From Nissabacter sp. SGAir0207 (GTDB lineage: Bacteria > Pseudomonadota > Gammaproteobacteria > Enterobacterales > Enterobacteriaceae), in assembly GCF_005491205.1 (NCBI RefSeq), contig NZ_CP028035.1:124001-188000 (forward strand): a stretch of DNA of 64,000 bases, given 5' to 3'. Of this stretch, positions 1 to 64,000 are shown piece after piece. Positions within the stretch are counted from its first letter, which is position 1. Each line of letters starts with the position of its first letter. Under the pieces are notes generated by a model. The model saw only the letters and a list, made by a program, of their open reading frames with translations, was not told the origin of the DNA and did no database searches. The position numbers and the translations under genes are program-made.

Positions 1-1
1 C

Positions 2-787
2 GCGCTGGCGGAGCAGATCGGCAAGAGTTTCGGCGGCCTGACCGGCAAGCGTGAAACCCCGCCGGTGCTGCCCACCCTGTCACCCCTGCCGCCGCAGGCC
101 GTGACCCTGATAGACAGCAACCTGACGCAGGATCGCCTCTCGCTGGTGTGGGATGCCCCGTGGCACCCGATCCGCGATGACCGCGCCCTGAGCCACTACT
201 GGCGCAGCGATCTGGCGCGTGAGGCGCTCTTTATGCACCTGCAACAGCAGCTGGCTGGCAAGGCGAAAGCGCCAGCGTTGGGCTTTGATTGCCAGGTACA
301 GTACCAGCGCAGCCAGTGCGCCATCCGCATGGACAGCCCGAACGGCATGTTGCTGAATGACCTGAAGGCGCTGGCGACCGAGCTGGCGAAGGTACGTGAG
401 AACGGGCTGTCGCAGGAGGAGTATGACGCGCTGATGGCGCAGAAAAATGACCAGCTGACCAAGCTGTTCGCCACCTACGCCCGCACCAGCACTGAGCTGC
501 TGACCGAGCAGCGCCTGCGCTCACAGCAAAATGATGTGGTGGACATCTCGCCGGAGCAGTACCAGAAGCTGCGTCAGGCGTTTCTCTCGGGCATGAGCCT
601 GCCGCTGCTCAATCAGGAGCTGAAGCAGCAGCTGGCGACCGATCCGACGCTGGTGCTGATGCAGCCCACCGGCGAACCGGAGCTGGGGCTGGCGGCGTTG
701 CAGGAGGCTTACAGCAGCGTGATGCAGCCCGCGCCAGCGGTGGTGCCCTCCGCTGAAGAGGCGAAGGCTGAGGCCACCGCCCCCTGA
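2..787 (+). CDS. yhjJ: M16-family peptidase-like protein YhjJ, C-terminal part (cut by window edge)
   Basis: The frame is open from base 2, so this is the last 261 residues of a larger protein; the E. coli homologue has about 500. The visible part looks like the C-terminal, non-catalytic half of an M16 (pitrilysin/insulinase-like) peptidase. It has alternating hydrophobic and charged segments and ends in an Ala/Pro/Glu-rich tail. The HxxEH zinc site would lie upstream of the window and cannot be checked. Identification rests mainly on position: yhjJ next to convergent kdgK, then yhjH and yhjG, is the order known from E. coli. YhjJ is predicted to be periplasmic. The GTG at 65 is internal and not the true start. 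The gene ends just before a hairpin shared with kdgK. Confidence 0.75.
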   Translation, partial: ALAEQIGKSFGGLTGKRETPPVLPTLSPLPPQAVTLIDSNLTQDRLSLVWDAPWHPIRDDRALSHYWRSDLAREALFMHLQQQLAGKAKAPALGFDCQVQYQRSQCAIRMDSPNGMLLNDLKALATELAKVRENGLSQEEYDALMAQKNDQLTKLFATYARTSTELLTEQRLRSQQNDVVDISPEQYQKLRQAFLSGMSLPLLNQELKQQLATDPTLVLMQPTGEPELGLAALQEAYSSVMQPAPAVVPSAEEAKAEATAP

Positions 788-798
788 TCGCGCGTGCA

Positions 799-828
799 GA
801 AAAAACCCGGCCAAGGCCGGGTTTTTTT
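799..828. terminator. Bidirectional rho-independent terminator between yhjJ and kdgK
   Basis: An A-run, a perfect GC-rich stem (AACCCGGCC/GGCCGGGTT), a two-base loop and a T-run. The A-run serves as the U-tract in the other direction, so it can end both convergent genes. Confidence 0.85.
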
Positions 829-1759
829 ATGCGGGCATCGCCTCGCGCGGAATGATCGCGCCGCGGTGCTGGATCACGGTGCTGGCGGTCAGGTGGCCGC
901 GCTGGGCGGCGGAGACGGCGTCACCACCGGTCAGGCGCACCGCCAGATAGCCGCCACTGAAGGAGTCGCCGGCGGCGGTGGTGTCCACCACCTGATCGCC
1001 GCGCAGTCGCACCGCCGGCACCTCATGCTGCTCCCCCTGTGGATCGGCGACCAGACAGGCGTCTGCGCCGCGTTTGATCACCACCTCACTGACGCCCAGT
1101 TCCCGCGTACGGCGAATCACCTCCTCGGCAGGCACCGCGCCCCACAGCGCATCCTCATCATCCAGCGTCAGGAAGGCGATGTCGGTGCAGGCCAGCATCG
1201 CGCGGTAGGCGGCCTGCGTCTCTTCCCGGTTGGCCCACAGGCGCGGGCGGTAGTTGTTGTCGAAAATCACCTTGCCGCCGCGGGCGCGGCAGTCACGCAG
1301 CAGCGCCAGCAAACGCTCGCGCCGTTCTGGCGTCAAAATCGCCAGGCTGATGCCACTCAGGTAGAGGTAGTCATAGCCGAGCAGGCTTTCGCAGATGGCC
1401 GGGGCCGTCGGGCCATCCAGCCAGTCGCGGGCGGCCGCCTCGTTGCGCCAGTAGTAGAAGGTGCGCTCGCCCTGCGCGTCAGTCTCAATCACGTACAGGC
1501 CGGGCAGTTTGTTCTCCAGCCGCTGCACCAGATCCACCTCCACCTGCTCACGCTGCCAGGCGGCCAGCATCTCGGCGCTGAAGCTGTCAGTGCCGAGCGC
1601 CGTGACATAGTGCACGCTGAGCGCCTCCGCAGGCACCTGCCGGGCGATGTAAACGGCGGTGTTGAGGGTGTCACCGCCAAACCCGCGGCTCAGTTCAGAT
1701 CCTTTTTGCGACAGTTCAATCATGCATTCGCCGATAACGGCAATTTTCTTGCTGGTCAT
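827..1759 (-). CDS. kdgK: 2-dehydro-3-deoxygluconokinase
   Basis: Phosphorylates 2-keto-3-deoxygluconate (KDG) with ATP to KDPG, feeding pectin and hexuronate breakdown into the Entner-Doudoroff aldolase; cytoplasmic. The protein (310 aa) has the PfkB/ribokinase fold. It opens with KKIAVIGECMIELS, carries GFGGDTLNTAVY near residue 27, and has the C-terminal signature DTTAAGDSFSGGYLA that supplies the catalytic Asp and anion hole. The C-terminus GAIIPREAMPA is as in E. coli KdgK. The frame is open 22 codons further upstream, but ATG 1759 is chosen because the family starts at MSKKIAVIGE. A KdgR-type box lies about 100 bp upstream. Confidence 0.96.
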   Translation of the reverse strand: MTSKKIAVIGECMIELSQKGSELSRGFGGDTLNTAVYIARQVPAEALSVHYVTALGTDSFSAEMLAAWQREQVEVDLVQRLENKLPGLYVIETDAQGERTFYYWRNEAAARDWLDGPTAPAICESLLGYDYLYLSGISLAILTPERRERLLALLRDCRARGGKVIFDNNYRPRLWANREETQAAYRAMLACTDIAFLTLDDEDALWGAVPAEEVIRRTRELGVSEVVIKRGADACLVADPQGEQHEVPAVRLRGDQVVDTTAAGDSFSGGYLAVRLTGGDAVSAAQRGHLTASTVIQHRGAIIPREAMPA

Positions 1760-1853
1760 GGTGGCTGGCCCGTTAAACGAAGGGGGAGGGGCGGGCAATC
1801 GCCCGCGGCTTGGCTCCAGTCTCAACCGAAGGCCGGGCGGGAGTCAATAAGAA

Positions 1854-1868
1854 TAAAACGCTGTTTTA
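1854..1868. promoter_or_regulatory. KdgR-type operator upstream of kdgK
   Basis: The 15-bp sequence TAAAACGCTGTTTTA is a perfect 6-3-6 inverted repeat. It fits the KdgR box pattern TRAAAYANYRTTTYA at all but one weakly conserved position. KdgR is the IclR-family repressor of KDG and pectin genes, and kdgK is a classic target. That this site is used is inferred. Confidence 0.6.
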
Positions 1869-1975
1869 GGTTTGTTGGACGGGATCGCATTTTGCCACGG
1901 AGGGCGCAAGATCAGTGGCTTACTTTAGGCTGGAACGAAAAGGTGCCAGTGTGCCCAGAAAGTGTGCGCCAAGGG

Positions 1976-2002
1976 TAAAGTTTTGGCCCGCCGCGCCGAT
2001 AG
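1976..2002 (+). promoter_or_regulatory. Flagellar sigma-28 (FliA) promoter of pdeH
   Basis: TAAAGTTT, 11 bp, GCCGATAG. This matches the sigma-28 consensus TAAAGTTT-N11-GCCGATAA at 15 of 16 positions with exact spacing. Transcription should begin near 2009-2012. In E. coli yhjH (pdeH) is a class 3 flagellar gene, which fits. It makes the upstream ATG at 2006 an impossible start. Confidence 0.85.
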
Positions 2003-2107
2003 TAAATGAGCGTCCGCGGGTTGGCGCGGGGCAGGCCAAACGCCATTTTTATTCCAGCCGGACAGGAATGCCGGTATCTACCCACCTCGTACATGGCAGC
2101 AGCAACG

Positions 2108-2884
2108 ATGATAACCAAGATGATGTCTGGCTTGTTAACGCCATCATTCTCTGTGATTGATCGCGCGAAGGAACAGAGCTTCTGGCGACAGTGCCGGCGC
2201 GCCTATAAGTTTCAGCCCATCTATCTTACCAGCGGCCACATGATGGGGCTGGAGCTGCTGACTGCCGTGAGCCATCCGGCTGAGCCGGCCAAGTTCCAGT
2301 CGCCCGAGCGCTACTTTGCCGCCATCAGCGTGCCGCGCCGGCTGACCATCATCCAGGAGCAGCTGGATCTGCTGGAGCGCTGGCGGCCCCAGCTGGAGCA
2401 GCATGGGCTGCTGGCCTCCATCAACGTGGACGGCCAGTCGCTGGAGGCGATCCAGCAGGATCAGGCGCTCTGCGCGCGGATCGCCGCCATGCCGTTCGCC
2501 CGCTTTGAGCTGGTGGAGCAGGCGGAGATGGCCCTGACGCGCCCGCTCGGGCAGATAGCGCAGGCCGACCGGCTGTGGCTCGATGACTTCGGCAACGGGC
2601 TGGCCAACTTCTGCTCCTTTACCGCCTGGCAGTATGAGTACATCAAAATCGCCCGTGAGCTGTTTATTCTGCTGCGCCAGAGCGACGAGGGGGCGAAGCT
2701 GTTCTTCACGCTGGTGACGCTGCTCAACCGCTACAGCAAGGGCGTGATTATCGAAGGGGTGGAGACCGCCGAGGAGTGGGCGATGGTCTGCGCCTCTGAC
2801 GCCTACGCCGCTCAGGGCTACTACATGTCACGCCCACAAACCTTTGATCCCAAGAGCGGGCTACCGCTGTTTTTTGCCGGCTGA
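2108..2884 (+). CDS. pdeH: Cyclic-di-GMP phosphodiesterase PdeH (EAL domain)
   Basis: Degrades cyclic di-GMP to keep levels low in motile cells, so the YcgR brake on the flagellar motor stays off. It is a stand-alone cytosolic EAL domain of about 258 aa (E. coli YhjH 255). From the chosen start the EAL signature reads ELL at residues 49-51, as in the E. coli protein. The metal-binding DDFGNG is at 159-164 and EGVETAEEW begins near 216. Start choice: the frame is open to 2006, but that codon overlaps the predicted transcription start. ATG 2108 gives the right family length; 2120 and 2123 are alternatives, and no strong ribosome site decides. Control is by the FliA promoter at 1976. Confidence 0.93.
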   Translation: MITKMMSGLLTPSFSVIDRAKEQSFWRQCRRAYKFQPIYLTSGHMMGLELLTAVSHPAEPAKFQSPERYFAAISVPRRLTIIQEQLDLLERWRPQLEQHGLLASINVDGQSLEAIQQDQALCARIAAMPFARFELVEQAEMALTRPLGQIAQADRLWLDDFGNGLANFCSFTAWQYEYIKIARELFILLRQSDEGAKLFFTLVTLLNRYSKGVIIEGVETAEEWAMVCASDAYAAQGYYMSRPQTFDPKSGLPLFFAG

Positions 2885-3022
2885 CACACCGGCTTACACA
2901 CCCGTCAGGCCCCGCCGCAGGCCGGTTGGCGGGCATTTTCCCTGCCGTCGCACAGGCAAGATGGGCTAATTTAAACTATTGTTAATCTGACGAAACTCTC
3001 AATAATTTGTCAGGAATAGCTC

Positions 3023-5089
3023 ATGTCGCGAACAGGAAAAATAGTCAGCTGGGTCGTGGGAGTGCTGGTGGTGCTGGTGGTCGCCGTGGTGGTGTTCATC
3101 ATGATGTTTGACTGGAACCGCCTGAAACCAACCATCAATGAGAAAGTCTCCACCGAACTGAACCGGTCCTTCGAGATCCGCGGGAACCTCGGGGTTGACT
3201 GGTCACGCCAGCGTGAGGAGCAGGGCTGGCGCGCCTGGGTGCCGTGGCCGCACATCCACGCTGAAGATATCGTGCTCGGCAACCCCGAGGGCATCCCGCA
3301 GACCAAGGATCTCGGCAACAACATGGTCAGGCTGCAACGCGCTGACGCCACCCTCGCGCCGCTGGCGCTGCTGGGCAAAACCGTCAGCATCCCGCATATC
3401 CGCCTGACCAAGCCGGATGCCGCGCTGCAACAGCTCGCCAACGGCAAGAACAACTGGACGTTCAACCTCGCCAGCAGCCAGAACCCCGATCCCAACCCGC
3501 AACCCTCCAGCTGGTCAGTGGACATCGGCGAGATCGCCTTTGACCGTGGGCAGGTGGACTACAAGGACGCCATCAACAAGGCGGACGTGCGCGCCATCAT
3601 CGACCCGCTGGGTAAACCGCTTCCCTATGCGGAGGTGACCGGCAATAAAGAGGATGACAAACGTGCCGACAACGCGCCGCCAGACTACATCTTCGGCTGG
3701 AAAGTGAGTGGCCGCTACAAAGGCCAGCCGCTCTCTGGCAGCGGCAAAATTGGCGGCCTGCTGGCGCTGAAAGACACGAAAACCCCCTTCCCGATTCAGG
3801 CGGATGTGCGTTCCGGCAACACCCGCGTGGCGGTGGCCGGTACGTTGACTGATCCGGCCAACCTCGGCGCGCTGGATCTGCGCCTGAAACTCTCCGGTGA
3901 GACGCTCTCCGACCTCTACGGCCTGACCGGCGTGCTGCTGCCGCAGACCCCGCCCTACGAGACCGATGGCCGCCTGTCCGCGGAGTTGCAGCGCAAGGGG
4001 GGCGCGCGTTTCCACTACCGTGACTTCAACGGCAAGATTGGCGACAGCGACATCCACGGCGACATCACCTATGAAGCCAGCAAGCCGCGGCCCAAGCTGA
4101 CCGGCGATCTGGTCTCCCGCCAGTTGCGCTTTGCTGACCTCGCGCCGCTGATTGGCGCCGACTCCAATAAAGAGAAGGCGAAACGCGGTGAAGAGGTGCG
4201 CCAACCGGCTGACAAAGTGCTGCCGGTCGAGAAGTTCGATACCGAGAGCTGGGACGTGATGGACGCTGACGTGAAGTTTGCCGCCAAACGCATTGAGCAC
4301 GGCAAATCCCTGCCCATCAGCGACCTGAGCACCCACCTGAAGCTGGAGAACGGCGAGATCCTGCTAGACCCGCTGCGCTTTGGCGTGGCTGGCGGCAACC
4401 TCAACTCCACGGTGCGGCTGGAGGGGGATAAATCGCCGATGCGCGGCCGGGTGGACATGCACGCGCGCGGTTTCCAGCTCAAGCAGCTGTTCCCGGACGT
4501 GGAAGCGATGCGCAGTAGCCTCGGCCAGCTCAATGGTGACGCCACCCTGACCGGCACCGGCAACTCCGTCTCGGCGCTGCTGGGCACCAGCAACGGCACC
4601 ATGCGCTTGCTGATCAATGACGGCGTGATTAGCCGCAACCTGATGGAGATTGCTGGCTTGAACGTCGGCAACTACGTGGTCGGCAAGCTGTTCGGCGATG
4701 ACGAGGTGGCGATCAACTGCGCGGCGGCGGATGTCAGCGTGCGCGACGGCGTGGCGACACCGCAGCTGTTCCTGTTCGATACCGAGAACGCAGTGATCAA
4801 CATCACCGGCAACACCAACCTCGCCACCGAACGGCTCGATCTCTCCATCAACCCGGACAGCAAGGGCCTGCGCATCATTACCCTGCGCTCGCCGCTCTAC
4901 GTGCGCGGCACCTTCAAAGACCCGGACGCTGGCGTCAAAGCTGGCCCGCTGCTGGCCCGTGGCGCCGCCGCCGTGGCACTGGGCGCGGTCGTCGGCCCGG
5001 CCGCCTCGCTGCTGGCGCTGATCTCCCCCAGCGAGGGCGAAGAGAACCAGTGCGGCCCGCTGCTGCAAAAGATGAAATCGAGCAAATAA
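3023..5089 (+). CDS. yhjG: AsmA-family protein YhjG
   Basis: A 688-aa AsmA-family protein, similar in length to E. coli YhjG. An N-terminal uncleaved membrane anchor (about residues 7-28, WVVGVLVVLVVAVVVFIMMF) is followed by FDWNRLKPTI, typical of AsmA N-termini. A large periplasmic beta-rich body follows, with the AsmA C-terminal region (GDATLTGTGNSVSALLGTSNG) near residues 500-530 and a Gly/Ala-rich tail. AsmA-like proteins span the envelope and are thought to help move lipids to the outer membrane; the specific role of YhjG is not established. ATG 3023 has AGGA upstream. The gene is followed by its own terminator. Confidence 0.9.
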   Translation: MSRTGKIVSWVVGVLVVLVVAVVVFIMMFDWNRLKPTINEKVSTELNRSFEIRGNLGVDWSRQREEQGWRAWVPWPHIHAEDIVLGNPEGIPQTKDLGNNMVRLQRADATLAPLALLGKTVSIPHIRLTKPDAALQQLANGKNNWTFNLASSQNPDPNPQPSSWSVDIGEIAFDRGQVDYKDAINKADVRAIIDPLGKPLPYAEVTGNKEDDKRADNAPPDYIFGWKVSGRYKGQPLSGSGKIGGLLALKDTKTPFPIQADVRSGNTRVAVAGTLTDPANLGALDLRLKLSGETLSDLYGLTGVLLPQTPPYETDGRLSAELQRKGGARFHYRDFNGKIGDSDIHGDITYEASKPRPKLTGDLVSRQLRFADLAPLIGADSNKEKAKRGEEVRQPADKVLPVEKFDTESWDVMDADVKFAAKRIEHGKSLPISDLSTHLKLENGEILLDPLRFGVAGGNLNSTVRLEGDKSPMRGRVDMHARGFQLKQLFPDVEAMRSSLGQLNGDATLTGTGNSVSALLGTSNGTMRLLINDGVISRNLMEIAGLNVGNYVVGKLFGDDEVAINCAAADVSVRDGVATPQLFLFDTENAVINITGNTNLATERLDLSINPDSKGLRIITLRSPLYVRGTFKDPDAGVKAGPLLARGAAAVALGAVVGPAASLLALISPSEGEENQCGPLLQKMKSSK

Positions 5090-5102
5090 CCTCGCCCGAT
5101 GA

Positions 5103-5135
5103 AAAAAGGCCGCTCCTTGGAGCGGCCTTTGTTTT
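5103..5135. terminator. Rho-independent terminator between yhjG and cdh
   Basis: Perfect 10-bp stem AAAGGCCGCT/AGCGGCCTTT with a six-base loop, an A-run before it and T-rich sequence after. It is placed to serve both convergent genes. Confidence 0.85.
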
Positions 5136-5144
5136 ATATGATTA

Positions 5145-5903
5145 TTAATGAATTATCCGGCAGTCATGATCCTGTAAGTTTTCAGCGGAGGCCAGGTTGA
5201 ACGCCAGCACATCACGCTGCAGTGCCAGCAGCAGGAAATCACCACTTTTCGCCCGCACCATCGCCAGCCCATAACGCCCCATATGCTCGCGGGCCTCCGG
5301 CAGCTCGGCCAGCAGGCGGAATGCGCCCTGTTGCGCCAGCTCCTCCGGCGTGACGCGCCGCGCCAGCCAGTGGTCGCCAAGCAGCGGCTGGGGCAGCGGT
5401 TGCCAGCGGCCAGTCACGCGCCCCGCCTCCTGTTGTAGCTGCTGTTGCACCTCCGGCCGCAGGCAGGAGATATGGATATGCAGTTGGTTCTGCGTGCGCC
5501 CCCATTCAGAGTTAATGGTCAGGGCCAGCGCGCTGTCATCAATCGGCCGGCCGTGGCGGCGGGCCAGCAGCCCGCGCGCCTGCCACGCCTGCAAAAAGTA
5601 GTTGGGCGTGGCGCGCTCCAGTAGTTCCGGGCTTTCGATACCGCTGATCCTGGCACTCGGCAGCAGCAGGTATTGCAGCGGCCCGTTGCGATCCTTCAGC
5701 ACCACAAAGCCCGCCGCCGGATTGACCAACGCGCAGGGTGTCGGCTGCCCGCTGCGTTGTTGGTTCGGCAGGCACTGCCCGCTGACCATCCGCCACAATG
5801 CATCCGGATGCGCTGGCCGCAGCCAGAGCCAGCCCCCGGCCAGCAGCAAGCAGAGCACAATCAACAGGCCGAACCACAGACGGTAACGGAAAGGGAGAGC
5901 CAT
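5145..5903 (-). CDS. cdh: CDP-diacylglycerol pyrophosphatase
   Basis: Hydrolyses CDP-diacylglycerol to phosphatidate and CMP; membrane-anchored with the active site on the periplasmic side. The 252-aa protein (E. coli Cdh 251) has an N-terminal hydrophobic anchor at about residues 8-28 (LWFGLLIVLCLLLAGGWLWL). Family motifs CLPNQQ, NGPLQYLLLPSARISGIESP, RTQNQLHIHISCLRP (the HIT-like catalytic histidines) and EAREHMGRYGLAMVR are all visible. It sits alone on the minus strand between two terminators. Confidence 0.93.
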   Translation of the reverse strand: MALPFRYRLWFGLLIVLCLLLAGGWLWLRPAHPDALWRMVSGQCLPNQQRSGQPTPCALVNPAAGFVVLKDRNGPLQYLLLPSARISGIESPELLERATPNYFLQAWQARGLLARRHGRPIDDSALALTINSEWGRTQNQLHIHISCLRPEVQQQLQQEAGRVTGRWQPLPQPLLGDHWLARRVTPEELAQQGAFRLLAELPEAREHMGRYGLAMVRAKSGDFLLLALQRDVLAFNLASAENLQDHDCRIIH

Positions 5904-5970
5904 CGCGAATTCCTTTCAGGGTGGGGGAGGCAGCGAAATCAGCATAGTGCGTGGCCCGCTTGGCGCCAAC

Positions 5971-5998
5971 AAAAAAGCCGGCACAGGGCCGGCTTTTG
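5971..5998. terminator. Rho-independent terminator downstream of yhjE
   Basis: Perfect 10-bp stem AAAAGCCGGC/GCCGGCTTTT with a five-base loop and A/T flanks. On the minus strand it follows the yhjE stop. Confidence 0.8.
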
Positions 5999-6011
5999 GT
6001 GGGGGCGTGGC

Positions 6012-7334
6012 TTACAGCGCCTGATGGCGGGTCTCTTTCATCAGCAGCAGGGCGATCAGCGTCAGGGTCGCCATCGAGGCCAGATAGAGGCCGACGGCGA
6101 ACAGCCCGTAGTGGGTGGCCAGCCAGGTGGCGATGTAGGGGGCCACCGACGCGCCAAGGATTGAGGCGACGTTATAGGAGAAGGAGGCCCCGGTGTAACG
6201 CACTTCGGTTGGGAACAGCTCGGGCAGCAGCGCGCCCATCGGGCCGAAGGTCAGCCCCATGATGCTCAGGCCGCACAGCAGGAAGCCCATCACCAGCGCC
6301 TGATTGCCGGAACCCAGCAGGCTCGGGAAGACAAAGGCGAAGCCAATCATCAGCAGCGTAATCGCAATCATCGTCTTGCGGCGGCCAAAGGCGTCCGCCA
6401 GCATACCGGCAACAGGAACCATCACGCCAAAGCCAATCACCGCCACCATCAGCATCCACAGGAAGCTGTTGCGCGAGTAGCCCAGCCCCAGCGGCTGCGC
6501 GGTGGTGCCGTAGGTCATGGAGTAGACGGTCATCAGGTAGAACAGGGTGTAGGTCGCCAGCATGATGAAGGTGCCAAGGATGGTGGCCTTCATGTGCTTG
6601 CTCAGCAGGGTGCCCATCGGGATCTTCACCTGTTTGCCCGCCTTGGCGACTTTGGCGAAGACCGGCGTCTCATGCAGCGACACGCGCACATAGAGGCCGA
6701 CCAGCACCAGCGCCGCCGACAGGATGAAGGGCACGCGCCAGCCCCAGCTCATGAACTGCTCATCGGTCAGCAGCCAGGAGAGCAGCAGGAAGGTGCCGTT
6801 GGCAAAGAAGAAGCCAATCGGCGCGCCGAGCTGTGGGAAGGAGCCGTAGAGCGCCCGCTTTTTGGCCGGGGCGTTCTCGGTCGCCAGCAGCGCCGCGCCG
6901 CCCCACTCACCGCCCAGCCCCAGACCCTGCCCGAAGCGCGCCAGCGCCAGCAGCATCGGGGCAAAGACGCCGATGGACTGGTAACCCGGCAGCAGGCCGA
7001 TCAATACGGTGGAGATGCCCATGGTCAGCAGCGAGGCGACCAGCGTCACTTTGCGCCCGACGCGGTCACCGAAGTGGCCGAACAGCGCCGAGCCAATCGG
7101 CCGCGCCACGAAGGCGATGGCGAAGGTCGCCAGCGACTGGAGGGTAGCGGCGGTGGCATCGCCCTGCGGGAAGAAGATGTGTGGGAACACAATTACCGCC
7201 GCAGTGGCGTAGATATAGAAGTCAAAAAACTCGATGGCAGTACCGATAAGGGAAGCAACGATCACTTTGCCGCGCGAGTTGGTCGGTGTGGACTGTTGCT
7301 CATTGTCTAATGGCGGTGCGATGGTGGCTTGCAT
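6012..7334 (-). CDS. yhjE: MFS transporter YhjE (metabolite:proton symporter family)
   Basis: Inner-membrane transporter of the major facilitator superfamily, metabolite:H+ symporter branch (relatives include ShiA, KgtP and ProP). The 440-aa length equals E. coli YhjE. Visible signatures: VASLIGTAIEFFDFYIYA in TM1, GHFGDRVGRKVTL in the loop between TM2 and TM3, RFGQGLGLGGEWGGAALL in TM4-5, ADAFGRRKTM between TM8 and TM9, and LPELFPTEVRYTGASFSYN near TM10-11. It ends in ETRHQAL, close to E. coli ETRHQSL. The substrate is not established. It is transcribed alone; the roughly 330 bp upstream hold its promoter. Confidence 0.93.
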   Translation of the reverse strand: MQATIAPPLDNEQQSTPTNSRGKVIVASLIGTAIEFFDFYIYATAAVIVFPHIFFPQGDATAATLQSLATFAIAFVARPIGSALFGHFGDRVGRKVTLVASLLTMGISTVLIGLLPGYQSIGVFAPMLLALARFGQGLGLGGEWGGAALLATENAPAKKRALYGSFPQLGAPIGFFFANGTFLLLSWLLTDEQFMSWGWRVPFILSAALVLVGLYVRVSLHETPVFAKVAKAGKQVKIPMGTLLSKHMKATILGTFIMLATYTLFYLMTVYSMTYGTTAQPLGLGYSRNSFLWMLMVAVIGFGVMVPVAGMLADAFGRRKTMIAITLLMIGFAFVFPSLLGSGNQALVMGFLLCGLSIMGLTFGPMGALLPELFPTEVRYTGASFSYNVASILGASVAPYIATWLATHYGLFAVGLYLASMATLTLIALLLMKETRHQAL

Positions 7335-7457
7335 AATTGTTTCTTATTAGGATTAATTGTAAAAAAATCATCTTAAGCAGTCCAAAGCGCCATTTCAACG
7401 CGCAAAAAAGCGCCAAAAGCCGCGCCCAGCGGGAAAAAAGAATAATCTTTTTGAGAT

Positions 7458-7471
7458 GCGCCGATCGGCGC
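7458..7471. other. Perfect 14-bp palindrome in the yhjE upstream region
   Basis: GCGCCGATCGGCGC lies about 125 bp upstream of the yhjE start. It could be a repressor site; no family can be named from the sequence. The rest of the 7335-7663 gap is A-rich and holds no gene that I can support. Confidence 0.35.
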
Positions 7472-7620
7472 TTCATAAGTTTGCGGTATGGATGAATCAC
7501 AGCGGATGTGACCGAAAAAAGGGCAAAGAAAATTTTCACCCTAGTGGGATATGCTGGTTTTGACTGTGCGCCGCGCGTCGAATCGGCATAAATGCGCGGT
7601 TTTTGCGTGATATATTAGAA

Positions 7621-7656
7621 TATCATGCCAACCACCCGGTGGCGGCTGGCATGATA
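7621..7656. terminator. Hairpin just downstream of yhjD
   Basis: Arms TATCATGCCA and TGGCATGATA are perfectly complementary, with partial pairing inside (ACCACC with GGCGGC). The hairpin begins 8 bp after the yhjD stop but has no clear T-run on either side. It may stabilise the 3' end or end transcription weakly. Confidence 0.5.
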
Positions 7657-7663
7657 GCGAGGT

Positions 7664-8719
7664 TTAGCGTGATTTTGCCGGTGGTGTGCCGACGGGCTGG
7701 TCGCCCTTATATTTGGCGGTGGCGATCCAGGCGGCACAAAACAGCGTCAGGCGGGCGAAGTAGTAGAAGAAGGCCATCAGGCCAATCACCGAACCAAAGG
7801 CCGCGCCGGAGGCAGATTTTGCCAGGCTCGGCAGCGTCAGGGTCATGATCATCTTGATCACCTCAAAGCCAATGGCGGCAATCAGCGTGCCGCGGAACAG
7901 CGCCTTCTTGCGCGGCTTGTGGCGCGGCAGCATCCAGAAGATCCACAGGAACAGCAAATAGTTCGCCATGATGGAGATGCTCAGGGCAATCACCGTCATC
8001 GCCGGGCGCAGCCACTCAATGTGCGACAGCCCCAACGCCTCGACGATCGCCTCCTGCGCCGCGCCGGCCACCGAAGTGAGCGAGAGCGTCAGGATCAGCG
8101 CCACCACCAGCCCGGTCAAGGAGATGAAGTCGCGCACGTAGCGCATGTAAATCTTCTCCTGATCCTGCGGGTTGCGCTCCCACACATCGCGCGACTGGGC
8201 GCGGATCGCCTCACGCAGATTGCCCATCCAACTGATGCCGGAGTAGAGCGCCAGCAGCAGGCCGGTCAGCCCCACCGCGGTACGCTGCTGGATGGCAGTG
8301 TTGACGGTGTTCTTCAGGGTGGTCGCCAGCGCCGGGTCACTGATGCTGTTGACGATTTTGTTGATCAGCTCCGTCAGCAGATCCGGGTGGGCCGCCAGCA
8401 CAAAACCGGCGGCGGCGAAGGAGACCATCAAAATCGGGATCAGCGACAAAAACGAGAAGTAGGTGATGGCCGCGCCAAACTGGCTGCCCATCCGGTCATT
8501 GAAGCGATCCATCGCGCGGATGATGTGGGCGACAGGCGGCCACGCCTGCACGCGCGCCACCAACCGCGAGAAGCGGCCAATCTGGCGGTCAACGCTGGCG
8601 TTACCGGTTTTTACATCAATCAGCGGTTTGTCGGTGCTGACTGGCTGGCTGGCCTGCTCGCTGATGGTCGGGTGGTCGCTGCTCTGCGCCACTCGGTGCA
8701 GTTCGGAATCATTAGGCAT
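7664..8719 (-). CDS. yhjD: Inner-membrane protein YhjD (YihY/BrkB family)
   Basis: A polytopic inner-membrane protein of 351 aa (E. coli YhjD 337), UPF0761/YihY family. The soluble N-terminal 70 residues vary between species. Then come RAMDRFNDRMGSQFGAAITYFSFLSLIP, here split by the first membrane helix, LYSGISWMGNLREAIRAQSRDVW, and the C-terminal block FWMLPRHKPRKKALFRGTL. Six or so hydrophobic segments are visible. In E. coli, mutations in YhjD let cells survive with lipid IVA precursors, linking it to lipid A export; the normal role is unsettled. It diverges from the exported hydrolase gene at 8919. Confidence 0.92.
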   Translation of the reverse strand: MPNDSELHRVAQSSDHPTISEQASQPVSTDKPLIDVKTGNASVDRQIGRFSRLVARVQAWPPVAHIIRAMDRFNDRMGSQFGAAITYFSFLSLIPILMVSFAAAGFVLAAHPDLLTELINKIVNSISDPALATTLKNTVNTAIQQRTAVGLTGLLLALYSGISWMGNLREAIRAQSRDVWERNPQDQEKIYMRYVRDFISLTGLVVALILTLSLTSVAGAAQEAIVEALGLSHIEWLRPAMTVIALSISIMANYLLFLWIFWMLPRHKPRKKALFRGTLIAAIGFEVIKMIMTLTLPSLAKSASGAAFGSVIGLMAFFYYFARLTLFCAAWIATAKYKGDQPVGTPPAKSR

Positions 8720-8918
8720 TACGTATCAGTATCCTTGCGTATGGGCTTGCGCTAATTATAGCCGAGCGGCCTGCGCTGTCTGGCCGCTCCCTGTGCAATC
8801 GGCGCGTGGGCGGCCGTTTGCGTAAAGATTGGTCAGTTTTGCCCCGGCCGCCAGTGGCACGGGCAGGATGTGCTACGGTTTTATGGCCAACCAGTGACCG
8901 ACAAAAGGATCCTGCCCG

Positions 8919-9923
8919 ATGAAACTGTGTGTGATGGCCGCCGCGCTGGCCATGTTGCCCCTTGCCGCGCTGGCCGCCCCGGCGACCTATGATGCCGAGC
9001 TGTCTGCTTTCCCCTATCCGCACCCGGTGGAGCGTTTCCACTTCACCTCCCAGGGCCAGCCGCTGCAAATGGCCTATATGGATGTCAAACCCGCCCGCCC
9101 CAACGGCCAGACCGTGATGCTGATGCACGGCAAAAACTTCTGCGGCGCGACCTGGGAGCAGACCATCACCACCCTGAGCGAGGCTGGCTACCGCGTGGTG
9201 GTGCCTGACCAGATTGGCTTCTGCAAATCCTCCAAGCCGCAGCACTACCAGTTCAGCTTCCAGCAATTGGCGGCCAACACCCATGCGCTGCTGGAGAAAC
9301 TGGGCGTGCAGAAGCTGACGGTGCTCGGCCACTCGATGGGCGGGATGCTCTCCACCCGCTATGCGCTGATGTACCCGCAGCAGGTGGAGCGACTGGTGCT
9401 GGTCAACCCGATTGGGCTGGAGGATTGGAAGGCGCTTGGCGTGCCGTGGCAGGGGGTGGACGCCGCCTATCAGGGCGAGCTGAAAACCAATGCCGACTCC
9501 ATCCGCGCCTACCAGCGCAGCACCTACTATGCCGACCACTGGAAGCCGGAGTATGACCGCTGGGTGATGATGCAGGCTGGCATGTACGCCGGGCCGGACA
9601 AGGAGAAGGTAGCGTGGGATCAGGCGCTGACCACTGACATGGTCTTCACTCAGCCGGTGGTGTATGAGTTCCCGCACCTGACGATGCCGACGCTGCTGTT
9701 GATTGGCGGCAAGGACAACACTGCCATCGGCAAGGCGCAGGCACCGGCGGCGCTGAAGCCGAAACTGGGCCGCTATGAGGAGCTGGGCAAGCGCACCGCC
9801 GCCGCCATTCCGCACTCGACGCTGGTGGAGTTCCCGGCGCTCGGCCACTCGCCGCAGATCCAGGATCCGGCTGCCTTCCATCAGGCGCTGATGGGCTGGC
9901 TGAAACCGGCCAACGCGGGTTAA
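8919..9923 (+). CDS. Exported alpha/beta-hydrolase
   Basis: A 334-aa protein with a clear signal peptide (MKLCVMAAALAMLPLAALAA), so periplasmic or secreted. The alpha/beta-hydrolase fold is shown by the oxyanion-hole motif LMHGKNFCG (near residues 68-76), strand-turn DQIGFCKSSKP, and nucleophile elbow LGHSMGGML (Ser near 144). The catalytic His is probably in ALGHSPQIQDP near the C-terminus. It resembles epoxide-hydrolase/haloalkane-dehalogenase-like esterases, but the substrate is unknown. The next gene begins 19 bp downstream, so the two form an operon of exported hydrolases. AAAAGGAT upstream of ATG 8919 serves as ribosome site. Confidence 0.85.
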   Translation: MKLCVMAAALAMLPLAALAAPATYDAELSAFPYPHPVERFHFTSQGQPLQMAYMDVKPARPNGQTVMLMHGKNFCGATWEQTITTLSEAGYRVVVPDQIGFCKSSKPQHYQFSFQQLAANTHALLEKLGVQKLTVLGHSMGGMLSTRYALMYPQQVERLVLVNPIGLEDWKALGVPWQGVDAAYQGELKTNADSIRAYQRSTYYADHWKPEYDRWVMMQAGMYAGPDKEKVAWDQALTTDMVFTQPVVYEFPHLTMPTLLLIGGKDNTAIGKAQAPAALKPKLGRYEELGKRTAAAIPHSTLVEFPALGHSPQIQDPAAFHQALMGWLKPANAG

Positions 9924-9942
9924 CCGCCGCACAGGAGCGACC

Positions 9943-11592
9943 ATGCGACACCCCCTGACGCTGTTGCTGACGGCCATGCTGGCGCTGCCGGTCTGGGCGG
10001 AGGATCGGGCGGACACCGTGCTCTATAACGGCACGGTGCTGACGATGGATGACGCGGACACGCAGGCGCAGGCCATCGCCATCAAGGGCGAGCGTATCCT
10101 GTTCGTCGGCGACAGCCAGCAGGCGCGCGCCTACGGCGGGCGGCAGATCGATCTGGCTGGCAAGACCGTCATTCCCGGCCTGAACGACACCCATATCCAC
10201 GCCATCCGCGCCGGGCAGGGCTACCTGCGGGAGGAGTACTGGTATGGCGTGACGAGCCTGCGCGCAGGGCTGGCGCAGTTGCAGCGGCGGGCGCGGCAAC
10301 TGGGCACGGGCGAGTGGGTGACGGTGCAGGGCGCGTGGCATCCGGCGCAGTTTAGCGAGAAGCGTGCGCCGACGGTGGCGGATCTGGATGAGGCATTGCC
10401 AGACAACCCGGCCTATGTACAGTACCTCTATGACTACGGCTTGCTGAACCACGCTGGCCTACGTGCGCTGGGGCTGGATCAGGGCAAAACCATTGAGGGG
10501 CTGACGCTGGAGCGGGACGAACAGGGCCGCCTGACCGGCCGGGTCAGCGGCTCGATTGCCGCCTTCTCACGGCTCTCCGCCGCCATCGCCCCGGCTGCCT
10601 CCGCCGATGCGCAGCGCGACAGCCTGCTGGCCTTCTTCCGCCAGCTCAATCGCTATGGCGTCACCTCGCTGGTGGATGCCGCCGGTGGCGGCTCCGGGCC
10701 AGCCATCTATGCGCCGCTGTTCCGGCTACACCGCGAGCAGGCGCTGCCGCTGCGCGTCGCTTACCGCGTGTCGGTTCAGCAACCGGGAGAGGAGGCCAAA
10801 TGGTTCGCTGATACCCTGGCCTACCTGCCGCCCCGGCTGGGCGATGCGCAGTTGCGTTTCCTCGGCATGGGCGAGTTGCTGGTGCCGGGCATGAATGATG
10901 GCGTGCAGATGGGGCCGGGCTTCCGCGCCCCGCCAGCGGCGCTGGAATCGCTGGAGCAGGTGGCGACCTTCGCCGCGCAGCGGCACTATCCGCTGGAGAT
11001 CCACGCCTACACCGACGATGCCGGCCAGCAGATTCTGGATGTGTTTGAGCGGGTGGCGCAGCGCTACCCGTTGCAGGATCTGCGCTGGGCGATCGCCCAT
11101 CTCAACACTGGCACGCCAGCCACCTTTGCGCGCATGAAAAAGCTGGGGCTGGCCTACAGCGTGCAGATGGGGCCGTACTTTGAGGCACCCGCGCTGGCGG
11201 AGGCCAACGGCCACGCCGTCGCGGAGGCCGCGCCACCAATCCGTCAGGCGCTGGATGCCGGGGTGAAAGTGGTGGGCGGCACCGACGCGGCGCGCATCGG
11301 GCAGTTCGCCATTTGGCAGGCGCTGGAGTATGACGTCACCGGCCAAAGTGCCGGGCAGGCGGTGCAGCGTGACAAAGCCCTCGCTCTGAGCCGGTTGGAG
11401 GCGCTGCGGCTCTACACCGCCAACGCCGCCTGGCTGACCTTCGAGGAGCATGAAAAGGGGACGCTGGCACCCGGTATGCTGGCCGACCTCGCCGTGCTCG
11501 ACCAGCCCTACCTGACGATGCCCGCTGACCAGATCCATCGCCTGCGCGCTACCCTGACCATGGTGGGTGGACGCATCGTGTTTGCTGAATAA
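9943..11592 (+). CDS. Exported amidohydrolase (YtcJ/COG1574 type)
   Basis: A 549-aa metal-dependent amidohydrolase. A signal peptide (MRHPLTLLLTAMLALPVWAE) is followed by the fold's N-terminal beta-sandwich strand TVLYNGTVLTMDD. The metal site NDTHIHA follows PG near residue 80, and further ligand candidates lie in LEIHAYTDDA and WAIAHLNTG. GGTDAARIG carries the late Asp. The C-terminal EKGTLAPGMLADLAVLD returns to the sandwich. This branch includes YtcJ-like and imidazolonepropionase-related enzymes with mostly unknown substrates. An AGGAG site precedes ATG 9943. It is co-transcribed with the exported hydrolase upstream, suggesting consecutive hydrolysis of one extracellular compound. Confidence 0.85.
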   Translation: MRHPLTLLLTAMLALPVWAEDRADTVLYNGTVLTMDDADTQAQAIAIKGERILFVGDSQQARAYGGRQIDLAGKTVIPGLNDTHIHAIRAGQGYLREEYWYGVTSLRAGLAQLQRRARQLGTGEWVTVQGAWHPAQFSEKRAPTVADLDEALPDNPAYVQYLYDYGLLNHAGLRALGLDQGKTIEGLTLERDEQGRLTGRVSGSIAAFSRLSAAIAPAASADAQRDSLLAFFRQLNRYGVTSLVDAAGGGSGPAIYAPLFRLHREQALPLRVAYRVSVQQPGEEAKWFADTLAYLPPRLGDAQLRFLGMGELLVPGMNDGVQMGPGFRAPPAALESLEQVATFAAQRHYPLEIHAYTDDAGQQILDVFERVAQRYPLQDLRWAIAHLNTGTPATFARMKKLGLAYSVQMGPYFEAPALAEANGHAVAEAAPPIRQALDAGVKVVGGTDAARIGQFAIWQALEYDVTGQSAGQAVQRDKALALSRLEALRLYTANAAWLTFEEHEKGTLAPGMLADLAVLDQPYLTMPADQIHRLRATLTMVGGRIVFAE

Positions 11593-11625
11593 CAGGTTTA
11601 TTGAATAACAGGTTTGCTGAATAAC
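11586..11625 (+). repeat. 16-bp direct repeat, 2.5 copies, spanning a stop codon
   Basis: Units TGAATAACAGGTTTAT and TGAATAACAGGTTTGC, then a half unit TGAATAAC. The first copy contains the amidohydrolase stop codon. It is probably a replication-slippage product. Confidence 0.8.
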
Positions 11626-11957
11626 TATGCATTTCCGCTGCGCAAACCGTAGCGGAAATTTTCCTCGATTTGCGCAACTCTTCGCCGACCTTCGCAATAA
11701 CCACACCTTTTCTATTGACAAATTTTAAAGTTTAAAATCCTTTTTAGCCCGGCTCACAACGATGTTATATTGATAATGAAAAGTTGAATTTTTCATATTT
11801 CTTGACCAGATATGTAAAAGAAATGTTAAATATTAAACTTTCATCGGTTGTGGGAATAAAGGATGCAACGCCGCGATGCACACATTGCTGACGTTGTACT
11901 ACTCAGCATGTTTTATTTTCATGAAGTTATTGTTTTTCAAGGATGCAGAGACGGGTT
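11626..11957 (+). other. AT-rich leader of mqo
   Basis: No gene seen. This stretch is strikingly A/T-rich compared with its neighbours. It includes TTGACA at 11715-11720 and several TATA-like runs around 11730-11800. It must hold the mqo promoter, but no -35/-10 pair with good spacing can be fixed by eye. Confidence 0.45.
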
Positions 11958-13568
11958 ATGAACAAACTACGTGCCAATGCGCTTTGCTTGAATACGGTAA
12001 TGTCGGTTACGCAAGCGGCGGCAGAGGAAAAGCAGATCGTTGATGTTGTGTTAATTGGCGGCGGCATCATGAGCGCGACGTTGGGCGCTTACTTGCAAGA
12101 GCTGGAGCCGGAGTGGCAGATCCACATGTACGAGCGCCTCTCCACGGTAGCGGATGAGAGCTCCAACGGCTGGAACAATGCGGGCACCGGCCATGCCGCG
12201 CTGGCGGAGATGAACTACACGCCGCAGAAGCCAGATGGCTCAATTGACATCAGCAAGGCGGTGGCGATCAACGAGGCTTTCCAGATTTCACGCCAGTTCT
12301 GGGCCTATCAGGTTCAGCGCAATGTGATGCAAAGCCCGCGCTCCTTTATCAACAGCGTCCCACACATGAGCTTCGTCTGGGGCGAAGAGAACATCAACTT
12401 CCTGCGTAAGCGCCACGCGGCCCTGCAACAGAGCAGCCTGTTCCGCGGCATGGAGTACTCCGAAGACCCGGCCACCCTGCACCAGTGGATCCCGGCGGTG
12501 ATGGCGGGGCGCGATCCGGCGCAGAAGGTGGCGGCCACCCGCATTGCCACCGGCACCGACGTCAACTTTGGTGAGGTGACGCGCCAACTGGTCACCTCGC
12601 TGAAGAAGAGCGACCGCTTCACCCACAAGATGGGCCACGAAGTGCGCGACATCAAACGCAACGCCGACCAGACCTGGACCGTGACCGTGGCGGACATGCA
12701 GAACGGCGGTAAAGAGCGCCGGGTTCGCACCCGCTTCATCTTTATCGGCGCGGGCGGCGCGTCACTGACGCTGTTGCAGAAGTCCGGCATCCCGGAGGCG
12801 AAAAACTACGGCGGCTTCCCGGTCGGCGGCGAGTTCCTGGTGACAGAAAACCCGGAGGTGGTGAAGCTGCACATGGCGAAGGTCTACGGCAAGGCCACGG
12901 TCGGCGCACCGCCGATGTCCGTGCCGCACCTCGACACCCGAGTGCTGGACGGCAAGCGTGTGCTGCTGTTCGGGCCGTTCGCCACCTTCTCCAGCAAGTT
13001 CCTGAAGAACGGTTCGCTGTGGGATCTGTTCGGCAGCCTGCGCACCTCCAACATCATGCCGATGGCCCACGTCGGCATCGATAACTTCAATCTGGTGAAG
13101 TATCTGGTTGGCCAGTTGATGCTGAGCGACGACGATCGCCACAAGGCGTTGCAGGAGTACTTCCCGCAGGCGCGCAAAGAGGACTGGAAGCTGTGGGTCG
13201 CTGGCCAGCGCGTGCAGATCATTGAAAAAGATGAGAAGAAGGGCGGCGTGCTGCGCCTCGGCACCGAAGTGGTCACCTCGCAGGATGGCACCATCGCCGC
13301 GCTGCTCGGGGCCTCGCCGGGAGCCTCCACCGCCGCGCCAATCATGCTGGAGCTGATGGAGCGCGTCTTCAAAGACAAAGTTGCCTCACCGGCCTGGCAG
13401 GCGAAGCTGAAGCAGATCATCCCCTCCTACGGCCAGTCGCTCGATGGCAACCCGGCGTTGACCGAGCAGGTGTTGCAGGAGACCAGCCGCATCCTGGAGC
13501 TGGAGAGCCTGCCGCCGCAGCAGGACGCGGCTCCACAGGCCGAGCCGGCCGCCGTCGCCGCGCTCTGA
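11958..13568 (+). CDS. mqo: Malate:quinone oxidoreductase
   Basis: FAD enzyme on the cytoplasmic face of the inner membrane that oxidises malate to oxaloacetate and passes electrons to quinone, bypassing NAD malate dehydrogenase. 536 aa. The FAD-binding Rossmann motif is [15 protein letters not shown] (near residue 30), followed by [24 protein letters not shown], split here by a short turn. Other family blocks are [15 protein letters not shown] and [20 protein letters not shown] 11958 is preferred over 11943, whose upstream AAGG is too close; it also aligns with the E. coli protein's hydrophobic N-terminus. The C-terminal Pro/Ala tail is like that of E. coli. It is monocistronic with a strong terminator. 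Confidence 0.95.
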
Positions 13569-13598
13569 AAAAAAGCCCGCCCCGTGCGGGCTTTTTTA
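13568..13598 (+). terminator. Rho-independent terminator of mqo
   Basis: Stem AAAGCCCGC/GCGGGCTTT with a short loop and six T residues, starting directly at the mqo stop. Confidence 0.9.
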
Positions 13599-13694
13599 TG
13601 GCGCACGCCCGCGCGCTGAGGGCAATTGCCACTTGCTGGGCGCGGCAAAAACAGCGAGGGTAGAGGCTCCCCCTGCGCCACACGGAGCCGCCGC

Positions 13695-14390
13695 ATGTTG
13701 AACCCAACCCCCCTGTCCATCGGTTTATTGCTGTTTCCCAACCTGACCCAGCTCGATCTCACTGGCCCATATGAAGTATTTTCGCGCGCGCCCAATACCC
13801 GCCTGCACCTGATCTGGAAAGATCTGGAGCCGGTGCGCTCGGATCGTGGGCTGGCGATGCTGCCGACCACCACCTTCGACGGCTGCCCGCCGCTGGATAT
13901 CCTCTGCGTGCCCGGCGGGCCGGGGCAGGTGGCGCTGATGGAGGATGAGGAGACGCTGGCATTCCTGCGGCGCATGGCGGCGGGCGCGAAGCTGGTGACC
14001 TCGGTCTGCACCGGATCGCTGGTGCTGGGTGCCGCTGGCCTGTTGCAGGGCTACCGCGCCACCTCGCACTGGGCGGCACTCGACCAACTGGCGCTGCTGG
14101 GCGCGCGCCCGGTGGCGGAGCGGGTGGTGCGTGACCGCAACCGCATCACCGGCGCGGGCGTGACCTCCGGCCTCGATTTCGCCCTGACAGTGGTGGCGGA
14201 TCTCTATGGCGAGGAGGTGGCGCAGACTCTCCAGCTTCACATGGAGTATGACCCGGCCCCGCCCTTTGATACCGGCTCGCCGCGCACCGCCCCCACCGCC
14301 ATCCGCAAGGCCGCCCGTGAGGCCGTCGCCCCCTTTACCGAGCAGCGTCGACAGGCCACGCTGCGGGCAGCGGAGAAGCTCAAGGGGTGA
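13695..14390 (+). CDS. inhA: DJ-1/PfpI-family protein, isonitrile hydratase-like
   Basis: A 231-aa member of the DJ-1/PfpI superfamily, closest in layout to isonitrile hydratase InhA (about 228 aa), which converts isonitriles to N-substituted formamides. It begins with IGLLLFPNLTQLDLTGPYEVF. The nucleophile Cys lies in the elbow VTSVCTGSLVLGAAGLL near residue 101, followed by GYRATSHWAALD and the family block NRITGAGVTSGLDFALTVV. ATG 13695 has GGAG 7 bp upstream; the open frame extends further up without a ribosome site. Substrate specificity is inferred, as other DJ-1 branches (AraC-less GATase1 proteins) look alike. The last bases overlap a toxin-gene remnant. Confidence 0.75.
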   Translation: MLNPTPLSIGLLLFPNLTQLDLTGPYEVFSRAPNTRLHLIWKDLEPVRSDRGLAMLPTTTFDGCPPLDILCVPGGPGQVALMEDEETLAFLRRMAAGAKLVTSVCTGSLVLGAAGLLQGYRATSHWAALDQLALLGARPVAERVVRDRNRITGAGVTSGLDFALTVVADLYGEEVAQTLQLHMEYDPAPPFDTGSPRTAPTAIRKAAREAVAPFTEQRRQATLRAAEKLKG

Positions 14391-14499
14391 TGGGTATCTC
14401 GCCGCCACGGCCCATTGCCATGAGATGACCGTGGTGACGCGCAATGTGGCGGATTTCGTCGGGTTGCGGGTGGCGTTGCTGAACCCCTGGCAGGGGTGA
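14389..14499 (+). pseudogene. C-terminal remnant of a VapC-type PIN-domain toxin
   Basis: In the frame offset from the preceding gene, 36 codons encode a textbook VapC C-terminus. An Asp followed by GYLAATAHCHEMTVVTRN is the ATA-helix plus the TRN beta-strand, then VADF and LLNPWQG before the stop. No start codon, no N-terminal Asp/Glu metal ligands and no VapB antitoxin precede it, because the upstream frame runs inside the DJ-1 gene. It therefore looks like the leftover end of a toxin-antitoxin locus replaced at its 5' side. Confidence 0.75.
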
Positions 14500-14503
14500 G
14501 ACT

Positions 14504-14523
14504 GCGCCGGCGGGTGCCGGCGC
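14504..14523. terminator. Hairpin at the 3' side of the IroN-type receptor gene
   Basis: GCGCCGGC/GCCGGCGC, perfect 8-bp stem with loop GGGT, 12 bp past the receptor stop on the minus strand. No strong T-run follows, so termination may be weak. Confidence 0.5.
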
Positions 14524-14535
14524 GGGTAGGGCGGA

Positions 14536-16722
14536 TCAGAAGGAGAGGGTGACGCCCGCGTAGTAGGCGCGGCCCGGCTCGTTGTAGGTTGAGGCACCGG
14601 AATTGGCGCGGTAGACACGCTTATCGAACAGGTTGTTGATGCCAGCGTTCAGGCGCAGATCCTTGATCAGGTCATAGTTCACGTTCAGCCCGACCACGGA
14701 GTAGGCACCCACTTCCGTGTCGGCGATCGCCACGTGGTTTTCAGGCGTGGTGCGCGGCTTCTGGCGGCCATACATCGTCCAGTTGACGTTGGCGGAGAGC
14801 TTGTCGGTCGCCTGCCAGTCCAGCATGGTGTTGATGGTGTACTCCGGGATGATCGACAGCGGGTTGCCGGTCTCTTTGCTCTCCGAGGTGATCATGTAGG
14901 TGGCATTGGTGCGCCACTCCAGCGAGTCGAGCACCGGCACCGTCAGGTTGCCTTCCAGCCCTTCCACCACGGCCTTGCCGCCATTCTCCCAACGCAGGAT
15001 GTTATAGCCGTTGGATGCCGTGCCCACCACATCGGTACCGGCCACAATCTTGTTTCGGTAGTCGTTGCGGAAGTAGGTGATGCCCGCGTGGTAGCCGTTG
15101 TGGGAGAACTCCAGCCCGATCTCTTTGTTGACGCTCACTTCCGCATCCAGATCGTCATTGCCCAGCAGGTAGCAGTTGGCGGTGATGCCCACCGGACAGC
15201 CATTGCCGCGCGTATAGAGCAGGTAACCCTTGCTCGACTGGTAGAGGTTCGGTGATTTGAAGACCCGCGCAATGCCCGCCTTCAGCGTGAACATCTCGCC
15301 CAGCTCCTGTGAGGCGTTCAGGCTCGGGCTCCAGTTGGCGCCGAACTTGCTGTGATAATCGAAACGCAGGCCGGGAATGAGGTGAGTACCGGGCGTGGCC
15401 TCAATGTTGTCCTCAACGTAGAGCGCGCTCAGTTCGGCGCTGTTTTTGCTGCTGCGCTGGGACGGATCGCCCGAGGCACCGTCAATAATGACGCCAGACG
15501 CGCTGGTCGCCTGCATCGAGGCCGGATCGTCCAGTTGCTCGCGGTTCCACTCCGCGCCGAGCGTCATGGTCTGGTCAACCCACAGCGCGAGCGGCAGGAT
15601 CAGCTCGCCATTGGCGCGGGTGTTCTCCAGTCGGCTGGTGCTGTAGTCGGTGCTGTTGATCATCCCCTCCACGCGCCCGGTGCTGCCCTCCTGCAAACGG
15701 GTGTTGTTGGTCTTCTCGTAGTAGACGCCGACGCGCGACTGGCCCCAATCCCAGATGCCGTTGTGCGTGATGCCGTAGCTCTGGCGGTAGAGGCGGTTAG
15801 TCTCGTCGCCATACAGCGTGTCCACCAGCCCACCTGGGCTGAGGTTGCCGTTGCTGTACTGGGTGTCGCCGGCGTAGATATTGCCCTGCCGGCTGTAGCC
15901 GTAGCTGAAGTCCACGATCTGCGTCGGGGTGATCTTCCAGGAGAGTTGGGTGTTGATGTCTTTATTGCGCACCCCCTCGCGGCCCGCGGCATAGGAGCCG
16001 TTCTGCTGGCGGTTGATGTCGGCGGCATCGGCGTCGGTCTTGTTGAGGTTGCCGTAGAGGCTCATGGTCAGGGCATCGCCAGCCAGCGGGCCGCTGAGGC
16101 TGAAGTTGGCGCGCTTGGTCGCCCCCTCTTTGTCATCCTCCGGCTGGTTGGTGAACAGCGACAGCGAGCCGTGCCAGTCATTGGTCGGCCGCTTGGTGAT
16201 GATGTTCACCACGCCGCCTGCCGCGCCGGAACCGTAACGCGCCGCCGCCGGGCCGCGCAGCACCTCAATGCGCTCGACCATCTCGGCGGGCACCCAGTTG
16301 GAGTCGCCACGGCTGTCGCGCTCGCCCGTCCAGCTATAGCGCACTGCGTTGCGCGACGTGACCGGTACGCCATCAATCATGATCAGCGTGTTCTCCGGCC
16401 CCATGCCACGGATGTCGATCTGGCGGTTATTGCCCCGGCTGCCGGTGGCGCTGTTGCCGGTCAGGTTGACGCCCGGCATTTTGCGGATGATGTCAGAGAG
16501 GTCATTCACAGGCGGGTTTTTCTTGATGTCTTCGGCGGTAATGATGGAGACGCCGGGCTGCTGCTTCAACTCCTGCTCGGCGGTGGCCTGCACCGTCATC
16601 ACCTCGCCACTTTCGGTCGGGGCCGCGCTGGACAGGGACTCTGCCGCATAAGCGTGACCGCTAATCAGCCCGGCCAGCAACAGTGCGCACGGCCGTAATC
16701 TGTAAGAATGTGTGGCGTCCAT
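14536..16722 (-). CDS. iroN: TonB-dependent catecholate siderophore receptor, IroN type
   Basis: Outer-membrane receptor for ferric catecholates, driven by TonB. 728 aa with signal peptide ending GHAYA-AES. The TonB box region is GEVMTVQATAEQ, and the plug runs to about residue 165 (PGVSIITAEDIKKNPPVNDL, RGNNRQIDIRGMGPENTL, PAAARYGSGAAGGVVNIIT). A 22-strand barrel follows, ending in YNEPGRAYYAGVTLSF with the required terminal Phe. FepA shares the plug, but segments such as TNDWHGSLSL, THNGIWDWGQSR and YYEKTNNTR match the salmochelin receptor IroN (725 aa) more closely. The iroBCDE synthesis genes are absent nearby. It diverges from an iron-chelate ABC importer across Fur boxes. Confidence 0.85.
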   Translation of the reverse strand: MDATHSYRLRPCALLLAGLISGHAYAAESLSSAAPTESGEVMTVQATAEQELKQQPGVSIITAEDIKKNPPVNDLSDIIRKMPGVNLTGNSATGSRGNNRQIDIRGMGPENTLIMIDGVPVTSRNAVRYSWTGERDSRGDSNWVPAEMVERIEVLRGPAAARYGSGAAGGVVNIITKRPTNDWHGSLSLFTNQPEDDKEGATKRANFSLSGPLAGDALTMSLYGNLNKTDADAADINRQQNGSYAAGREGVRNKDINTQLSWKITPTQIVDFSYGYSRQGNIYAGDTQYSNGNLSPGGLVDTLYGDETNRLYRQSYGITHNGIWDWGQSRVGVYYEKTNNTRLQEGSTGRVEGMINSTDYSTSRLENTRANGELILPLALWVDQTMTLGAEWNREQLDDPASMQATSASGVIIDGASGDPSQRSSKNSAELSALYVEDNIEATPGTHLIPGLRFDYHSKFGANWSPSLNASQELGEMFTLKAGIARVFKSPNLYQSSKGYLLYTRGNGCPVGITANCYLLGNDDLDAEVSVNKEIGLEFSHNGYHAGITYFRNDYRNKIVAGTDVVGTASNGYNILRWENGGKAVVEGLEGNLTVPVLDSLEWRTNATYMITSESKETGNPLSIIPEYTINTMLDWQATDKLSANVNWTMYGRQKPRTTPENHVAIADTEVGAYSVVGLNVNYDLIKDLRLNAGINNLFDKRVYRANSGASTYNEPGRAYYAGVTLSF

Positions 16723-16767
16723 TAAGAAAAACCCCTTTTTTTATGTGAAATTGTAATTAAATGCTTA

Positions 16768-16788
16768 TGGTAATGATAATTATTTTTA
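16768..16788. promoter_or_regulatory. Fur box of the receptor gene
   Basis: GGTAATGATAATTATTTTT closely fits the Fur consensus GATAATGATAATCATTATC. It lies about 45-65 bp upstream of the receptor start, where it would cover the promoter. Confidence 0.75.
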
Positions 16789-17028
16789 TTTAAATATCAA
16801 CAGAAGAAAACTCACAATTTCTTCACAATTTGGGCAGGCCAGAAAGAGCGGGCAAAAAGCGCCGTTTTTTTCTTCTTCTTGTCGATTAGTACCTTAATAA
16901 ATAACGCTATTTTCTGGACAAAAAGAGGCGTTTTTAGGGCGTAACCCACTCCACGCCTGCCAAAGCGATTGCAGCAAGTACGCTATTCATCCTGCACCTT
17001 CATCGGGTATTATCCAGACAGGAACAAG

Positions 17029-17047
17029 AATAGTAATCATTACTATT
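17029..17047. promoter_or_regulatory. Fur box of the iron-chelate ABC operon
   Basis: AATAGTAATCATTACTATT is a perfect 9-1-9 inverted repeat of the Fur type, ending about 30 bp before the binding-protein start. With the site at 16768 it brackets the divergent promoter region. Confidence 0.8.
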
Positions 17048-17078
17048 TACAGTGATGTCCATTCGCTTAGGAGATGAA

Positions 17079-18026
17079 ATGCGCTTACGTGTTGCCCTGT
17101 TTTCTTCTGCCGTAACGGCCGCCCTGGCTTTGACGGGTTGTGATAGCGCGTCCAAGGACGCTGACGCCGCCCCCAAAATTACCCTCGAGCACGCGCAGGG
17201 CAGCACACAGGTGCCGCTGCATCCCCAGAAGGTGGTGATCCTCAACCCGGCGACGCTGGACAATGCCGACGCCCTGCACATCAGCGTCGCGGGCGTGCCG
17301 CAGACTGACTCCCACCTGCCGCCTTTCCTGGCAAAATACAGCGGCAGCAGCTACTTGAACGCTGGCACGCTGTTTGAGCCAAACTACGAGGCGCTGAGCA
17401 ACGCCAAGCCTGACCTGATCATCGCTGGCGGCCGCGCCCATGACGCCTATGACAAACTGAGCGCCATCGCGCCGACCATCGCGCTGGATGTCGATCCGCA
17501 ACATTTCACCCAAAGCCTGACGCAGCGCACTGAGCAACTGGCCTCGCTGTTTGGCAAGGAAGAGGAGGCGAAGGCACTGCTCAGCAATTTCGACGCACAG
17601 ATCGCCGCGCTGAAGGCCAAATCCGCCAACGCTGGCTCGGCGATGGTGCTGATGATCAGCGGCGGCAAGATGTCCGCCTACAGCCCCGGCTCGCGCTTTG
17701 GCTTTGTGTTTGATGAGCTGGGCTTCACACCGGCCAGCAGCTTCCCGCAGACCGGCAAGCACGGCAACGTTGTCTCCTCGGAGTTCATCCTCAACGCCAA
17801 CCCGGACTGGCTGTTCGTGATGGATCGTGACAACGCCATCGGCCGCCCGGAGGGGCAGTCCGCCCAGCAGGTGCTGGATAACCCACTGATTGAGAAGACC
17901 AACGCTTGGAAAAACCAGCATGTGGTCTACCTTGACTCCGCGTCGCTCTACATCGCGGGCGGCATCCAGAGCTACAGCCGCATGATGGACAAGATCAGCG
18001 CGGCGCTGGACAGCGCAGGGCAGTGA
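17079..18026 (+). CDS. Iron-siderophore ABC transporter, periplasmic binding lipoprotein (FatB/CeuE type)
   Basis: Captures the ferric chelate in the periplasm and hands it to the permeases. 315 aa. Lipoprotein signal peptide with lipobox LALTGC, so Cys near residue 20 is the lipidated N-terminus. The body is a class III (helical-backbone) binding protein: VVILNPATLDNADALHI near the start of the mature region, EPNYEALSNAKPDLIIAGGR, and the C-terminal AGGIQSYSRMMDKI. Charged Arg and Tyr residues, typical of catecholate binding in CeuE/FatB, are present but not assigned here. ATG 17079 follows AGGAGA and is preferred to 17052. First gene of a four-gene operon. Confidence 0.88.
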   Translation: MRLRVALFSSAVTAALALTGCDSASKDADAAPKITLEHAQGSTQVPLHPQKVVILNPATLDNADALHISVAGVPQTDSHLPPFLAKYSGSSYLNAGTLFEPNYEALSNAKPDLIIAGGRAHDAYDKLSAIAPTIALDVDPQHFTQSLTQRTEQLASLFGKEEEAKALLSNFDAQIAALKAKSANAGSAMVLMISGGKMSAYSPGSRFGFVFDELGFTPASSFPQTGKHGNVVSSEFILNANPDWLFVMDRDNAIGRPEGQSAQQVLDNPLIEKTNAWKNQHVVYLDSASLYIAGGIQSYSRMMDKISAALDSAGQ

Positions 18027-18991
18027 TGCGCGGCCAAACCTTGGGCTTTGCCGCCGGGCTGGCGCTGCTGCTGGCCTTGGCGGGGTGCAGCCTGTTTATT
18101 GGCGCGGGCCATGTGACGCTGCAAAACCTCTGGTCTGACCCGGAGATGCGCGACATCTTTCTGGTGAGCCGCGTCCCGCGCACGCTGGCGCTGCTGCTGG
18201 CGGGCAGCGCCATGAGCGTTGCCGGGCTGATTATGCAGATGCTGACGCAAAACCGCTTTGTCGAGCCCTCCATCGCGGGCACCACGCAGTCCGCCAGTCT
18301 GGGGCTGCTGCTGGTGATGGCGATCAACCCCGGCGCGCCGGTAATGGTGAAGATGGTGGTGGCGACGCTGTTCGCCCTCGGCAGCACGCTGCTGTTCGTG
18401 CTGATGCTCAACCGGATGCGCATGAAGTCGCCGCTGATGGTGCCGCTGGCGGGCATCATGCTGGGGGCGGTGTTCAGCGCCGTCACCACCTTTCTGGCGA
18501 TGAAGCTGGATCTGTTGCAGTCGCTGGGCGGCTGGGAGTCAGGGGACTTCTCCGGCGTGTTGCAGGGGCGCTATGAGCTGCTGTGGCTGGTCGGCGTGCT
18601 GACGCTGCTCGCCTGCTTGATCGCCGATCGCTTCACCGTCGCGGGCATGGGGCGGGAGTTCGCGGTCAACGTTGGGCTGAACTACGCGCAGGTGATGATG
18701 CTGGGCATGGCGATCATCGCGATGGTCAGCGGCGTGGTAGTGGTGGTGATTGGCGTGCTGCCGTTCCTCGGGCTGATTGTGCCGAACATCGTCAGCATGG
18801 CGATGGGTGACAATTTGCGCCGCACCCTGCCGTGGGTCTGCCTGTGCGGTGGCGCGCTGGTGGTACTGTGCGACATCATTGGCCGGCTGATCATCTACCC
18901 GTTCGAAATCCCGGTGAGCGTGATCCTCGGGGTGATTGGCGCGGCGGTCTTCCTGCTGCTGATTTTAAGGAGCCAACGCCATGCAGGCTGA
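18026..18991 (+). CDS. Iron-siderophore ABC transporter permease 1 (FatD/CeuB/YclN type)
   Basis: FecCD-family inner-membrane permease, 321 aa, with eight to ten membrane helices. Family marks: VSRVPRTLALLLAGSAMSVAGLIMQ followed by NRFVEPSIAGTTQSASLG, and GVLPFLGLIVPNIVSM, the coupling region contacting the ATPase. The ATG shares its A with the TGA of the binding-protein gene, indicating translational coupling; a GTG three bases earlier is less likely. An inner-membrane lipoprotein-like LALAGC near the N-terminus is coincidental within TM1. Confidence 0.9.
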   Translation: MRGQTLGFAAGLALLLALAGCSLFIGAGHVTLQNLWSDPEMRDIFLVSRVPRTLALLLAGSAMSVAGLIMQMLTQNRFVEPSIAGTTQSASLGLLLVMAINPGAPVMVKMVVATLFALGSTLLFVLMLNRMRMKSPLMVPLAGIMLGAVFSAVTTFLAMKLDLLQSLGGWESGDFSGVLQGRYELLWLVGVLTLLACLIADRFTVAGMGREFAVNVGLNYAQVMMLGMAIIAMVSGVVVVVIGVLPFLGLIVPNIVSMAMGDNLRRTLPWVCLCGGALVVLCDIIGRLIIYPFEIPVSVILGVIGAAVFLLLILRSQRHAG

Positions 18992-19982
18992 TTATGGCAA
19001 TGCCCATGTGGCCCGCCCGGCGCGTGCGCCGCTCAGTGCGCCCGGCAAGCGGCTGCTGGTGATGGCCGGGCTGGCACTGCTGGCGGCGGCGCTGTTCATG
19101 ACCTGGGGCATCGGCGGCAACCTCGCCTACGTGCTCAGCTACCGGGGCCAGATTCTGGCGACGATGGCGCTGGTGGCGTTCGCCTCCGGCGTCGCGACCC
19201 TGCTGTTCCAGACCGTGACCAGCAACCGCATCCTGACGCCGTCGATCATGGGGCTGGAGGCGCTGTTCGTGCTGATGCAGACCCTGCTGATCTTCCTGAT
19301 TGACGCCAACGGGCTGGCGATGCTCGGCGTGGTCGGCAAGTTCCTCTGCGACACTCTGCTGCTGGTGCTGTTCTCGATGCTGCTCTACCGCTGGCTGCTG
19401 GCTGGCGCGGGCGTGAATTTGCACCGCGTGCTGCTGGTTGGGCTGGTGTGCGGCACCCTGTTCCGTAGCCTCTCTGGCCTGCTGCAACGGCTGCTGTCAC
19501 CGGGGGAGTTCGCCATCCTACAGGGGCGGATCTTCGCCACCTTCACCCGCGCCGCGCCGGAGCTGATCGCCCTCTCGGCGGTGGCCTGTGCGCTGGTGGC
19601 GGTTGCCATCTGGCGGATGCGCCACTGTCTGGATGTCATGGCGCTCGGGCGCGACACCGCCATTAACCTTGGCGTCAACTACTCGCGGCACGTGATGTGG
19701 GTGCTGCTGCTGGTATCGCTGCTGGTAGCCATCTCCACCGCGCTGGTGGGGCCGCTGACCTTCCTCGGCCTGCTGGTCGCCAATTTGGCCTACCCGCTGG
19801 TGGCGTCGCACCAGCACCGCTACCTGTTGCCGGGCGTGTTCCTGATTGGCGTGATCACGCTGGTCGGCGGCCAGTTCATTCTCGAGCGTCTGCTGGATAT
19901 GTCAGGCAGCCTGTCAGTAGTGATTGAGTTTGTCGGCGGTGGGCTGTTTATCTTCCTGTTAATCAAAAAGGCGGCGGTGTGA
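18981..19982 (+). CDS. Iron-siderophore ABC transporter permease 2 (FatC/CeuC/YclO type)
   Basis: Second FecCD-family permease (333 aa), partner of the first in the heterodimeric channel. It has a longer, polar N-terminus of about 25 residues before TM1. Recognisable blocks are YRGQILATMALVAFASGVAT, SNRILTPSIMGLEALFVLMQ and GPLTFLGLLVANLAYPL, the coupling loop. The start lies 11 bp inside the previous gene and has AAGGAG just upstream. Confidence 0.9.
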   Translation: MQADYGNAHVARPARAPLSAPGKRLLVMAGLALLAAALFMTWGIGGNLAYVLSYRGQILATMALVAFASGVATLLFQTVTSNRILTPSIMGLEALFVLMQTLLIFLIDANGLAMLGVVGKFLCDTLLLVLFSMLLYRWLLAGAGVNLHRVLLVGLVCGTLFRSLSGLLQRLLSPGEFAILQGRIFATFTRAAPELIALSAVACALVAVAIWRMRHCLDVMALGRDTAINLGVNYSRHVMWVLLLVSLLVAISTALVGPLTFLGLLVANLAYPLVASHQHRYLLPGVFLIGVITLVGGQFILERLLDMSGSLSVVIEFVGGGLFIFLLIKKAAV

Positions 19983-20737
19983 TTGAGATCAAGGGCATCA
20001 GTAAAAAGTACCATCAGACGCAGGTGCTGAAAGCGGTGACGGAGAGCATCCCGGCTGGCGGCGTGACGTCGATTATCGGGGCCAACGGCGCGGGCAAATC
20101 GACGCTGCTGTCGGTGATCAGCCGCCTGCTGACGCCGGACGCCGGGCAGGTGCGGGTCAACGGGCTGGACGTGGCGACCACCCCCGGCAAAACGCTGGCG
20201 ACCACGCTGTCGGTGCTGCGGCAGGAGAACCACTTCACCAGCCGCCTGACGGTGTGGGATCTGGTCGGCTTCGGCCGCTACCCCTACTCGCAGGGGCGGC
20301 TGACGGAGGAGGATCGCCGCCACATCCACACCGCGATGGAGTTCCTCAACCTGCTGCCGTTGAAAGATCGCTATCTGGATGAGCTGTCGGGCGGCCAGCG
20401 CCAGCGCGCCTACGTGGCGATGGTGCTGTGTCAGGACACCGAATATGTGCTGCTGGATGAGCCGCTAAACAACCTCGACATGAAGCACGCGGTGGCGATG
20501 ATGAAACAGCTACGCCGCGCCGCCGATGAGCTACGCAAAACCATCATTCTGGTGATCCACGACGTCAATTTTGCCTCGGCCTACTCTGACCACATCATCG
20601 CGATGAAAGAGGGGCAGGTGATCTACCGGGGCGCGCCCGCCACCATCATGCAGCCGGCGATTCTGGAGGAGATTTTTGACACCGAGGTCTGCATCGAGCA
20701 GGTGCAGGGGCAGTATGTGGCAGTCTACTACCGCTGA
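19979..20737 (+). CDS. Iron-siderophore ABC transporter ATPase (FatE/CeuD/YclP type)
   Basis: Cytoplasmic ATPase of the importer, 252 aa. Walker A GANGAGKST (near residue 34), Q-loop in LRQENHF, ABC signature LSGGQRQRAYVAM, Walker B YVLLDEPLNNLD, and switch His in VIHDVN. The GTG start overlaps the permease stop by 4 bp (GTGA). The short spacing through all four genes argues for a single Fur-controlled transcript ending at the hairpin downstream. Confidence 0.93.
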   Translation: MIEIKGISKKYHQTQVLKAVTESIPAGGVTSIIGANGAGKSTLLSVISRLLTPDAGQVRVNGLDVATTPGKTLATTLSVLRQENHFTSRLTVWDLVGFGRYPYSQGRLTEEDRRHIHTAMEFLNLLPLKDRYLDELSGGQRQRAYVAMVLCQDTEYVLLDEPLNNLDMKHAVAMMKQLRRAADELRKTIILVIHDVNFASAYSDHIIAMKEGQVIYRGAPATIMQPAILEEIFDTEVCIEQVQGQYVAVYYR

Positions 20738-20747
20738 ATGGGCGGCA

Positions 20748-20779
20748 TAAAAAAGGCCAGCATGCGCTGGCCTTTTTTC
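20748..20779. terminator. Terminator between the ABC importer and gor
   Basis: Perfect stem AAAAGGCCAG/CTGGCCTTTT with A-run and T-run on either side, able to end both convergent transcripts. Confidence 0.88.
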
Positions 20780-20791
20780 ATGGCTGGATGC

Positions 20792-22144
20792 TTAGCGCAT
20801 CGTGACAAACTCTTCGGCGGCGGTCGGGTGGATCGCCACGGTGTTGTCGAAATCTTTCTTGGTCGCGCCCATCTTCAGCGCCACGGCGAAGCCCTGCAGG
20901 ATCTCGTCCATGCCGAAGCCAATGCCGTGGATGCCGACGATCTTCTCCTCTTTGCCCACGCAGACCAGCTTCATGCGGCACGGCTGGCGGTGCTGGGTCA
21001 CGGCGGTGTACATGGCGGTGAAGGCCGACTTGTACACTTTCACCTCATCGGCACCAAACTTCTCAATCGCTTCCGGCTCGGTCAGGCCCACGGTGCCAAT
21101 CGGCGGGTGGCTGAAGACCACGGTCGGGACGTTGCTGTAGTCCAGATGCTCTTCCGGCTTGTTGTTGAACAGGCGCTCAGAGAGGCGACGGCCCGCGGCC
21201 ACGGCCACCGGGGTCAGCTCCACCGCACCGGTGTTGTCGCCCACGGCGTAGATGCCCGGCACGCTGGTGTTCTGGAACTTGTCCACCACGATGTAGCCTT
21301 TGTGGTTGGTTTCGACGCCGGTCACGGAAAGGTTCATGTTGTCCGTCTCTGGCTGGCGGCCAATCGCCCAGACCAGACAGTCCACTTCCACGCTGGTTTC
21401 ATTCTCGAGGTGCAGGGTCAGGCTGCCGTCAGCGTTCTTCTCCACCGCTTTCGGGATAGAGTCGGTGTGCAGGTTCGGGCCTTCTGCCTTCATCACTTCC
21501 ACCAGCGTATCGACGATCAGCGGATCGAAGGTACGCAGCGGCGCGTGCTTGCGCACGAACAGGTGGGTGTCGGCACCCAGCGCATTCATCACACCGGCGA
21601 TCTCAACGGCGATGTAGCCCGCGCCCACCACGGCCACGCGTTTCGGCATCTCTTCCAGATCGAAGAAGCCGTCAGAGTCGATGCCATACTCGGCACCTGG
21701 AATCTGCGGGTGGCTCGGACGGCCGCCGGTGGCGATCAGAATATGGTCAGCGGTAATCTTCTCACCGTTCACTTCAACGGTGTGGGCGTCCACGAAACGG
21801 GCATAGCCGCGGATCACGTCGACGTTATTTTTGCCCAGCACATTGTCGTAGGAGGTGTGGATACGGTCGATGTACGCGGTACGGTTGGCAACCAGCTTCT
21901 TCCAGTCAAAGGCGTTAACGGTGGTGTCGAAGCCGTAGTCCGGGCCGTAGTTGTGAATCGCTTCAGCAATCTGCGCTGCGTGCCACATCACTTTTTTCGG
22001 TACACAACCCACGTTCACGCAGGTGCCGCCCAGCGCCTTGGCTTCAATGAGCGCGCACTTTTGGCCGTACATGGCTGCACGGTTGATCGACGCGATACCG
22101 CCGCTGCCGCCACCAATTGCAAGGTAGTCGTAATGTTTGGTCAT
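20792..22144 (-). CDS. gor: Glutathione reductase
   Basis: FAD homodimer that reduces glutathione disulfide with NADPH, keeping the cytoplasm reduced. 450 aa, same as E. coli Gor. FAD motif [15 protein letters not shown] at the N-terminus; redox disulfide [13 protein letters not shown] (Cys near 42 and 47). NADPH motif [14 protein letters not shown] is followed by the NADPH-selective Arg residues in FVRKHAPLR. The second FAD motif is [20 protein letters not shown], and the catalytic His-Glu pair is in [15 protein letters not shown] at the very C-terminus. Confidence 0.97.
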
Positions 22145-22289
22145 CGAATGTGTTCCATCTGGGTGAGAAGAAAAATTGCCATAGAGTTTAACGCTACTCG
22201 TACAATCACCGCAAAGTTTGCGCCTATGATTGTGATAGGAAGAAAGTATTCATGATAGTTAATGTTGTTTGACGGGATGGACACTCAGT

Positions 22290-23207
22290 ATGCGCCTCAC
22301 ATTTCTCGGCACCTGTGCCGGCACCCCCAGCCTGCAACGCAATGTCACCGCCATCGCCCTGACGTTGCGCAATACGCGCAGCGGCGGCACCTGGCTGTTT
22401 GACTGCGGCGAGGGCACCCAGCACCAGTTTATGCGCAGCCCGCTGAAACCGGGCAAGCTGGAGAAAATCTTCATCACCCACCTGCACGGCGACCACATCT
22501 TTGGCCTGCCGGGCCTGCTCACCAGCCGCTCGATGGGCGGCGTGGCGGAGCCGCTGACCCTCTACGGGCCAAAGGGGCTGCGCACCTTTGTGGAGACCAG
22601 CCTGGCGCTGAGTGGCTCGTTCGTCACCTTCCCGATGGAAATTGTTGAGATTGGCAGCGGGCTGGTGTGCGATGACGGCAAGGTCAAGGTCACCGCCTAC
22701 CCGATGAACCACGTGATTGAGTGCTACGGCTACCGGATTGAGGAGCATGACAAGCCCGGCTACCTGGATGGCGAGCGGCTGCGCGCTGACGGCGTGCCGC
22801 GTGGTGCTTGGTATCAGCGGCTGAAATTGGGGGAGACGGTGGAATTGGAGGATGGCCGCGTGATTGACGGGCGGGACTATCTCGGGCCGCCCATCAAAGG
22901 CAAGTCGGTGGCCATTTTCGGTGACACCGCGCCCACGCCCGTTTCCGATCTGCTGGCCGACGGGGTAGACGTGATGGTGCATGAAACCACGCTGGAGGCG
23001 GCAATGGCGGAGAAGGCCAACGGGCGCGGCCACTCCACCACGGTGCAGGCGGCGACCGCCGCCCGGCTGGCGGGGGCGAAGAGCCTGATCGCCACCCACT
23101 TCAGCTCACGCTACAACTTCACGGATTGCCAGCGGCTGCTGGATGAGTGCCGTGCCATCTTCCCTCATACCGAACTGGCGCGCGATTTCGCCGAGTTTGA
23201 GGTGTAG
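22290..23207 (+). CDS. rnz: Ribonuclease Z / RNase BN
   Basis: Zinc metallo-beta-lactamase-fold nuclease that processes tRNA 3' ends. 305 aa, matching the bacterial short form. The family opens with [12 protein letters not shown]; the metal motif is [15 protein letters not shown] (HxHxDH, near residue 65). Further ligands are [21 protein letters not shown] and the late ATHFSSRY, with HETT between them. ATG 22290 is used because the family starts at MRLTFLGT; the ribosome site is weak. It diverges from gor across about 145 bp. Confidence 0.94.
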
Positions 23208-23217
23208 GCCCGCGCCA

Positions 23218-24060
23218 TCACTCCGGCACGATCCACTTCACCAGCGTGTGGCCGTTGCCGGAGGGCACCAGCACCTTATGCAGCCACGGCAGCACGCTGT
23301 TCATCTGCTGCTCCAGCTTCCACGGCGGGTTGATGACGATCATGCCAGAGGCGGTCATGCCGCGCTGGTCGCTGTCCGGGCGCACCGCCAGCTCGATTTG
23401 CAGGATACGGCGGATGCCGGTCGCCTCCAGGTCACGCGTCATGCGCTTGATCTGCTGGCGCAGCACTACCGGGTACCAGAGCGCATAGGTGCCGGTGGCG
23501 AAGCGCTTGTACCCCTCCTGAATCCCCTTCACCACGTCCTGATAATCGGTCTTCAGCTCGTAGGGCGGGTCAATCAGCACCAGCCCACGGCGGGAGAGCG
23601 GCGGCAACTGCGATTTCAGCTGCTGGTAGCCATCGGCTTTCAGCACCTTGGCGCGTGGGTCTTTCTGGAACTCGGAACGCAGCAGCGGGTAGTCGCTGGA
23701 GTGCAGCTCGGTCATGTGCAGCTTGTCCTGCTCACGCAGCAGGTGGCGCGCGATCAGCGGCGAGCCGGGGTAGTAGCGCAGCGTGCCGCTGCGGTTGAAG
23801 GCGCGCACCGCCTCCATATAGGCGGTCAGCTCCGCCGGCAGGTCATCCCGCTGCCACAGGCAGGCGATGCCCTCCAGGTACTCACCGGTGCGCTCCGCAT
23901 GTTCGCCGCTAAGCTGGTAGCGCCCGGCCCCGGAGTGGGTGTCCAGATAGAGGAAAGGCTTCTCCTTCTCCTTCATCGACTCAATGATCAGGCTCTGGAC
24001 GGTGTGTTTCAGGACATCGGCGTGGTTGCCGGCGTGAAAGCTGTGGCGGTAACTAAGCAT
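23218..24060 (-). CDS. rlmJ: 23S rRNA (adenine2030-N6)-methyltransferase
   Basis: Methylates A2030 of 23S rRNA using S-adenosylmethionine; cytoplasmic. 280 aa, identical in length to E. coli RlmJ (YhiR). N-terminal MLSYRHSFHAGNHADVLKH, SAM-binding LDTHSGAGRYQL, and catalytic motif IDPPYE in LVLIDPPYELKTDY are visible. C-terminal SGNGHTLVKWIVPE is typical. The open frame extends 83 codons further upstream but without family similarity, so ATG 24060 is used. Its stop lies 10 bp from that of rnz, on the opposite strand. Confidence 0.95.
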   Translation of the reverse strand: MLSYRHSFHAGNHADVLKHTVQSLIIESMKEKEKPFLYLDTHSGAGRYQLSGEHAERTGEYLEGIACLWQRDDLPAELTAYMEAVRAFNRSGTLRYYPGSPLIARHLLREQDKLHMTELHSSDYPLLRSEFQKDPRAKVLKADGYQQLKSQLPPLSRRGLVLIDPPYELKTDYQDVVKGIQEGYKRFATGTYALWYPVVLRQQIKRMTRDLEATGIRRILQIELAVRPDSDQRGMTASGMIVINPPWKLEQQMNSVLPWLHKVLVPSGNGHTLVKWIVPE

Positions 24061-24364
24061 GGCGGTAATGGGTTCCGGTATTAAAGATGCACGGCGACAT
24101 CGGGCAAAAGCACTCGCCGCAACAGGCTGCCCAACGGGCAACAGGCGCGCTGGACGCGCCAGCGGGCGATAATGCAGGCCCCGCCGCACGGGCGGGGGGT
24201 GCAGGGCACAGTATAAACTGTCTCGCCACGAAAAAGGGAAAAGCCTGCACGCATCCTGCGAGACAGGTTCCAGGAAACGCGCGGTGGCGGCTATTCTCCT
24301 TGCTATCACCCCCCTCCCGTTTACAATGCCAGCTCATTGGAACCCACTGACAAAGAGCAGGCTC
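24061..24364. other. Divergent rlmJ/yojI promoter region
   Basis: About 300 bp with no supportable gene. Long frames through it are extensions of neighbours. It should hold both divergent promoters; none fits a consensus well enough to place. Confidence 0.4.
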
Positions 24365-26035
24365 ATGGAGTTATTGCGTGTTGTTTTTCGCCAGTACCGC
24401 TGGCCCTTCCTGATGGTTATCCTTCTCAGCCTGGCGAGCGCCGCGCTGGGGATTGGCCTGATCGCATTCATCAACACCCGGCTGATCACCACTCTTGGCG
24501 GATCGCTCTCCGTGCTGCCTGAATTCCTTGGCCTGCTGGCACTGCTGATGGCCGTGACGCTTGGCTCGCAACTGGCGCTGACCACCCTCGGCCACCACTT
24601 CGTCTACCAACTGCGCAGCGAGTACATCAAGCGCATCCTCGACACCCACGTCGAACGCATTGAGCAGCTTGGCAGCGCCCAGTTACAGGCCAGCCTGAGC
24701 AGCGACATTCGCAACATCACGCTGGCCTTCGTGCGCCTGCCGGAGCTGTTGCAGGGGCTGATCCTGACCGTCGGCTGCGCCACCTATCTGGCCTGGCTGT
24801 CGCCGAAAATGCTGGTGGTGACCGCACTCTGGATCATCGTCACGCTGGTGGGCAGTTGGCTGCTGGTGGCGCGCGTCTACCGCCACCTGAGCAGCGTGCG
24901 CGAGGCGGAAGATGAGCTGTATAAGGATTACCAGACGGTGATCGACGGCCGCAAAGAGCTGACCCTCAACCGCGCACGGGCGCGCCATGTGTTTGAGCGC
25001 CAGTATACGCGCAACGCGCAGGCGTACCGCCGCCACGTGATCCGCGCCGATACCTTCCACCTCAGCGCCGTGAACTGGTCGAACATCATGATGCTCGGCG
25101 CCATCGGCGCGGTGTTCTTCATGGCCAACAGTCTGGGCTGGGCCAACACCGCCATCGCCGCCACCTACTCCCTGACGCTGCTCTTTTTGCGCACGCCGCT
25201 GTTGCAGGCGGTGGGCGCGCTGCCGGTGCTGCTCAGCGCGCAGGTGGCGTTCCGCAAGCTGAAATCGCTGGAGCTGGTGCCGCACCAGCCCGGTTTTACC
25301 ACCCCGGCCGCGCCCGCCAACTGGCAGACGCTGGAGCTGCGTGACGTGACCTTCCGCTATGCACAGGGCGGCTTCACCATTGGCCCCATCAACCTGACGC
25401 TGCGCCGTGGCGAGCTGGTGTTCCTGATTGGCGGCAACGGCAGCGGCAAGTCAACGCTGGCGATGCTGCTGACCGGCCTCTACACCCCAACCGACGGCAC
25501 GCTGCTGGTGGATGGCCAGCCCGTGACGGCGGATAACCTGCCGGCGTTCCGCGCGCTCTTCTCGGCGGTCTTCACCGATTTCCACCTGTTTGGCGAGGCG
25601 CTGGGGCCAGCGGGCGAAGCACCTGACGCCGCGCTGGTGGAGGAGTGGCTGCAACGGCTGAAGATGGCGGAGAAGCTGGAGTGGAAGGCGGGGCGCATCA
25701 CCAACCTGAAACTCTCCCAAGGGCAGCGCAAACGCGTGGCGCTGCTGATGGCGGTCGCCGAGCAGCGTGACATCCTGCTGCTGGATGAGTGGGCCGCCGA
25801 TCAGGATCCGCAGTTCCGCCGCATCTTCTACCGCGAGCTGCTGCCCCAGCTGCACCGCATGGGCAAAACGGTGGTGGCGATCAGCCATGACGATCACTAC
25901 TTCGAACATGCCGATCGCCTGCTGGAGATGCACACCGGCCACCTGCAAGAGCTGACCGGCCAGGCCCGCCTTGACGCGAGCCGTGACGCGGTGGCGCAGA
26001 TTGACCGGGTGCTGACGCGCAGCGAGGTGCATTGA
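24365..26035 (+). CDS. yojI: ABC exporter YojI (fused permease and ATPase)
   Basis: Inner-membrane exporter; in E. coli YojI pumps out the peptide microcin J25 together with TolC. 556 aa (E. coli 547). It begins [15 protein letters not shown] with five to six helices through about residue 300, including the block [19 protein letters not shown] and [20 protein letters not shown]. The ATPase follows: Walker [14 protein letters not shown], a degenerate signature [14 protein letters not shown], Walker [14 protein letters not shown] and switch VAISHDD. ATG 24365 aligns with E. coli. Its place between rlmJ and prlC differs from E. coli, where yojI lies elsewhere. Confidence 0.92.
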
Positions 26036-26156
26036 TTTTCACTACACTTGGCCTCATGTTATGAGTCATTAGCCTTTTTCGCGGGGCGCTCGCGCGCCCT
26101 GACAGCCGGCCGGGCGACAGGCCCCGCTGGCCCACAACGACAACCAGGACTGCTTT

Positions 26157-28199
26157 ATGACAAATCCTTTGCTGACGCCCTTTACCCTGCCGCCTTTCTC
26201 TAAGATCCAACCTGAACACATTGTGCCGGCGATGGAATCCGCGCTGGATGAGTGCCGCAAAACGGTAGAGCAGGTCGTGGCGCAGGGCGCGCCCTACAGT
26301 TGGGACACCCTCTGCCAGCCGCTGGCGGAGTCCGATGACCGCCTGAGCCGCATCTTCTCGCCCATCAGCCATTTGAACTCGGTCAAAAACAGCCCGGAAC
26401 TGCGCGCCGCCTATGAGCAGTGCCTGCCGTTGCTCTCTGAATACAGCACCTGGGTCGGCCAGCACGCTGGCCTCTATCAGGCTTACCGCGACCTGAAAGG
26501 CGGCGAGCACTTTGCCCGCCTGACCGGCCCGCAGCAGAAGGCGGTGGATAACGCCCTGCGTGATTTCGAGCTGTCAGGCATTGGCCTGTCGCCGGAAAAA
26601 CAGAAGCGTTACGGCGAGATCTCCACCCGCCTGTCAGAGCTGGGTTCCACCTACAGCAACAACGTGCTCGACGCCACCATGGGCTGGAGCAAGCTGGTCA
26701 CCGATGCCAATGAACTGGCCGGGATGCCGGAGAGCGCACTGGCCGCCGCCAAGGCGCTGGCCGAGTCACGCGAGCAAGAGGGCTACCTGCTGACGCTGGA
26801 TATCCCAAGCTACCTGCCGGTGATGACCTACTGCGACAACCAGGCGCTGCGTGAAGAGATGTACCGCGCCTACGGCACCCGCGCCTCCGATCAGGGGCCG
26901 AACGCTGGCAAGTGGGACAACAGCGACGTGATGGCCGAAGAGCTGGCGCTGCGCCACGAACTGGCGCAACTGCTGGGCTTCCGCTCCTATGCCGAGAAGT
27001 CGCTGGCGACCAAGATGGCCGAAAGCCCACAGCAGGTGCTCGACTTCCTCCAGGATCTGGCAAAACGTGCCCGCCCGCAGGGTGAGCAGGAGCTGGCGCA
27101 ACTGCGTGCCTTCGCCAAAGAGCACTACGGCGTGGATGAGCTTGAAGCCTGGGATCTCTCCTACTACGGCGAGAAGCAAAAGCAACATCTCTTCTCCATC
27201 AGCGATGAGCAACTGCGCCCCTACTTCCCGGAGCAGCGCGTGCTGAATGGCTTGTTCGAAGTGGTCAACCGCATCTATGGCATTACCGCCAAAGAGCGCA
27301 AAGACGTGGACACCTGGCACCCGGAAGTGCGCTTCTTTGACCTGTTCGATGAGCAGGGCGAGCTGCGCGGCAGCTTCTACCTCGACCTTTACGCGCGCGA
27401 CCACAAACGTGGCGGTGCCTGGATGGATGATTGCGCCGGTAGCCTGCGTCGCGCCAATGGCGAGCTGCAAAAGCCGGTCGCCTACCTGACCTGCAACTTC
27501 AACCGCCCGCTGGGCGATAAACCGGCGCTGTTCACCCACAACGAAGTGACCACGCTGTTCCATGAGTTCGGTCACGGCCTGCACCACATGCTGACCAAAA
27601 TCGATGCCGCTGGCGTCGCGGGCATCAGCGGGGTGCCGTGGGATGCGGTCGAACTGCCGAGCCAGTTCATGGAGAACTGGTGCTGGGAGCCGGACGCGCT
27701 GGCGTTCATCTCCGGCCACTATGAGAGCGGTGAGCCGCTGCCGCAGGAGATGCTCGACAAGCTGCTGGCCGCGAAGAACTATCAGGCGGCGCTGTTCATC
27801 CTGCGTCAGCTGGAGTTCGGCATGTTCGACTTCCGTATGCACGCCGAATATGACCCGGCGAAGGGCGCGCAGATCCTGCAAACCCTGGCCGAGGTGAAGA
27901 AACAGGTGGCGGTGGTGCCGTCGCCAAGCTGGGGCCGCTTCCCGCACGCCTTTAGCCACATCTTCGCTGGCGGTTACGCGGCAGGCTACTACAGCTACCT
28001 CTGGGCGGAAGTGCTCTCCGCAGACGCCTACTCCCGCTTTGAGGAGGAGGGGATCTTCAACCGCCAGACCGGCCAGTCCTTCCTGGACAACATCCTGTCG
28101 CGCGGGGGTTCCGAGGAGCCGATGGTGCTGTTCAAACGCTTCCGTGGCCGCGAGCCGCAGCTGGATGCGATGCTGCGCCACTATGGCATCAAAGGCTAA
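26157..28199 (+). CDS. prlC: Oligopeptidase A
   Basis: Cytoplasmic M3-family zinc metallopeptidase that degrades short peptides, including cleaved signal peptides. 680 aa, equal to E. coli PrlC (OpdA). The catalytic zinc motif is TTLFHEFGHGLHHML (HEFGH near residue 469), with the third ligand Glu in ELPSQFMENWCWEP. N-terminus MTNPLLTPFTLPPFSKIQPE and C-terminus LDAMLRHYGIKG match the family. The rsmJ start lies 3 bp past its stop, so the two are one operon, as in E. coli. Confidence 0.97.
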   Translation: MTNPLLTPFTLPPFSKIQPEHIVPAMESALDECRKTVEQVVAQGAPYSWDTLCQPLAESDDRLSRIFSPISHLNSVKNSPELRAAYEQCLPLLSEYSTWVGQHAGLYQAYRDLKGGEHFARLTGPQQKAVDNALRDFELSGIGLSPEKQKRYGEISTRLSELGSTYSNNVLDATMGWSKLVTDANELAGMPESALAAAKALAESREQEGYLLTLDIPSYLPVMTYCDNQALREEMYRAYGTRASDQGPNAGKWDNSDVMAEELALRHELAQLLGFRSYAEKSLATKMAESPQQVLDFLQDLAKRARPQGEQELAQLRAFAKEHYGVDELEAWDLSYYGEKQKQHLFSISDEQLRPYFPEQRVLNGLFEVVNRIYGITAKERKDVDTWHPEVRFFDLFDEQGELRGSFYLDLYARDHKRGGAWMDDCAGSLRRANGELQKPVAYLTCNFNRPLGDKPALFTHNEVTTLFHEFGHGLHHMLTKIDAAGVAGISGVPWDAVELPSQFMENWCWEPDALAFISGHYESGEPLPQEMLDKLLAAKNYQAALFILRQLEFGMFDFRMHAEYDPAKGAQILQTLAEVKKQVAVVPSPSWGRFPHAFSHIFAGGYAAGYYSYLWAEVLSADAYSRFEEEGIFNRQTGQSFLDNILSRGGSEEPMVLFKRFRGREPQLDAMLRHYGIKG

Positions 28200-28202
28200 C
28201 GT

Positions 28203-28958
28203 GTGAGCATCTGTCTACTCTGTGAAGAAGGCGCCGATCCCGGCGCCTTATCGCTTTTGGCGCAACGCTGGCAACTGGTCTCTGACGACGAGGCGGTGAT
28301 GGCGCTGGTGCTGACGCCGGAACGGCTGGAGCTGCGCAAGCGTGATGAGCCAAAGCTTGGCGCCATCTACGTCGATTTTGTCTCGGGTGCGATGGCGCAC
28401 CGCCGCCGCTTCGGCGGCGGGCGGGGCGAGGCGGTAGCTAAGGCCGTCGGCATCAAGGGCAGCTACCTACCAGACGTGGTGGACGCCACCGCCGGTCTGG
28501 GGCGTGACGCCTTTGTGCTGGCGGCGCTCGGCTGTCGCGTGCGAATGCTGGAGCGCAACCCGGTGGTGGCGGCGCTGCTCGACGATGGCCTGCAACGCGG
28601 CTATCAGGATGCGGAGATTGGCCCCTGGCTGCGTGAGCGGCTGACGCTGCTGCATGCCTCCAGCCTGACGGCGCTGGCGGAGATCACCCCCCGGCCGGAA
28701 GTGGTCTATCTTGATCCTATGTATCCGCATCGGCAGAAGAGCGCGCTGGTGAAAAAAGAGATGCGGGTATTCCAGTCACTGGTCGGCCCGGATCTGGATG
28801 CCGATGGCCTGTTGGCCCCGGCGCGGGCGCTGGCGACCAAACGGGTGGTGGTAAAGCGCCCGGATTACGCACCGCCGCTGGCGGGCATCGCGGCGCAGGC
28901 CGCCATCGAAACCAAGTCCCACCGTTTTGATCTCTACCCCGGAACAGCCGCTGGCTGA
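28203..28958 (+). CDS. rsmJ: 16S rRNA (guanine1516-N2)-methyltransferase
   Basis: Methylates G1516 of 16S rRNA with S-adenosylmethionine. 251 aa (E. coli YhiQ 250). Motifs: [40 protein letters not shown] site [14 protein letters not shown], and catalytic-type [20 protein letters not shown]. It starts at GTG 28203, three bases after the prlC stop, and relies on translation from prlC. The transcript probably ends at the hairpin at 29021. Confidence 0.95.
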
Positions 28959-29020
28959 CCATTCACATATCTGCCGCACGCCTCCTGAGCCGCGGCATGT
29001 TTACCCATGCAGGACTCAAC

Positions 29021-29052
29021 GCCGTGAAAAAGTTTCTCCTCACGGCATTTTT
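29021..29052 (+). terminator. Probable terminator of prlC-rsmJ
   Basis: Arms GCCGTGA and TCACGGC with a 12-base loop, followed by ATTTTTCT. About 60 bp past the rsmJ stop. Confidence 0.6.
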
Positions 29053-29109
29053 CTGTATGGTCTGCAAAGCTGCGGTTAAAAAAGCGCCAAATAAAGTGAG
29101 GGAACAGGT

Positions 29110-29964
29110 ATGGCAGTCTATAGCATTGATGTAGTAGCCCAACTTTGCGGCGTAAACCCGGTGACGTTGCGCTCCTGGCAGCGCCACGGCCTGCTGAACC
29201 CCCGGCGTGATGAGGGGGGGCAGCGTACCTATACCGATGGTGACATCGCGCGGGCGCACATGATTTTGCACTGGGTCTCACGCGGCGTGCCGCTGACGCA
29301 GATGCGCGCGGTGCTCTCTGGCGATGCCCGGCAGGTTTCCCAAGGCTGGCAGGCGCAGCAAGAGGCGCTGCTCTACCATCTGGAGAAACACCAGACTGCC
29401 AAACTGCGCCATCTGGTGTGGCGCTATGGGCGCGAGGTGCCGGCGGAGAATCTGGTCAACGATATCCTGCGGCCCCTGCGGCTGTTCCTCGGTGCCAGCC
29501 GCCGGCCAGCGCTGATGCAACAGTGCGCAATGCTGGACGTGGCGGTGATTGAGTACGCCAGCTTCTCGATGAATGGCGCGCGCAAACGCGCTGGCGCACC
29601 GGTGCTGCTGCTGGCCTGGCAGATGAAAGACAACCTGGAGCTGTGGCTGGAGGCGATGCGGCTGGTGAGCGAGGGGCTGCGGGTGGAGCTGTTGCCCTAT
29701 GCGCTGGCGGAGCCGGAGCTGGAGCGCTATGAGCACGTCGAGCAGTTCTTTGTCTGGTCAGACAAACCGCTGGATGCCGTGCGGCAGGCGCAGTACAACG
29801 GCTGGCTGGAGCAGGGGATGGCGGTGACGCTGGTGGGCGGCGCGGCCAACACCGTCTGGTTGGCCCCGGCCAACAGTAGCGTAAACGGGCCACTGCCAAC
29901 CGCGGACAGCGTACTGCCCGAGGGCAATGACGACGAGCTGGCGGACTTAAGCGCCAGCGGCTAG
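29110..29964 (+). CDS. MerR-family regulator, MlrA-like
   Basis: A 284-aa DNA-binding regulator. The N-terminal winged helix YSIDVVAQLCGVNPVTLRSW, then QRTYTDGDIARAHMILHW, is typical of MerR proteins. The layout (long C-terminal half with LLAWQMKDNLELWLEAMRL) matches MlrA, the activator of csgD and curli/biofilm genes in E. coli (243 aa). Unlike metal-sensing MerR proteins it has no C-terminal cysteine cluster. It lies between prlC-rsmJ and uspA, not at the mlrA locus, so it may be a paralogue; an extra C-terminal tail of about 40 polar residues ends the protein. Target genes cannot be deduced. Confidence 0.8.
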   Translation: MAVYSIDVVAQLCGVNPVTLRSWQRHGLLNPRRDEGGQRTYTDGDIARAHMILHWVSRGVPLTQMRAVLSGDARQVSQGWQAQQEALLYHLEKHQTAKLRHLVWRYGREVPAENLVNDILRPLRLFLGASRRPALMQQCAMLDVAVIEYASFSMNGARKRAGAPVLLLAWQMKDNLELWLEAMRLVSEGLRVELLPYALAEPELERYEHVEQFFVWSDKPLDAVRQAQYNGWLEQGMAVTLVGGAANTVWLAPANSSVNGPLPTADSVLPEGNDDELADLSASG

Positions 29965-29969
29965 ACAAA

Positions 29970-29999
29970 AAAACGCCCGCATCGCGGGCGTTTTCTTTT
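29970..29999. terminator. Terminator between the MlrA-like gene and uspA
   Basis: Stem AACGCCCGC/GCGGGCGTT with a three-base loop, preceded by seven A and followed by TTTTCTTTTC; it can serve both strands. Confidence 0.88.
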
Positions 30000-30007
30000 C
30001 AGGACGT

Positions 30008-30448
30008 TCAGTCGTCATCATCCTCATCCTGCAACGGGACGATCAGCATGTCGATATGGATGGTGTTGATCAGCTGGCGCGCCGAGGACATCAGCTTGCT
30101 CCAGAAATCCTGATGGTGGCCACACACCACCAAATCCACGTCGTACTTCTTGATCGCATCCACCAGCACCTGCCCCAGATCGCCACTGCCGCTCAGCGTC
30201 TCGGCAATCGGGTAGCCCGCATTGAGGGATAGCTCCTTCAGGGCGTGGTGGGTCTCCTCTGAGATACGCTTTTGCATATCCCCCAAATTGACATCGATTA
30301 GGCCGGTGTAGAGATCGGAATAATTAACATCGACGTGGATGAGGGAGACTTTGGCATCGTAGGGTTTTGCCATTGAGACGGCCTTATCGACCAGGATCCT
30401 ACTCTCCGGTGACAGGTCAACAGCAATCAAAATGTGTTTGTAAGCCAT
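30008..30448 (-). CDS. uspA: Universal stress protein A
   Basis: Cytosolic dimeric stress protein induced by growth arrest and many stresses. 146 aa (E. coli UspA 144), nearly identical in sequence: [63 protein letters not shown]. It belongs to the UspA branch that does not bind ATP, lacking the G-2x-G-9x-G-S/T loop. The C-terminus ends in a run of acidic residues, slightly longer than in E. coli. ATG 30448 follows the family start. uspB diverges upstream. Confidence 0.97.
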
Positions 30449-31099
30449 AAGCATACTCCTTCCATAAAGCCGGTTAAAAATCACTGGGTGAGTGCTGGCC
30501 GGCTCTACTTGCCGCTGGCCGCCTCGCCTGAATCGTTGTTGTTTTAACTGCCCGCGCCGGTTCCGGTCGCGTCACGCGCCTCCCCATTCCCACCCGGCAC
30601 GCCGCCAACAGGTTGCGGCTTGGTGCCGGACAAAGGGGAGTGGCCACACTCCTCTGATGCGCTTTCCATGAGAAATATCAGCAGCATGAGCTAAGTATAG
30701 CCTCTCTGGCAACGTTCAGATTTTATCATCAATCCCCCGGCAAACCGGTGCCGCGCTCACAAGGGCGTGAACGGGGTCACGTCTGGCTGTAAGCTGCGCC
30801 CCCTCGTGGCAGGGGGAATATGACCCAGGCCGGGCGACCCGACCCCGCTGGAAAATTATCGAATTGAAAAAGCGTATTGATTGGATAAATTGTTATTAAC
30901 CGGGACGCCGTTACCCTTTTTCATTTTCTACACTGAAGAGGAGCCACCGCACGGCGTGTGCCGGAGCCGGTGGCTCAACACGGTGATCCAGGGGTGGGCT
31001 GGAACAGCCCCAGTATGTCAGGAAACAAAGCAGACGTAGGGCGAAAGCGCGCTGCGGCCGGCCTGCCGGCAGCGGGGCCGATCGCCTTGAGGGGGGATC
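30449..31099. other. Long uspA-uspB divergent regulatory region
   Basis: 650 bp with no convincing gene. A frame from 30958 overlapping uspB has no family features and is taken as a shadow. AT-rich stretches near 30660-30730 and 30850-30935 are the likely promoter regions for uspA and uspB. I see no clear operator repeat. Confidence 0.4.
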
Positions 31100-31435
31100 A
31101 TGATCAGTACCGTTGCGCTATTCTGGGCTTTATGTGTGGTGTGTGTCATCAATATGGCGCGTTACTTCTCCTCCTTGCGGGCGCTGCTGGTGGTGCTGCG
31201 CGGGTGCGATCCGTTGCTTTACCAATATGTCGATGGCAGCGGCTTCTTTACCTCGCACGGCCAGCCCAGCAAGCAGATCCGCTTGGTGCGCTATATCTAT
31301 TCCCAACGTTATCTTGATCATCACGATCCTGAATTTATCCGCCGCTGCGCGCGGGTGCGAGGGCAATTCATCCTGACCAGCTCCCTGTGCGGGCTGGTGG
31401 TGGTCAGCCTGGTGGCGATGCTTATCTGGTATTGA
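31100..31435 (+). CDS. uspB: Universal stress protein B
   Basis: Small inner-membrane protein of 111 aa, the same as E. coli UspB, which is under RpoS control and affects ethanol tolerance in stationary phase. Two membrane helices: residues 4-22 ([19 protein letters not shown]) and about 90-111 ([20 protein letters not shown]). Between them lie [20 protein letters not shown] and [20 protein letters not shown]. The start follows GAGGGGGATC. Confidence 0.95.
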
Positions 31436-31460
31436 GTCATTTTCAGGAGAGCAGGCAGTA

Positions 31461-31488
31461 AAAAAGGCGGCCCTTGGGCCGCCTTTTT
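31461..31488. terminator. Terminator between uspB and pitA
   Basis: Perfect 13-bp stem AAAAAGGCGGCCC/GGGCCGCCTTTTT with a two-base loop, serving both convergent genes. Confidence 0.92.
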
Positions 31489-31505
31489 ATTGGGTCGCAT
31501 TTGCG

Positions 31506-33005
31506 TCAGATCAGCTTCAGCGCAATCCAGTAGAGCGTACCGGAGAGCACAATCGCGATCGGCAGGGTCAGCACCCACGCCAGCAAGATGCTCTTCACGG
31601 TTTTGCTCTGCACGCCGCCGCCATCCACAATCATGGTGCCCGCTACCGCGGAGGAGAGCACATGGGTGGTGGAGACCGGCATACCGGTGTAGCTGGCCAC
31701 GCCGATGGAGACGGCAGCGGTCATCTGCGCAGAGACGCCCTGGGCATAGGTCATACCCTTCTTGCCAATCTTCTCACCGATGGTGGTCGCCACGCGCTTC
31801 CAGCCGAACATGGTGCCCAGCGAGAGCGCCAGCGCCACCGCGACGATGATCCAGACCGGCGCGTACTCGACGGTCGCCAGCAGGTCATTGCGCAGGTTGC
31901 CAAGGAAGCGTTTATCCTCGGTGCTGGTGTTCGGCAGCTTGGCCGCCTTGTCAGCAGTATCCGCCACGCACATCAGCAGGCGGCGCATATGGCTGCGCTC
32001 CTCCACCGACAGCGCGCTGTAGCTCGGCAGGTTGGTCAGCAGCGTCTGCGCACGGTCAATCGCCACCAGCGCCCGGCTGCTGTCGCAGTGGAACTCACGC
32101 GGCGTGTCCGGCAGCGTCTCTTCCGGCGTCGGCACCAGCGGCGTCTGCGCGGCAACGTGCGGCAGGGCATCCGGGTGCTGCTGGTAGTACTGCTGCAAAT
32201 GCGTCACCGCGTCGCGGGTGCGGGTGATGTCATAGCCGGTGGCATTCATGTTGACCACGAAGCCCGCCGGGGCGACACCAATCAGCACCAGCATGATCAG
32301 GCCAATGCCCTTCTGCCCGTCGTTGGCGCCATGCGAGAAGCTGACGCCGATGGCGGAGAGGATCAAGGCGGTACGCGTCCAGAACGGCGGCTTCTTTTTG
32401 CCGTCGAGCTTTTCGCGCTCTGCCGGGGTCATGTGGATGCGGCGGCGCTTCTTGGTGCTGCTCCAATAGCGGCGCAACACAAACACCAGCGCACCCGCCA
32501 GCCCCATGCCGACCAACGGCGAGAGGATCAGCGACAGGAAAATGCTAACCATCTTCGGAATGTTCAACGCATCCACCACGGAGCTGTCCGTGACAATGGC
32601 GTTGGTCAAACCGATGCCGATAATGGCGCCAATCAGGGTGTGTGAACTGGAGGCCGGCAGGCCAAAGTACCAGGTGCCGAGGTTCCAGATAATTGCCGCC
32701 AGCAGCATGGAGAAGACCATTGCCAGGCCGTGGGCCGATCCTACGTTCAACAGCAGATCGGTGGGCAGCAGGTGGACGATGGCATAAGCAACACTCAGGC
32801 CGCCGAGTATTACGCCAAGGAAGTTGAAAAGACCCGCCATCACGACCGCAATCTGCGAGCGCATGGCACGGGTGTAAATCACAGTGGCCACTGCGTTGGC
32901 TGTATCGTGGAAACCGTTGATGGCTTCGTAGAACAGGACAAACAGTAGCGCGAGGACTAACAACAGGCCGGTATGAAAATCCAGCCCAGCGAACAGATGT
33001 AGCAT
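31506..33005 (-). CDS. pitA: Low-affinity inorganic phosphate transporter PitA
   Basis: Proton-driven symporter of metal-phosphate complexes in the inner membrane. 499 aa, the same as E. coli PitA. The PHO4-family repeats are visible: [18 protein letters not shown] near residue 32 and [17 protein letters not shown] near 222, the two inverted Asn/Asp-containing signatures. So are [16 protein letters not shown] and [20 protein letters not shown] hydrophilic loop of about 100 residues separates the halves. It sits beside uspB and opposite yhiN, the order known in enterics. Confidence 0.96.
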
Positions 33006-33319
33006 AAGCGTTACGCCAGTTGGTGGTCATGAACGCGGCGCATTATCCGCGAGAACAGGGTGCATCGGAAAGAGAAATATGACCGTTTTACGACAAAAAA
33101 ACCGTCCAAAGGGCGCATTTTGTTGAAAAAACGATATAAAATCATCGTGTTAATAAGACTTACGTTTATTAACTTTTCGTTACTCTGGAACTTGATGCCG
33201 CTGGGGCATACAATTCGCCGCCTGAATCGCCAGCCTGAAACTGCCAGCACACCTTTATATGTAGCAGATCTTTCATGTATGGCCCGGCCGTAAACGCTAT
33301 TTATTACAGAGGTATTGCA
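33006..33319. other. Divergent pitA/yhiN promoter region
   Basis: No gene seen in these 314 bp. The stretch around 33100-33190 is AT-rich and presumably holds both promoters. No Pho box is apparent. Confidence 0.4.
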
Positions 33320-34516
33320 GTGGAACAGTTTGATGTGGTGGTGATCGGTGCCGGCGCGGCCGGTATGTTTTGTGCCGCGCTGGCGGGACAAGGCGGCCGC
33401 CGGGTTCTGCTGCTGGACAATGGCAAGAAGGCGGGGCGCAAGATCCTGATGTCCGGCGGCGGGCGTTGCAACTTCACCAATATGTACACTGAGCCGGCCG
33501 CCTACCTGTCAGAGAACCCGCACTTCTGCAAATCGGCGCTGGCGCGCTACACCCAGTGGGATTTCATCGATCTGGTCAACCGCCACGGCATCGCCTACCA
33601 CGAGAAGACCCTCGGCCAGCTCTTCTGCGACGACTCGGCGCAACAGATTGTCGATCTGCTGCTGAAGGAGTGTGAGCAGGGGCAAGTGACGCTGCGGCTG
33701 CGCAGCGAAGTGCTGGCGGTGGAGCAGGGCGACAATGGCTTCACCCTGTCGCTCAACGGCGGGCAGGTCAGCGCTGGCGCGCTGGTGGTGGCGACCGGTG
33801 GCCTGTCGATGCCGGGCCTCGGGGCCACGCCGTTCGGCTACAAGCTGGCGGAGCAGTTTGGCCTGAAGGTGTTGCCGACCCGCGCCGGGCTGGTGCCCTT
33901 CACCCTGCACAAACCGCTGCTGGATCACCTGCAAACCCTCTCCGGCGTCTCCGTGCCCGCCGTGGTGACGGCGCAAAATGGCGTCTCGTTCAAGGAGAGC
34001 ATCCTCTTCACCCACCGCGGCCTCTCCGGCCCGGCGGTGCTGCAACTGTCGAGCTACTGGCAGCCGGGCGAAAGGGTGAGCGTCAACCTGCTGCCGGGGG
34101 TGGATTTGTCGGCCCACCTCGACGCCGAACGGCAGGCGCACCCGAACCAGAGCCTGAAAAATACTTTGGCGCAGCTGTTGCCAAAGCGGTTGGTGGAGTG
34201 CCTGCAACTGCTGGGGCAGTTGCCGGAGGCGACGTTGAAGCAGCTCAATGCACCGCAACAGGCGGCGCTGGTGGAGAGCCTGCAAGCCTGGCAGGTGCAG
34301 CCCAACGGCACCGAGGGCTACCGCACCGCCGAGGTGACGCTGGGCGGCGTCGATACCCGCGCGCTCTCCTCCAAAACCATGATGGCGAACGAGGTGCCGG
34401 GCCTCTACTTCATTGGCGAAGTGATGGACGTCACCGGCTGGCTTGGCGGCTACAACTTCCAGTGGGCGTGGAGCAGCGCGTGGGCCTGCGCGCAGGCACT
34501 GATCGCCGGGCGCTGA
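33320..34516 (+). CDS. yhiN: Flavoprotein YhiN (HI0933 family)
   Basis: NAD(P)/FAD-dependent oxidoreductase-like protein of unknown substrate, 398 aa, about the length of E. coli YhiN. FAD motif DVVVIGAGAAGMFCAALAG at the N-terminus, GRKILMSGGGRCNFTN, VVATGGLSMPGLGATPFGY, LFTHRGLSGPAVLQLSSYW, and the second FAD region YFIGEVMDVTGWLGGYNFQ. The GTG at 33320 aligns with the family start (E. coli MERFDAIIIG) and has AGAGG 8 bp upstream; an ATG at 33275 lies in frame but adds non-homologous residues. Confidence 0.93.
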   Translation: MEQFDVVVIGAGAAGMFCAALAGQGGRRVLLLDNGKKAGRKILMSGGGRCNFTNMYTEPAAYLSENPHFCKSALARYTQWDFIDLVNRHGIAYHEKTLGQLFCDDSAQQIVDLLLKECEQGQVTLRLRSEVLAVEQGDNGFTLSLNGGQVSAGALVVATGGLSMPGLGATPFGYKLAEQFGLKVLPTRAGLVPFTLHKPLLDHLQTLSGVSVPAVVTAQNGVSFKESILFTHRGLSGPAVLQLSSYWQPGERVSVNLLPGVDLSAHLDAERQAHPNQSLKNTLAQLLPKRLVECLQLLGQLPEATLKQLNAPQQAALVESLQAWQVQPNGTEGYRTAEVTLGGVDTRALSSKTMMANEVPGLYFIGEVMDVTGWLGGYNFQWAWSSAWACAQALIAGR

Positions 34517-34518
34517 TC

Positions 34519-35439
34519 TCAGGTGGTGCCGTCGGGCGTCAGGCGGGCGATCAGCAGATCGCGCAGCGCCCGCACCTTGGGCAGCCCCTCACGGCGCTTT
34601 AGCCACACCAGATTCATCGGCAGGCCATCAGTGGCCAGCGCTGGCAGCACCTCCCGCAGCGTTCCCTGATCCAGGTGGCGCTGCACCAGCCAGCGCGGCA
34701 ACTGCGCGATGCCGTAGCCGTGCAGCACTGCCTGCACCTCCCCCTCGCCATCCCCGACCGCGATGCGCACCGGCAGCGCGCGCCGCTCGCGGTCGCCGCT
34801 GTGGCGGCCGGTGAAGTGCCAGGGGCTGACGCGGCCATCCTCCTCGCCATACCCGACGCAGTGGTGTTGCGCCAGATCGCGCGCACTCAGCGGCGTGCCA
34901 TGCTGCGCCAGATAGGCGGGCGAGGCGCAGAACACCAGCCGCTGCGCGCCAAAAAAGCGGTGGCCGAGCGCCGCTGGCCAGGCATCTGGCCCGCCGATGC
35001 GCACCACGATATCAATGTCCTCCTGCACCGGATCGACAAAGCGATCGGTAAAGGAGATGTGCGGCTGGAGCCGTGGATAGCGCTGCGCGAACGCCAAAAT
35101 CAGTGGCAGCACATGCAATCGGCCATAGGAGGCCGGCAGGTCGATGCGCACCCGGCCATGCGGCTCGCGATCTTCTGCCGTCAGCGCCAGCTCCGCCGCC
35201 TCCAACTCCGCCAGCACCGCCGCGCAGGTGCGGTAGTAGCGCGTGCCAGCCTCGGTCAGGGCGAGGGTGCGGGTGGTGCGCTGGAACAGCGTCTTGCCCA
35301 GCCGCGCCTCCAGCCGGGCGACGCTCTTACTGACCGCCGAGGGCGTCAGGTTCAGCCGCTCCGCCGCCGCCGCAAAACTGCCGCCATCCGCCACGCTGAC
35401 AAACACATGAATACCCTTTAGCCGGTCTGGTGAAAACAT
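34519..35439 (-). CDS. LysR-family regulator divergent from the ene-reductase
   Basis: A 306-aa LysR-type regulator: helix-turn-helix FVSVADGGSFAAAAERLNLTPSAVSKSVARLE, here divided by the recognition turn, then LARLGKTLFQRTTRTLALTEAG. A periplasmic-binding-like effector domain follows. It stands back to back with the old yellow enzyme gene at 35556 (116 bp gap), the usual arrangement for a LysR protein that controls its neighbour. Such regulators typically sense the substrate or product of the enzyme; the inducer is unknown. It converges with yhiN, stop to stop within 3 bp. Confidence 0.88.
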   Translation of the reverse strand: MFSPDRLKGIHVFVSVADGGSFAAAAERLNLTPSAVSKSVARLEARLGKTLFQRTTRTLALTEAGTRYYRTCAAVLAELEAAELALTAEDREPHGRVRIDLPASYGRLHVLPLILAFAQRYPRLQPHISFTDRFVDPVQEDIDIVVRIGGPDAWPAALGHRFFGAQRLVFCASPAYLAQHGTPLSARDLAQHHCVGYGEEDGRVSPWHFTGRHSGDRERRALPVRIAVGDGEGEVQAVLHGYGIAQLPRWLVQRHLDQGTLREVLPALATDGLPMNLVWLKRREGLPKVRALRDLLIARLTPDGTT

Positions 35440-35555
35440 CGCGCCTCCGATTCGTGAATTCCTGTCACATGATTCGGTAAAAAATAGCCGCTATCGGTCA
35501 ATATTTCTTGAATACACTTATTTTTATGTTGAACCGGAAAATAAGGAACCCTGAA

Positions 35556-36683
35556 ATGAGTGACCTCTTCAGCCCCTTCATGCTGGGTAACACCCGTCTC
35601 GCCAACCGGATTGTGATGGCCCCGATGACCCGTTCACGCGCGCCGGAGGACATCGCCACGGAGCAGATCGCCCTCTACTATGCGCAGCGTGCCACCGCCG
35701 GGCTGATTATCACCGAGGGTACGCCGATCTCCCGCGAGGGGCAGGGCTACCTGTTCAATCCCGGCATCTTCTCCCCGGCACAGATCGCTGGCTGGAAGCT
35801 GACCACCGACTCGGTGCACAGCGTGGGTGGCAAAATCTTCGCCCAGCTCTGGCACGTGGGCCGCGTCTCCCACACCTCCCTCCAGAAAAATGGCGCGGCA
35901 CCGGTTAGCTCGACCGCCACGCCCGCGGCCAACTCCTCGGCCTTTGCCTATGATGAACAGGGCAAGCCGGGCTTCGTGCCCGCCTCCGCCCCACGCGCGC
36001 TCTCCACTGATGAGGTAGGCCGGGTGGTGGAAGATTTCGCCCAGGCAGCCGCCAACGCACGTGAGGCTGGCTTTGACGGCGTGGAACTGCACGGGGCCAA
36101 TGGTTATCTGCTCGAGCAGTTCCTCAACCCGAAGGTCAATGACCGGCAGGATCGCTACGGCGCGCAAACGCTGGAGAATCGCCTGCGCTTCGTGTTTGAG
36201 GTGGTGGACGCCGTCTGCGCCCGCATCGGCGCTGACCGGGTGGGCATCCGCCTCTCCCCCTACGGGCAGCTCTCGGACATGCCGCTCTACCCGGAGATTG
36301 ATGAAACCTACACCGCCCTGTGCGCCGGGCTGGCGCAGCGCGGCATCGCCTATGTGCATGTGATGGACCAGACCAACTTTTTCTTCAACGCCGATGACGC
36401 CGAAGCCAAGGCCGACGCGATCAAAAACCTGCTGCGCACCTGTCGGCAGACGCTGGGCGACACGCCGCTGATTCTGGCGGGCGACCTGACGCTGGCGCGC
36501 GCGCAGGCGCGGGTGGATGAGGGGCTGATCGATCTGCCAGCCTTCGGCCAGCCCTACATTGCCAACCCGGATCTGGTGGCGCGGCTGAAACATGGCTGGC
36601 CGCTGGCGAAGCCGGATCGCGACACCTACTACGGCGGCTCGGCAGAGGGTTACATCGACTATCCGCCCTACCAACCGGCCTGA
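35556..36683 (+). CDS. Old yellow enzyme-family alkene reductase (NemA-like)
   Basis: FMN TIM-barrel enzyme that reduces activated C=C bonds with NAD(P)H, such as enones, maleimides and nitro compounds. 375 aa. Visible: LFSPFMLGNTRLANRIVMAPMTRSRA, with the Thr that tunes FMN; QLWHVGRVSH; the substrate-anchoring His-Gly-Ala-Asn in VELHGANGYLLEQFLNP; DRYGAQTLENRLRF; and VGIRLSPYG. ATG 35556 follows AAGGAACC and matches the family start; the open frame reaches 35508 without homology. It is followed after 27 bp by an EthD-like gene, so both are probably one operon under the divergent LysR protein. Confidence 0.9.
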   Translation: MSDLFSPFMLGNTRLANRIVMAPMTRSRAPEDIATEQIALYYAQRATAGLIITEGTPISREGQGYLFNPGIFSPAQIAGWKLTTDSVHSVGGKIFAQLWHVGRVSHTSLQKNGAAPVSSTATPAANSSAFAYDEQGKPGFVPASAPRALSTDEVGRVVEDFAQAAANAREAGFDGVELHGANGYLLEQFLNPKVNDRQDRYGAQTLENRLRFVFEVVDAVCARIGADRVGIRLSPYGQLSDMPLYPEIDETYTALCAGLAQRGIAYVHVMDQTNFFFNADDAEAKADAIKNLLRTCRQTLGDTPLILAGDLTLARAQARVDEGLIDLPAFGQPYIANPDLVARLKHGWPLAKPDRDTYYGGSAEGYIDYPPYQPA

Positions 36684-36710
36684 AACGGCCAGCCATGAGA
36701 GGAGAAGAGC

Positions 36711-37724
36711 ATGAGCCAGGATAAATTCCGCGATTTGGAGCGCTCGGACATGTTGCAGCGGCCACCGGTGGGGCAGACCCAACCGGGCGGCAACCAGCCG
36801 CTGATTGTCACGCCGACCTTTGTGCTGCGCAGCGACGCCACGCCCTGGCAGGATCGGCCGCACGATGCGGGATCGTCGGTCGATCGCCACGGCCAGGAGG
36901 TGACGCAGCCGGATCGGCACGCCGATCGGCTGGCGCTGGAGCCGGATCCAAACCTGGCCTTCGAGCACTGGGACGAATATTGGCGCAAAGTGCACGGCCC
37001 CAAATTCGCCTATGCCGGGCCAGAGACGCAAAACGATAGTGTGCTGCGCTACGATCAAGTGCACCGGCTGGCCTCCGGCCCCTCCTCCGGGTTCCGCCCG
37101 CCCTACCGGGCGATGGTGGGTGCGGATGGCCGGCTGGTGGCCGATCCGGCGGCGCGGGTGCCGGCCTATCGCCGCCCGTCATGGGATGGCTTTGCCTACA
37201 TCGCCTATGGCTCGGAGGAGGCGGTCACCGCCACCCTTGATCAGGAGCAATACGCCAAACGCATCATCGCCGATGAGCAGACGGTGTTCCGCAAAGTGAG
37301 CCGCGAACTGGCGCGGGAGTACATCCTGATCCCGAGCGCCCGGCACCGCGACCCCTTCAGTCTGGTGAAGATCCACATTCGCCGGCCGCACCTGACGCGT
37401 GAGGCGTTCCAACAGCGCTGGCTGCACCAGCACGCCGATGAGGTGATGGCGAAGCCGGAGACGCAGGAGTATGTGCGCCGCTACGCCCAGTTGCACCCGT
37501 TTGCCATGACCCAGCCGGATGAGGAGGGGGCGAAAATCGATGGCATCAGCGTCTTCTCGTTCAGTTCGCTGAATGACGTGGAGGATTACCTTGCCACCGA
37601 GGCGTGGGCGGCGATTGAACAGGCCGAGGCGGAGATCGCTGACCCGGACGCCTCAGAGTTCTGGACAGCGGTCAACTACAGCGTCATCAACCGGTTGGCC
37701 CCTGAGCAAGCCACCGCCCGTTAG
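36711..37724 (+). CDS. Protein with two EthD-like (dimeric alpha-beta barrel) domains
   Basis: 337 aa, no signal peptide. Two regions resemble EthD/ferredoxin-like modules. The first is around FEHWDEYWRKVHGPKFAYA (residues 83-102). The second begins near SLVKIHIRRPHLTREAF and continues FQQRWLHQHADEVM (about 220-250), each with the tryptophan-histidine pattern WxxxHA/HGP of the family. EthD-type domains occur in small accessory proteins of ether and aromatic degradation and in polyketide cyclases. A protein with two in tandem next to an ene-reductase suggests handling of the product of that enzyme. Function unknown. The ribosome site GAGGAGA precedes ATG 36711. Confidence 0.7.
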   Translation: MSQDKFRDLERSDMLQRPPVGQTQPGGNQPLIVTPTFVLRSDATPWQDRPHDAGSSVDRHGQEVTQPDRHADRLALEPDPNLAFEHWDEYWRKVHGPKFAYAGPETQNDSVLRYDQVHRLASGPSSGFRPPYRAMVGADGRLVADPAARVPAYRRPSWDGFAYIAYGSEEAVTATLDQEQYAKRIIADEQTVFRKVSRELAREYILIPSARHRDPFSLVKIHIRRPHLTREAFQQRWLHQHADEVMAKPETQEYVRRYAQLHPFAMTQPDEEGAKIDGISVFSFSSLNDVEDYLATEAWAAIEQAEAEIADPDASEFWTAVNYSVINRLAPEQATAR

Positions 37725-37803
37725 GCGAGTGCAGGCACTCATGAGTCAGATGCATGGCATCTATGAGCGGATTCGCCATAATCATGGGACGTGCTTTGCT
37801 TTA

Positions 37804-37837
37804 GGCTACAGGAACCGCAATCCAGCGGTTCCTAGCC
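37804..37837. other. Long hairpin just upstream of a LysR gene
   Basis: Perfect 8-bp inner stem GGAACCGC/GCGGTTCC with a six-base loop, extended by GGCTA/TAGCC across a two-base bulge. It ends 14 bp before the LysR start. It could be the operon terminator of the EthD gene, an autoregulatory operator or a translational control element. Confidence 0.5.
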
Positions 37838-37851
37838 AACCTACCGGGTAA

Positions 37852-39862
<2,011 letters not shown>

Positions 39863-39910
39863 GCACGCCCTGATTACGGGCCGGTTGGCTGACGCAGGAT
39901 TGCGGAATCG

Positions 39911-39927
39911 ATATATCTAAGATATAT
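39911..39927. promoter_or_regulatory. YqjI-type operator upstream of yqjH
   Basis: ATATATCTAAGATATAT, a perfect 8-1-8 palindrome about 80 bp before yqjH. PadR-family regulators such as YqjI bind AT-rich palindromes of this form at the yqjH promoter in E. coli. The assignment follows from the adjacent regulator gene. Confidence 0.65.
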
Positions 39928-40004
39928 TTTAGCTGCTTTTGCGGCCAGCCCGGCCGCACCACGCGTGACGCCCAACGCAATGGGCCATGAGATAAGGAAC
40001 CGTG

Positions 40005-40802
40005 ATGCAGCAAACTTCCACACCGCGCGCCGTCAACTACCCGACCCGTGTCCGCAACGAGCTGGTTTTCCGTGAGATTACCGTCAAGCAGGTGACCACG
40101 GTGGCTGGCTGCTTCCGCCGCGTGGTCTTTCAGGGCGATCAGCTGGCGGGCTTTACCTCGGCTGGCTTTGATGACCACATCAAAATGTTCTTCCCAGATC
40201 CTGCGACCGGCGAACTGCGCCTGCCTACCGTCACGGCGGAGGGGATCGACTGGGGCGATGGCCCACGCCCACCGAACCGCGACTACACGCCGTTGCAGTT
40301 TGACGCGGTGCGCAACGAGCTGACCATCGACTTCTTCATCCATGCGCAGGGCGTGGCGAGCGACTGGGCCGCGACCGCCAAGCCGGGCGACCGACTGGCG
40401 ATGGGTGGCCCGCGCGGTTCGCTGGTAGTGCCGGAGAGCTACGCCCACCAGATCTACGTCTGTGACGAGAGCGGCCTGCCAGCGCTGCGCCGCCGACTGG
40501 CGATGGTGGCGGCCCACGGCGGCAAGCCGTCGTTGACGGTGCTGGCGTTTGTCAGCCAGCCAGAGGCCAAAACCTATCTGGACGACGCGCCGGACGTGCA
40601 GTGCGAGTGGCTGGTGGCCGCCGAGGGCGCGACAGCCGATACTCTGGCGGAACGGGTGCGCGCGCTCACCTTGCCAGCGGAGGATTACTTCATCTGGCTC
40701 ACCGGTGAGGGCGAGATTGTGAAGGGCCTGAGCGACCACGTTCTGGCGCAGGGCACCGATCCGGCGCTGGTGCGCGCCGTCGCGTACTGGCACGCCAAAT
40801 AA
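40005..40802 (+). CDS. yqjH: NADPH-dependent ferric-chelate reductase YqjH (siderophore-interacting protein)
   Basis: Cytoplasmic flavoprotein that reduces ferric siderophores or ferric dicitrate with NADPH, releasing iron. 265 aa, SIP family. FAD-binding barrel with VAGCFRRVVFQGDQLAGF and DHIKMFFPDP, the flavin-binding NRDYTPLQFD (RxYT) and HAQGVASDWAATAKPGDRL, then GPRGSLVVP. The NADPH-binding C-terminal domain starts at IYVCDESGLPAL and ends with VRAVAYWHAK. ATG 40005 has AAGGAA 6 bp upstream; a GTG three bases earlier is possible. Control by the PadR-type product of the next gene is likely. It complements the Fur-linked uptake genes at 14.5-20.8 kb. Confidence 0.9.
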   Translation: MQQTSTPRAVNYPTRVRNELVFREITVKQVTTVAGCFRRVVFQGDQLAGFTSAGFDDHIKMFFPDPATGELRLPTVTAEGIDWGDGPRPPNRDYTPLQFDAVRNELTIDFFIHAQGVASDWAATAKPGDRLAMGGPRGSLVVPESYAHQIYVCDESGLPALRRRLAMVAAHGGKPSLTVLAFVSQPEAKTYLDDAPDVQCEWLVAAEGATADTLAERVRALTLPAEDYFIWLTGEGEIVKGLSDHVLAQGTDPALVRAVAYWHAK

Positions 40803-41032
40803 TCCCATCCCGCCGCCCGGCGGGATATTTTTCACTGGCCGGGCGTCTGGCGCACGCTATTTCCACCGCGCAGTAGCGCCGGTCAGCTCGCTATTTTCAC
40901 CCCGGCCCACAGCGGCGCGAATAAACGGCCCACCGCGGGGGAACCGCTATTTTCCCGGCCACGGCGCTCGCTTGTAATCTTCACTTTAGCCCGATATGCT
41001 GCCCCACTGGCTTGAATACCCCCAAATTGACC

Positions 41033-41581
41033 ATGACTAAACCACACGCTGTACCGCCTGCCGGCATTTCATGCTCACCGGCAGAAAAAGGCCGCGAGTT
41101 CGGCGGGAAAAGACATCGCCGCGAAAGGTTGTTCGACGCAAATGATATTCGCCTGATGATCCTTTCCATTCTGCAAAGCCGGGCGGCCCACGGCTATGAG
41201 GTGATTAAATCCATCGAGGAGTTGTCGAAGGGGGAATATACGCCGAGCGCCGGGGTTATTTACCCTAACCTGACCCTGATGGAGGAGATGGGATATATCA
41301 CGGCCAGCGATCAGCAGGCGGGCAAAAAAGCCTATGCGCTGACGGCGGCGGGGCAGGCACAGCTAACGGAGCACCAGACAGTGCTGGCGGCGGCGGTTGG
41401 CCGCCTACATGCGCTGGCGGTGCTGGCAAATAATCGCGCGCGGCCCGAGGTGCAACAGGCGATCAATAATATCCGTTCGGCGCTTAACACCCGTCTCTCG
41501 AAAGAGGCCGTCTCAGAAGAGACGCTGCATACCATTATTGACGCGCTGGAGCGCGCCACCCGCGCCATCGAGCGCAGCTAA
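41033..41581 (+). CDS. yqjI: PadR-family regulator YqjI
   Basis: 182-aa PadR-type repressor. In E. coli YqjI binds nickel and represses yqjH and itself. The winged helix is clear: LFDANDIRLMILSILQSR, HGYEVIKSIEELSKGEYTPS, GVIYPNLTLMEEMGYI, then a C-terminal dimerisation helix. The N-terminal extension of about 35 residues has His and Cys (PHAVPPAGISCSPAEKG) but is far less His-rich than the nickel-binding tail of E. coli YqjI, so metal sensing may differ. ATG 41033 is chosen; a TTG at 41012 is in frame. Here yqjI lies downstream of yqjH on the same strand, whereas in E. coli the two diverge. Confidence 0.82.
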   Translation: MTKPHAVPPAGISCSPAEKGREFGGKRHRRERLFDANDIRLMILSILQSRAAHGYEVIKSIEELSKGEYTPSAGVIYPNLTLMEEMGYITASDQQAGKKAYALTAAGQAQLTEHQTVLAAAVGRLHALAVLANNRARPEVQQAINNIRSALNTRLSKEAVSEETLHTIIDALERATRAIERS

Positions 41582-41616
41582 ATTGCCACCCCGGCCGACA
41601 CAGAGAAGGAGCTTTA

Positions 41617-42093
41617 ATGAGCAGTGAGAGTGTACAGGCATGGCTGGCACACCATGCCCCCGACCTGCATGTGGTCACCCAATCACAGAGCACCGCCACC
41701 GTCGCGCTGGCGGCCGAAGCTTTTGGCGTGGCACCGGGGCAGATTGCCAAGACCCTCTCGTTCCGGGTGAATGATGACGTGATCCTGTTGGTGATGGCTG
41801 GCGACGCCCGGCTGGACAACAAGAAGTACAAGGAGCAGTTCGGCGTGAAGGCGCGGATGCTGGGCAGCGAGGAGGTAGAGGCGCTGACCGGCCACCCGGT
41901 GGGCGGCGTCTGCCCGTTCGCCACTCCGGCGGCGGCCACGCTCTACTGCGACGCCTCGCTTCAGGCATGGGATGAGGTGATCCCGGCCGGTGGCTCCGCC
42001 AATACCGGGGTACGCATCGCGCCAGACCGGCTGGTAGCGCTGGTCGGTGCCCAGTGGGTCAACGTGGCCCGCGAACCGGTGGTTGCCGAGTAA
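41617..42093 (+). CDS. YbaK/ProX-type aminoacyl-tRNA deacylase-domain protein
   Basis: 158-aa stand-alone YbaK/EbsC-domain protein. The family clears mischarged tRNAs, for example Cys-tRNAPro (YbaK) or Ala-tRNAPro (ProXp). Visible: QIAKTLSFRVNDDVILLVMAG (IAKT and the conserved Lys), DARLDNKKYKEQFG, and the glycine-rich GHPVGGVCPFATP with conserved Pro. C-terminal GSANTGVRIAPDRL. Which tRNA is edited cannot be told. It starts at ATG 41617 with AAGGAG 7 bp upstream. The last 109 bp of the gene are duplicated just downstream. Confidence 0.87.
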   Translation: MSSESVQAWLAHHAPDLHVVTQSQSTATVALAAEAFGVAPGQIAKTLSFRVNDDVILLVMAGDARLDNKKYKEQFGVKARMLGSEEVEALTGHPVGGVCPFATPAAATLYCDASLQAWDEVIPAGGSANTGVRIAPDRLVALVGAQWVNVAREPVVAE

Positions 42094-42254
42094 CAATGGC
42101 GGCGGCATAGCGCTCTGGTTCCCTGCCGCGTCGTGCAGAATGCGCGGCCGGTGGCTCTGCTAATACCGGGGTGCGCATCGCGCCAGACCGGCTGGTAGCG
42201 CGGGTCGGTGCCCAGTGGGTCAACGTAGCCCACGAACCGGTGGTTGCCGAGTAG
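41985..42254 (+). repeat. 161-bp-offset tandem duplication of the YbaK-domain gene 3' end
   Basis: Bases 41985-42093 (gene end) recur at 42146-42254 with about seven substitutions. Both copies run from GGCCGGTGGCTC to the stop GCCGAGTA(A/G). The non-coding tail after each copy is only loosely similar, but both tails end in AGAATGCGCGG. Confidence 0.9.
42146..42254 (+). pseudogene. Orphan duplicate of the YbaK-domain C-terminus
   Basis: Encodes GSANTGVRIAPDRLVARVGA, then QWVNVAHEPVVAE and a TAG stop, against LVALVGA and VAREPVVAE in the intact gene. It has no start codon or ribosome site of its own, so it should not be translated. Four of the seven changes are silent. Confidence 0.7.
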
Positions 42255-42269
42255 CCGTGACGCCGCTGG

Positions 42270-42659
42270 TTACGCGTCGTCTGCCGTGTGGCGTTGCGCC
42301 AGAATGCGCGGCAGGTTGCTCTCCAGCCAGTCGGCCAGCCCTTCCACCTGCTCACGCACCTCCTGCCCGAGCGGCGTCAGATGGTACTCAACATGCGGCG
42401 GCACCACCGGGTAGGCAACGCGCGCGACAAACCCATCCTCTTCCATATAGCGCAGCGTCTGCGCCAGCATCCGCTCACTCACGCCACCGATTTTGCGCCG
42501 CAGTTCACTGAAGCGCAGCGTCTCGCTTTTCAGGGCAATCATCACCAGCACCGCCCAGCGGCTGGTCACCCGCTTCAGCACCTCTCGAGAGGGACAATTG
42601 ACGTTGAGTAGTTCGCCGCGTTGCAGCCGCTCCGCCAGGGGTGGGGTTATTTTTTGCAT
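42270..42659 (-). CDS. ytfH: HxlR-family redox-type regulator (YtfH/QorR)
   Basis: 129-aa winged-helix HxlR regulator. The conserved Cys lies in VNCPSREVLKRVTSRWAVLV (near residue 22), the single redox-active cysteine of QorR-type members, whose oxidation by quinones or diamide releases DNA. LRFSELRRKIGGVSERMLAQ and VPPHVEYHLTPLG complete the domain. It is divergent from the quinone oxidoreductase gene qorB, as ytfH is from ytfG in E. coli. The gap holds a perfect palindrome that is the likely operator. Confidence 0.88.
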   Translation of the reverse strand: MQKITPPLAERLQRGELLNVNCPSREVLKRVTSRWAVLVMIALKSETLRFSELRRKIGGVSERMLAQTLRYMEEDGFVARVAYPVVPPHVEYHLTPLGQEVREQVEGLADWLESNLPRILAQRHTADDA

Positions 42660-42671
42660 ACTAACACTCTT

Positions 42672-42683
42672 GTAAGTACTTAC
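42672..42683. promoter_or_regulatory. Palindromic operator between ytfH and qorB
   Basis: GTAAGTACTTAC, a perfect 12-bp palindrome 13 bp from the ytfH start, flanked by near-symmetric ACTAAC and GTTAGT. This form is typical of HxlR-family sites. Confidence 0.7.
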
Positions 42684-42781
42684 GAAAAGTTAGTTTGAGG
42701 CATAAGCTGGGTTTTAGCACGAAGTTTCTGTTCGCCGGGCGACCTCTGATCCCGGCCTGACCCATAACCCAGGAGTTTGAG

Positions 42782-43636
42782 ATGATGGTAGTAACAGGCG
42801 CGACCGGCCAATTGGGCCGTTTGGTGATTGAGGCACTGCTCGAGCACGTCCCGGCAGGCGAGATCATTGCCGCCGTGCGCACCCCGGCCAAGGCTGCCGA
42901 TCTGGCGGCGCGCGGCGTGGTGGTGCGTGAGGCCGACTACAACCGCCCCGAGACGCTGGCGACGGCCTTCGCTGGCGCGGACAAGCTGCTACTGATCTCC
43001 TCTAGCGAAGTAGGGCAGCGCCTTGCCCAGCATCAGGCGGTGATTGATGCGGCGAAAGCGGCGGGCGTGAATTTGATCGCCTATACCAGCCTGCTCAATG
43101 CCGACGACACTCCGCTGGCACTGGGTGAGGAGCACCGCGCCACCGAGGCTGCCCTGCGCGCCTCCGGCGTACCCTACGTCCTGCTACGCAACGGCTGGTA
43201 CACCGAAAACTATGCCGCCAGCATCGCACCGGCGCTGGCACATGGGGCGTTCATTGGCGCGGCCGACGAGGGGCAGATCGCCTCCGCGCCCCGTGCTGAC
43301 TATGCCGCGGCCGCCGCTGCCGTGCTGCTGGCGGACAATCAGGCCGGACAGGTCTACGAGCTGGCCGGTGATGAGAGCTATACGCTGGCGGCGTTCAGCG
43401 CGGAGATCGCCCGCCAGAGCGGCCAGCCGGTGCGCTACCTTAACCTGCCGCGCGAGGAGTTCGAGCGTGCGCTGCTCAATGCCGGCCTGCCCGCCGGGCT
43501 GGCGGCGCTGCTGGCGGACTCAGACAGCGGCGCGGCACAGCAGGCGCTGTTTGACCAGAGCCACACCCTCAGCCGCCTGATTGGCCGCCCCACCACCCCC
43601 TTTGCTGACGTGATTCGCGCCACCCTCGCGGCGTGA
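42782..43636 (+). CDS. qorB: NAD(P)H:quinone oxidoreductase 2 (QorB/YtfG)
   Basis: Atypical short-chain dehydrogenase that reduces quinones with NADPH. 284 aa (E. coli YtfG 286). Rossmann motif VVTGATGQLGRLVIEALLEH at the N-terminus, VRTPAKAADLAARGVVVREADY, LLISSSEVGQRLAQHQAVIDAAKAAG (broken here by the strand), and substrate-site residues in LLRNGWYTENYAAS. AGGAG lies 6 bp before ATG 42782. It is probably induced by quinones through the divergent HxlR regulator. Confidence 0.93.
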   Translation: MMVVTGATGQLGRLVIEALLEHVPAGEIIAAVRTPAKAADLAARGVVVREADYNRPETLATAFAGADKLLLISSSEVGQRLAQHQAVIDAAKAAGVNLIAYTSLLNADDTPLALGEEHRATEAALRASGVPYVLLRNGWYTENYAASIAPALAHGAFIGAADEGQIASAPRADYAAAAAAVLLADNQAGQVYELAGDESYTLAAFSAEIARQSGQPVRYLNLPREEFERALLNAGLPAGLAALLADSDSGAAQQALFDQSHTLSRLIGRPTTPFADVIRATLAA

Positions 43637-43760
43637 AAGTAGCCGGGGCGACGCTGCCCGCCCCGGCCTTTTTCTGCCCGCCCACGCCACGTCGCCTACA
43701 CTGAAAGGTCAGGCGCGGCCCAGCCATTGGGTTTTCTCTTCTTACCACCAGGAGCAGATC

Positions 43761-44729
43761 ATGAGCAGCATTACCCCAGAAAATGCCACCACAGAACGCC
43801 ATATCGAACAGTTTCTTACCCAACTCAACGCGGCCGGCGGCCCACCGATGGAGCAGCTTTCGCCAGAGCAGGCACGGCAGGTGCTGGTGGACGCGCAAAA
43901 CTCCGTGCAGGTGGATCTCTCTGGCGTCGAGATCAGCGAAAAGACCGTCAACAGCAGCGGCCACGATCTCAGCCTGACCATTGTCCGGCCGGAGGGCGCG
44001 ACTGGCACCCTGCCGGTGTTTATGTTTTTCCACGGCGGCGGCTGGGTACTGGGCGATTTCCCGACCCACCAGCGGCTGGTGCGTGATCTGGTGGTGGAGA
44101 GCGGCGCGGCGGCCGTGTTCGTCAACTACACTCCGTCACCGGAGGCGCAGTACCCGGTTGCCATCAATCAGGCCTATGCCGCTACCTGCTGGGTCGCCAA
44201 CCACGGTTATGAGATCAACCTCGACGGCGGGCGGCTGGCCGTGGTCGGCAACAGCGTCGGCGGCAACATGGCGGCGGTGGTCAGCCTGATGGCGAAGGAG
44301 CAGGGCGCGCCCCAGCTGCGCTATCAGGTACTGCTCTGGCCGGTGACCCACGCCGCCTTTGATACCGACTCCTATGAGAGCTACGCCGAAGGCTTCTTCC
44401 TGACGCGCAACATGATGAAGTGGTTCTGGGACAACTACACCGATGACCCGAGCAAACGCACTGAGCTGCACGCCTCTCCGCTGCTGGCGACGCCGGAGCA
44501 GCTGGCTGGCCTGCCGCCAGCGCTGATCCAGGTCGCCGAGTTTGATGTGCTGCGTGACGAGGGTGAAGCCTATGGCCGCAAGCTGAACGAGGCGGGCGTC
44601 GAGACCACGCTGGTGCGCTACGACGGCCTGATCCATGACTATGGGCTGCTCAACCCAATTAGCCAGGTGCCAGCGGTGAAGATGGCCATCTCACAGGCCG
44701 CGGCGGCCCTGAAACAGCGCCTCGCCTGA
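43761..44729 (+). CDS. HSL-family alpha/beta-hydrolase (carboxylesterase)
   Basis: 322-aa cytoplasmic esterase of the hormone-sensitive-lipase group. Oxyanion motif FFHGGGWVLGDFPTHQRL (HGGG near residue 90), VNYTPSPEAQYP, and nucleophile elbow VVGNSVGGNMAAV, where GNSVG replaces the usual GDSAG. Catalytic Asp in VAEFDVLRDEGEAY and His in DGLIHDYGLL complete the triad. It acts on short acyl esters; the natural substrate is unknown. ATG 43761 has AGGAGCAG upstream. Lies alone after qorB. Confidence 0.9.
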   Translation: MSSITPENATTERHIEQFLTQLNAAGGPPMEQLSPEQARQVLVDAQNSVQVDLSGVEISEKTVNSSGHDLSLTIVRPEGATGTLPVFMFFHGGGWVLGDFPTHQRLVRDLVVESGAAAVFVNYTPSPEAQYPVAINQAYAATCWVANHGYEINLDGGRLAVVGNSVGGNMAAVVSLMAKEQGAPQLRYQVLLWPVTHAAFDTDSYESYAEGFFLTRNMMKWFWDNYTDDPSKRTELHASPLLATPEQLAGLPPALIQVAEFDVLRDEGEAYGRKLNEAGVETTLVRYDGLIHDYGLLNPISQVPAVKMAISQAAAALKQRLA

Positions 44730-44759
44730 CTCCCAGCCGGCCCCGCCCGGGGCCGGATG

Positions 44760-45596
44760 TCAGCCTTGCAGCAGCGCGATGCTCTGTTTAATCTCGCGTT
44801 CAATGTCCGCTTCGCTCCAGCTTGCCAGCACGGAGGAGAACGGCTCGAACGAGTAGAGGCCGCGGTAGCCAAGGCGCTCCAGATTATCCACCTGCTGCTT
44901 GCTCTTCAGCCGGTCTGTCGGCGTCAGCATGATGCGCTCCTCATCGGTCAAGTTGGCGGCCGGGCGGTCATCCTCCACACCCGAAAGGTGCACCAGCCCG
45001 ATGCTCTCCATCGCCATCTGCCGGTCAAAGGCCGCCTGATCCACCTCATCCAGATGGTGGTGGAAGGTGTCTACCACCAGCTTGTAGGGCGCGGCCGCGT
45101 CATGGATCAGCGACTGCGTCAGCAACGAGGAGCGCAGGGAGCTGATGCCAAAGCCCAGCGGCTCCACCAGCCCGGTGACGCCATACTGCTGGAACAGCGG
45201 GGCCAGCGCGCTCAGCGCCTGTAGTGTCTCCTGCTGTTTCTGCTCATCACTGCGCGAGTCATCGGCGCTACAGTGCGGGCAGAGCACCAGCGCCTGACAA
45301 TGGATGGCCTGCGCCTCCTTCAGCATCGCCTCGGCGTTCGCCAGCACCTGCGCGCGCTCCGCCCCCAGGTTAAAGCGGCCCAGTGCGTTGATGGTGATGA
45401 TCTCCATGCCATATTTCTGCGCCAGCGCGTTCACCTGTTCCGCACTCAAATCATCGGTGATCTTGCCGCTGGGCATGTCATTGCGCAGTTCCACCTTATT
45501 CAGGCCACACTTCTTCACGACCTGAAAAAATTGCTCGATGGTCAGGTTGGGGGCGATTTTACGGTTGATACAGAAGCGGTCGAGCGCGATAGCCAT
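44760..45596 (-). CDS. iolI: IolI-like sugar isomerase (2-keto-myo-inositol isomerase family)
   Basis: 278-aa TIM-barrel epimerase/isomerase, the same length as Bacillus IolI, which converts 2-keto-myo-inositol to 1-keto-D-chiro-inositol, letting D-chiro-inositol enter the pathway. Metal ligands appear in LVEPLGFG (Glu), LVVDTFHHHL (Asp, His), VHLSGVEDDR and LYSFEPFS (Glu). The late block LTDEERIMLTPTD parallels LTDEDRVWPG of IolI. It diverges from iolA across a 510-bp region rich in AT and inverted repeats. The function is inferred from fold and neighbours. Confidence 0.82.
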   Translation of the reverse strand: MAIALDRFCINRKIAPNLTIEQFFQVVKKCGLNKVELRNDMPSGKITDDLSAEQVNALAQKYGMEIITINALGRFNLGAERAQVLANAEAMLKEAQAIHCQALVLCPHCSADDSRSDEQKQQETLQALSALAPLFQQYGVTGLVEPLGFGISSLRSSLLTQSLIHDAAAPYKLVVDTFHHHLDEVDQAAFDRQMAMESIGLVHLSGVEDDRPAANLTDEERIMLTPTDRLKSKQQVDNLERLGYRGLYSFEPFSSVLASWSEADIEREIKQSIALLQG

Positions 45597-46106
45597 AATG
45601 TCTCCAAAAGCCGTTGCTGGATGAAGTAAAAGACGCCCCGCTGGCGGGAAAAGCGCGTCTGGTCACAGGTGAAATGTTCCGTCGCTTAAGAGAACATTTA
45701 TTCCATAATAAAAGAATAATGGAATTCGGATTTTTAGAGGCAGCTCAAAAAATTTCTTCTGCCATGCTGAAACAACATTGGGCCTTGCGAGGCACCTTCC
45801 AGCCTTTTCAACGGCCGGCGGTGTGCTTAGCCAAGGTCAGGAAGGCCCATGATGGCTAAGGGTTTGTTGCGATAGGCGCAGGGTGAAGGAGTGAGGGACG
45901 CGTGCCAGATGACAGTTACATGATCGGCTGCACATTTTTGCGAGGCAGCTCCATAAAATAAAACATCCCAAAATAAAATATTTGAAACTTTTTTTTCAAT
46001 GAAATAGAGTTTTTGCCAACAGCCGCTGGCAAGCCCCCCTGTTGCAGGCGTGGCGCGGCCAGCCCGGCACCACCGTGTCAAAGACATCAAATTATGAGGG
46101 TGAGAC
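45597..46106. other. iolI-iolA divergent control region
   Basis: No supportable gene; A/T content rises sharply at 45690-45780 and 45950-46010. It holds the inverted repeat at 45700 and a TTGAA-N9-TTCAA repeat at 45982-46000, candidate sites for the RpiR-type regulator. Confidence 0.45.
45700..45725. promoter_or_regulatory. Inverted repeat, candidate iol regulator site
   Basis: ATTCCAT, 12 bp, ATGGAAT. The same TGGAAT half-site recurs twice in the iolC-iolD gap (51887 and 51901). Assigned by co-occurrence only. Confidence 0.4.
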
Positions 46107-47612
46107 ATGAAAATCGTGGGTAACTTTATTGGCGGCAAAACCTGCCAGAGCGCCAGCAACCAGACCATCCCGGTCTATAACCCCGCCACCGGCAAGGTGG
46201 AGTGCGAAGTGACGCAGAGCACCGGCGACGAGGTACTGGCCGCCATTGAGGCGGCGCATCAGGCTTTCTCGGCCTGGGCGGCGACCACCCCGCTGCGCCG
46301 TGCGCGCATCATGTTCAACTTCAAGGCCTTGCTGGAGCAACACCGTGAGGAGCTGGCGCAACTGATCGTTAGCGAGCATGGCAAGGTTTACTCCGATGCG
46401 CTGGGCGAACTGACGCGCGGCCTGGAGGTGGTGGAGTTTGCCTGTGGCATCCCGCACCTGATCAAGGGCGAGTACTCCCCAGAGGTGGGTGGCGGCGTCG
46501 ATAGCTTCTCCATGCAGCAGCCGCTGGGCGTGGTGGCTGGCATTACCCCGTTCAACTTCCCGGCGATGGTGCCGATGTGGATGTTCCCCATCGCCCTGAC
46601 CTGCGGTAACACCTTTGTGCTGAAGCCACCGGCGCTGGCACCCTCTGCGGCGGTGCGCATGGCGGAACTGCTGAAAGAGGCGGGCCTGCCGGATGGCGTC
46701 TTCAACGTGGTGCACTGCGCCAATGAAGATGCGGAACAGCTCTACACGGATTCGCGCGTGCAGGGCGTCAGCTTTGTTGGCTCCTCCACCGTCGCTGAGT
46801 ACATCTACAAGACCGCCAGTGCCCACGGCAAGCGGGTGCAGGCGTTTGGCGCGGCGAAAAACCACGCCATTGTGATGCCAGATGCTGACCTGGATGCCAC
46901 CGTCAATGCGCTGATGGGCGGCGCGTTTGGCTCTGCCGGCGAGCGCTGCATGGCCCTGCCGATTGCGGTGGTGGTGGGCGATGACACCGCCGACAAGCTG
47001 GTGCAGAAACTGAAGCCGCTGATCGCGGAACTGCGCGTTGGCCCCGGCCTGCAACAGGGCGGCGAAGAGAATGAGATGGGGCCGCTGGTCTCCTCTGAGC
47101 ACCAGAAAAAAGTGGTGGGCTACATCGACAAGGGCGTGGCCGAAGGGGCCAGTCTGGTGGTGGATGGCCGCAATTATCAGGTGGCGGGCGCGCCAGGCGG
47201 TTACTTCGTCGGTGGCACCCTGTTCGACCACGTGACGCCGGAGATGGTGATCTACCGTGAGGAGATCTTCGGGCCAGTGCTGGGCATTGTGCGCGTGCCG
47301 GACTACCAGACCGCCATTGAGACAGTGAATGGCCATGAGTTTGGCAACGGCAGTGCCATCTTCACCAGCAACGGGCGCTATGCGCGTGAGTTCGTCAGCA
47401 GCGTGCAGGCTGGCATGGTCGGCGTCAACGTACCGGTGCCGGTGCCGATGGCCTTCCACAGCTTTGGCGGCTGGAAACGTTCGGTATTCGGCGCGCTCAA
47501 CGTCCACGGCACCGACGGCGTGCGCTTCTACACGCGCATGAAGACCGTCACCGCCCGCTGGCCGAGCGGCCAGCAGACCGTCTCCGAGTACAGTATGCCG
47601 ACGCTGGGTTGA
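46107..47612 (+). CDS. iolA: Methylmalonate/malonate-semialdehyde dehydrogenase (CoA-acylating)
   Basis: Last step of inositol catabolism: malonic semialdehyde plus CoA and NAD give acetyl-CoA and CO2. 501 aa, aldehyde dehydrogenase fold. VGNFIGGKTC at the N-terminus, VVAGITPFNFPAMVPMWMFP around the NAD-site Asn, VSFVGSSTVAEYI, and catalytic Cys in FGSAGERCMALPIAV (near 284) with the MMSDH-specific context. CoA use is shared by the MmsA/IolA branch, so valine catabolism (MmsA) is an alternative, but the neighbours are inositol genes. It is followed by iolB after 26 bp. Confidence 0.95.
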   Translation: MKIVGNFIGGKTCQSASNQTIPVYNPATGKVECEVTQSTGDEVLAAIEAAHQAFSAWAATTPLRRARIMFNFKALLEQHREELAQLIVSEHGKVYSDALGELTRGLEVVEFACGIPHLIKGEYSPEVGGGVDSFSMQQPLGVVAGITPFNFPAMVPMWMFPIALTCGNTFVLKPPALAPSAAVRMAELLKEAGLPDGVFNVVHCANEDAEQLYTDSRVQGVSFVGSSTVAEYIYKTASAHGKRVQAFGAAKNHAIVMPDADLDATVNALMGGAFGSAGERCMALPIAVVVGDDTADKLVQKLKPLIAELRVGPGLQQGGEENEMGPLVSSEHQKKVVGYIDKGVAEGASLVVDGRNYQVAGAPGGYFVGGTLFDHVTPEMVIYREEIFGPVLGIVRVPDYQTAIETVNGHEFGNGSAIFTSNGRYAREFVSSVQAGMVGVNVPVPVPMAFHSFGGWKRSVFGALNVHGTDGVRFYTRMKTVTARWPSGQQTVSEYSMPTLG

Positions 47613-47638
47613 TTGACACACCGCAACAGGAGGGAGTC

Positions 47639-48469
47639 ATGTCTCCACTGCTTTCCAAACTGCAACAACCGGACGCGCAGGGGCGCGTCCAGCACATTAC
47701 CCCTGAAAACGCTGGCTGGGAGTATGTCGGGTTTGAGGTGTACCACCTGAAGTCGGGCCAGAAGCTGGCGCTGGAGAGTGAGGGTGATGAACTGTGTCTG
47801 GTGCTGGTGGCCGGGCGGGCCTCGGTCGCGACCTCCAAGGCGGAATTCCCGCACATCGGCAAGCGCATGAGCCCGTTCGAGCGCGTGCCGCCCTATTCGG
47901 TCTATGTGCCGCACCATGACCGCGTCAACGTGCTGGCCGAGAGCGATCTGGAATTGGCGGTCTGCCGCTCGCCCTCTCGCGGCACACTGCCAGCGCGGCT
48001 GATCACGCCGGAAGAGGTGGGCGTGGAGCGCCGTGGCAAGGGGCGCAACAAACGGCTGGTGCATAACATCCTGCCGGACAGCGAACCGGCCGATAGCCTG
48101 CTGGTGGTGGAGGTCTACACCGCCGAGGGCGACACCAGTTCCTACCCGAGCCACAAGCATGATGACAAAAACTCGCCGGATGAGACCTATCTGGAGGAGT
48201 CCTACTACCACCGCCTCGATCCGGCGCAGGGCTTCTGTATGCAGCGCGTCTACACCGACGACCGCTCGCTGGATGAGTGCATGGCGGTCTACAACGGCGA
48301 CGTGGTGAAAGTGCCGCGCGGCTACCACCCGGTGGCGACCATTGCTGGCTATGACAGCTACTACCTGAACGTGATGGCTGGCCCGGTACGCAAGTGGAAA
48401 TTCACGTGGGAGAAGGATCACGCCTGGATCAACAGCGACGCCTACCCGAAGGGGCAGTCGGAGCGCTGA
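47639..48469 (+). CDS. iolB: 5-deoxyglucuronate isomerase
   Basis: Isomerises 5-deoxy-D-glucuronate to 2-deoxy-5-keto-D-gluconate. 276 aa, double cupin. YVGFEVYHLKSGQKL opens the first cupin, with FERVPPYSVYVPHHD following. The metal site of the second is SSYPSHKHDDKN (HxH) with EESYYHRLD, and the late VPRGYHPVATIAGYDSYYL gives the last His. ATG 47639 has AGGAGG 6 bp upstream; the frame extends to 47609 without need. Operon with iolA. Confidence 0.95.
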   Translation: MSPLLSKLQQPDAQGRVQHITPENAGWEYVGFEVYHLKSGQKLALESEGDELCLVLVAGRASVATSKAEFPHIGKRMSPFERVPPYSVYVPHHDRVNVLAESDLELAVCRSPSRGTLPARLITPEEVGVERRGKGRNKRLVHNILPDSEPADSLLVVEVYTAEGDTSSYPSHKHDDKNSPDETYLEESYYHRLDPAQGFCMQRVYTDDRSLDECMAVYNGDVVKVPRGYHPVATIAGYDSYYLNVMAGPVRKWKFTWEKDHAWINSDAYPKGQSER

Positions 48470-48499
48470 CAGGGCAGTCGTGGCGTTGACTCAGTAAAA

Positions 48500-48522
48500 A
48501 CGGCCACCTGCGGGTGGCCGTT
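48500..48522. terminator. Hairpin between iolB and the RpiR-type regulator gene
   Basis: Stem ACGGCCACC/GGTGGCCGT with a tetraloop. Five A residues precede it, giving a U-tract on the minus strand; on the plus strand only TTCTG follows. Confidence 0.65.
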
Positions 48523-48527
48523 CTGCA

Positions 48528-49397
48528 TCATTTGGCTGGCTGGGTGGTGAGGGTGCTGGCACCGCTGGCCTGCGCGTTGGTCAGGGCCAGTGAGACCGCC
48601 AGAGTTTGGGCAAGGCACATGGAGGCCACCTGGGAGCGGAAGCCGTCCACCTGCGCCTCGCGTACCACGAAGCAGACGTCACTGAACGCCGCCAGCGGAC
48701 TGACCTGGCTGTCGGTGATGGCAATCTGCTGCGCGCCCTGTTTCGCGCCGAGCTGCACCAGATCCACCGCCTCCTGCGCGTAAGGGGAGTAGCTGATGGC
48801 GATCACCACGTCATTCGGCTTCACCATGCTGAGCTGCTCGGTAAACATGCCGCCAAGGCCATCGATCAGGAAGGCGCGGCGCTCGAGGTGGCGCAGGGCG
48901 TAGGTCAGGTAGGAGGCGACGCTGAAGGAGCGGCGCAGGCCAATCACATAGATGGTGTCGGCGTTGTGCAGCATCTCCACCGCACGCTCAAGCTGATCCG
49001 GGCTGACCTGCATGGCCAGTTGCTGCAATGCCTGCGCGTTCACCATGGTGAAGACGTTGAGGATCTCCGCCGGCTTCTCGGGCACCGCGTTCTCCTCGGT
49101 GGAGGTCTGGCGGAACAGGCGCGCGCGCTCGGTGTAACTGACGGTCTCCTCCATCAGGTGCTGGCGGAAGACCTGTTTCATCTCGTTGAAGCCGCTGAAA
49201 CCAAAGGCATTGGCAAAGCGGATCAGCGTGGAGGGCGGCACGTCAGCCTGGGTGGCGATGGAGGCAACGGTATCAAAGGCGATGCTGTTGCTGTTGTCGA
49301 GAATATAGCGGGCCACCTGCTTCAGGCGCTTGCTCAAAGTATCGTAGCGACGGCGGATCTCATCCTGTAACAGCGAGAGTTGGGTCGGGTTAGTCAT
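48528..49397 (-). CDS. iolR: RpiR-family regulator of inositol catabolism
   Basis: 289-aa MurR/RpiR-type regulator: N-terminal helix-turn-helix SIATQADVPPSTLIRFANAFGF then SGFNEMKQVF, and a C-terminal SIS (sugar isomerase) domain with IYVIGLRRSFSVASYL and VIAISYSPYAQEAVDL that would sense an inositol-derived phosphosugar. In Salmonella the iol repressor IolR is also of this family. It lies on the minus strand inside the cluster between iolB and iolC. A TGAAA/TTTCA palindrome sits about 80 bp upstream and may allow autoregulation. Confidence 0.88.
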   Translation of the reverse strand: MTNPTQLSLLQDEIRRRYDTLSKRLKQVARYILDNSNSIAFDTVASIATQADVPPSTLIRFANAFGFSGFNEMKQVFRQHLMEETVSYTERARLFRQTSTEENAVPEKPAEILNVFTMVNAQALQQLAMQVSPDQLERAVEMLHNADTIYVIGLRRSFSVASYLTYALRHLERRAFLIDGLGGMFTEQLSMVKPNDVVIAISYSPYAQEAVDLVQLGAKQGAQQIAITDSQVSPLAAFSDVCFVVREAQVDGFRSQVASMCLAQTLAVSLALTNAQASGASTLTTQPAK

Positions 49398-49476
49398 ATC
49401 GGTGGCTCACAAGGGAAGACAGGGATCAGGTGAAAAACGAAACACGTTTTCATTGTTGCCATTCTATCAGATGAAT

Positions 49477-49487
49477 TGAAAATTTCA
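49477..49487. promoter_or_regulatory. Palindrome upstream of the RpiR-type regulator
   Basis: TGAAAATTTCA, a 5-1-5 inverted repeat in an AT-rich promoter region. RpiR-family sites are often of TGAAA-TTTCA form. Autoregulation is inferred. Confidence 0.4.
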
Positions 49488-49603
49488 TTTGTTGCGGCAA
49501 ATCCCAGCCTTTATTTCATCGTACCTTGAAAAAGGTCACAAATCGGCACACCGGGCGCAGGGTGGCACCCGGATACCGCACGTTTTATGCAGGGTGAACG
49601 CGA

Positions 49604-49624
49604 CGCGGCCCTGAAAGGGCCGCG
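49604..49624 (-). terminator. Hairpin after iolC
   Basis: Perfect 9-bp stem CGCGGCCCT/AGGGCCGCG with a three-base loop, 7 bp past the iolC stop; no T-run on the minus strand. Confidence 0.5.
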
Positions 49625-49630
49625 TGGGCG

Positions 49631-51565
49631 CTACTTTTTCAGCGCGTCTGGCAGTGGACGGACATCACGCCAGAAGCCGATCAGCGTCAGGTAGTTCTGC
49701 TTCACCTGTTTGATCAGCGCGGCGTCATCCAGTTCACCGTGCAGCCAACGGCGGGAGGCGTGGCCGAAGATGGTGCGGCCGACGGCAAAGCCCTTCACGC
49801 AGCGGGCAGCCGCGGCGGCGGCGAAGCCCGATTTTAGCTCCGCCTCTGGCGCGTCGAGGCCCAAAATCACCACGCCACGGCAGTAGTCGTCATTGGCGTC
49901 GATCACGGCGCCCACCTGCTCCCAGGCAGCGGTGGAGAGCGGTGGCAGCTTCCACCAGTCGGGCTGGATGCCCAACTCATAGAAGCGCGTCAGGGCGTCG
50001 ATGTAGAAGCGCTCATCTTTGTCATCGCTGCTCTCGGGCAGGATCACCTCCAGCAGCAGCTCATGGCCGCTCTGGCAGCAGGCGCGGTAGACCTCCAGCA
50101 GCAGGGCCTCCTGCTCCTGACGCAGCGCGGCCGGATCTTGCGGGTGGTAGAACACCAGACATTTGACCACGTGCTCCTGTGGCCAGCTCACCAACTGGGA
50201 GCCGATGTCGCCATGCTCCAGCCGTAGCGGGCGCGAACTGGGCAGCTCAATCGGCCGGCCAATCCACCAGCCCTGCCCGGTGATGGCGTTCAGCGCTGGC
50301 TGGCCGTAGGTGGTGTCAGCCAGAATGCCGCTGTTGTTCGCCAGCCCTGCCTCGGTGGCGGCCTCACGCGCGGCCTGAAGCAGCAGCAGTTTCAGCGTCG
50401 GAATGCGGTCATAAGAAACGCCCGCCTCGTCGGCCATATCCTCCAGTTGCTTGCGGTGGTCGAAGGCGAACACGCACAGCTCCGGCCACGCCTGCTTGCG
50501 GGTAGTGACGCGGTGCAGGTGGTTGAGGCGCACATCGCGATCCGGGCGCGGCACCTGGGTATCGCGGCTCAGGTAGTCGTCCAGCTCCGCCTTGGTCGGC
50601 ATCGCTGGGGCGCAGCCGTGGCGGGAGACCACCAGTGCGCCGCAGGCATTGGCGTAGCGGCAGGCCTGATCCCAGCCCTCATCATTGAGGTAGCCGCGCA
50701 GCAGGCCAGACATAAAGGCATCGCCCGCGCCCAGCACGTTCAGTACATCGACGCGCACGCCGCTGTGCAGCTTGACCTGGCCCCAGCCGTCCGGAATCTC
50801 GCCCTCGAACACGGAGCAGCCCTGCGCGCCACGCTTGCACACCAGCGTGGCCTGCGTGTGCTGGCGCACGTTTTTCAGCGCCGTCAGGGTCTCTGTGCTG
50901 CCGCCAGCGATGTGGAACTCCTCTTCGGTGCCGACGATCAGGTCAAATTTATTCAGGACTTCCTGTAACTGGCGGGTCACCTGCGCGGACTCAATGAAAC
51001 GCGTTTCGCCATCGCCCAGTGAGGTCAGCCCCCAGAGTACCGGGCGGTAGTCAATGTCCAGCGCGGTGCGCAGGCCATGCTTGCGCGCATAGTCCAGCGC
51101 CTTCAGCACGGCGGCGCGGGTATCCGGGTGCGACAGGTGGGTGCCGGTTACCGCCACCGCACGCGCCGAGGCGATGTAATGCTCATCAATGTCATCCGGC
51201 ACCAGCCCCATGTCGGCACAGTTATCGCGGTAGAAGATGAGCGGGAAGGTCTCCTGATCCTTGATGCCGAGGATCACCAGCGCGGTCAGGCGCTGCTGGT
51301 CGGTGATCAGGTACTGGGTATCGACGCCGACCTGTTGCAGCGTCTCCCGCAGGAAGCGGCCATTATGCTCATCGCCGACCCGCGCCAACATGCCTGACTT
51401 CAGGCCCTGAATGGCGGTGCCGTAGGCCACGTTGCCGGATGAACCGCCGAGGTATTTGGAAAAGGTGCTCATGTCTTCCAGTCGCGCGCCAATCTGCTGG
51501 CCGTAGAGGTCAACCGCAATGCGGCCGATGCAGATGACATCCAACTGTTTGGGTTGTGTCGCCAT
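49631..51565 (-). CDS. iolC: IolC fusion: 5-dehydro-2-deoxygluconokinase plus DUF2090 domain
   Basis: 644 aa, twice the length of Bacillus IolC (about 325). Residues 1-330 are a PfkB-family kinase: ICIGRIAVDLYGQQIGARLED, STFSKYLGGSSGNVAYGTA, and signature VDVLNVLGAGDAFMSGLLRGY. It phosphorylates 2-deoxy-5-keto-gluconate. Residues about 345-644 form a DUF2090 TIM barrel (VFAFDHRKQLEDMADEAG, LKLLLLQAAREA, VKCLVFYHP, ILPES, GFAVGRTIFG), related to class I-type aldolases such as LacD. No separate iolJ aldolase lies in the window, so this domain may split the phosphorylated product into dihydroxyacetone phosphate and malonic semialdehyde. It diverges from iolD. Confidence 0.93.
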   Translation of the reverse strand: MATQPKQLDVICIGRIAVDLYGQQIGARLEDMSTFSKYLGGSSGNVAYGTAIQGLKSGMLARVGDEHNGRFLRETLQQVGVDTQYLITDQQRLTALVILGIKDQETFPLIFYRDNCADMGLVPDDIDEHYIASARAVAVTGTHLSHPDTRAAVLKALDYARKHGLRTALDIDYRPVLWGLTSLGDGETRFIESAQVTRQLQEVLNKFDLIVGTEEEFHIAGGSTETLTALKNVRQHTQATLVCKRGAQGCSVFEGEIPDGWGQVKLHSGVRVDVLNVLGAGDAFMSGLLRGYLNDEGWDQACRYANACGALVVSRHGCAPAMPTKAELDDYLSRDTQVPRPDRDVRLNHLHRVTTRKQAWPELCVFAFDHRKQLEDMADEAGVSYDRIPTLKLLLLQAAREAATEAGLANNSGILADTTYGQPALNAITGQGWWIGRPIELPSSRPLRLEHGDIGSQLVSWPQEHVVKCLVFYHPQDPAALRQEQEALLLEVYRACCQSGHELLLEVILPESSDDKDERFYIDALTRFYELGIQPDWWKLPPLSTAAWEQVGAVIDANDDYCRGVVILGLDAPEAELKSGFAAAAAARCVKGFAVGRTIFGHASRRWLHGELDDAALIKQVKQNYLTLIGFWRDVRPLPDALKK

Positions 51566-52072
51566 ACCAGATTCCTTCTAAAAGGGATGAAGAAGCATTT
51601 TTCAGCAGTATGGGGAATAAAAATTTCAAAAACAAGAATGAATGAAATCAAGTATCCAAAAATGTGAGTGGTGACAAACAATGCCTGTTCCGGCGCGGGG
51701 TTAGCATCGACTACCGATCGTGAAAGGGGCCGGGGCTGGGTGTTGCCTTGGTTTTCAGTTGATTGAATTCCCTCAAAAATTTGTGAGGAGGCACGCAAAA
51801 GAGAGTGAAAGGTTACGTAACGTTACGATAAGCGCGCAGCGGGTCGAATGGACGTTTTATTTCATTTTTTGATCTTACTCGCAAAATGGAATGTTTCTTC
51901 TGGAATGGTATTTTGTGGAAAAAAAATTTGTTTATAATTCCCCCACGTTTCACTGCTCGCTGTCTGTCCGCCATTGGCGGGCCTGCGGGGCAGGCGGCCC
52001 ACTGACCGGACGGGCGTACTGCGCCGGGCGGCAGCCCGATACCACCAGATGACAAACAGGAAGGGTTCAACA
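51566..52072. other. iolC-iolD divergent control region
   Basis: 507 bp without a supportable gene. AT-rich at 51580-51660 and 51850-51945, with direct repeats TGGAAT at 51887 and 51901 matching the half-sites upstream of iolA. It presumably carries both divergent promoters. Confidence 0.45.
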
Positions 52073-54013
52073 ATGGCTAAGACGAGACTCACAGTGGCGC
52101 AGGCGTTGGTTAAGTTCCTCGATAACCAGTACGTTCTGGTGGACGGCGAGGAGATCAAGTTTGTAAAAGGGATTTTTGCCATTTTCGGCCACGGTAACGT
52201 ACTCGGGCTGGGGCAGGCGCTGGAGCAGGATCGCGGCGCGCTGGTAGTACACCAAGGGCGCAACGAGCAGGGCATGGCCCATGCGGCCATCGGCTATGCC
52301 AAGCAGAAACTGCGTCGTGAGATCTACGCCTGTAGCTCCTCTGTCGGCCCCGGTGCCGCCAACATGGTGACCGCCGCGGCCACCGCCACCGCCAACCGCA
52401 TCCCGCTGCTGCTGCTGCCGGGCGACGTGTTCGCTACCCGTCAGCCCGACCCGGTGCTGCAACAGATTGAGCAGCCGCACGACCTGAGCATCAGTACCAA
52501 TGACGCCTTCCGCGCCGTCAGCAAATATTGGGATCGCGTGTCGCGCCCGGAACAGCTGATGAGCGCCTGTATCAACGCCATGCGGGTGCTGACCGACCCG
52601 GCCGAGACCGGCGCAGTCACCCTGTCGCTGCCACAGGATGTGCAGGGCGAAGCCTATGACTACCCGGACTACTTCTTCCAGAAACGCGTGCACCGCATGG
52701 ATCGCCGCCCGGCCACCGCTGGCATGGTGCAGGACACACTGGCAATCGTCGCCCGCAAACGCAAGCCGCTGATTGTCTGCGGCGGTGGGGTGAAGTACAG
52801 CGCGGCAGCGGCAGCGCTGCAACAGTTCGCCGAGCGTTACGGCATTCCGTTCGCCGAGACCCAGGCTGGCAAAGGGGCGATTGTCTCTGACCATGCGCTG
52901 AACCTCGGCGGCATCGGCGAGACCGGCAGTTTGGCCGCCAATACCCTGGCAAAAGAGGCCGATCTGGTGATTGGCGTCGGCACCCGTTACACCGATTTCA
53001 CGACGTCATCGAAGTGGATCTTCCAGAACCCGGACGTGGAGTTCCTGAACATCAACGTCAGCGCCTTTGATGCTGGCAAGCTTGATGGCGTGCAACTGCT
53101 GGCGGATGCGCGCGACGCGCTGGAGACCCTCGACAGCCGGCTGGCCGACAGCGGTTACCGCGCCAGTTGGGGCGATGCCATTAGCCGGGCGCGCGAAAGC
53201 CTCTACCGGGAGGTGGATCGGGTCTATCAGGTGGAGTACAGCGGCGAGGACTTTGTGCCGGAGATCGATGACCACCTCGATCGTAAGCAGGTGTTTGCCG
53301 AATTCATCGAGGCCACGCAGTCGGTGCTGACCCAGAGTAAGGTGCTCGGCACCCTGAATGAGATGCTGCCGAAGGATGCGGTGATCGTGGCCGCTTCCGG
53401 CAGTATGCCGGGCGACCTGCAACGCGTCTGGCGCACCACTGGCGTCAACGGCTACCACGTTGAGTATGGCTACTCCTGCATGGGTTATGAGGTCAATGCC
53501 TCGCTCGGCGTCAAGCTGGCGGAGCCGCAGCGCGAGGTCTACACCCTGCTCGGCGACGGCTCCTTCATGATGCTGCACTCCGAGCTGGTCACCTCCATTC
53601 AGGAGGGGGCGAAGATCAACGTGGTGCTGTTCGACAACATGACCAACGGCTGCATCAACAACTTGCAGATGGAGCACGGCATGAACAGCTTCACCACCGA
53701 GTTCCGCTTCCGCAACCACGAGGACAACAGCCTGACCGGCGGCTTTGTGCCGGTGAACTTCGCCATGCTGGCGCAGGCTTACGGCTGCAAGACCTACAGC
53801 GTCACTACCTATGAGCAGCTGCGTGAGGCGCTGGAAGATGCGCGCAAACAGACCGTGTCGACGCTGATAGACATCAAGGTGCTGCCGAAAACCATGGTGC
53901 ACAAGTACTTCAGTTGGTGGCGCGTCGGCGGCGCGCAGGTCTCGAACCGCGACAGCATCCAGCGCGTGGCCGAGATGCTGAATGAGAACATCAATAAGGC
54001 GCGCGAATACTGA
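52073..54013 (+). CDS. iolD: 3D-(3,5/4)-trihydroxycyclohexane-1,2-dione hydrolase
   Basis: Thiamine-diphosphate enzyme that opens the ring of the inositol-derived diketone to 5-deoxy-glucuronate. 646 aa. Pyrimidine domain near the N-terminus with [16 protein letters not shown] and [17 protein letters not shown] (the Glu that activates ThDP); central domain [20 protein letters not shown]; pyrophosphate domain with [17 protein letters not shown] (GDG) and [13 protein letters not shown] (NN), the Mg-ThDP motif. ATG 52073 follows GGAAGGG at proper spacing and is 33 codons inside the open frame. It leads the iolD-G-H-E operon. Confidence 0.96.
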
Positions 54014-54029
54014 CGCATCCCTGATTCCA

Positions 54030-54050
54030 CGGGCAGCGGCCTGCTGCCCG
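54030..54050 (+). other. Hairpin in the iolD-iolG gap
   Basis: CGGGCAGC/GCTGCCCG, perfect 8-bp stem with a five-base loop, 16 bp past the iolD stop and with no T-run. It may protect or partly end the upstream message. Confidence 0.5.
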
Positions 54051-54089
54051 CCCAGTTACTGCTTTTCACACAGAATTTAACGCAATTAA

Positions 54090-55181
<1,092 letters not shown>

Positions 55182-55247
55182 CCTACGCACTGTCAACGGG
55201 CTGGCGCTTCAGCCGTCGGCCCGCACGTACCAATTTAGGGAGTTACC

Positions 55248-56132
55248 ATGAAAATCGCGTTTGATGTCGACGTCATCAAGGACATGGGCATTACCAGGAT
55301 GGTTCACCAGGTGGCGGAGTGGGGCTACAAGTACATTGAGCAGTCGCCGCACCCGCAGATCAACCCGTTCTACAAGCATCCGAAAGCCAGCCGTGAGGTG
55401 ATGACGGAGTACCGCAATGCGCTGAAGGCGACCGGGGTGGAGATCTCCTCCTTTATCGTGGTCTACCGCTGGTCAGGGCCGGGCGAGGATCGCCGCGTGG
55501 CGGCTGTAAGAAACTGGAAGCGGATGATTGAGATCGCGGTGGAGATGGGCGTGCAGGTGATCAACACCGAGCTGGCTGGCAACCCGAACGAGCCGGAGAT
55601 CTGCGAGGAGCTGTGGTATCGCTCGATGGAGGAGCTGCTGCCGATCATTGAGCGCGAGGGCATCCGTATGGAGGTGCAGTCGCACCCGTGGGATTTCTGC
55701 GAGCTGAACAACGAGACCTGCGATTTGGTGAAATCCCTGCGCAGTGACAACGTGAAGTACCTCTACAGCGTGCCGCACACCTTCTTCTACGACAAGGGCG
55801 TGGGCGATGTGGCGAACATGCTGCGCTACGCTGGCGACGATCTCTCCCATGTGCTAATCGCCGATACCCACAACCACACCAAGCACTGCCGCTACATCGT
55901 CAACCCGCCGGGCGTGGACGCCGCCGTGCACCAGCACGTTGGCATCGGCGAGGGGGAGGTGGATTTCGATACCCTGTTCAAGACGCTGCGTGAGATGGAT
56001 TTCGCCAACAAGAAGTTCAAGGTGGGCGGTGAGCCGATCATTGCTGCCTCGCTGTTTGGCTACCCGGAAAAGATGAAATATCAGGCCGTGGAAACCCGTG
56101 AACGTATCGAGCGGGAACTGTTGCTCAAATAA
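55248..56132 (+). CDS. iolH: IolH-like sugar phosphate isomerase/epimerase
   Basis: 294-aa AP-endonuclease-2-type TIM barrel, similar in length and place to Bacillus IolH (289 aa), a protein of the inositol operon whose reaction is not well defined. Metal ligands are visible: [13 protein letters not shown] (Glu), [17 protein letters not shown] (Glu/His), [11 protein letters not shown] (Asp/His) and [16 protein letters not shown] 55248 follows GGGAGTT. It sits between iolG and iolE with short gaps, so is co-transcribed. Confidence 0.88.
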
Positions 56133-56157
56133 CCCCAATCATGCAGCGAGGCTTATC

Positions 56158-57054
56158 ATGAACAAAGAGAACGTCAAACTGGCCATCGCGCCAATTGGCT
56201 GGACCAACGACGACATGCCGGATTTGGGCAGCGAGAACACCTTCCAGCAGTGCGTTAGCGAAATGGCGCTGGCGGGCTTCACCGGCAGTGAAGTGGGCAG
56301 CAAATACCCGCGTGACCCAGCGGTATTGAAACGGATGCTGGACGTGCGCGGCATCCAGATCTGCAACGCCTGGTTCAGCACCTTTTTCGCCGATGGCCTG
56401 AAAGAGAAGACCATCGATGAGTTTATCAACCACATGAACTTCCTGCATGAGATGGGCGCGCGGGTGATTGGCTGCTCCGAGCAGAGCAAGAGCATCCAGT
56501 GCACCACCAAGGCAGTGCTGGAGGAGAAGCCCCACTTCACCGAGGAGGAGTGGCAGCGGGTGGCCGACGGCTATAACACGCTGGCGAAACTGGCGGCGGA
56601 GAAGGGGATGCAGGTCTGCCTGCATCACCATATGGGCACCGCGATCCAGACCCCGGCGGAGATTGATCGCTTCATGGCGCTGGTCAACGACGACGTCTAC
56701 CTGCTGTTTGATACCGGCCACCTTTACTACTCCGAAGGCTCCCAGCAGGTGATGATGCAGGTGTTTGAGAAGCACTTTGCCCGCATCAACCACGTGCACC
56801 TGAAAGATGTGCGTGACGAGGTGGTGGCGGATGTGCGCCGCAACCGGCGCAGCTTCCTGGATGGCGTGCGTATGGGCACGTTCACCATTCCCGGCGACGG
56901 CGTGATCGACTTCGCACCGGTGTTCAAACTGCTGGATGAGCGCGGTTACAAGGGCTGGATTGTGGTAGAGGCAGAGCAAGACCCGGCGATCGCCAACCCG
57001 TTCGAGTATGCCAAACGGGCGCGCGAGTTTATTCGCGAGCACACCGGGCTGTAA
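56158..57054 (+). CDS. iolE: Inosose dehydratase
   Basis: Second step: dehydrates 2-keto-myo-inositol to the trihydroxycyclohexanedione that IolD opens. 298 aa TIM barrel. [20 protein letters not shown] is the family's N-terminus, with [40 protein letters not shown] and NHVHLKDVR carry the metal ligands, and VVEAEQDPA closes the barrel. ATG 56158 is used since upstream codons overlap the iolH end. Last gene before a terminator. Confidence 0.95.
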
Positions 57055-57059
57055 CACAG

Positions 57060-57083
57060 AGCAGGGCGCTTCGGCGCCCTGCT
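57060..57083. terminator. Terminator hairpin between iolE and yhhY
   Basis: Perfect 10-bp stem AGCAGGGCGC/GCGCCCTGCT closed by a stable TTCG loop. The T-run is poor on either strand. Confidence 0.65.
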
Positions 57084-57085
57084 GT

Positions 57086-57580
57086 TCAGACGCGCCGCAC
57101 CCGGCCCATGTGGTGCGCATCCACCATCTGGCCATCCCGCACCGCGAAGCAGGGGCTGGTGCCCTCCACCTCAAAGCCAAACTTCCTGTAGAGCGCCAGC
57201 GCCGCGCGGTTGTCGGTGTAGACCGTCAGCTCCATCCGTTGCACATTCAACCAGTTATCACAAAGCTCCACTGCCGCGCCAAGCAGCGCACTGCCCACGC
57301 CACGCCCGTGGCAGGTTGGCAGTACGCCCATGCCAAAGGTCGCCACATGGCGGCGGCGCGCATGGGTCTGCTGGAACAGCGTCAACTGGCCGACGATCTC
57401 GCCCTCCAGTAGCGCCACCAGACTACAGCTATCCGGGGCCGGGTTGCGCAGGCGCTCCTCCCAGCGGGCGACATTGGGGTAGGGCAGTTGCAACGTATCG
57501 CGGTAGACCGCTGGCTGGCTGTAGAGGTGGTGCAGGGCGGCGGCATCTTCGACTTGCGTGTGACGGACAGTGATCGTCAT
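57086..57580 (-). CDS. aaaT: L-amino acid N-acetyltransferase AaaT (YhhY)
   Basis: GNAT-fold acetyltransferase of 164 aa (E. coli YhhY 162), which acetylates L-phenylalanine and L-methionine. QPAVYRDTLQLPYPNVARWEERL, cut here by the first loop, aligns with QPEVYCNTLQVPHP of E. coli. The acetyl-CoA loop is HGRGVGSALLGA, followed by LCDNWLNVQRMELTVYTDNRAA in two helices and ALYRKFGFEVEGT. ATG 57580 has AAGGAG 8 bp upstream; an upstream ATG at 57610 is in frame but unneeded. It diverges from ryhB, as in E. coli. Confidence 0.93.
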   Translation of the reverse strand: MTITVRHTQVEDAAALHHLYSQPAVYRDTLQLPYPNVARWEERLRNPAPDSCSLVALLEGEIVGQLTLFQQTHARRRHVATFGMGVLPTCHGRGVGSALLGAAVELCDNWLNVQRMELTVYTDNRAALALYRKFGFEVEGTSPCFAVRDGQMVDAHHMGRVRRV

Positions 57581-57686
57581 GGTACGGCTCCTTGTCTGGG
57601 TGGCTGGCAATAACCCTTTAAATTATCTGGCATAATTTTTTCGTCAAGATAAAAAAATGCACGAAAATCACTTTACAGATACGAAT

Positions 57687-57705
57687 GATAATGATTATTA
57701 TTGTC
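57687..57705. promoter_or_regulatory. Fur box of ryhB
   Basis: GATAATGATTATTATTGTC, close to the consensus GATAATGATAATCATTATC, right where the ryhB promoter should be. Confidence 0.85.
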
Positions 57706-57708
57706 ATG

Positions 57709-57816
57709 CGTTCCGGGGAGATGGCACTGACATGCTGGTGTCTTCCAGGAAAGCACGACATTGCTCACATTGCTTCCAGTGTTTTTTAAGCCAGCTCGGG
57801 TGCTGGCTTTTTTTTT
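57709..57816 (+). ncRNA. ryhB: Iron-stress small RNA RyhB
   Basis: Hfq-dependent antisense RNA that represses mRNAs of iron-using proteins when Fur is inactive. The conserved core at 57750-57779 reads AAAGCACGACATTGCTCACA and continues TTGCTTCCAG, as in E. coli RyhB. The terminator follows: AAGCCAGC/GCTGGCTT and nine T (57789-57816). A Fur box stands just upstream. The location next to yhhY and yhhW is the E. coli one. The 5' third differs from E. coli; the start is estimated from Fur-box and promoter spacing, and the length is about 108 nt against 90 in E. coli. Confidence 0.93.
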
Positions 57817-57952
57817 GCCTGCCATCCACCACATCGTCTATTTCTTCATCTTCCCACTCGTTCATTTTTTTTGAACAGAGAGGTTAAGTTATTGCGCTTT
57901 CATCTTTTCAGTCCGCCGCTAGACTAAGTGAAAACATTGAGGAGGATTGAAC

Positions 57953-58648
57953 ATGATTTACTTACGTAAGGCAGAAGATCGCGGACACGCCAACCACGGT
58001 TGGCTGGATAGCTGGCACACCTTCTCGTTCGCGAATTACCACGATCCGAAGTTTATGGGCTTCTCGGCGCTGCGGGTGATTAACGAAGACGTGATCGACG
58101 CGGGGCAAGGCTTTGGTGCCCACCCACACAAAGACATGGAGATCCTGACCTACGTGCTCTCCGGCACCGTCGAGCATCAGGACAGCATGGGCAACAAAGA
58201 GCAGATTCAGGCGGGTGAGTTCCAGATCATGAGCGCCGGCACCGGGGTAAGGCACTCTGAGTACAATGGCCGTGATGACGCGCCGCTGCACCTCTACCAG
58301 ATCTGGATCATCCCAGATACCCAGGGCCTGCCGCCACGCTATGAGCAGCGTGCCTTTGACGCGCCGCAGGGCCGCCAGTTGGTGCTCTCCCCGGATGCAC
58401 GCGACGGCTCGCTGAAGGTGTTTCAGGACATGACCCTGTCGCGCTGGGCGCTGGCCAAGGGTGAGCAGGGTGACTACACCATCGCCAGCGGCCGCCGTAT
58501 CTGGATCCAGGTGGTGCGTGGTAGCGTTACGGTCAACGGCCAGTCCGCTGGCACCAGCGACGCCTTCGCCCTGTGGGATGAGAGTGCCCTCACCCTGCAC
58601 GCCGACGAAGAGAGCGAAATCCTGCTGTTCGACCTGCCATCGGTATAA
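57953..58648 (+). CDS. yhhW: Pirin-family quercetin dioxygenase YhhW
   Basis: 231-aa bicupin protein, same as E. coli YhhW, which has quercetin 2,3-dioxygenase activity. MIYLRKAEDRGHANHGWLDS, then FGAHPHKDMEILTYVLSG, supplies metal-binding His residues in cupin 1; EHQDSMGNKEQIQAGEFQIM and AGTGVRHSEYN provide the rest. LVLSPDARDGSLKVFQDM starts the second, metal-free cupin. GGAGG lies 7 bp before ATG 57953; a TTG two codons upstream is not needed. Its terminator follows at once. Confidence 0.95.
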   Translation: MIYLRKAEDRGHANHGWLDSWHTFSFANYHDPKFMGFSALRVINEDVIDAGQGFGAHPHKDMEILTYVLSGTVEHQDSMGNKEQIQAGEFQIMSAGTGVRHSEYNGRDDAPLHLYQIWIIPDTQGLPPRYEQRAFDAPQGRQLVLSPDARDGSLKVFQDMTLSRWALAKGEQGDYTIASGRRIWIQVVRGSVTVNGQSAGTSDAFALWDESALTLHADEESEILLFDLPSV

Positions 58649-58661
58649 TGGAACAGGCAAT

Positions 58662-58690
58662 AAAAGGCGATGCCAAGGCATCGCCTTTTT
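58662..58690 (+). terminator. Rho-independent terminator of yhhW
   Basis: Perfect 13-bp stem AAAAGGCGATGCC/GGCATCGCCTTTT with loop AA and six T. Confidence 0.92.
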
Positions 58691-58798
58691 TATGTCTGGA
58701 GAGTTTGGCCGGTGATTAATCACATTACCGCCATCTTGGGCTGGCAATAACAATGAATACGCCCGCCGTTGATATTCGCCTGATCACAGCTAATTATC

Positions 58799-58820
58799 AC
58801 CGCCCCGCTGCCGGGGCGGT
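58799..58820 (-). terminator. Hairpin after autotransporter gene A
   Basis: ACCGCCCCG/CGGGGCGGT with a four-base loop, 7 bp past the stop. A near-identical hairpin follows gene B. Confidence 0.65.
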
Positions 58821-58827
58821 CTGTGGC

Positions 58828-60735
58828 TTAGAAGCTATATTTCACCGTCAGTGAAAGCCCCTTGTCGCGAATGCTCTCCTCCTGCCAGCGCCATGCATCC
58901 AGCCCGACGGTGGCGGGGCCATGTTGGTAGTGTGCGCCCAGCTGCATCAGGCTGTTGAGGCCGCCGCCGGTCTGCTCCTCTTCCAGTGTGAAACGGTGAC
59001 CGGCAAGGGAAGCGGTGCGCTGGCTCTGGTGGTAACCAAGGTTCGGCCCACCCTCGAGCAGGGCGCTGACGCGCCAGCCGTGCAGGTCACCGGCTTCCAG
59101 CCGAAGACCGGCAACTGCGTCCACGGCGCTTTCGCTCACCGCGTCCATGTTCAGGCGATAGGCTCCCTGCTCCTGATAGCCGCCCTCCAGCGTGTGGCGC
59201 ACCCGGACACCGGCATACGGCGTCAGCGTCAAATCGTGCGGCAGGGTGAAGGTCTTGCCAGCGTCGCTACGAAACTCCAGCGACTGCCAGCGCTGGTCGT
59301 GTCGGGCGGATTGGGTGGAAGCCATACGGCTGCTGTCGAGCTGGTGCAGGTCATAGCGCAGGCTGTTTTGCCATGCCCAGCCACCGTCAAGCGGCAGCTG
59401 GTGCGTCAGGCCAAAGAACTGGCTATAGCCGCTCTCCAGCCCGCTGTCGCCGGGCTGCTGCGCGCCACTGCCATCCAGCCGTGCCATGCCGTACTCCAGC
59501 GCCAGCTGGTGACTGCCGACGCTGAACGACTGGCGTAGCGCCAGCATGTCATAGTCAGTGTCGTCGCCCAATTCGGTGCGCGGGTCACCCTGCGCCACCA
59601 GATTGAACGCCAGCCCGTTGCCGAGCGGCGCGGCCTGCTGCGCCAGTTGGGTAAAGCGATGGCTGAGCACCCGCGCCTCGCGCCGTGTAGTCTGCGCGCT
59701 GCCGCTAAGCTGACGCCACGCCTGATGAAGGGCCGGGCTGGCAACCTGCTGCGGGTTGTTCAGGACATCATCTGCCGTCTCCATGGTAAAATTGCCCTGC
59801 ATGTCATAATTCCACTCAAGTTCAAAGGGGCTGTAAGTACCATTCATAATGAGATTGTTGTCGATGACGTCCCATCCCTTAACATACAACACCTTGCCGT
59901 AAGGCGTAACTAAGGTCGAGTCATAGGTTCGGTAAGCGAATTTCACGGATGAATAGTAAGCGTTATTGAAATAAAACGAGCTGAGGGTGACCGTTTTATT
60001 ATAAACATCCACCGTCGCGTTATTATTAAATGTGGCCGTGGTCTCCATATTGAAATTTCGGTCGGCATCATAAGACCACTCAAGGTCGAACTTATAGGGG
60101 CCAAGCGTGCCGCTCATCAGCAAATTATTATCGACCACCTCCCACTGTTTTACGACAAAATCCGTGAAGCCCCCGATAATTTCAGGCACGCCAGCACTGA
60201 AACTATAATAGAGCGGTAACTGGTCGAAGTGCTGGCCATTCACATTGACGTCATACATGGTGAACTTTGCATACTCCGTGTCCACCACGATCCCGTTATC
60301 AAAGGTGTAAGTCGCACCGGGCGTGTCGTCGTCCGGGTCAACGGGATCGGGGTCGGGCCACGGGCTGGGAATGTCGTCAGGGTAGATGGGGCCTGGGTAA
60401 TCCGGTTCGTCCCACTCCTCTTCATCATCATACTCGGCCAGCGCCCAGGCCCCGAGGGCGGTAGCCAGCACGCCTGTGCCGGAGAGAATACCGACCCACA
60501 CATCTTCCGAAGAGGATGACGCGGCGACGGGAACCGGCGTACGTACCGGCGCAGGCGCAGGCGCAGGCGTGGGTGACGCCACCACCGGTTTCAGGCACTC
60601 GGGCGGCAATTTGGCGATCTGCTCCTGGCTTAATCCTTTAAGGTCGCGCGGGCAGGGGGTGGATGAGCTGGAACGGGTCGCCGCAGCGCTTTGGCCGCTG
60701 ATGGCCAGCATGACGGCCAGGGCAAGCAATCTCAT
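58828..60735 (-). CDS. Autotransporter A with a novel repeat passenger
   Basis: Type Va secretion: a C-terminal barrel in the outer membrane displays the passenger. 635 aa from ATG 60735, chosen because AAGGAG stands 9 bp before it; the ATG six codons earlier overlaps that site. Signal peptide MRLLALAVMLAISGQSAAA; a short two-Cys segment (CPRDLKGLSQEQIAKLPPEC); Pro/Ala linker; hydrophobic stretch at about 79-101 (VWVGILSGTGVLATALGAWA); acidic Pro/Asp linker. Then come two passenger modules (about 145-234 and 236-322). The helix and barrel fill the last 288 residues, ending KYSF. The passenger fold is unknown to me and too short for a normal beta-helix. Paralogue of gene B. Confidence 0.85.
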   Translation of the reverse strand: MRLLALAVMLAISGQSAAATRSSSSTPCPRDLKGLSQEQIAKLPPECLKPVVASPTPAPAPAPVRTPVPVAASSSSEDVWVGILSGTGVLATALGAWALAEYDDEEEWDEPDYPGPIYPDDIPSPWPDPDPVDPDDDTPGATYTFDNGIVVDTEYAKFTMYDVNVNGQHFDQLPLYYSFSAGVPEIIGGFTDFVVKQWEVVDNNLLMSGTLGPYKFDLEWSYDADRNFNMETTATFNNNATVDVYNKTVTLSSFYFNNAYYSSVKFAYRTYDSTLVTPYGKVLYVKGWDVIDNNLIMNGTYSPFELEWNYDMQGNFTMETADDVLNNPQQVASPALHQAWRQLSGSAQTTRREARVLSHRFTQLAQQAAPLGNGLAFNLVAQGDPRTELGDDTDYDMLALRQSFSVGSHQLALEYGMARLDGSGAQQPGDSGLESGYSQFFGLTHQLPLDGGWAWQNSLRYDLHQLDSSRMASTQSARHDQRWQSLEFRSDAGKTFTLPHDLTLTPYAGVRVRHTLEGGYQEQGAYRLNMDAVSESAVDAVAGLRLEAGDLHGWRVSALLEGGPNLGYHQSQRTASLAGHRFTLEEEQTGGGLNSLMQLGAHYQHGPATVGLDAWRWQEESIRDKGLSLTVKYSF

Positions 60736-60753
60736 AAACGGATGCTCCTTCAT

Positions 60754-60943
60754 TTAATAGCGGAGATATCATTAGCCGGGTAAATAAACGTGGGCAGGAT
60801 GTTTTTTTGCGCCGGATATAGTAATCCAGCCGAAAAGTGCAGGATGATTTTTAATCAGGAAGGCTTTCTGAATAACGCAAGGAAATACAGGGTATTGCGC
60901 TGGATTAATAACGCATTAAATTATGATGAAAAATTGTTTAATC
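60754..60943 (-). repeat. Duplicated upstream region, copy A
   Basis: Nearly identical to 62810-62998 (offset about 2056 bp); one T is gained in a T-run, and most other changes lie in the distal 70 bp. Both copies should hold the same promoter. The remaining bases up to gene B's stop hold only its terminator. Confidence 0.9.
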
Positions 60944-60988
60944 TTGAACGGAAATAGAGGCTTCCAGAAAAATAGAAGAAGAAATAAC

Positions 60989-61006
60989 GCCCCGCTACCG
61001 GGGCGA
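60989..61006 (-). terminator. Terminator after autotransporter gene B
   Basis: CGCCCCG/CGGGGCG stem with a four-base loop; on the minus strand it is followed by TTATTTCTTCTT. Confidence 0.7.
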
Positions 61007-61015
61007 TAGTGTTCC

Positions 61016-62791
61016 CTAGAATTGATATTTCACCGTCAGTGAAAGCCCTTTATCGCGAATGCTCTCCTCCTGCCAGCGCCACGCATCCAGCCCGACGGTG
61101 GCGGGGCCGTGCTGGTAGTGTGCGCCCAGCTGCATCAGGCTGTTGAGGCCGCCGCCCTCTTGCTCTTCTTCCAGTGTGAAACGGTGACCGGCAAGGGAAG
61201 CGGTGCGCTGGCTCTGGTGGTAACCAAGGTTCGGCCCACCCTCGAGCAGGGCGCTGATGCGCCAGCCGTGCAGGTCACCGGCTTCCAGCCGAAGACCGGC
61301 AACTGCGTCCACGGCGCTTTCGCTTACCGCGTCCATGTTCAGGCGATAGGCGCCCTGCTCCTGATAGCCGCCCTCCAGCGTGTGACGTACCCGGACACCG
61401 GCATACGGTGTCAGCGTCAGCTCACCCGGCAGGGTAAAGGTCTTGCCAGCGTCGCTACGAAACTCCAGCGACTGCCAGCGCTGGTCGTGCTGGGCGGATT
61501 GGGTAGAGGCCATACGGCTGCTGTCGAGCTGGTGCAGGTCATAGCGCAGGCTGTTTTGCCATGCCCAGCCATCGTCGAGCGGCAACTGGTGCGTCAGGCC
61601 AAAGAACTGGCTGTAGCCACTGTTCAGGCCGCTGTCGCCGGGCTGCTGCGCGCCACTGCCATCCAATCTTGCCATGCCATACTCCAGCGCCAGCTGGTGA
61701 CTGCCAAGGCTGAACGACTGGCGCAGTGCCAGCATGTCATAGTCGGTGTCGTTGCCCAGTTCGGCGCGCGGGTCGCCCTGTGCCACCAGATTGAACGCCA
61801 GCCCGTTGCCGAGCGGCGCGGCCTGCTGCGCCAGCTGGGTGAAGCGGTGGCTGAGCACCCGTGCCTCGCGCCGTGTGGTCTGCGCGTTGCTGGCAAGGTG
61901 CTGCGCGAGGGAGGCCGTGGGCGGGGTGGCGCTATAGCTGGAAGTGCTGACCTCAAAATCACCCATATCGTCGTAGGCCCAATCGACGTCGCCAGCCTGA
62001 TTGGTGCCCTCCAGCAGCAGCCTGCCGTTGCTAACTTTCCAGTTTGTTACGTAGAGCGTCTGGCCGTTGGGGGCCGAGAGTTGGCCGTTCCGGTAATCAA
62101 AGGTCAGGGAGGAGTAGTAGGTGCCGAGGATCTCTACCGAGTTGAGCGTCAGGGTCTTGTCTTGAATATCGACGTTGGCCCCATTGCTAAAATGGAGCGT
62201 GGAGTCGAGGTTGAACTGCCCCAGCGCATCGTAATTCCACTCCAGTTCATACTCGCTGACCGTGCCGTAGAGCAACAGATCGCCCTGCCGCACGGCCCAT
62301 GAGTTCAGATCCAGCGTCCTGCCGCTGGGAGCGATTAGCCTCACCTGTGCGCCATATTTGGCGTAATCAAAGGTCAGCGATGTGTAGTAGTGGTCATAGA
62401 TCTTCACCGACTCCAGCGTCAGCGTCTGGGCCTTGGTATCCACGGTGGCGTCATTGTCGAAGATGTAGATGACCTGTGGCGTGGGTTCCGGGTCCCAATC
62501 GGTATCGTCATCATTGTCATTCTCCGACAGCGCCCAGGCACTTAATGCCCCGGCGGTGACCACCCCGGCGGTCGCCAGTAGGGTGTTCCACGCATCCCCG
62601 GAACGCTCTGGCGCGGCGACGGGCGCGGGCGAGGTCGCCACCGGTTTCAGGCACTCCGGCGGCAATTTGGCGATCTGCTCCTGGCTCAATCCTTTGAGGT
62701 CGCGCGGGCAGGGGGTGGATAAACTGGAGTGGGTCGCCGCAGCGCTTTGGCCGCTGATGGCCAGCATAACGGCCAGGGCAAGCAATCTCAT
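61016..62791 (-). CDS. Autotransporter B, tandem paralogue of A
   Basis: 591 aa from ATG 62791 (same AAGGAG argument as gene A). The first 50 residues match A except two; the last 288 align without a gap and differ at only 11 positions by eye, ending KYQF. Between them identity collapses. There is a shorter linker, a hydrophobic segment WNTLLATAGVVTAGALSAWA (about 68-87), an acidic stretch, and two modules at about 111-199 and 201-283. These repeat the pattern TLTLxSV, YY(S/T)SLTFDY, W(A/K)V, LLLxGT and (E/D)WxYDxxGxF. A surface protein; adhesion is a guess. Each gene has its own promoter copy and terminator. Confidence 0.85.
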   Translation of the reverse strand: MRLLALAVMLAISGQSAAATHSSLSTPCPRDLKGLSQEQIAKLPPECLKPVATSPAPVAAPERSGDAWNTLLATAGVVTAGALSAWALSENDNDDDTDWDPEPTPQVIYIFDNDATVDTKAQTLTLESVKIYDHYYTSLTFDYAKYGAQVRLIAPSGRTLDLNSWAVRQGDLLLYGTVSEYELEWNYDALGQFNLDSTLHFSNGANVDIQDKTLTLNSVEILGTYYSSLTFDYRNGQLSAPNGQTLYVTNWKVSNGRLLLEGTNQAGDVDWAYDDMGDFEVSTSSYSATPPTASLAQHLASNAQTTRREARVLSHRFTQLAQQAAPLGNGLAFNLVAQGDPRAELGNDTDYDMLALRQSFSLGSHQLALEYGMARLDGSGAQQPGDSGLNSGYSQFFGLTHQLPLDDGWAWQNSLRYDLHQLDSSRMASTQSAQHDQRWQSLEFRSDAGKTFTLPGELTLTPYAGVRVRHTLEGGYQEQGAYRLNMDAVSESAVDAVAGLRLEAGDLHGWRISALLEGGPNLGYHQSQRTASLAGHRFTLEEEQEGGGLNSLMQLGAHYQHGPATVGLDAWRWQEESIRDKGLSLTVKYQF

Positions 62792-62809
62792 AAACGGATG
62801 CTCCTTCAT

Positions 62810-62998
62810 TTAATAGCGGAGATATCATTAGCTGGGTAAATAAACGTGGGCAGGATGTTTTTTGCGCCGGATATAGTAATCCAGCCGAAAAGTGCAGGAT
62901 GATTTTTAATCAGGAAGGGTTTCTGAATAACCTAAGTAAATACAGTGCATTGCGGCAGATTAATAACCGATTAAATTATGATGAAAAATTATTTAATT
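62810..62998 (-). repeat. Duplicated upstream region, copy B
   Basis: Partner of 60754-60943. It includes the region upstream of gene B's start and AT-rich sequence suited to a promoter. The gap from here to 63135 is AT-rich and holds no other gene that I can support. Confidence 0.9.
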
Positions 62999-63135
62999 CT
63001 GGTCTTGCGAGGGCGAGTATTTTATTTGCCATCAACTAAGTTACCCGCTTTAAATACAATCGTTAGTTAAAATAAATAGCTTTGTCCTGCCAGCCGGAGT
63101 TATCTGGGCGCGTATTAATCATCATGGAGAGAGGG

Positions 63136-63318
63136 ATGAAAAGAGAGCGGCTTTTCCTGTTTATACAGCGTCTGCTGAGCCTGTCGCTGCTGTTGCTGGT
63201 GGTCAGCATTGGCGGCCGACAGATGTGGCGGGAGCTGACCACGCCGCGGATGCAAGCGTTGCATTCAGCCTGTGCGCCGCACCACGCCCCGCATAATCAC
63301 TCCCCGTCGTCGCCATAA
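63136..63318 (+). CDS. Possible small single-helix membrane protein
   Basis: 60 codons from ATG 63136, which follows GGAGAGAGGG closely. A basic N-terminus (MKRERLF) is followed by one strong hydrophobic helix (LSLSLLLLVVSIGG) and a His/Pro-rich tail (HHAPHNHSPSSP). I recognise no family. The charge and hydrophobicity pattern and the good ribosome site argue for a real gene, but the short length leaves doubt. An ATG at 63124 is also in frame. Confidence 0.4.
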   Translation: MKRERLFLFIQRLLSLSLLLLVVSIGGRQMWRELTTPRMQALHSACAPHHAPHNHSPSSP

Positions 63319-63417
63319 CCCACCTGTATACCCTGCCGCCGCCATAGAACATCTGGCGAAAGTTTCAACACGATCCGTGAGGCGCTTCACAACCGTCGCG
63401 CCTCTAATGACGATTCT

Positions 63418-63433
63418 TTGAAAGCGCTCCCAA
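63418..63433. promoter_or_regulatory. Degenerate LacI-type operator
   Basis: TTGAAAGCGCTCCCAA, imperfect inverted repeat around AGCGCT, 15 bp before the perfect palindrome at 63449. Confidence 0.35.
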
Positions 63434-63448
63434 ATTTCTCCGTTGGCG

Positions 63449-63466
63449 ATGGAAACCGGTTTCCAT
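63449..63466. promoter_or_regulatory. Perfect LacI-family operator upstream of the PTS gene
   Basis: ATGGAAACCGGTTTCCAT, an 18-bp perfect palindrome with the central CG and GAAACCGGTTTC core typical of LacI/GalR-family sites controlling sugar PTS genes. It ends 109 bp before the EIIC start. Confidence 0.75.
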
Positions 63467-63575
63467 GTCTGGCTCAAATAGAACCCGGCCCTACAGGCCA
63501 GGTCAGGAATCCGGCATGAAGCATAGCGGTAACATGCCCCATTCTTTTTATGCGTTTACTGAAAAGGGCAGGGTT

Positions 63576-64000
63576 ATGAGCAGCTTATATCAGGCAATGG
63601 TTGAGGTGATTGAACAGAAAATAACCCCGCTGGCCGGGGCGTTGGGGCAGCAGAAGTACATTATCGCCATCCGCGACGGCTTTACCTCCGCACTGCCCTT
63701 TATGATTATCGGCTCGTTTATGCTGGTGTTTATCTTCCCGCCCTTCGCCGCGGATACCACCTGGGGCTTCGCGCGCGCCTGGCTCGACTTCTCGCTGCGC
63801 TATCGCGATGAACTGATGCTGCCGTTCAACCTCAGCATGGGGGTGATGACCTTCTTTATCGCCGTTGGCATCGGCGCGAGCCTTGGCAAGCAGTACCAGC
63901 TCGACCCGATCATGACCGGCCTGCTGGCGCTCAGCGGCTTTTTGCTGGTGGCCGCGCCCTACCATGAGGGCACCATCTCCACCCAATACTTCTCCGGGCA
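63576..64000 (+). CDS. PTS EIIC permease, cellobiose/lactose family (3' end beyond window)
   Basis: The first 141 codons of a sugar-transporting EIIC of the CelB/ChbC/LicC type. MSSLYQAMVEVIEQKITPLA is followed by GQQKYIIAIRDGFTSALPFM, the family hallmark, and IIGSFMLVFIFPPF, the first helix. LPFNLSMGVMTFFIAVGIGASLG then spans the next helices. Probable substrates are beta-glucosides or chitobiose. The IIA and IIB parts and any regulator would lie past the window edge. ATG 63576 has AGGGCAGGG upstream. Repression through the LacI-type palindrome is inferred. Confidence 0.85.
   Translation, partial: MSSLYQAMVEVIEQKITPLAGALGQQKYIIAIRDGFTSALPFMIIGSFMLVFIFPPFAADTTWGFARAWLDFSLRYRDELMLPFNLSMGVMTFFIAVGIGASLGKQYQLDPIMTGLLALSGFLLVAAPYHEGTISTQYFSG

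Follow-up and report, generated by a model that had tools for sequence, protein, structure and literature searches.

A tandem pair of short BigA-type autotransporter genes

The window, by which we mean the whole 64,000-nucleotide stretch of Nissabacter sp. SGAir0207 DNA that was analysed, carries two intact genes, here called A and B, in tandem on the minus strand (ORF analysis), between neighbours that, from the look of their proteins, we take to encode a pirin-like protein and a PTS-permease-like protein. The features of the pair are collected in Table 1. The repeated unit runs from ~190 bp before the start codon to a G+C hairpin past the stop codon, so that A and B, each with its own upstream DNA and hairpin, may each form a transcription unit. 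A promoter scan of the coding strand of the shared upstream DNA returned no sigma-70-like site, and the hairpin 3' of B is weak taken alone (the scan of the stretch gave 6 sites against 4.7 expected in shuffles).

Table 1. Features of the A/B locus (positions in the window)
Feature	Position	Strand	Evidence
Gene A, short BigA-type autotransporter, 641 aa	58828..60753	-	ORF; PF25784 and PF03797 above curated cut-offs
Gene B, short BigA-type autotransporter, 597 aa	61016..62809	-	ORF; PF25784 (two stretches) and PF03797 above curated cut-offs
A constant N-terminal module, residues 1-56, probable signal peptide and C-x18-C loop	60586..60753	-	2/56 residues unlike B; motif
B constant N-terminal module, residues 1-56	62642..62809	-	Comparison with A; motif
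A variable passenger core, residues 148-351, two BigA_N-like domains	59701..60312	-	129/193 core residues unlike B
B variable passenger core, residues 114-307, two BigA_N domains	61889..62470	-	Pfam; comparison with A; cut by hand
A linker helix and translocator barrel, residues 352-641	58828..59700	-	PF03797; comparison with B
B linker helix and translocator barrel, residues 308-597	61016..61888	-	PF03797; comparison with A
A upstream region common to B	60754..60942	-	Inside 92.3% block; D3, 91% over 140 nt
B upstream region common to A	62810..62997	-	Inside 92.3% block; D3, 91% over 140 nt
Terminator-like hairpin 3' of B, 7 G-C pairs, T-rich tail	60988..61005	-	Hairpin scan
Matching hairpin 3' of A, less T-rich tail	58801..58820	-	End of 92.9% block; by eye, absent from scan output

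Although the first-pass annotation did not recognise the pair as a described family, A and B have the make-up of short BigA/YdbA-type autotransporters, combining BigA_N domains with a NalP-like barrel, and so do not form an unknown family. The PF25784 scores were 40.7 and 79.1 bits for A and B, respectively (cut-off 24.5), and both proteins end in a PF03797-type translocator barrel, a trait of type Va autotransporters. Like the BigA/YdbA family (PF25784, PF25783, PF03797; NF033178), they have BigA_N domains, a barrel alignable with the last ~300 positions of NF033178 and an N-terminal C-x18-C motif with a hydrophobic segment, as in 18 of 25 relatives. Unlike the family, they have no Pfam match to the BigA_beta sandwich (PF25783, absent from both hit lists at E up to 1), a domain that P0004, P0005 and all three of the large paralogs scanned do have, and they are ~600 residues long, against open frames of ~870-2500 in most of the relatives counted. 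Whole-protein scores against NF033178, a model whose name calls BigA an adhesin, were 333.6 and 358.5 bits for A and B, well under the curated 3400.

A hydrophobic stretch was recognised by eye at the N-terminus of both proteins, and a helix was predicted at residues 5-19, with low confidence, in the structural model of A. This model was weak (mean pLDDT 51, pTM 0.34) and its barrel match alone was used, the best structural match being NalP over the barrel part only. The structural table for this weak model held no match confined to the passenger core, a result that is neutral either way, and a sequence search of solved structures with B gave no match.

Past the probable signal peptide, residues 34-105 of A (60439-60654) and 34-94 of B (62528-62710) contain a 20-residue CP...C loop followed by a Gly/Ala-rich hydrophobic segment of 19 residues (mean hydropathy 1.4-2.1), which leads into a mostly acidic linker; the loop cysteines are the sole two cysteines in either protein. 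The sample behind the count of relatives given above was the 30 of 42 loci listed, five with open 5' ends being left out, and seven of the 25 loci with complete 5' ends were without the motif as searched. A membrane-like segment, as this one appears to be, is odd at the front of a secreted passenger.

Constant ends and a divergent middle

The first-pass annotation had described shared upstream DNA, near-identical protein ends and sharp borders, and these were borne out. The upstream regions were similar over ~190 bp. The two differences that it counted over the first 50 residues remained the only two over the first 57, and its eleven gap-free differences over the last 288 residues were recovered, a twelfth lying just outside, at A residue 352 (12/290 from that residue to the end, gap-free). 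By blastn, A and B shared two long blocks, one of 92.3% over 390 columns (upstream DNA and gene start) and one of 92.9% over 903 columns (barrel and hairpin), with an additional short, weak block of 73% over 70 columns. In a two-break model the left border falls after A residue 78 and the right one at A residue 353; nucleotide identities in the successive segments were 0.934, 0.517 and 0.935, and the log-likelihood rose from -970 without a break to -754. Divergence was thus not even along the pair, ends and middle being different, and the same borders appeared at silent sites.

The middles were 52% identical in nucleotides over aligned codons and 33% identical in amino acids over ~200 residues. 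While the strong divergence reported earlier stands, the description of the middles as almost unrelated does not, as they are homologous, with BigA_N domains found by Pfam in both. The passenger domain borders in A and B were cut by hand, Pfam reporting only the second A domain, and domains so cut were 30% (A1-B1), 40% (A2-B2), 40% (A2-B1), 45% (B1-B2) and 36% (A1-A2) identical. Similarity among the four domains does not follow their position, so that on this comparison the passengers are different cassettes.

Silent sites

Fourfold-site counts were confined to codons that are fourfold-degenerate for the same amino acid in both genes. In the ends, 157 of 177 such sites matched, against 25 of 53 for the middle (p 1.3e-9). 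As a yardstick, the adjacent pirin gene was compared with that of three congeners, giving 55/94, 63/96 and 65/97 matches (59-67%). Measured against it, the paralogous ends of A and B are younger at silent sites than the variable middle; provided that silent sites change at similar rates in pirin and the ends, the ends seem younger than the species split and the middles seem to date from before or around it. Gene parts of equal age would be predicted to show about equal silent divergence, and those of A and B do not, so the silent-site border points to recombination and disfavours selection alone. Of the two causes proposed in the first-pass annotation, recombination that keeps the ends uniform is therefore supported, while diversifying selection as the only cause is disfavoured, although fast change of the passenger is also real.

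A close relative and the locus in congeners

P0002, the closest relative of A, differed in the passenger core at 44 of 203 residues from A and at 124 of 192 from B, and in the barrel at 7 of 290 from A and 6 of 290 from B. The contrast between core and barrel in its comparison with A argues that fast evolution of the passenger is real. P0002 thus has an A-type passenger on the same chassis from another source, which agrees with the recombination reading. A tree-shape test with P0002, which is weak in that it uses protein sequence only and 11 residues, gave p values of 0.013 with corrected and 0.061 with raw distances. The barrels of A, B and P0002 form approximately a trichotomy, the fork of A and P0002 against B having support of 90/0 (P0002 as protein only). 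The barrel tree groups the three with P0005 and the gene at the Chimaeribacter arupi locus, with support of 93/90, which is under the tool's own star level.

Between pirin and PTS lie two genes in Nissabacter sp. SGAir0207 and one, of 830 aa, in C. arupi; the other two congeners (C. coloradensis is among the congeners) have no BigA gene at this site, the genus sample being four genomes even with no completeness limit. P0004, a C. arupi protein with three BigA_N stretches, is a close copy of the 830 aa locus gene and, apart from A and P0002, was the best match covering most of B (41% identical). The search with A matched A itself, P0002 and B only. Neither protein search, each of which scored only the ~8000 candidates sharing most words, yielded a passenger donor for A or B.

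The Pro/Asp-rich linker of A (compared with P0002; 60312-60440) varies in length among relatives in a manner resembling in-frame repeats, and Asp/Gly repeats like it vary among the large paralogs.

Large paralogs in the same genome

The genome encodes eight further BigA proteins of 1560-1590 aa, of which two lie as a pair, three as a triplet and three singly (L055, L056, L057, L058 and L059); three congeners have 0-1 BigA genes. No transposase was seen by eye among the flanking ORFs printed. By these comparisons the large set is a lineage-specific expansion with a mosaic history. The nearest neighbour of a paralog shifts along the gene, and the PHI statistic for the eight was 0.508 against 0.600 (sd 0.004), with 0 of 1000 permutations as low, so that a single history is rejected. 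Their passengers differ less than those of A and B, with window means of 57-89% amino acid identity over columns 101-1200 and the lowest values at columns 451-600. Silent divergence was 0.21-0.45 along most of the gene and reached 0.50-0.62 only at columns 101-150 and 451-600. At least ~430 bp of upstream DNA was common to six of the eight in pairwise matches; the other two shared at most ~23 bp by the start codon, one of them having a farther-out stretch. The barrels of A and B are 53-55% identical to those of the large paralogs.

Multi-copy genomes elsewhere

A search with B matched 28 of 295 genomes drawn from the family, Nissabacter sp. SGAir0207 included. Barrels per genome numbered 10 (its own), 4, 4, 3 and 2 in five of these, one in each of 22 and none in one. 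A Pfam search for BigA_N across the order gave a hit in a single genome of 295, that of Nissabacter sp. SGAir0207, and the E. coli control was hit as well; as the B search had found 28, that figure was not used as a family count. A plasmid search with the A/B locus gave no match. A contig scan with B returned eight stretches, none of them relatives, and one with the barrel alignment returned 42 loci.

In Mangrovibacter yixingensis (G198), copies 1-3 share a passenger block (85-98% amino acid identity) from which copy 4, within flanks similar to theirs, differs (30-56%), while all pairs of copies are 96-100% identical in nucleotides from column 1501 on. Fourfold matches between copies 1 and 4 were 21 of 60 in the block and 652 of 734 outside it (p 2.6e-20). 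Columns 661-840 also vary between these two copies, though less strongly (68-75% amino acid identity). Copies 2 and 3 end at contig ends, and their front parts lie outside the comparison.

The tandem pair in G236, a relative of Enterobacter sp. ENT03, could be compared over the 3' piece of its first copy, which is broken. Here pS was 0.68-0.86 over columns 301-750, then 0.26, 0.47 and 0.08 in turn, and finally 0.00 over five 75-codon windows. Silent sites are close to saturated along most of the passenger part covered, and 375 codons farther on carry zero silent change; fourfold matches in the two parts were 82/163 and 347/353. On visual inspection, the N-termini of the pair did not reach the same level of similarity.

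Four BigA genes (L093, L095, L096 and L097) are present in Trabulsiella odontotermitis TbOT1.10. Their 3' 1.9 kb is 99.7-100% identical in three of four comparisons, the fourth being 97.3% over 2.1 kb; the contigs stop inside the shared repeat, which limits the comparison to the 3' part. One of the four other multi-copy genomes falls outside the constant-end pattern on these alignments: the three barrels of Citrobacter amalonaticus (G064) are just 45-53% identical to one another. A MAG labelled Oscillospiraceae includes a 4.8 kb contig whose BigA gene looks enterobacterial (L090), probably through contamination.

Passenger classes at E. coli ydbA

Of 5,426 complete E. coli genomes, 2,484 contain the related ydbA barrel, at 80-90% identity to that of the query strain. 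When 1.5 kb passenger segments of three strains served as probes, at least 80% of the probe was covered in 1,201, 182 and 364 genomes, three separate counts that may overlap; for the first probe, 2,397 genomes gave some match, at many places per genome. The three alleles (L123, L124 and L125) occupy one chromosomal site and have a common barrel and unlike passengers. Compared pairwise with no collinearity filter, they aligned over the last ~1.1 to 1.9 kb of the gene and the DNA that follows (88-92%), and elsewhere over short stretches only (69-76%). For two of them, identity was 22-57% in passenger windows and 91-95% in the final 360 codons; fourfold matches, summed by hand, came to 85/304 and 106/159, respectively. 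The flanking pdxI gene was mostly 93-98% identical, so the barrel is more diverged between classes than pdxI. A comparison of four strains with the ydbA reference, in which off-diagonal matches were dropped, included one strain (L126) approximately identical to the reference throughout and of the same class. Passengers are thus not fully conserved across strains, the three alleles being different, while a fourth strain (L126) has nearly the reference allele. The ydbA of L124 is annotated as two CDS, and three other E. coli strains (H13-H15) have an insertion sequence in the probed part.

Interpretation

The anatomy of the pair, the silent-site border, membership of the domain family and recurrence in other genomes can be read directly from the sequence comparisons. 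We consider it probable that A and B are tandem duplicates that carry different passengers on one chassis as a result of homologous recombination in their conserved ends. The whole gene, with its upstream DNA and hairpin, would have been duplicated in tandem. Its product would be a short type Va autotransporter whose chassis of signal peptide, Cys loop, hydrophobic segment and translocator barrel displays a pair of BigA_N domains, and recombination in the conserved ends would have given A and B different display cassettes. In the one genome of the species analysed, either replacement of one passenger after the duplication or conversion of the ends of an older pair could have led to this. A process of this kind is also seen in other multi-copy BigA/YdbA members. 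More weakly, we infer that the displayed BigA_N domains bind surfaces, or meet immune or phage pressure, which would favour new passengers while the export parts are kept; to judge from the family and the fast passenger change, A and B may have a role in adhesion or immune variation.

One alternative is that a young duplication was followed by import of one passenger from an outside strain, allelically or horizontally, with no exchange between A and B. This has a real chance of being correct, if short of an even one. A single internal replacement accounts for both borders, copy 4 of Mangrovibacter is of similar shape, and deep passenger classes exist as alleles at E. coli ydbA. However, the searches described above found no donor, exchange is evident among the large paralogs of the same genome, and the G236 pair resembles conversion of the 3' part. 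That same pair, in which a near-saturated passenger gives way to zero silent change, has the shape expected if an old duplication had both ends repeatedly converted by concerted evolution while the passengers were never exchanged, for which babA/babB and homA/homB provide a precedent in the accessible text of one report (PMC2795765). As an account of A and B, concerted evolution is possible but rather doubtful, as left and right tracts of similar age would be needed, to judge from their nearly equal identities, and the barrels of A, B and P0002 form a near trichotomy rather than joining A with B.

It is very unlikely that selection only, acting on duplicates of equal age by purifying the barrel and diversifying the passenger with no recombination, produced the pattern: while the passenger does outpace the barrel between A and P0002, the same border is present at silent sites, and the ends are more alike, and the middle less alike, than the species yardstick. 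Least credible of all is that misassembly stitched the pair together from pieces of other BigA genes, for although repeated ends do break assemblies of this family (as in Trabulsiella), the window sits in a 3.93 Mb contig, P0002, from a separate 199 kb contig, has the A passenger on the same chassis, and the A and B barrels are only 53-55% identical to those of the large paralogs.

For the family as a whole, we tentatively suggest, as a possibility that we hold to be somewhat doubtful, that BigA/YdbA is a cassette-exchange display system across Enterobacterales, in which passengers are traded among paralogs and alleles. If so, the shared export module would provide both homology arms and a common chassis for the passengers, its front consisting of signal peptide, C-x18-C loop, Gly/Ala-rich membrane-like segment and acidic linker and its rear of the NalP-type barrel. 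Trading would then yield deep passenger classes at single loci, as at E. coli ydbA, and gene sets as large as the ten of the Nissabacter genome. The driver of passenger turnover, be it host receptor, antibody or phage, would be directly testable with existing genomes, and barrel trees of such paralogs need not mirror the history of the displayed part.

Comparison with known systems

The principle is already known, from babA/babB and from the mixing and matching of autotransporter parts. No report of passenger exchange among BigA/YdbA paralogs or ydbA alleles was found in the literature, subscription papers being mostly outside reach, and the main text of the C. arupi paper contains neither "autotransporter" nor "BigA". 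Earlier inference of passenger exchange on a common barrel came from distant autotransporters; here, short-distance exchange is suggested with silent-site evidence by four gene sets in three genomes, in addition to the ydbA allele classes.

In Helicobacter pylori babA/babB and homA/homB, the accessible text describes a 3' part conserved by concerted evolution and a diverse middle segment (PMC2795765), and in this A and B resemble them. They belong to another protein family, however, and while the 5' segment of homA and homB diverges between the genes in that text, both ends are alike in A and B; intragenomic recombination is reported in the literature for H. pylori, and for A and B is deduced from sequence. 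Autotransporters have been described, in the accessible part of a comparative study, as mixing and matching barrels and passengers, with BigA listed among those with a NalP-type barrel (PMC3419190). The principle and the barrel group are the same as for A and B, but that part of the study compares between families, in contrast to the present pattern, which lies between paralogs and alleles and comes with silent-site evidence. The type V adhesin genes fap2, cmpA and radD of Fusobacterium nucleatum are likewise presented, in the accessible text, as autotransporter genes shaped by recombination and variable in copy number (PMC10995627), with exchange that is gene-wide and between strains or subspecies, whereas in A and B it would involve a sharply bounded passenger block.
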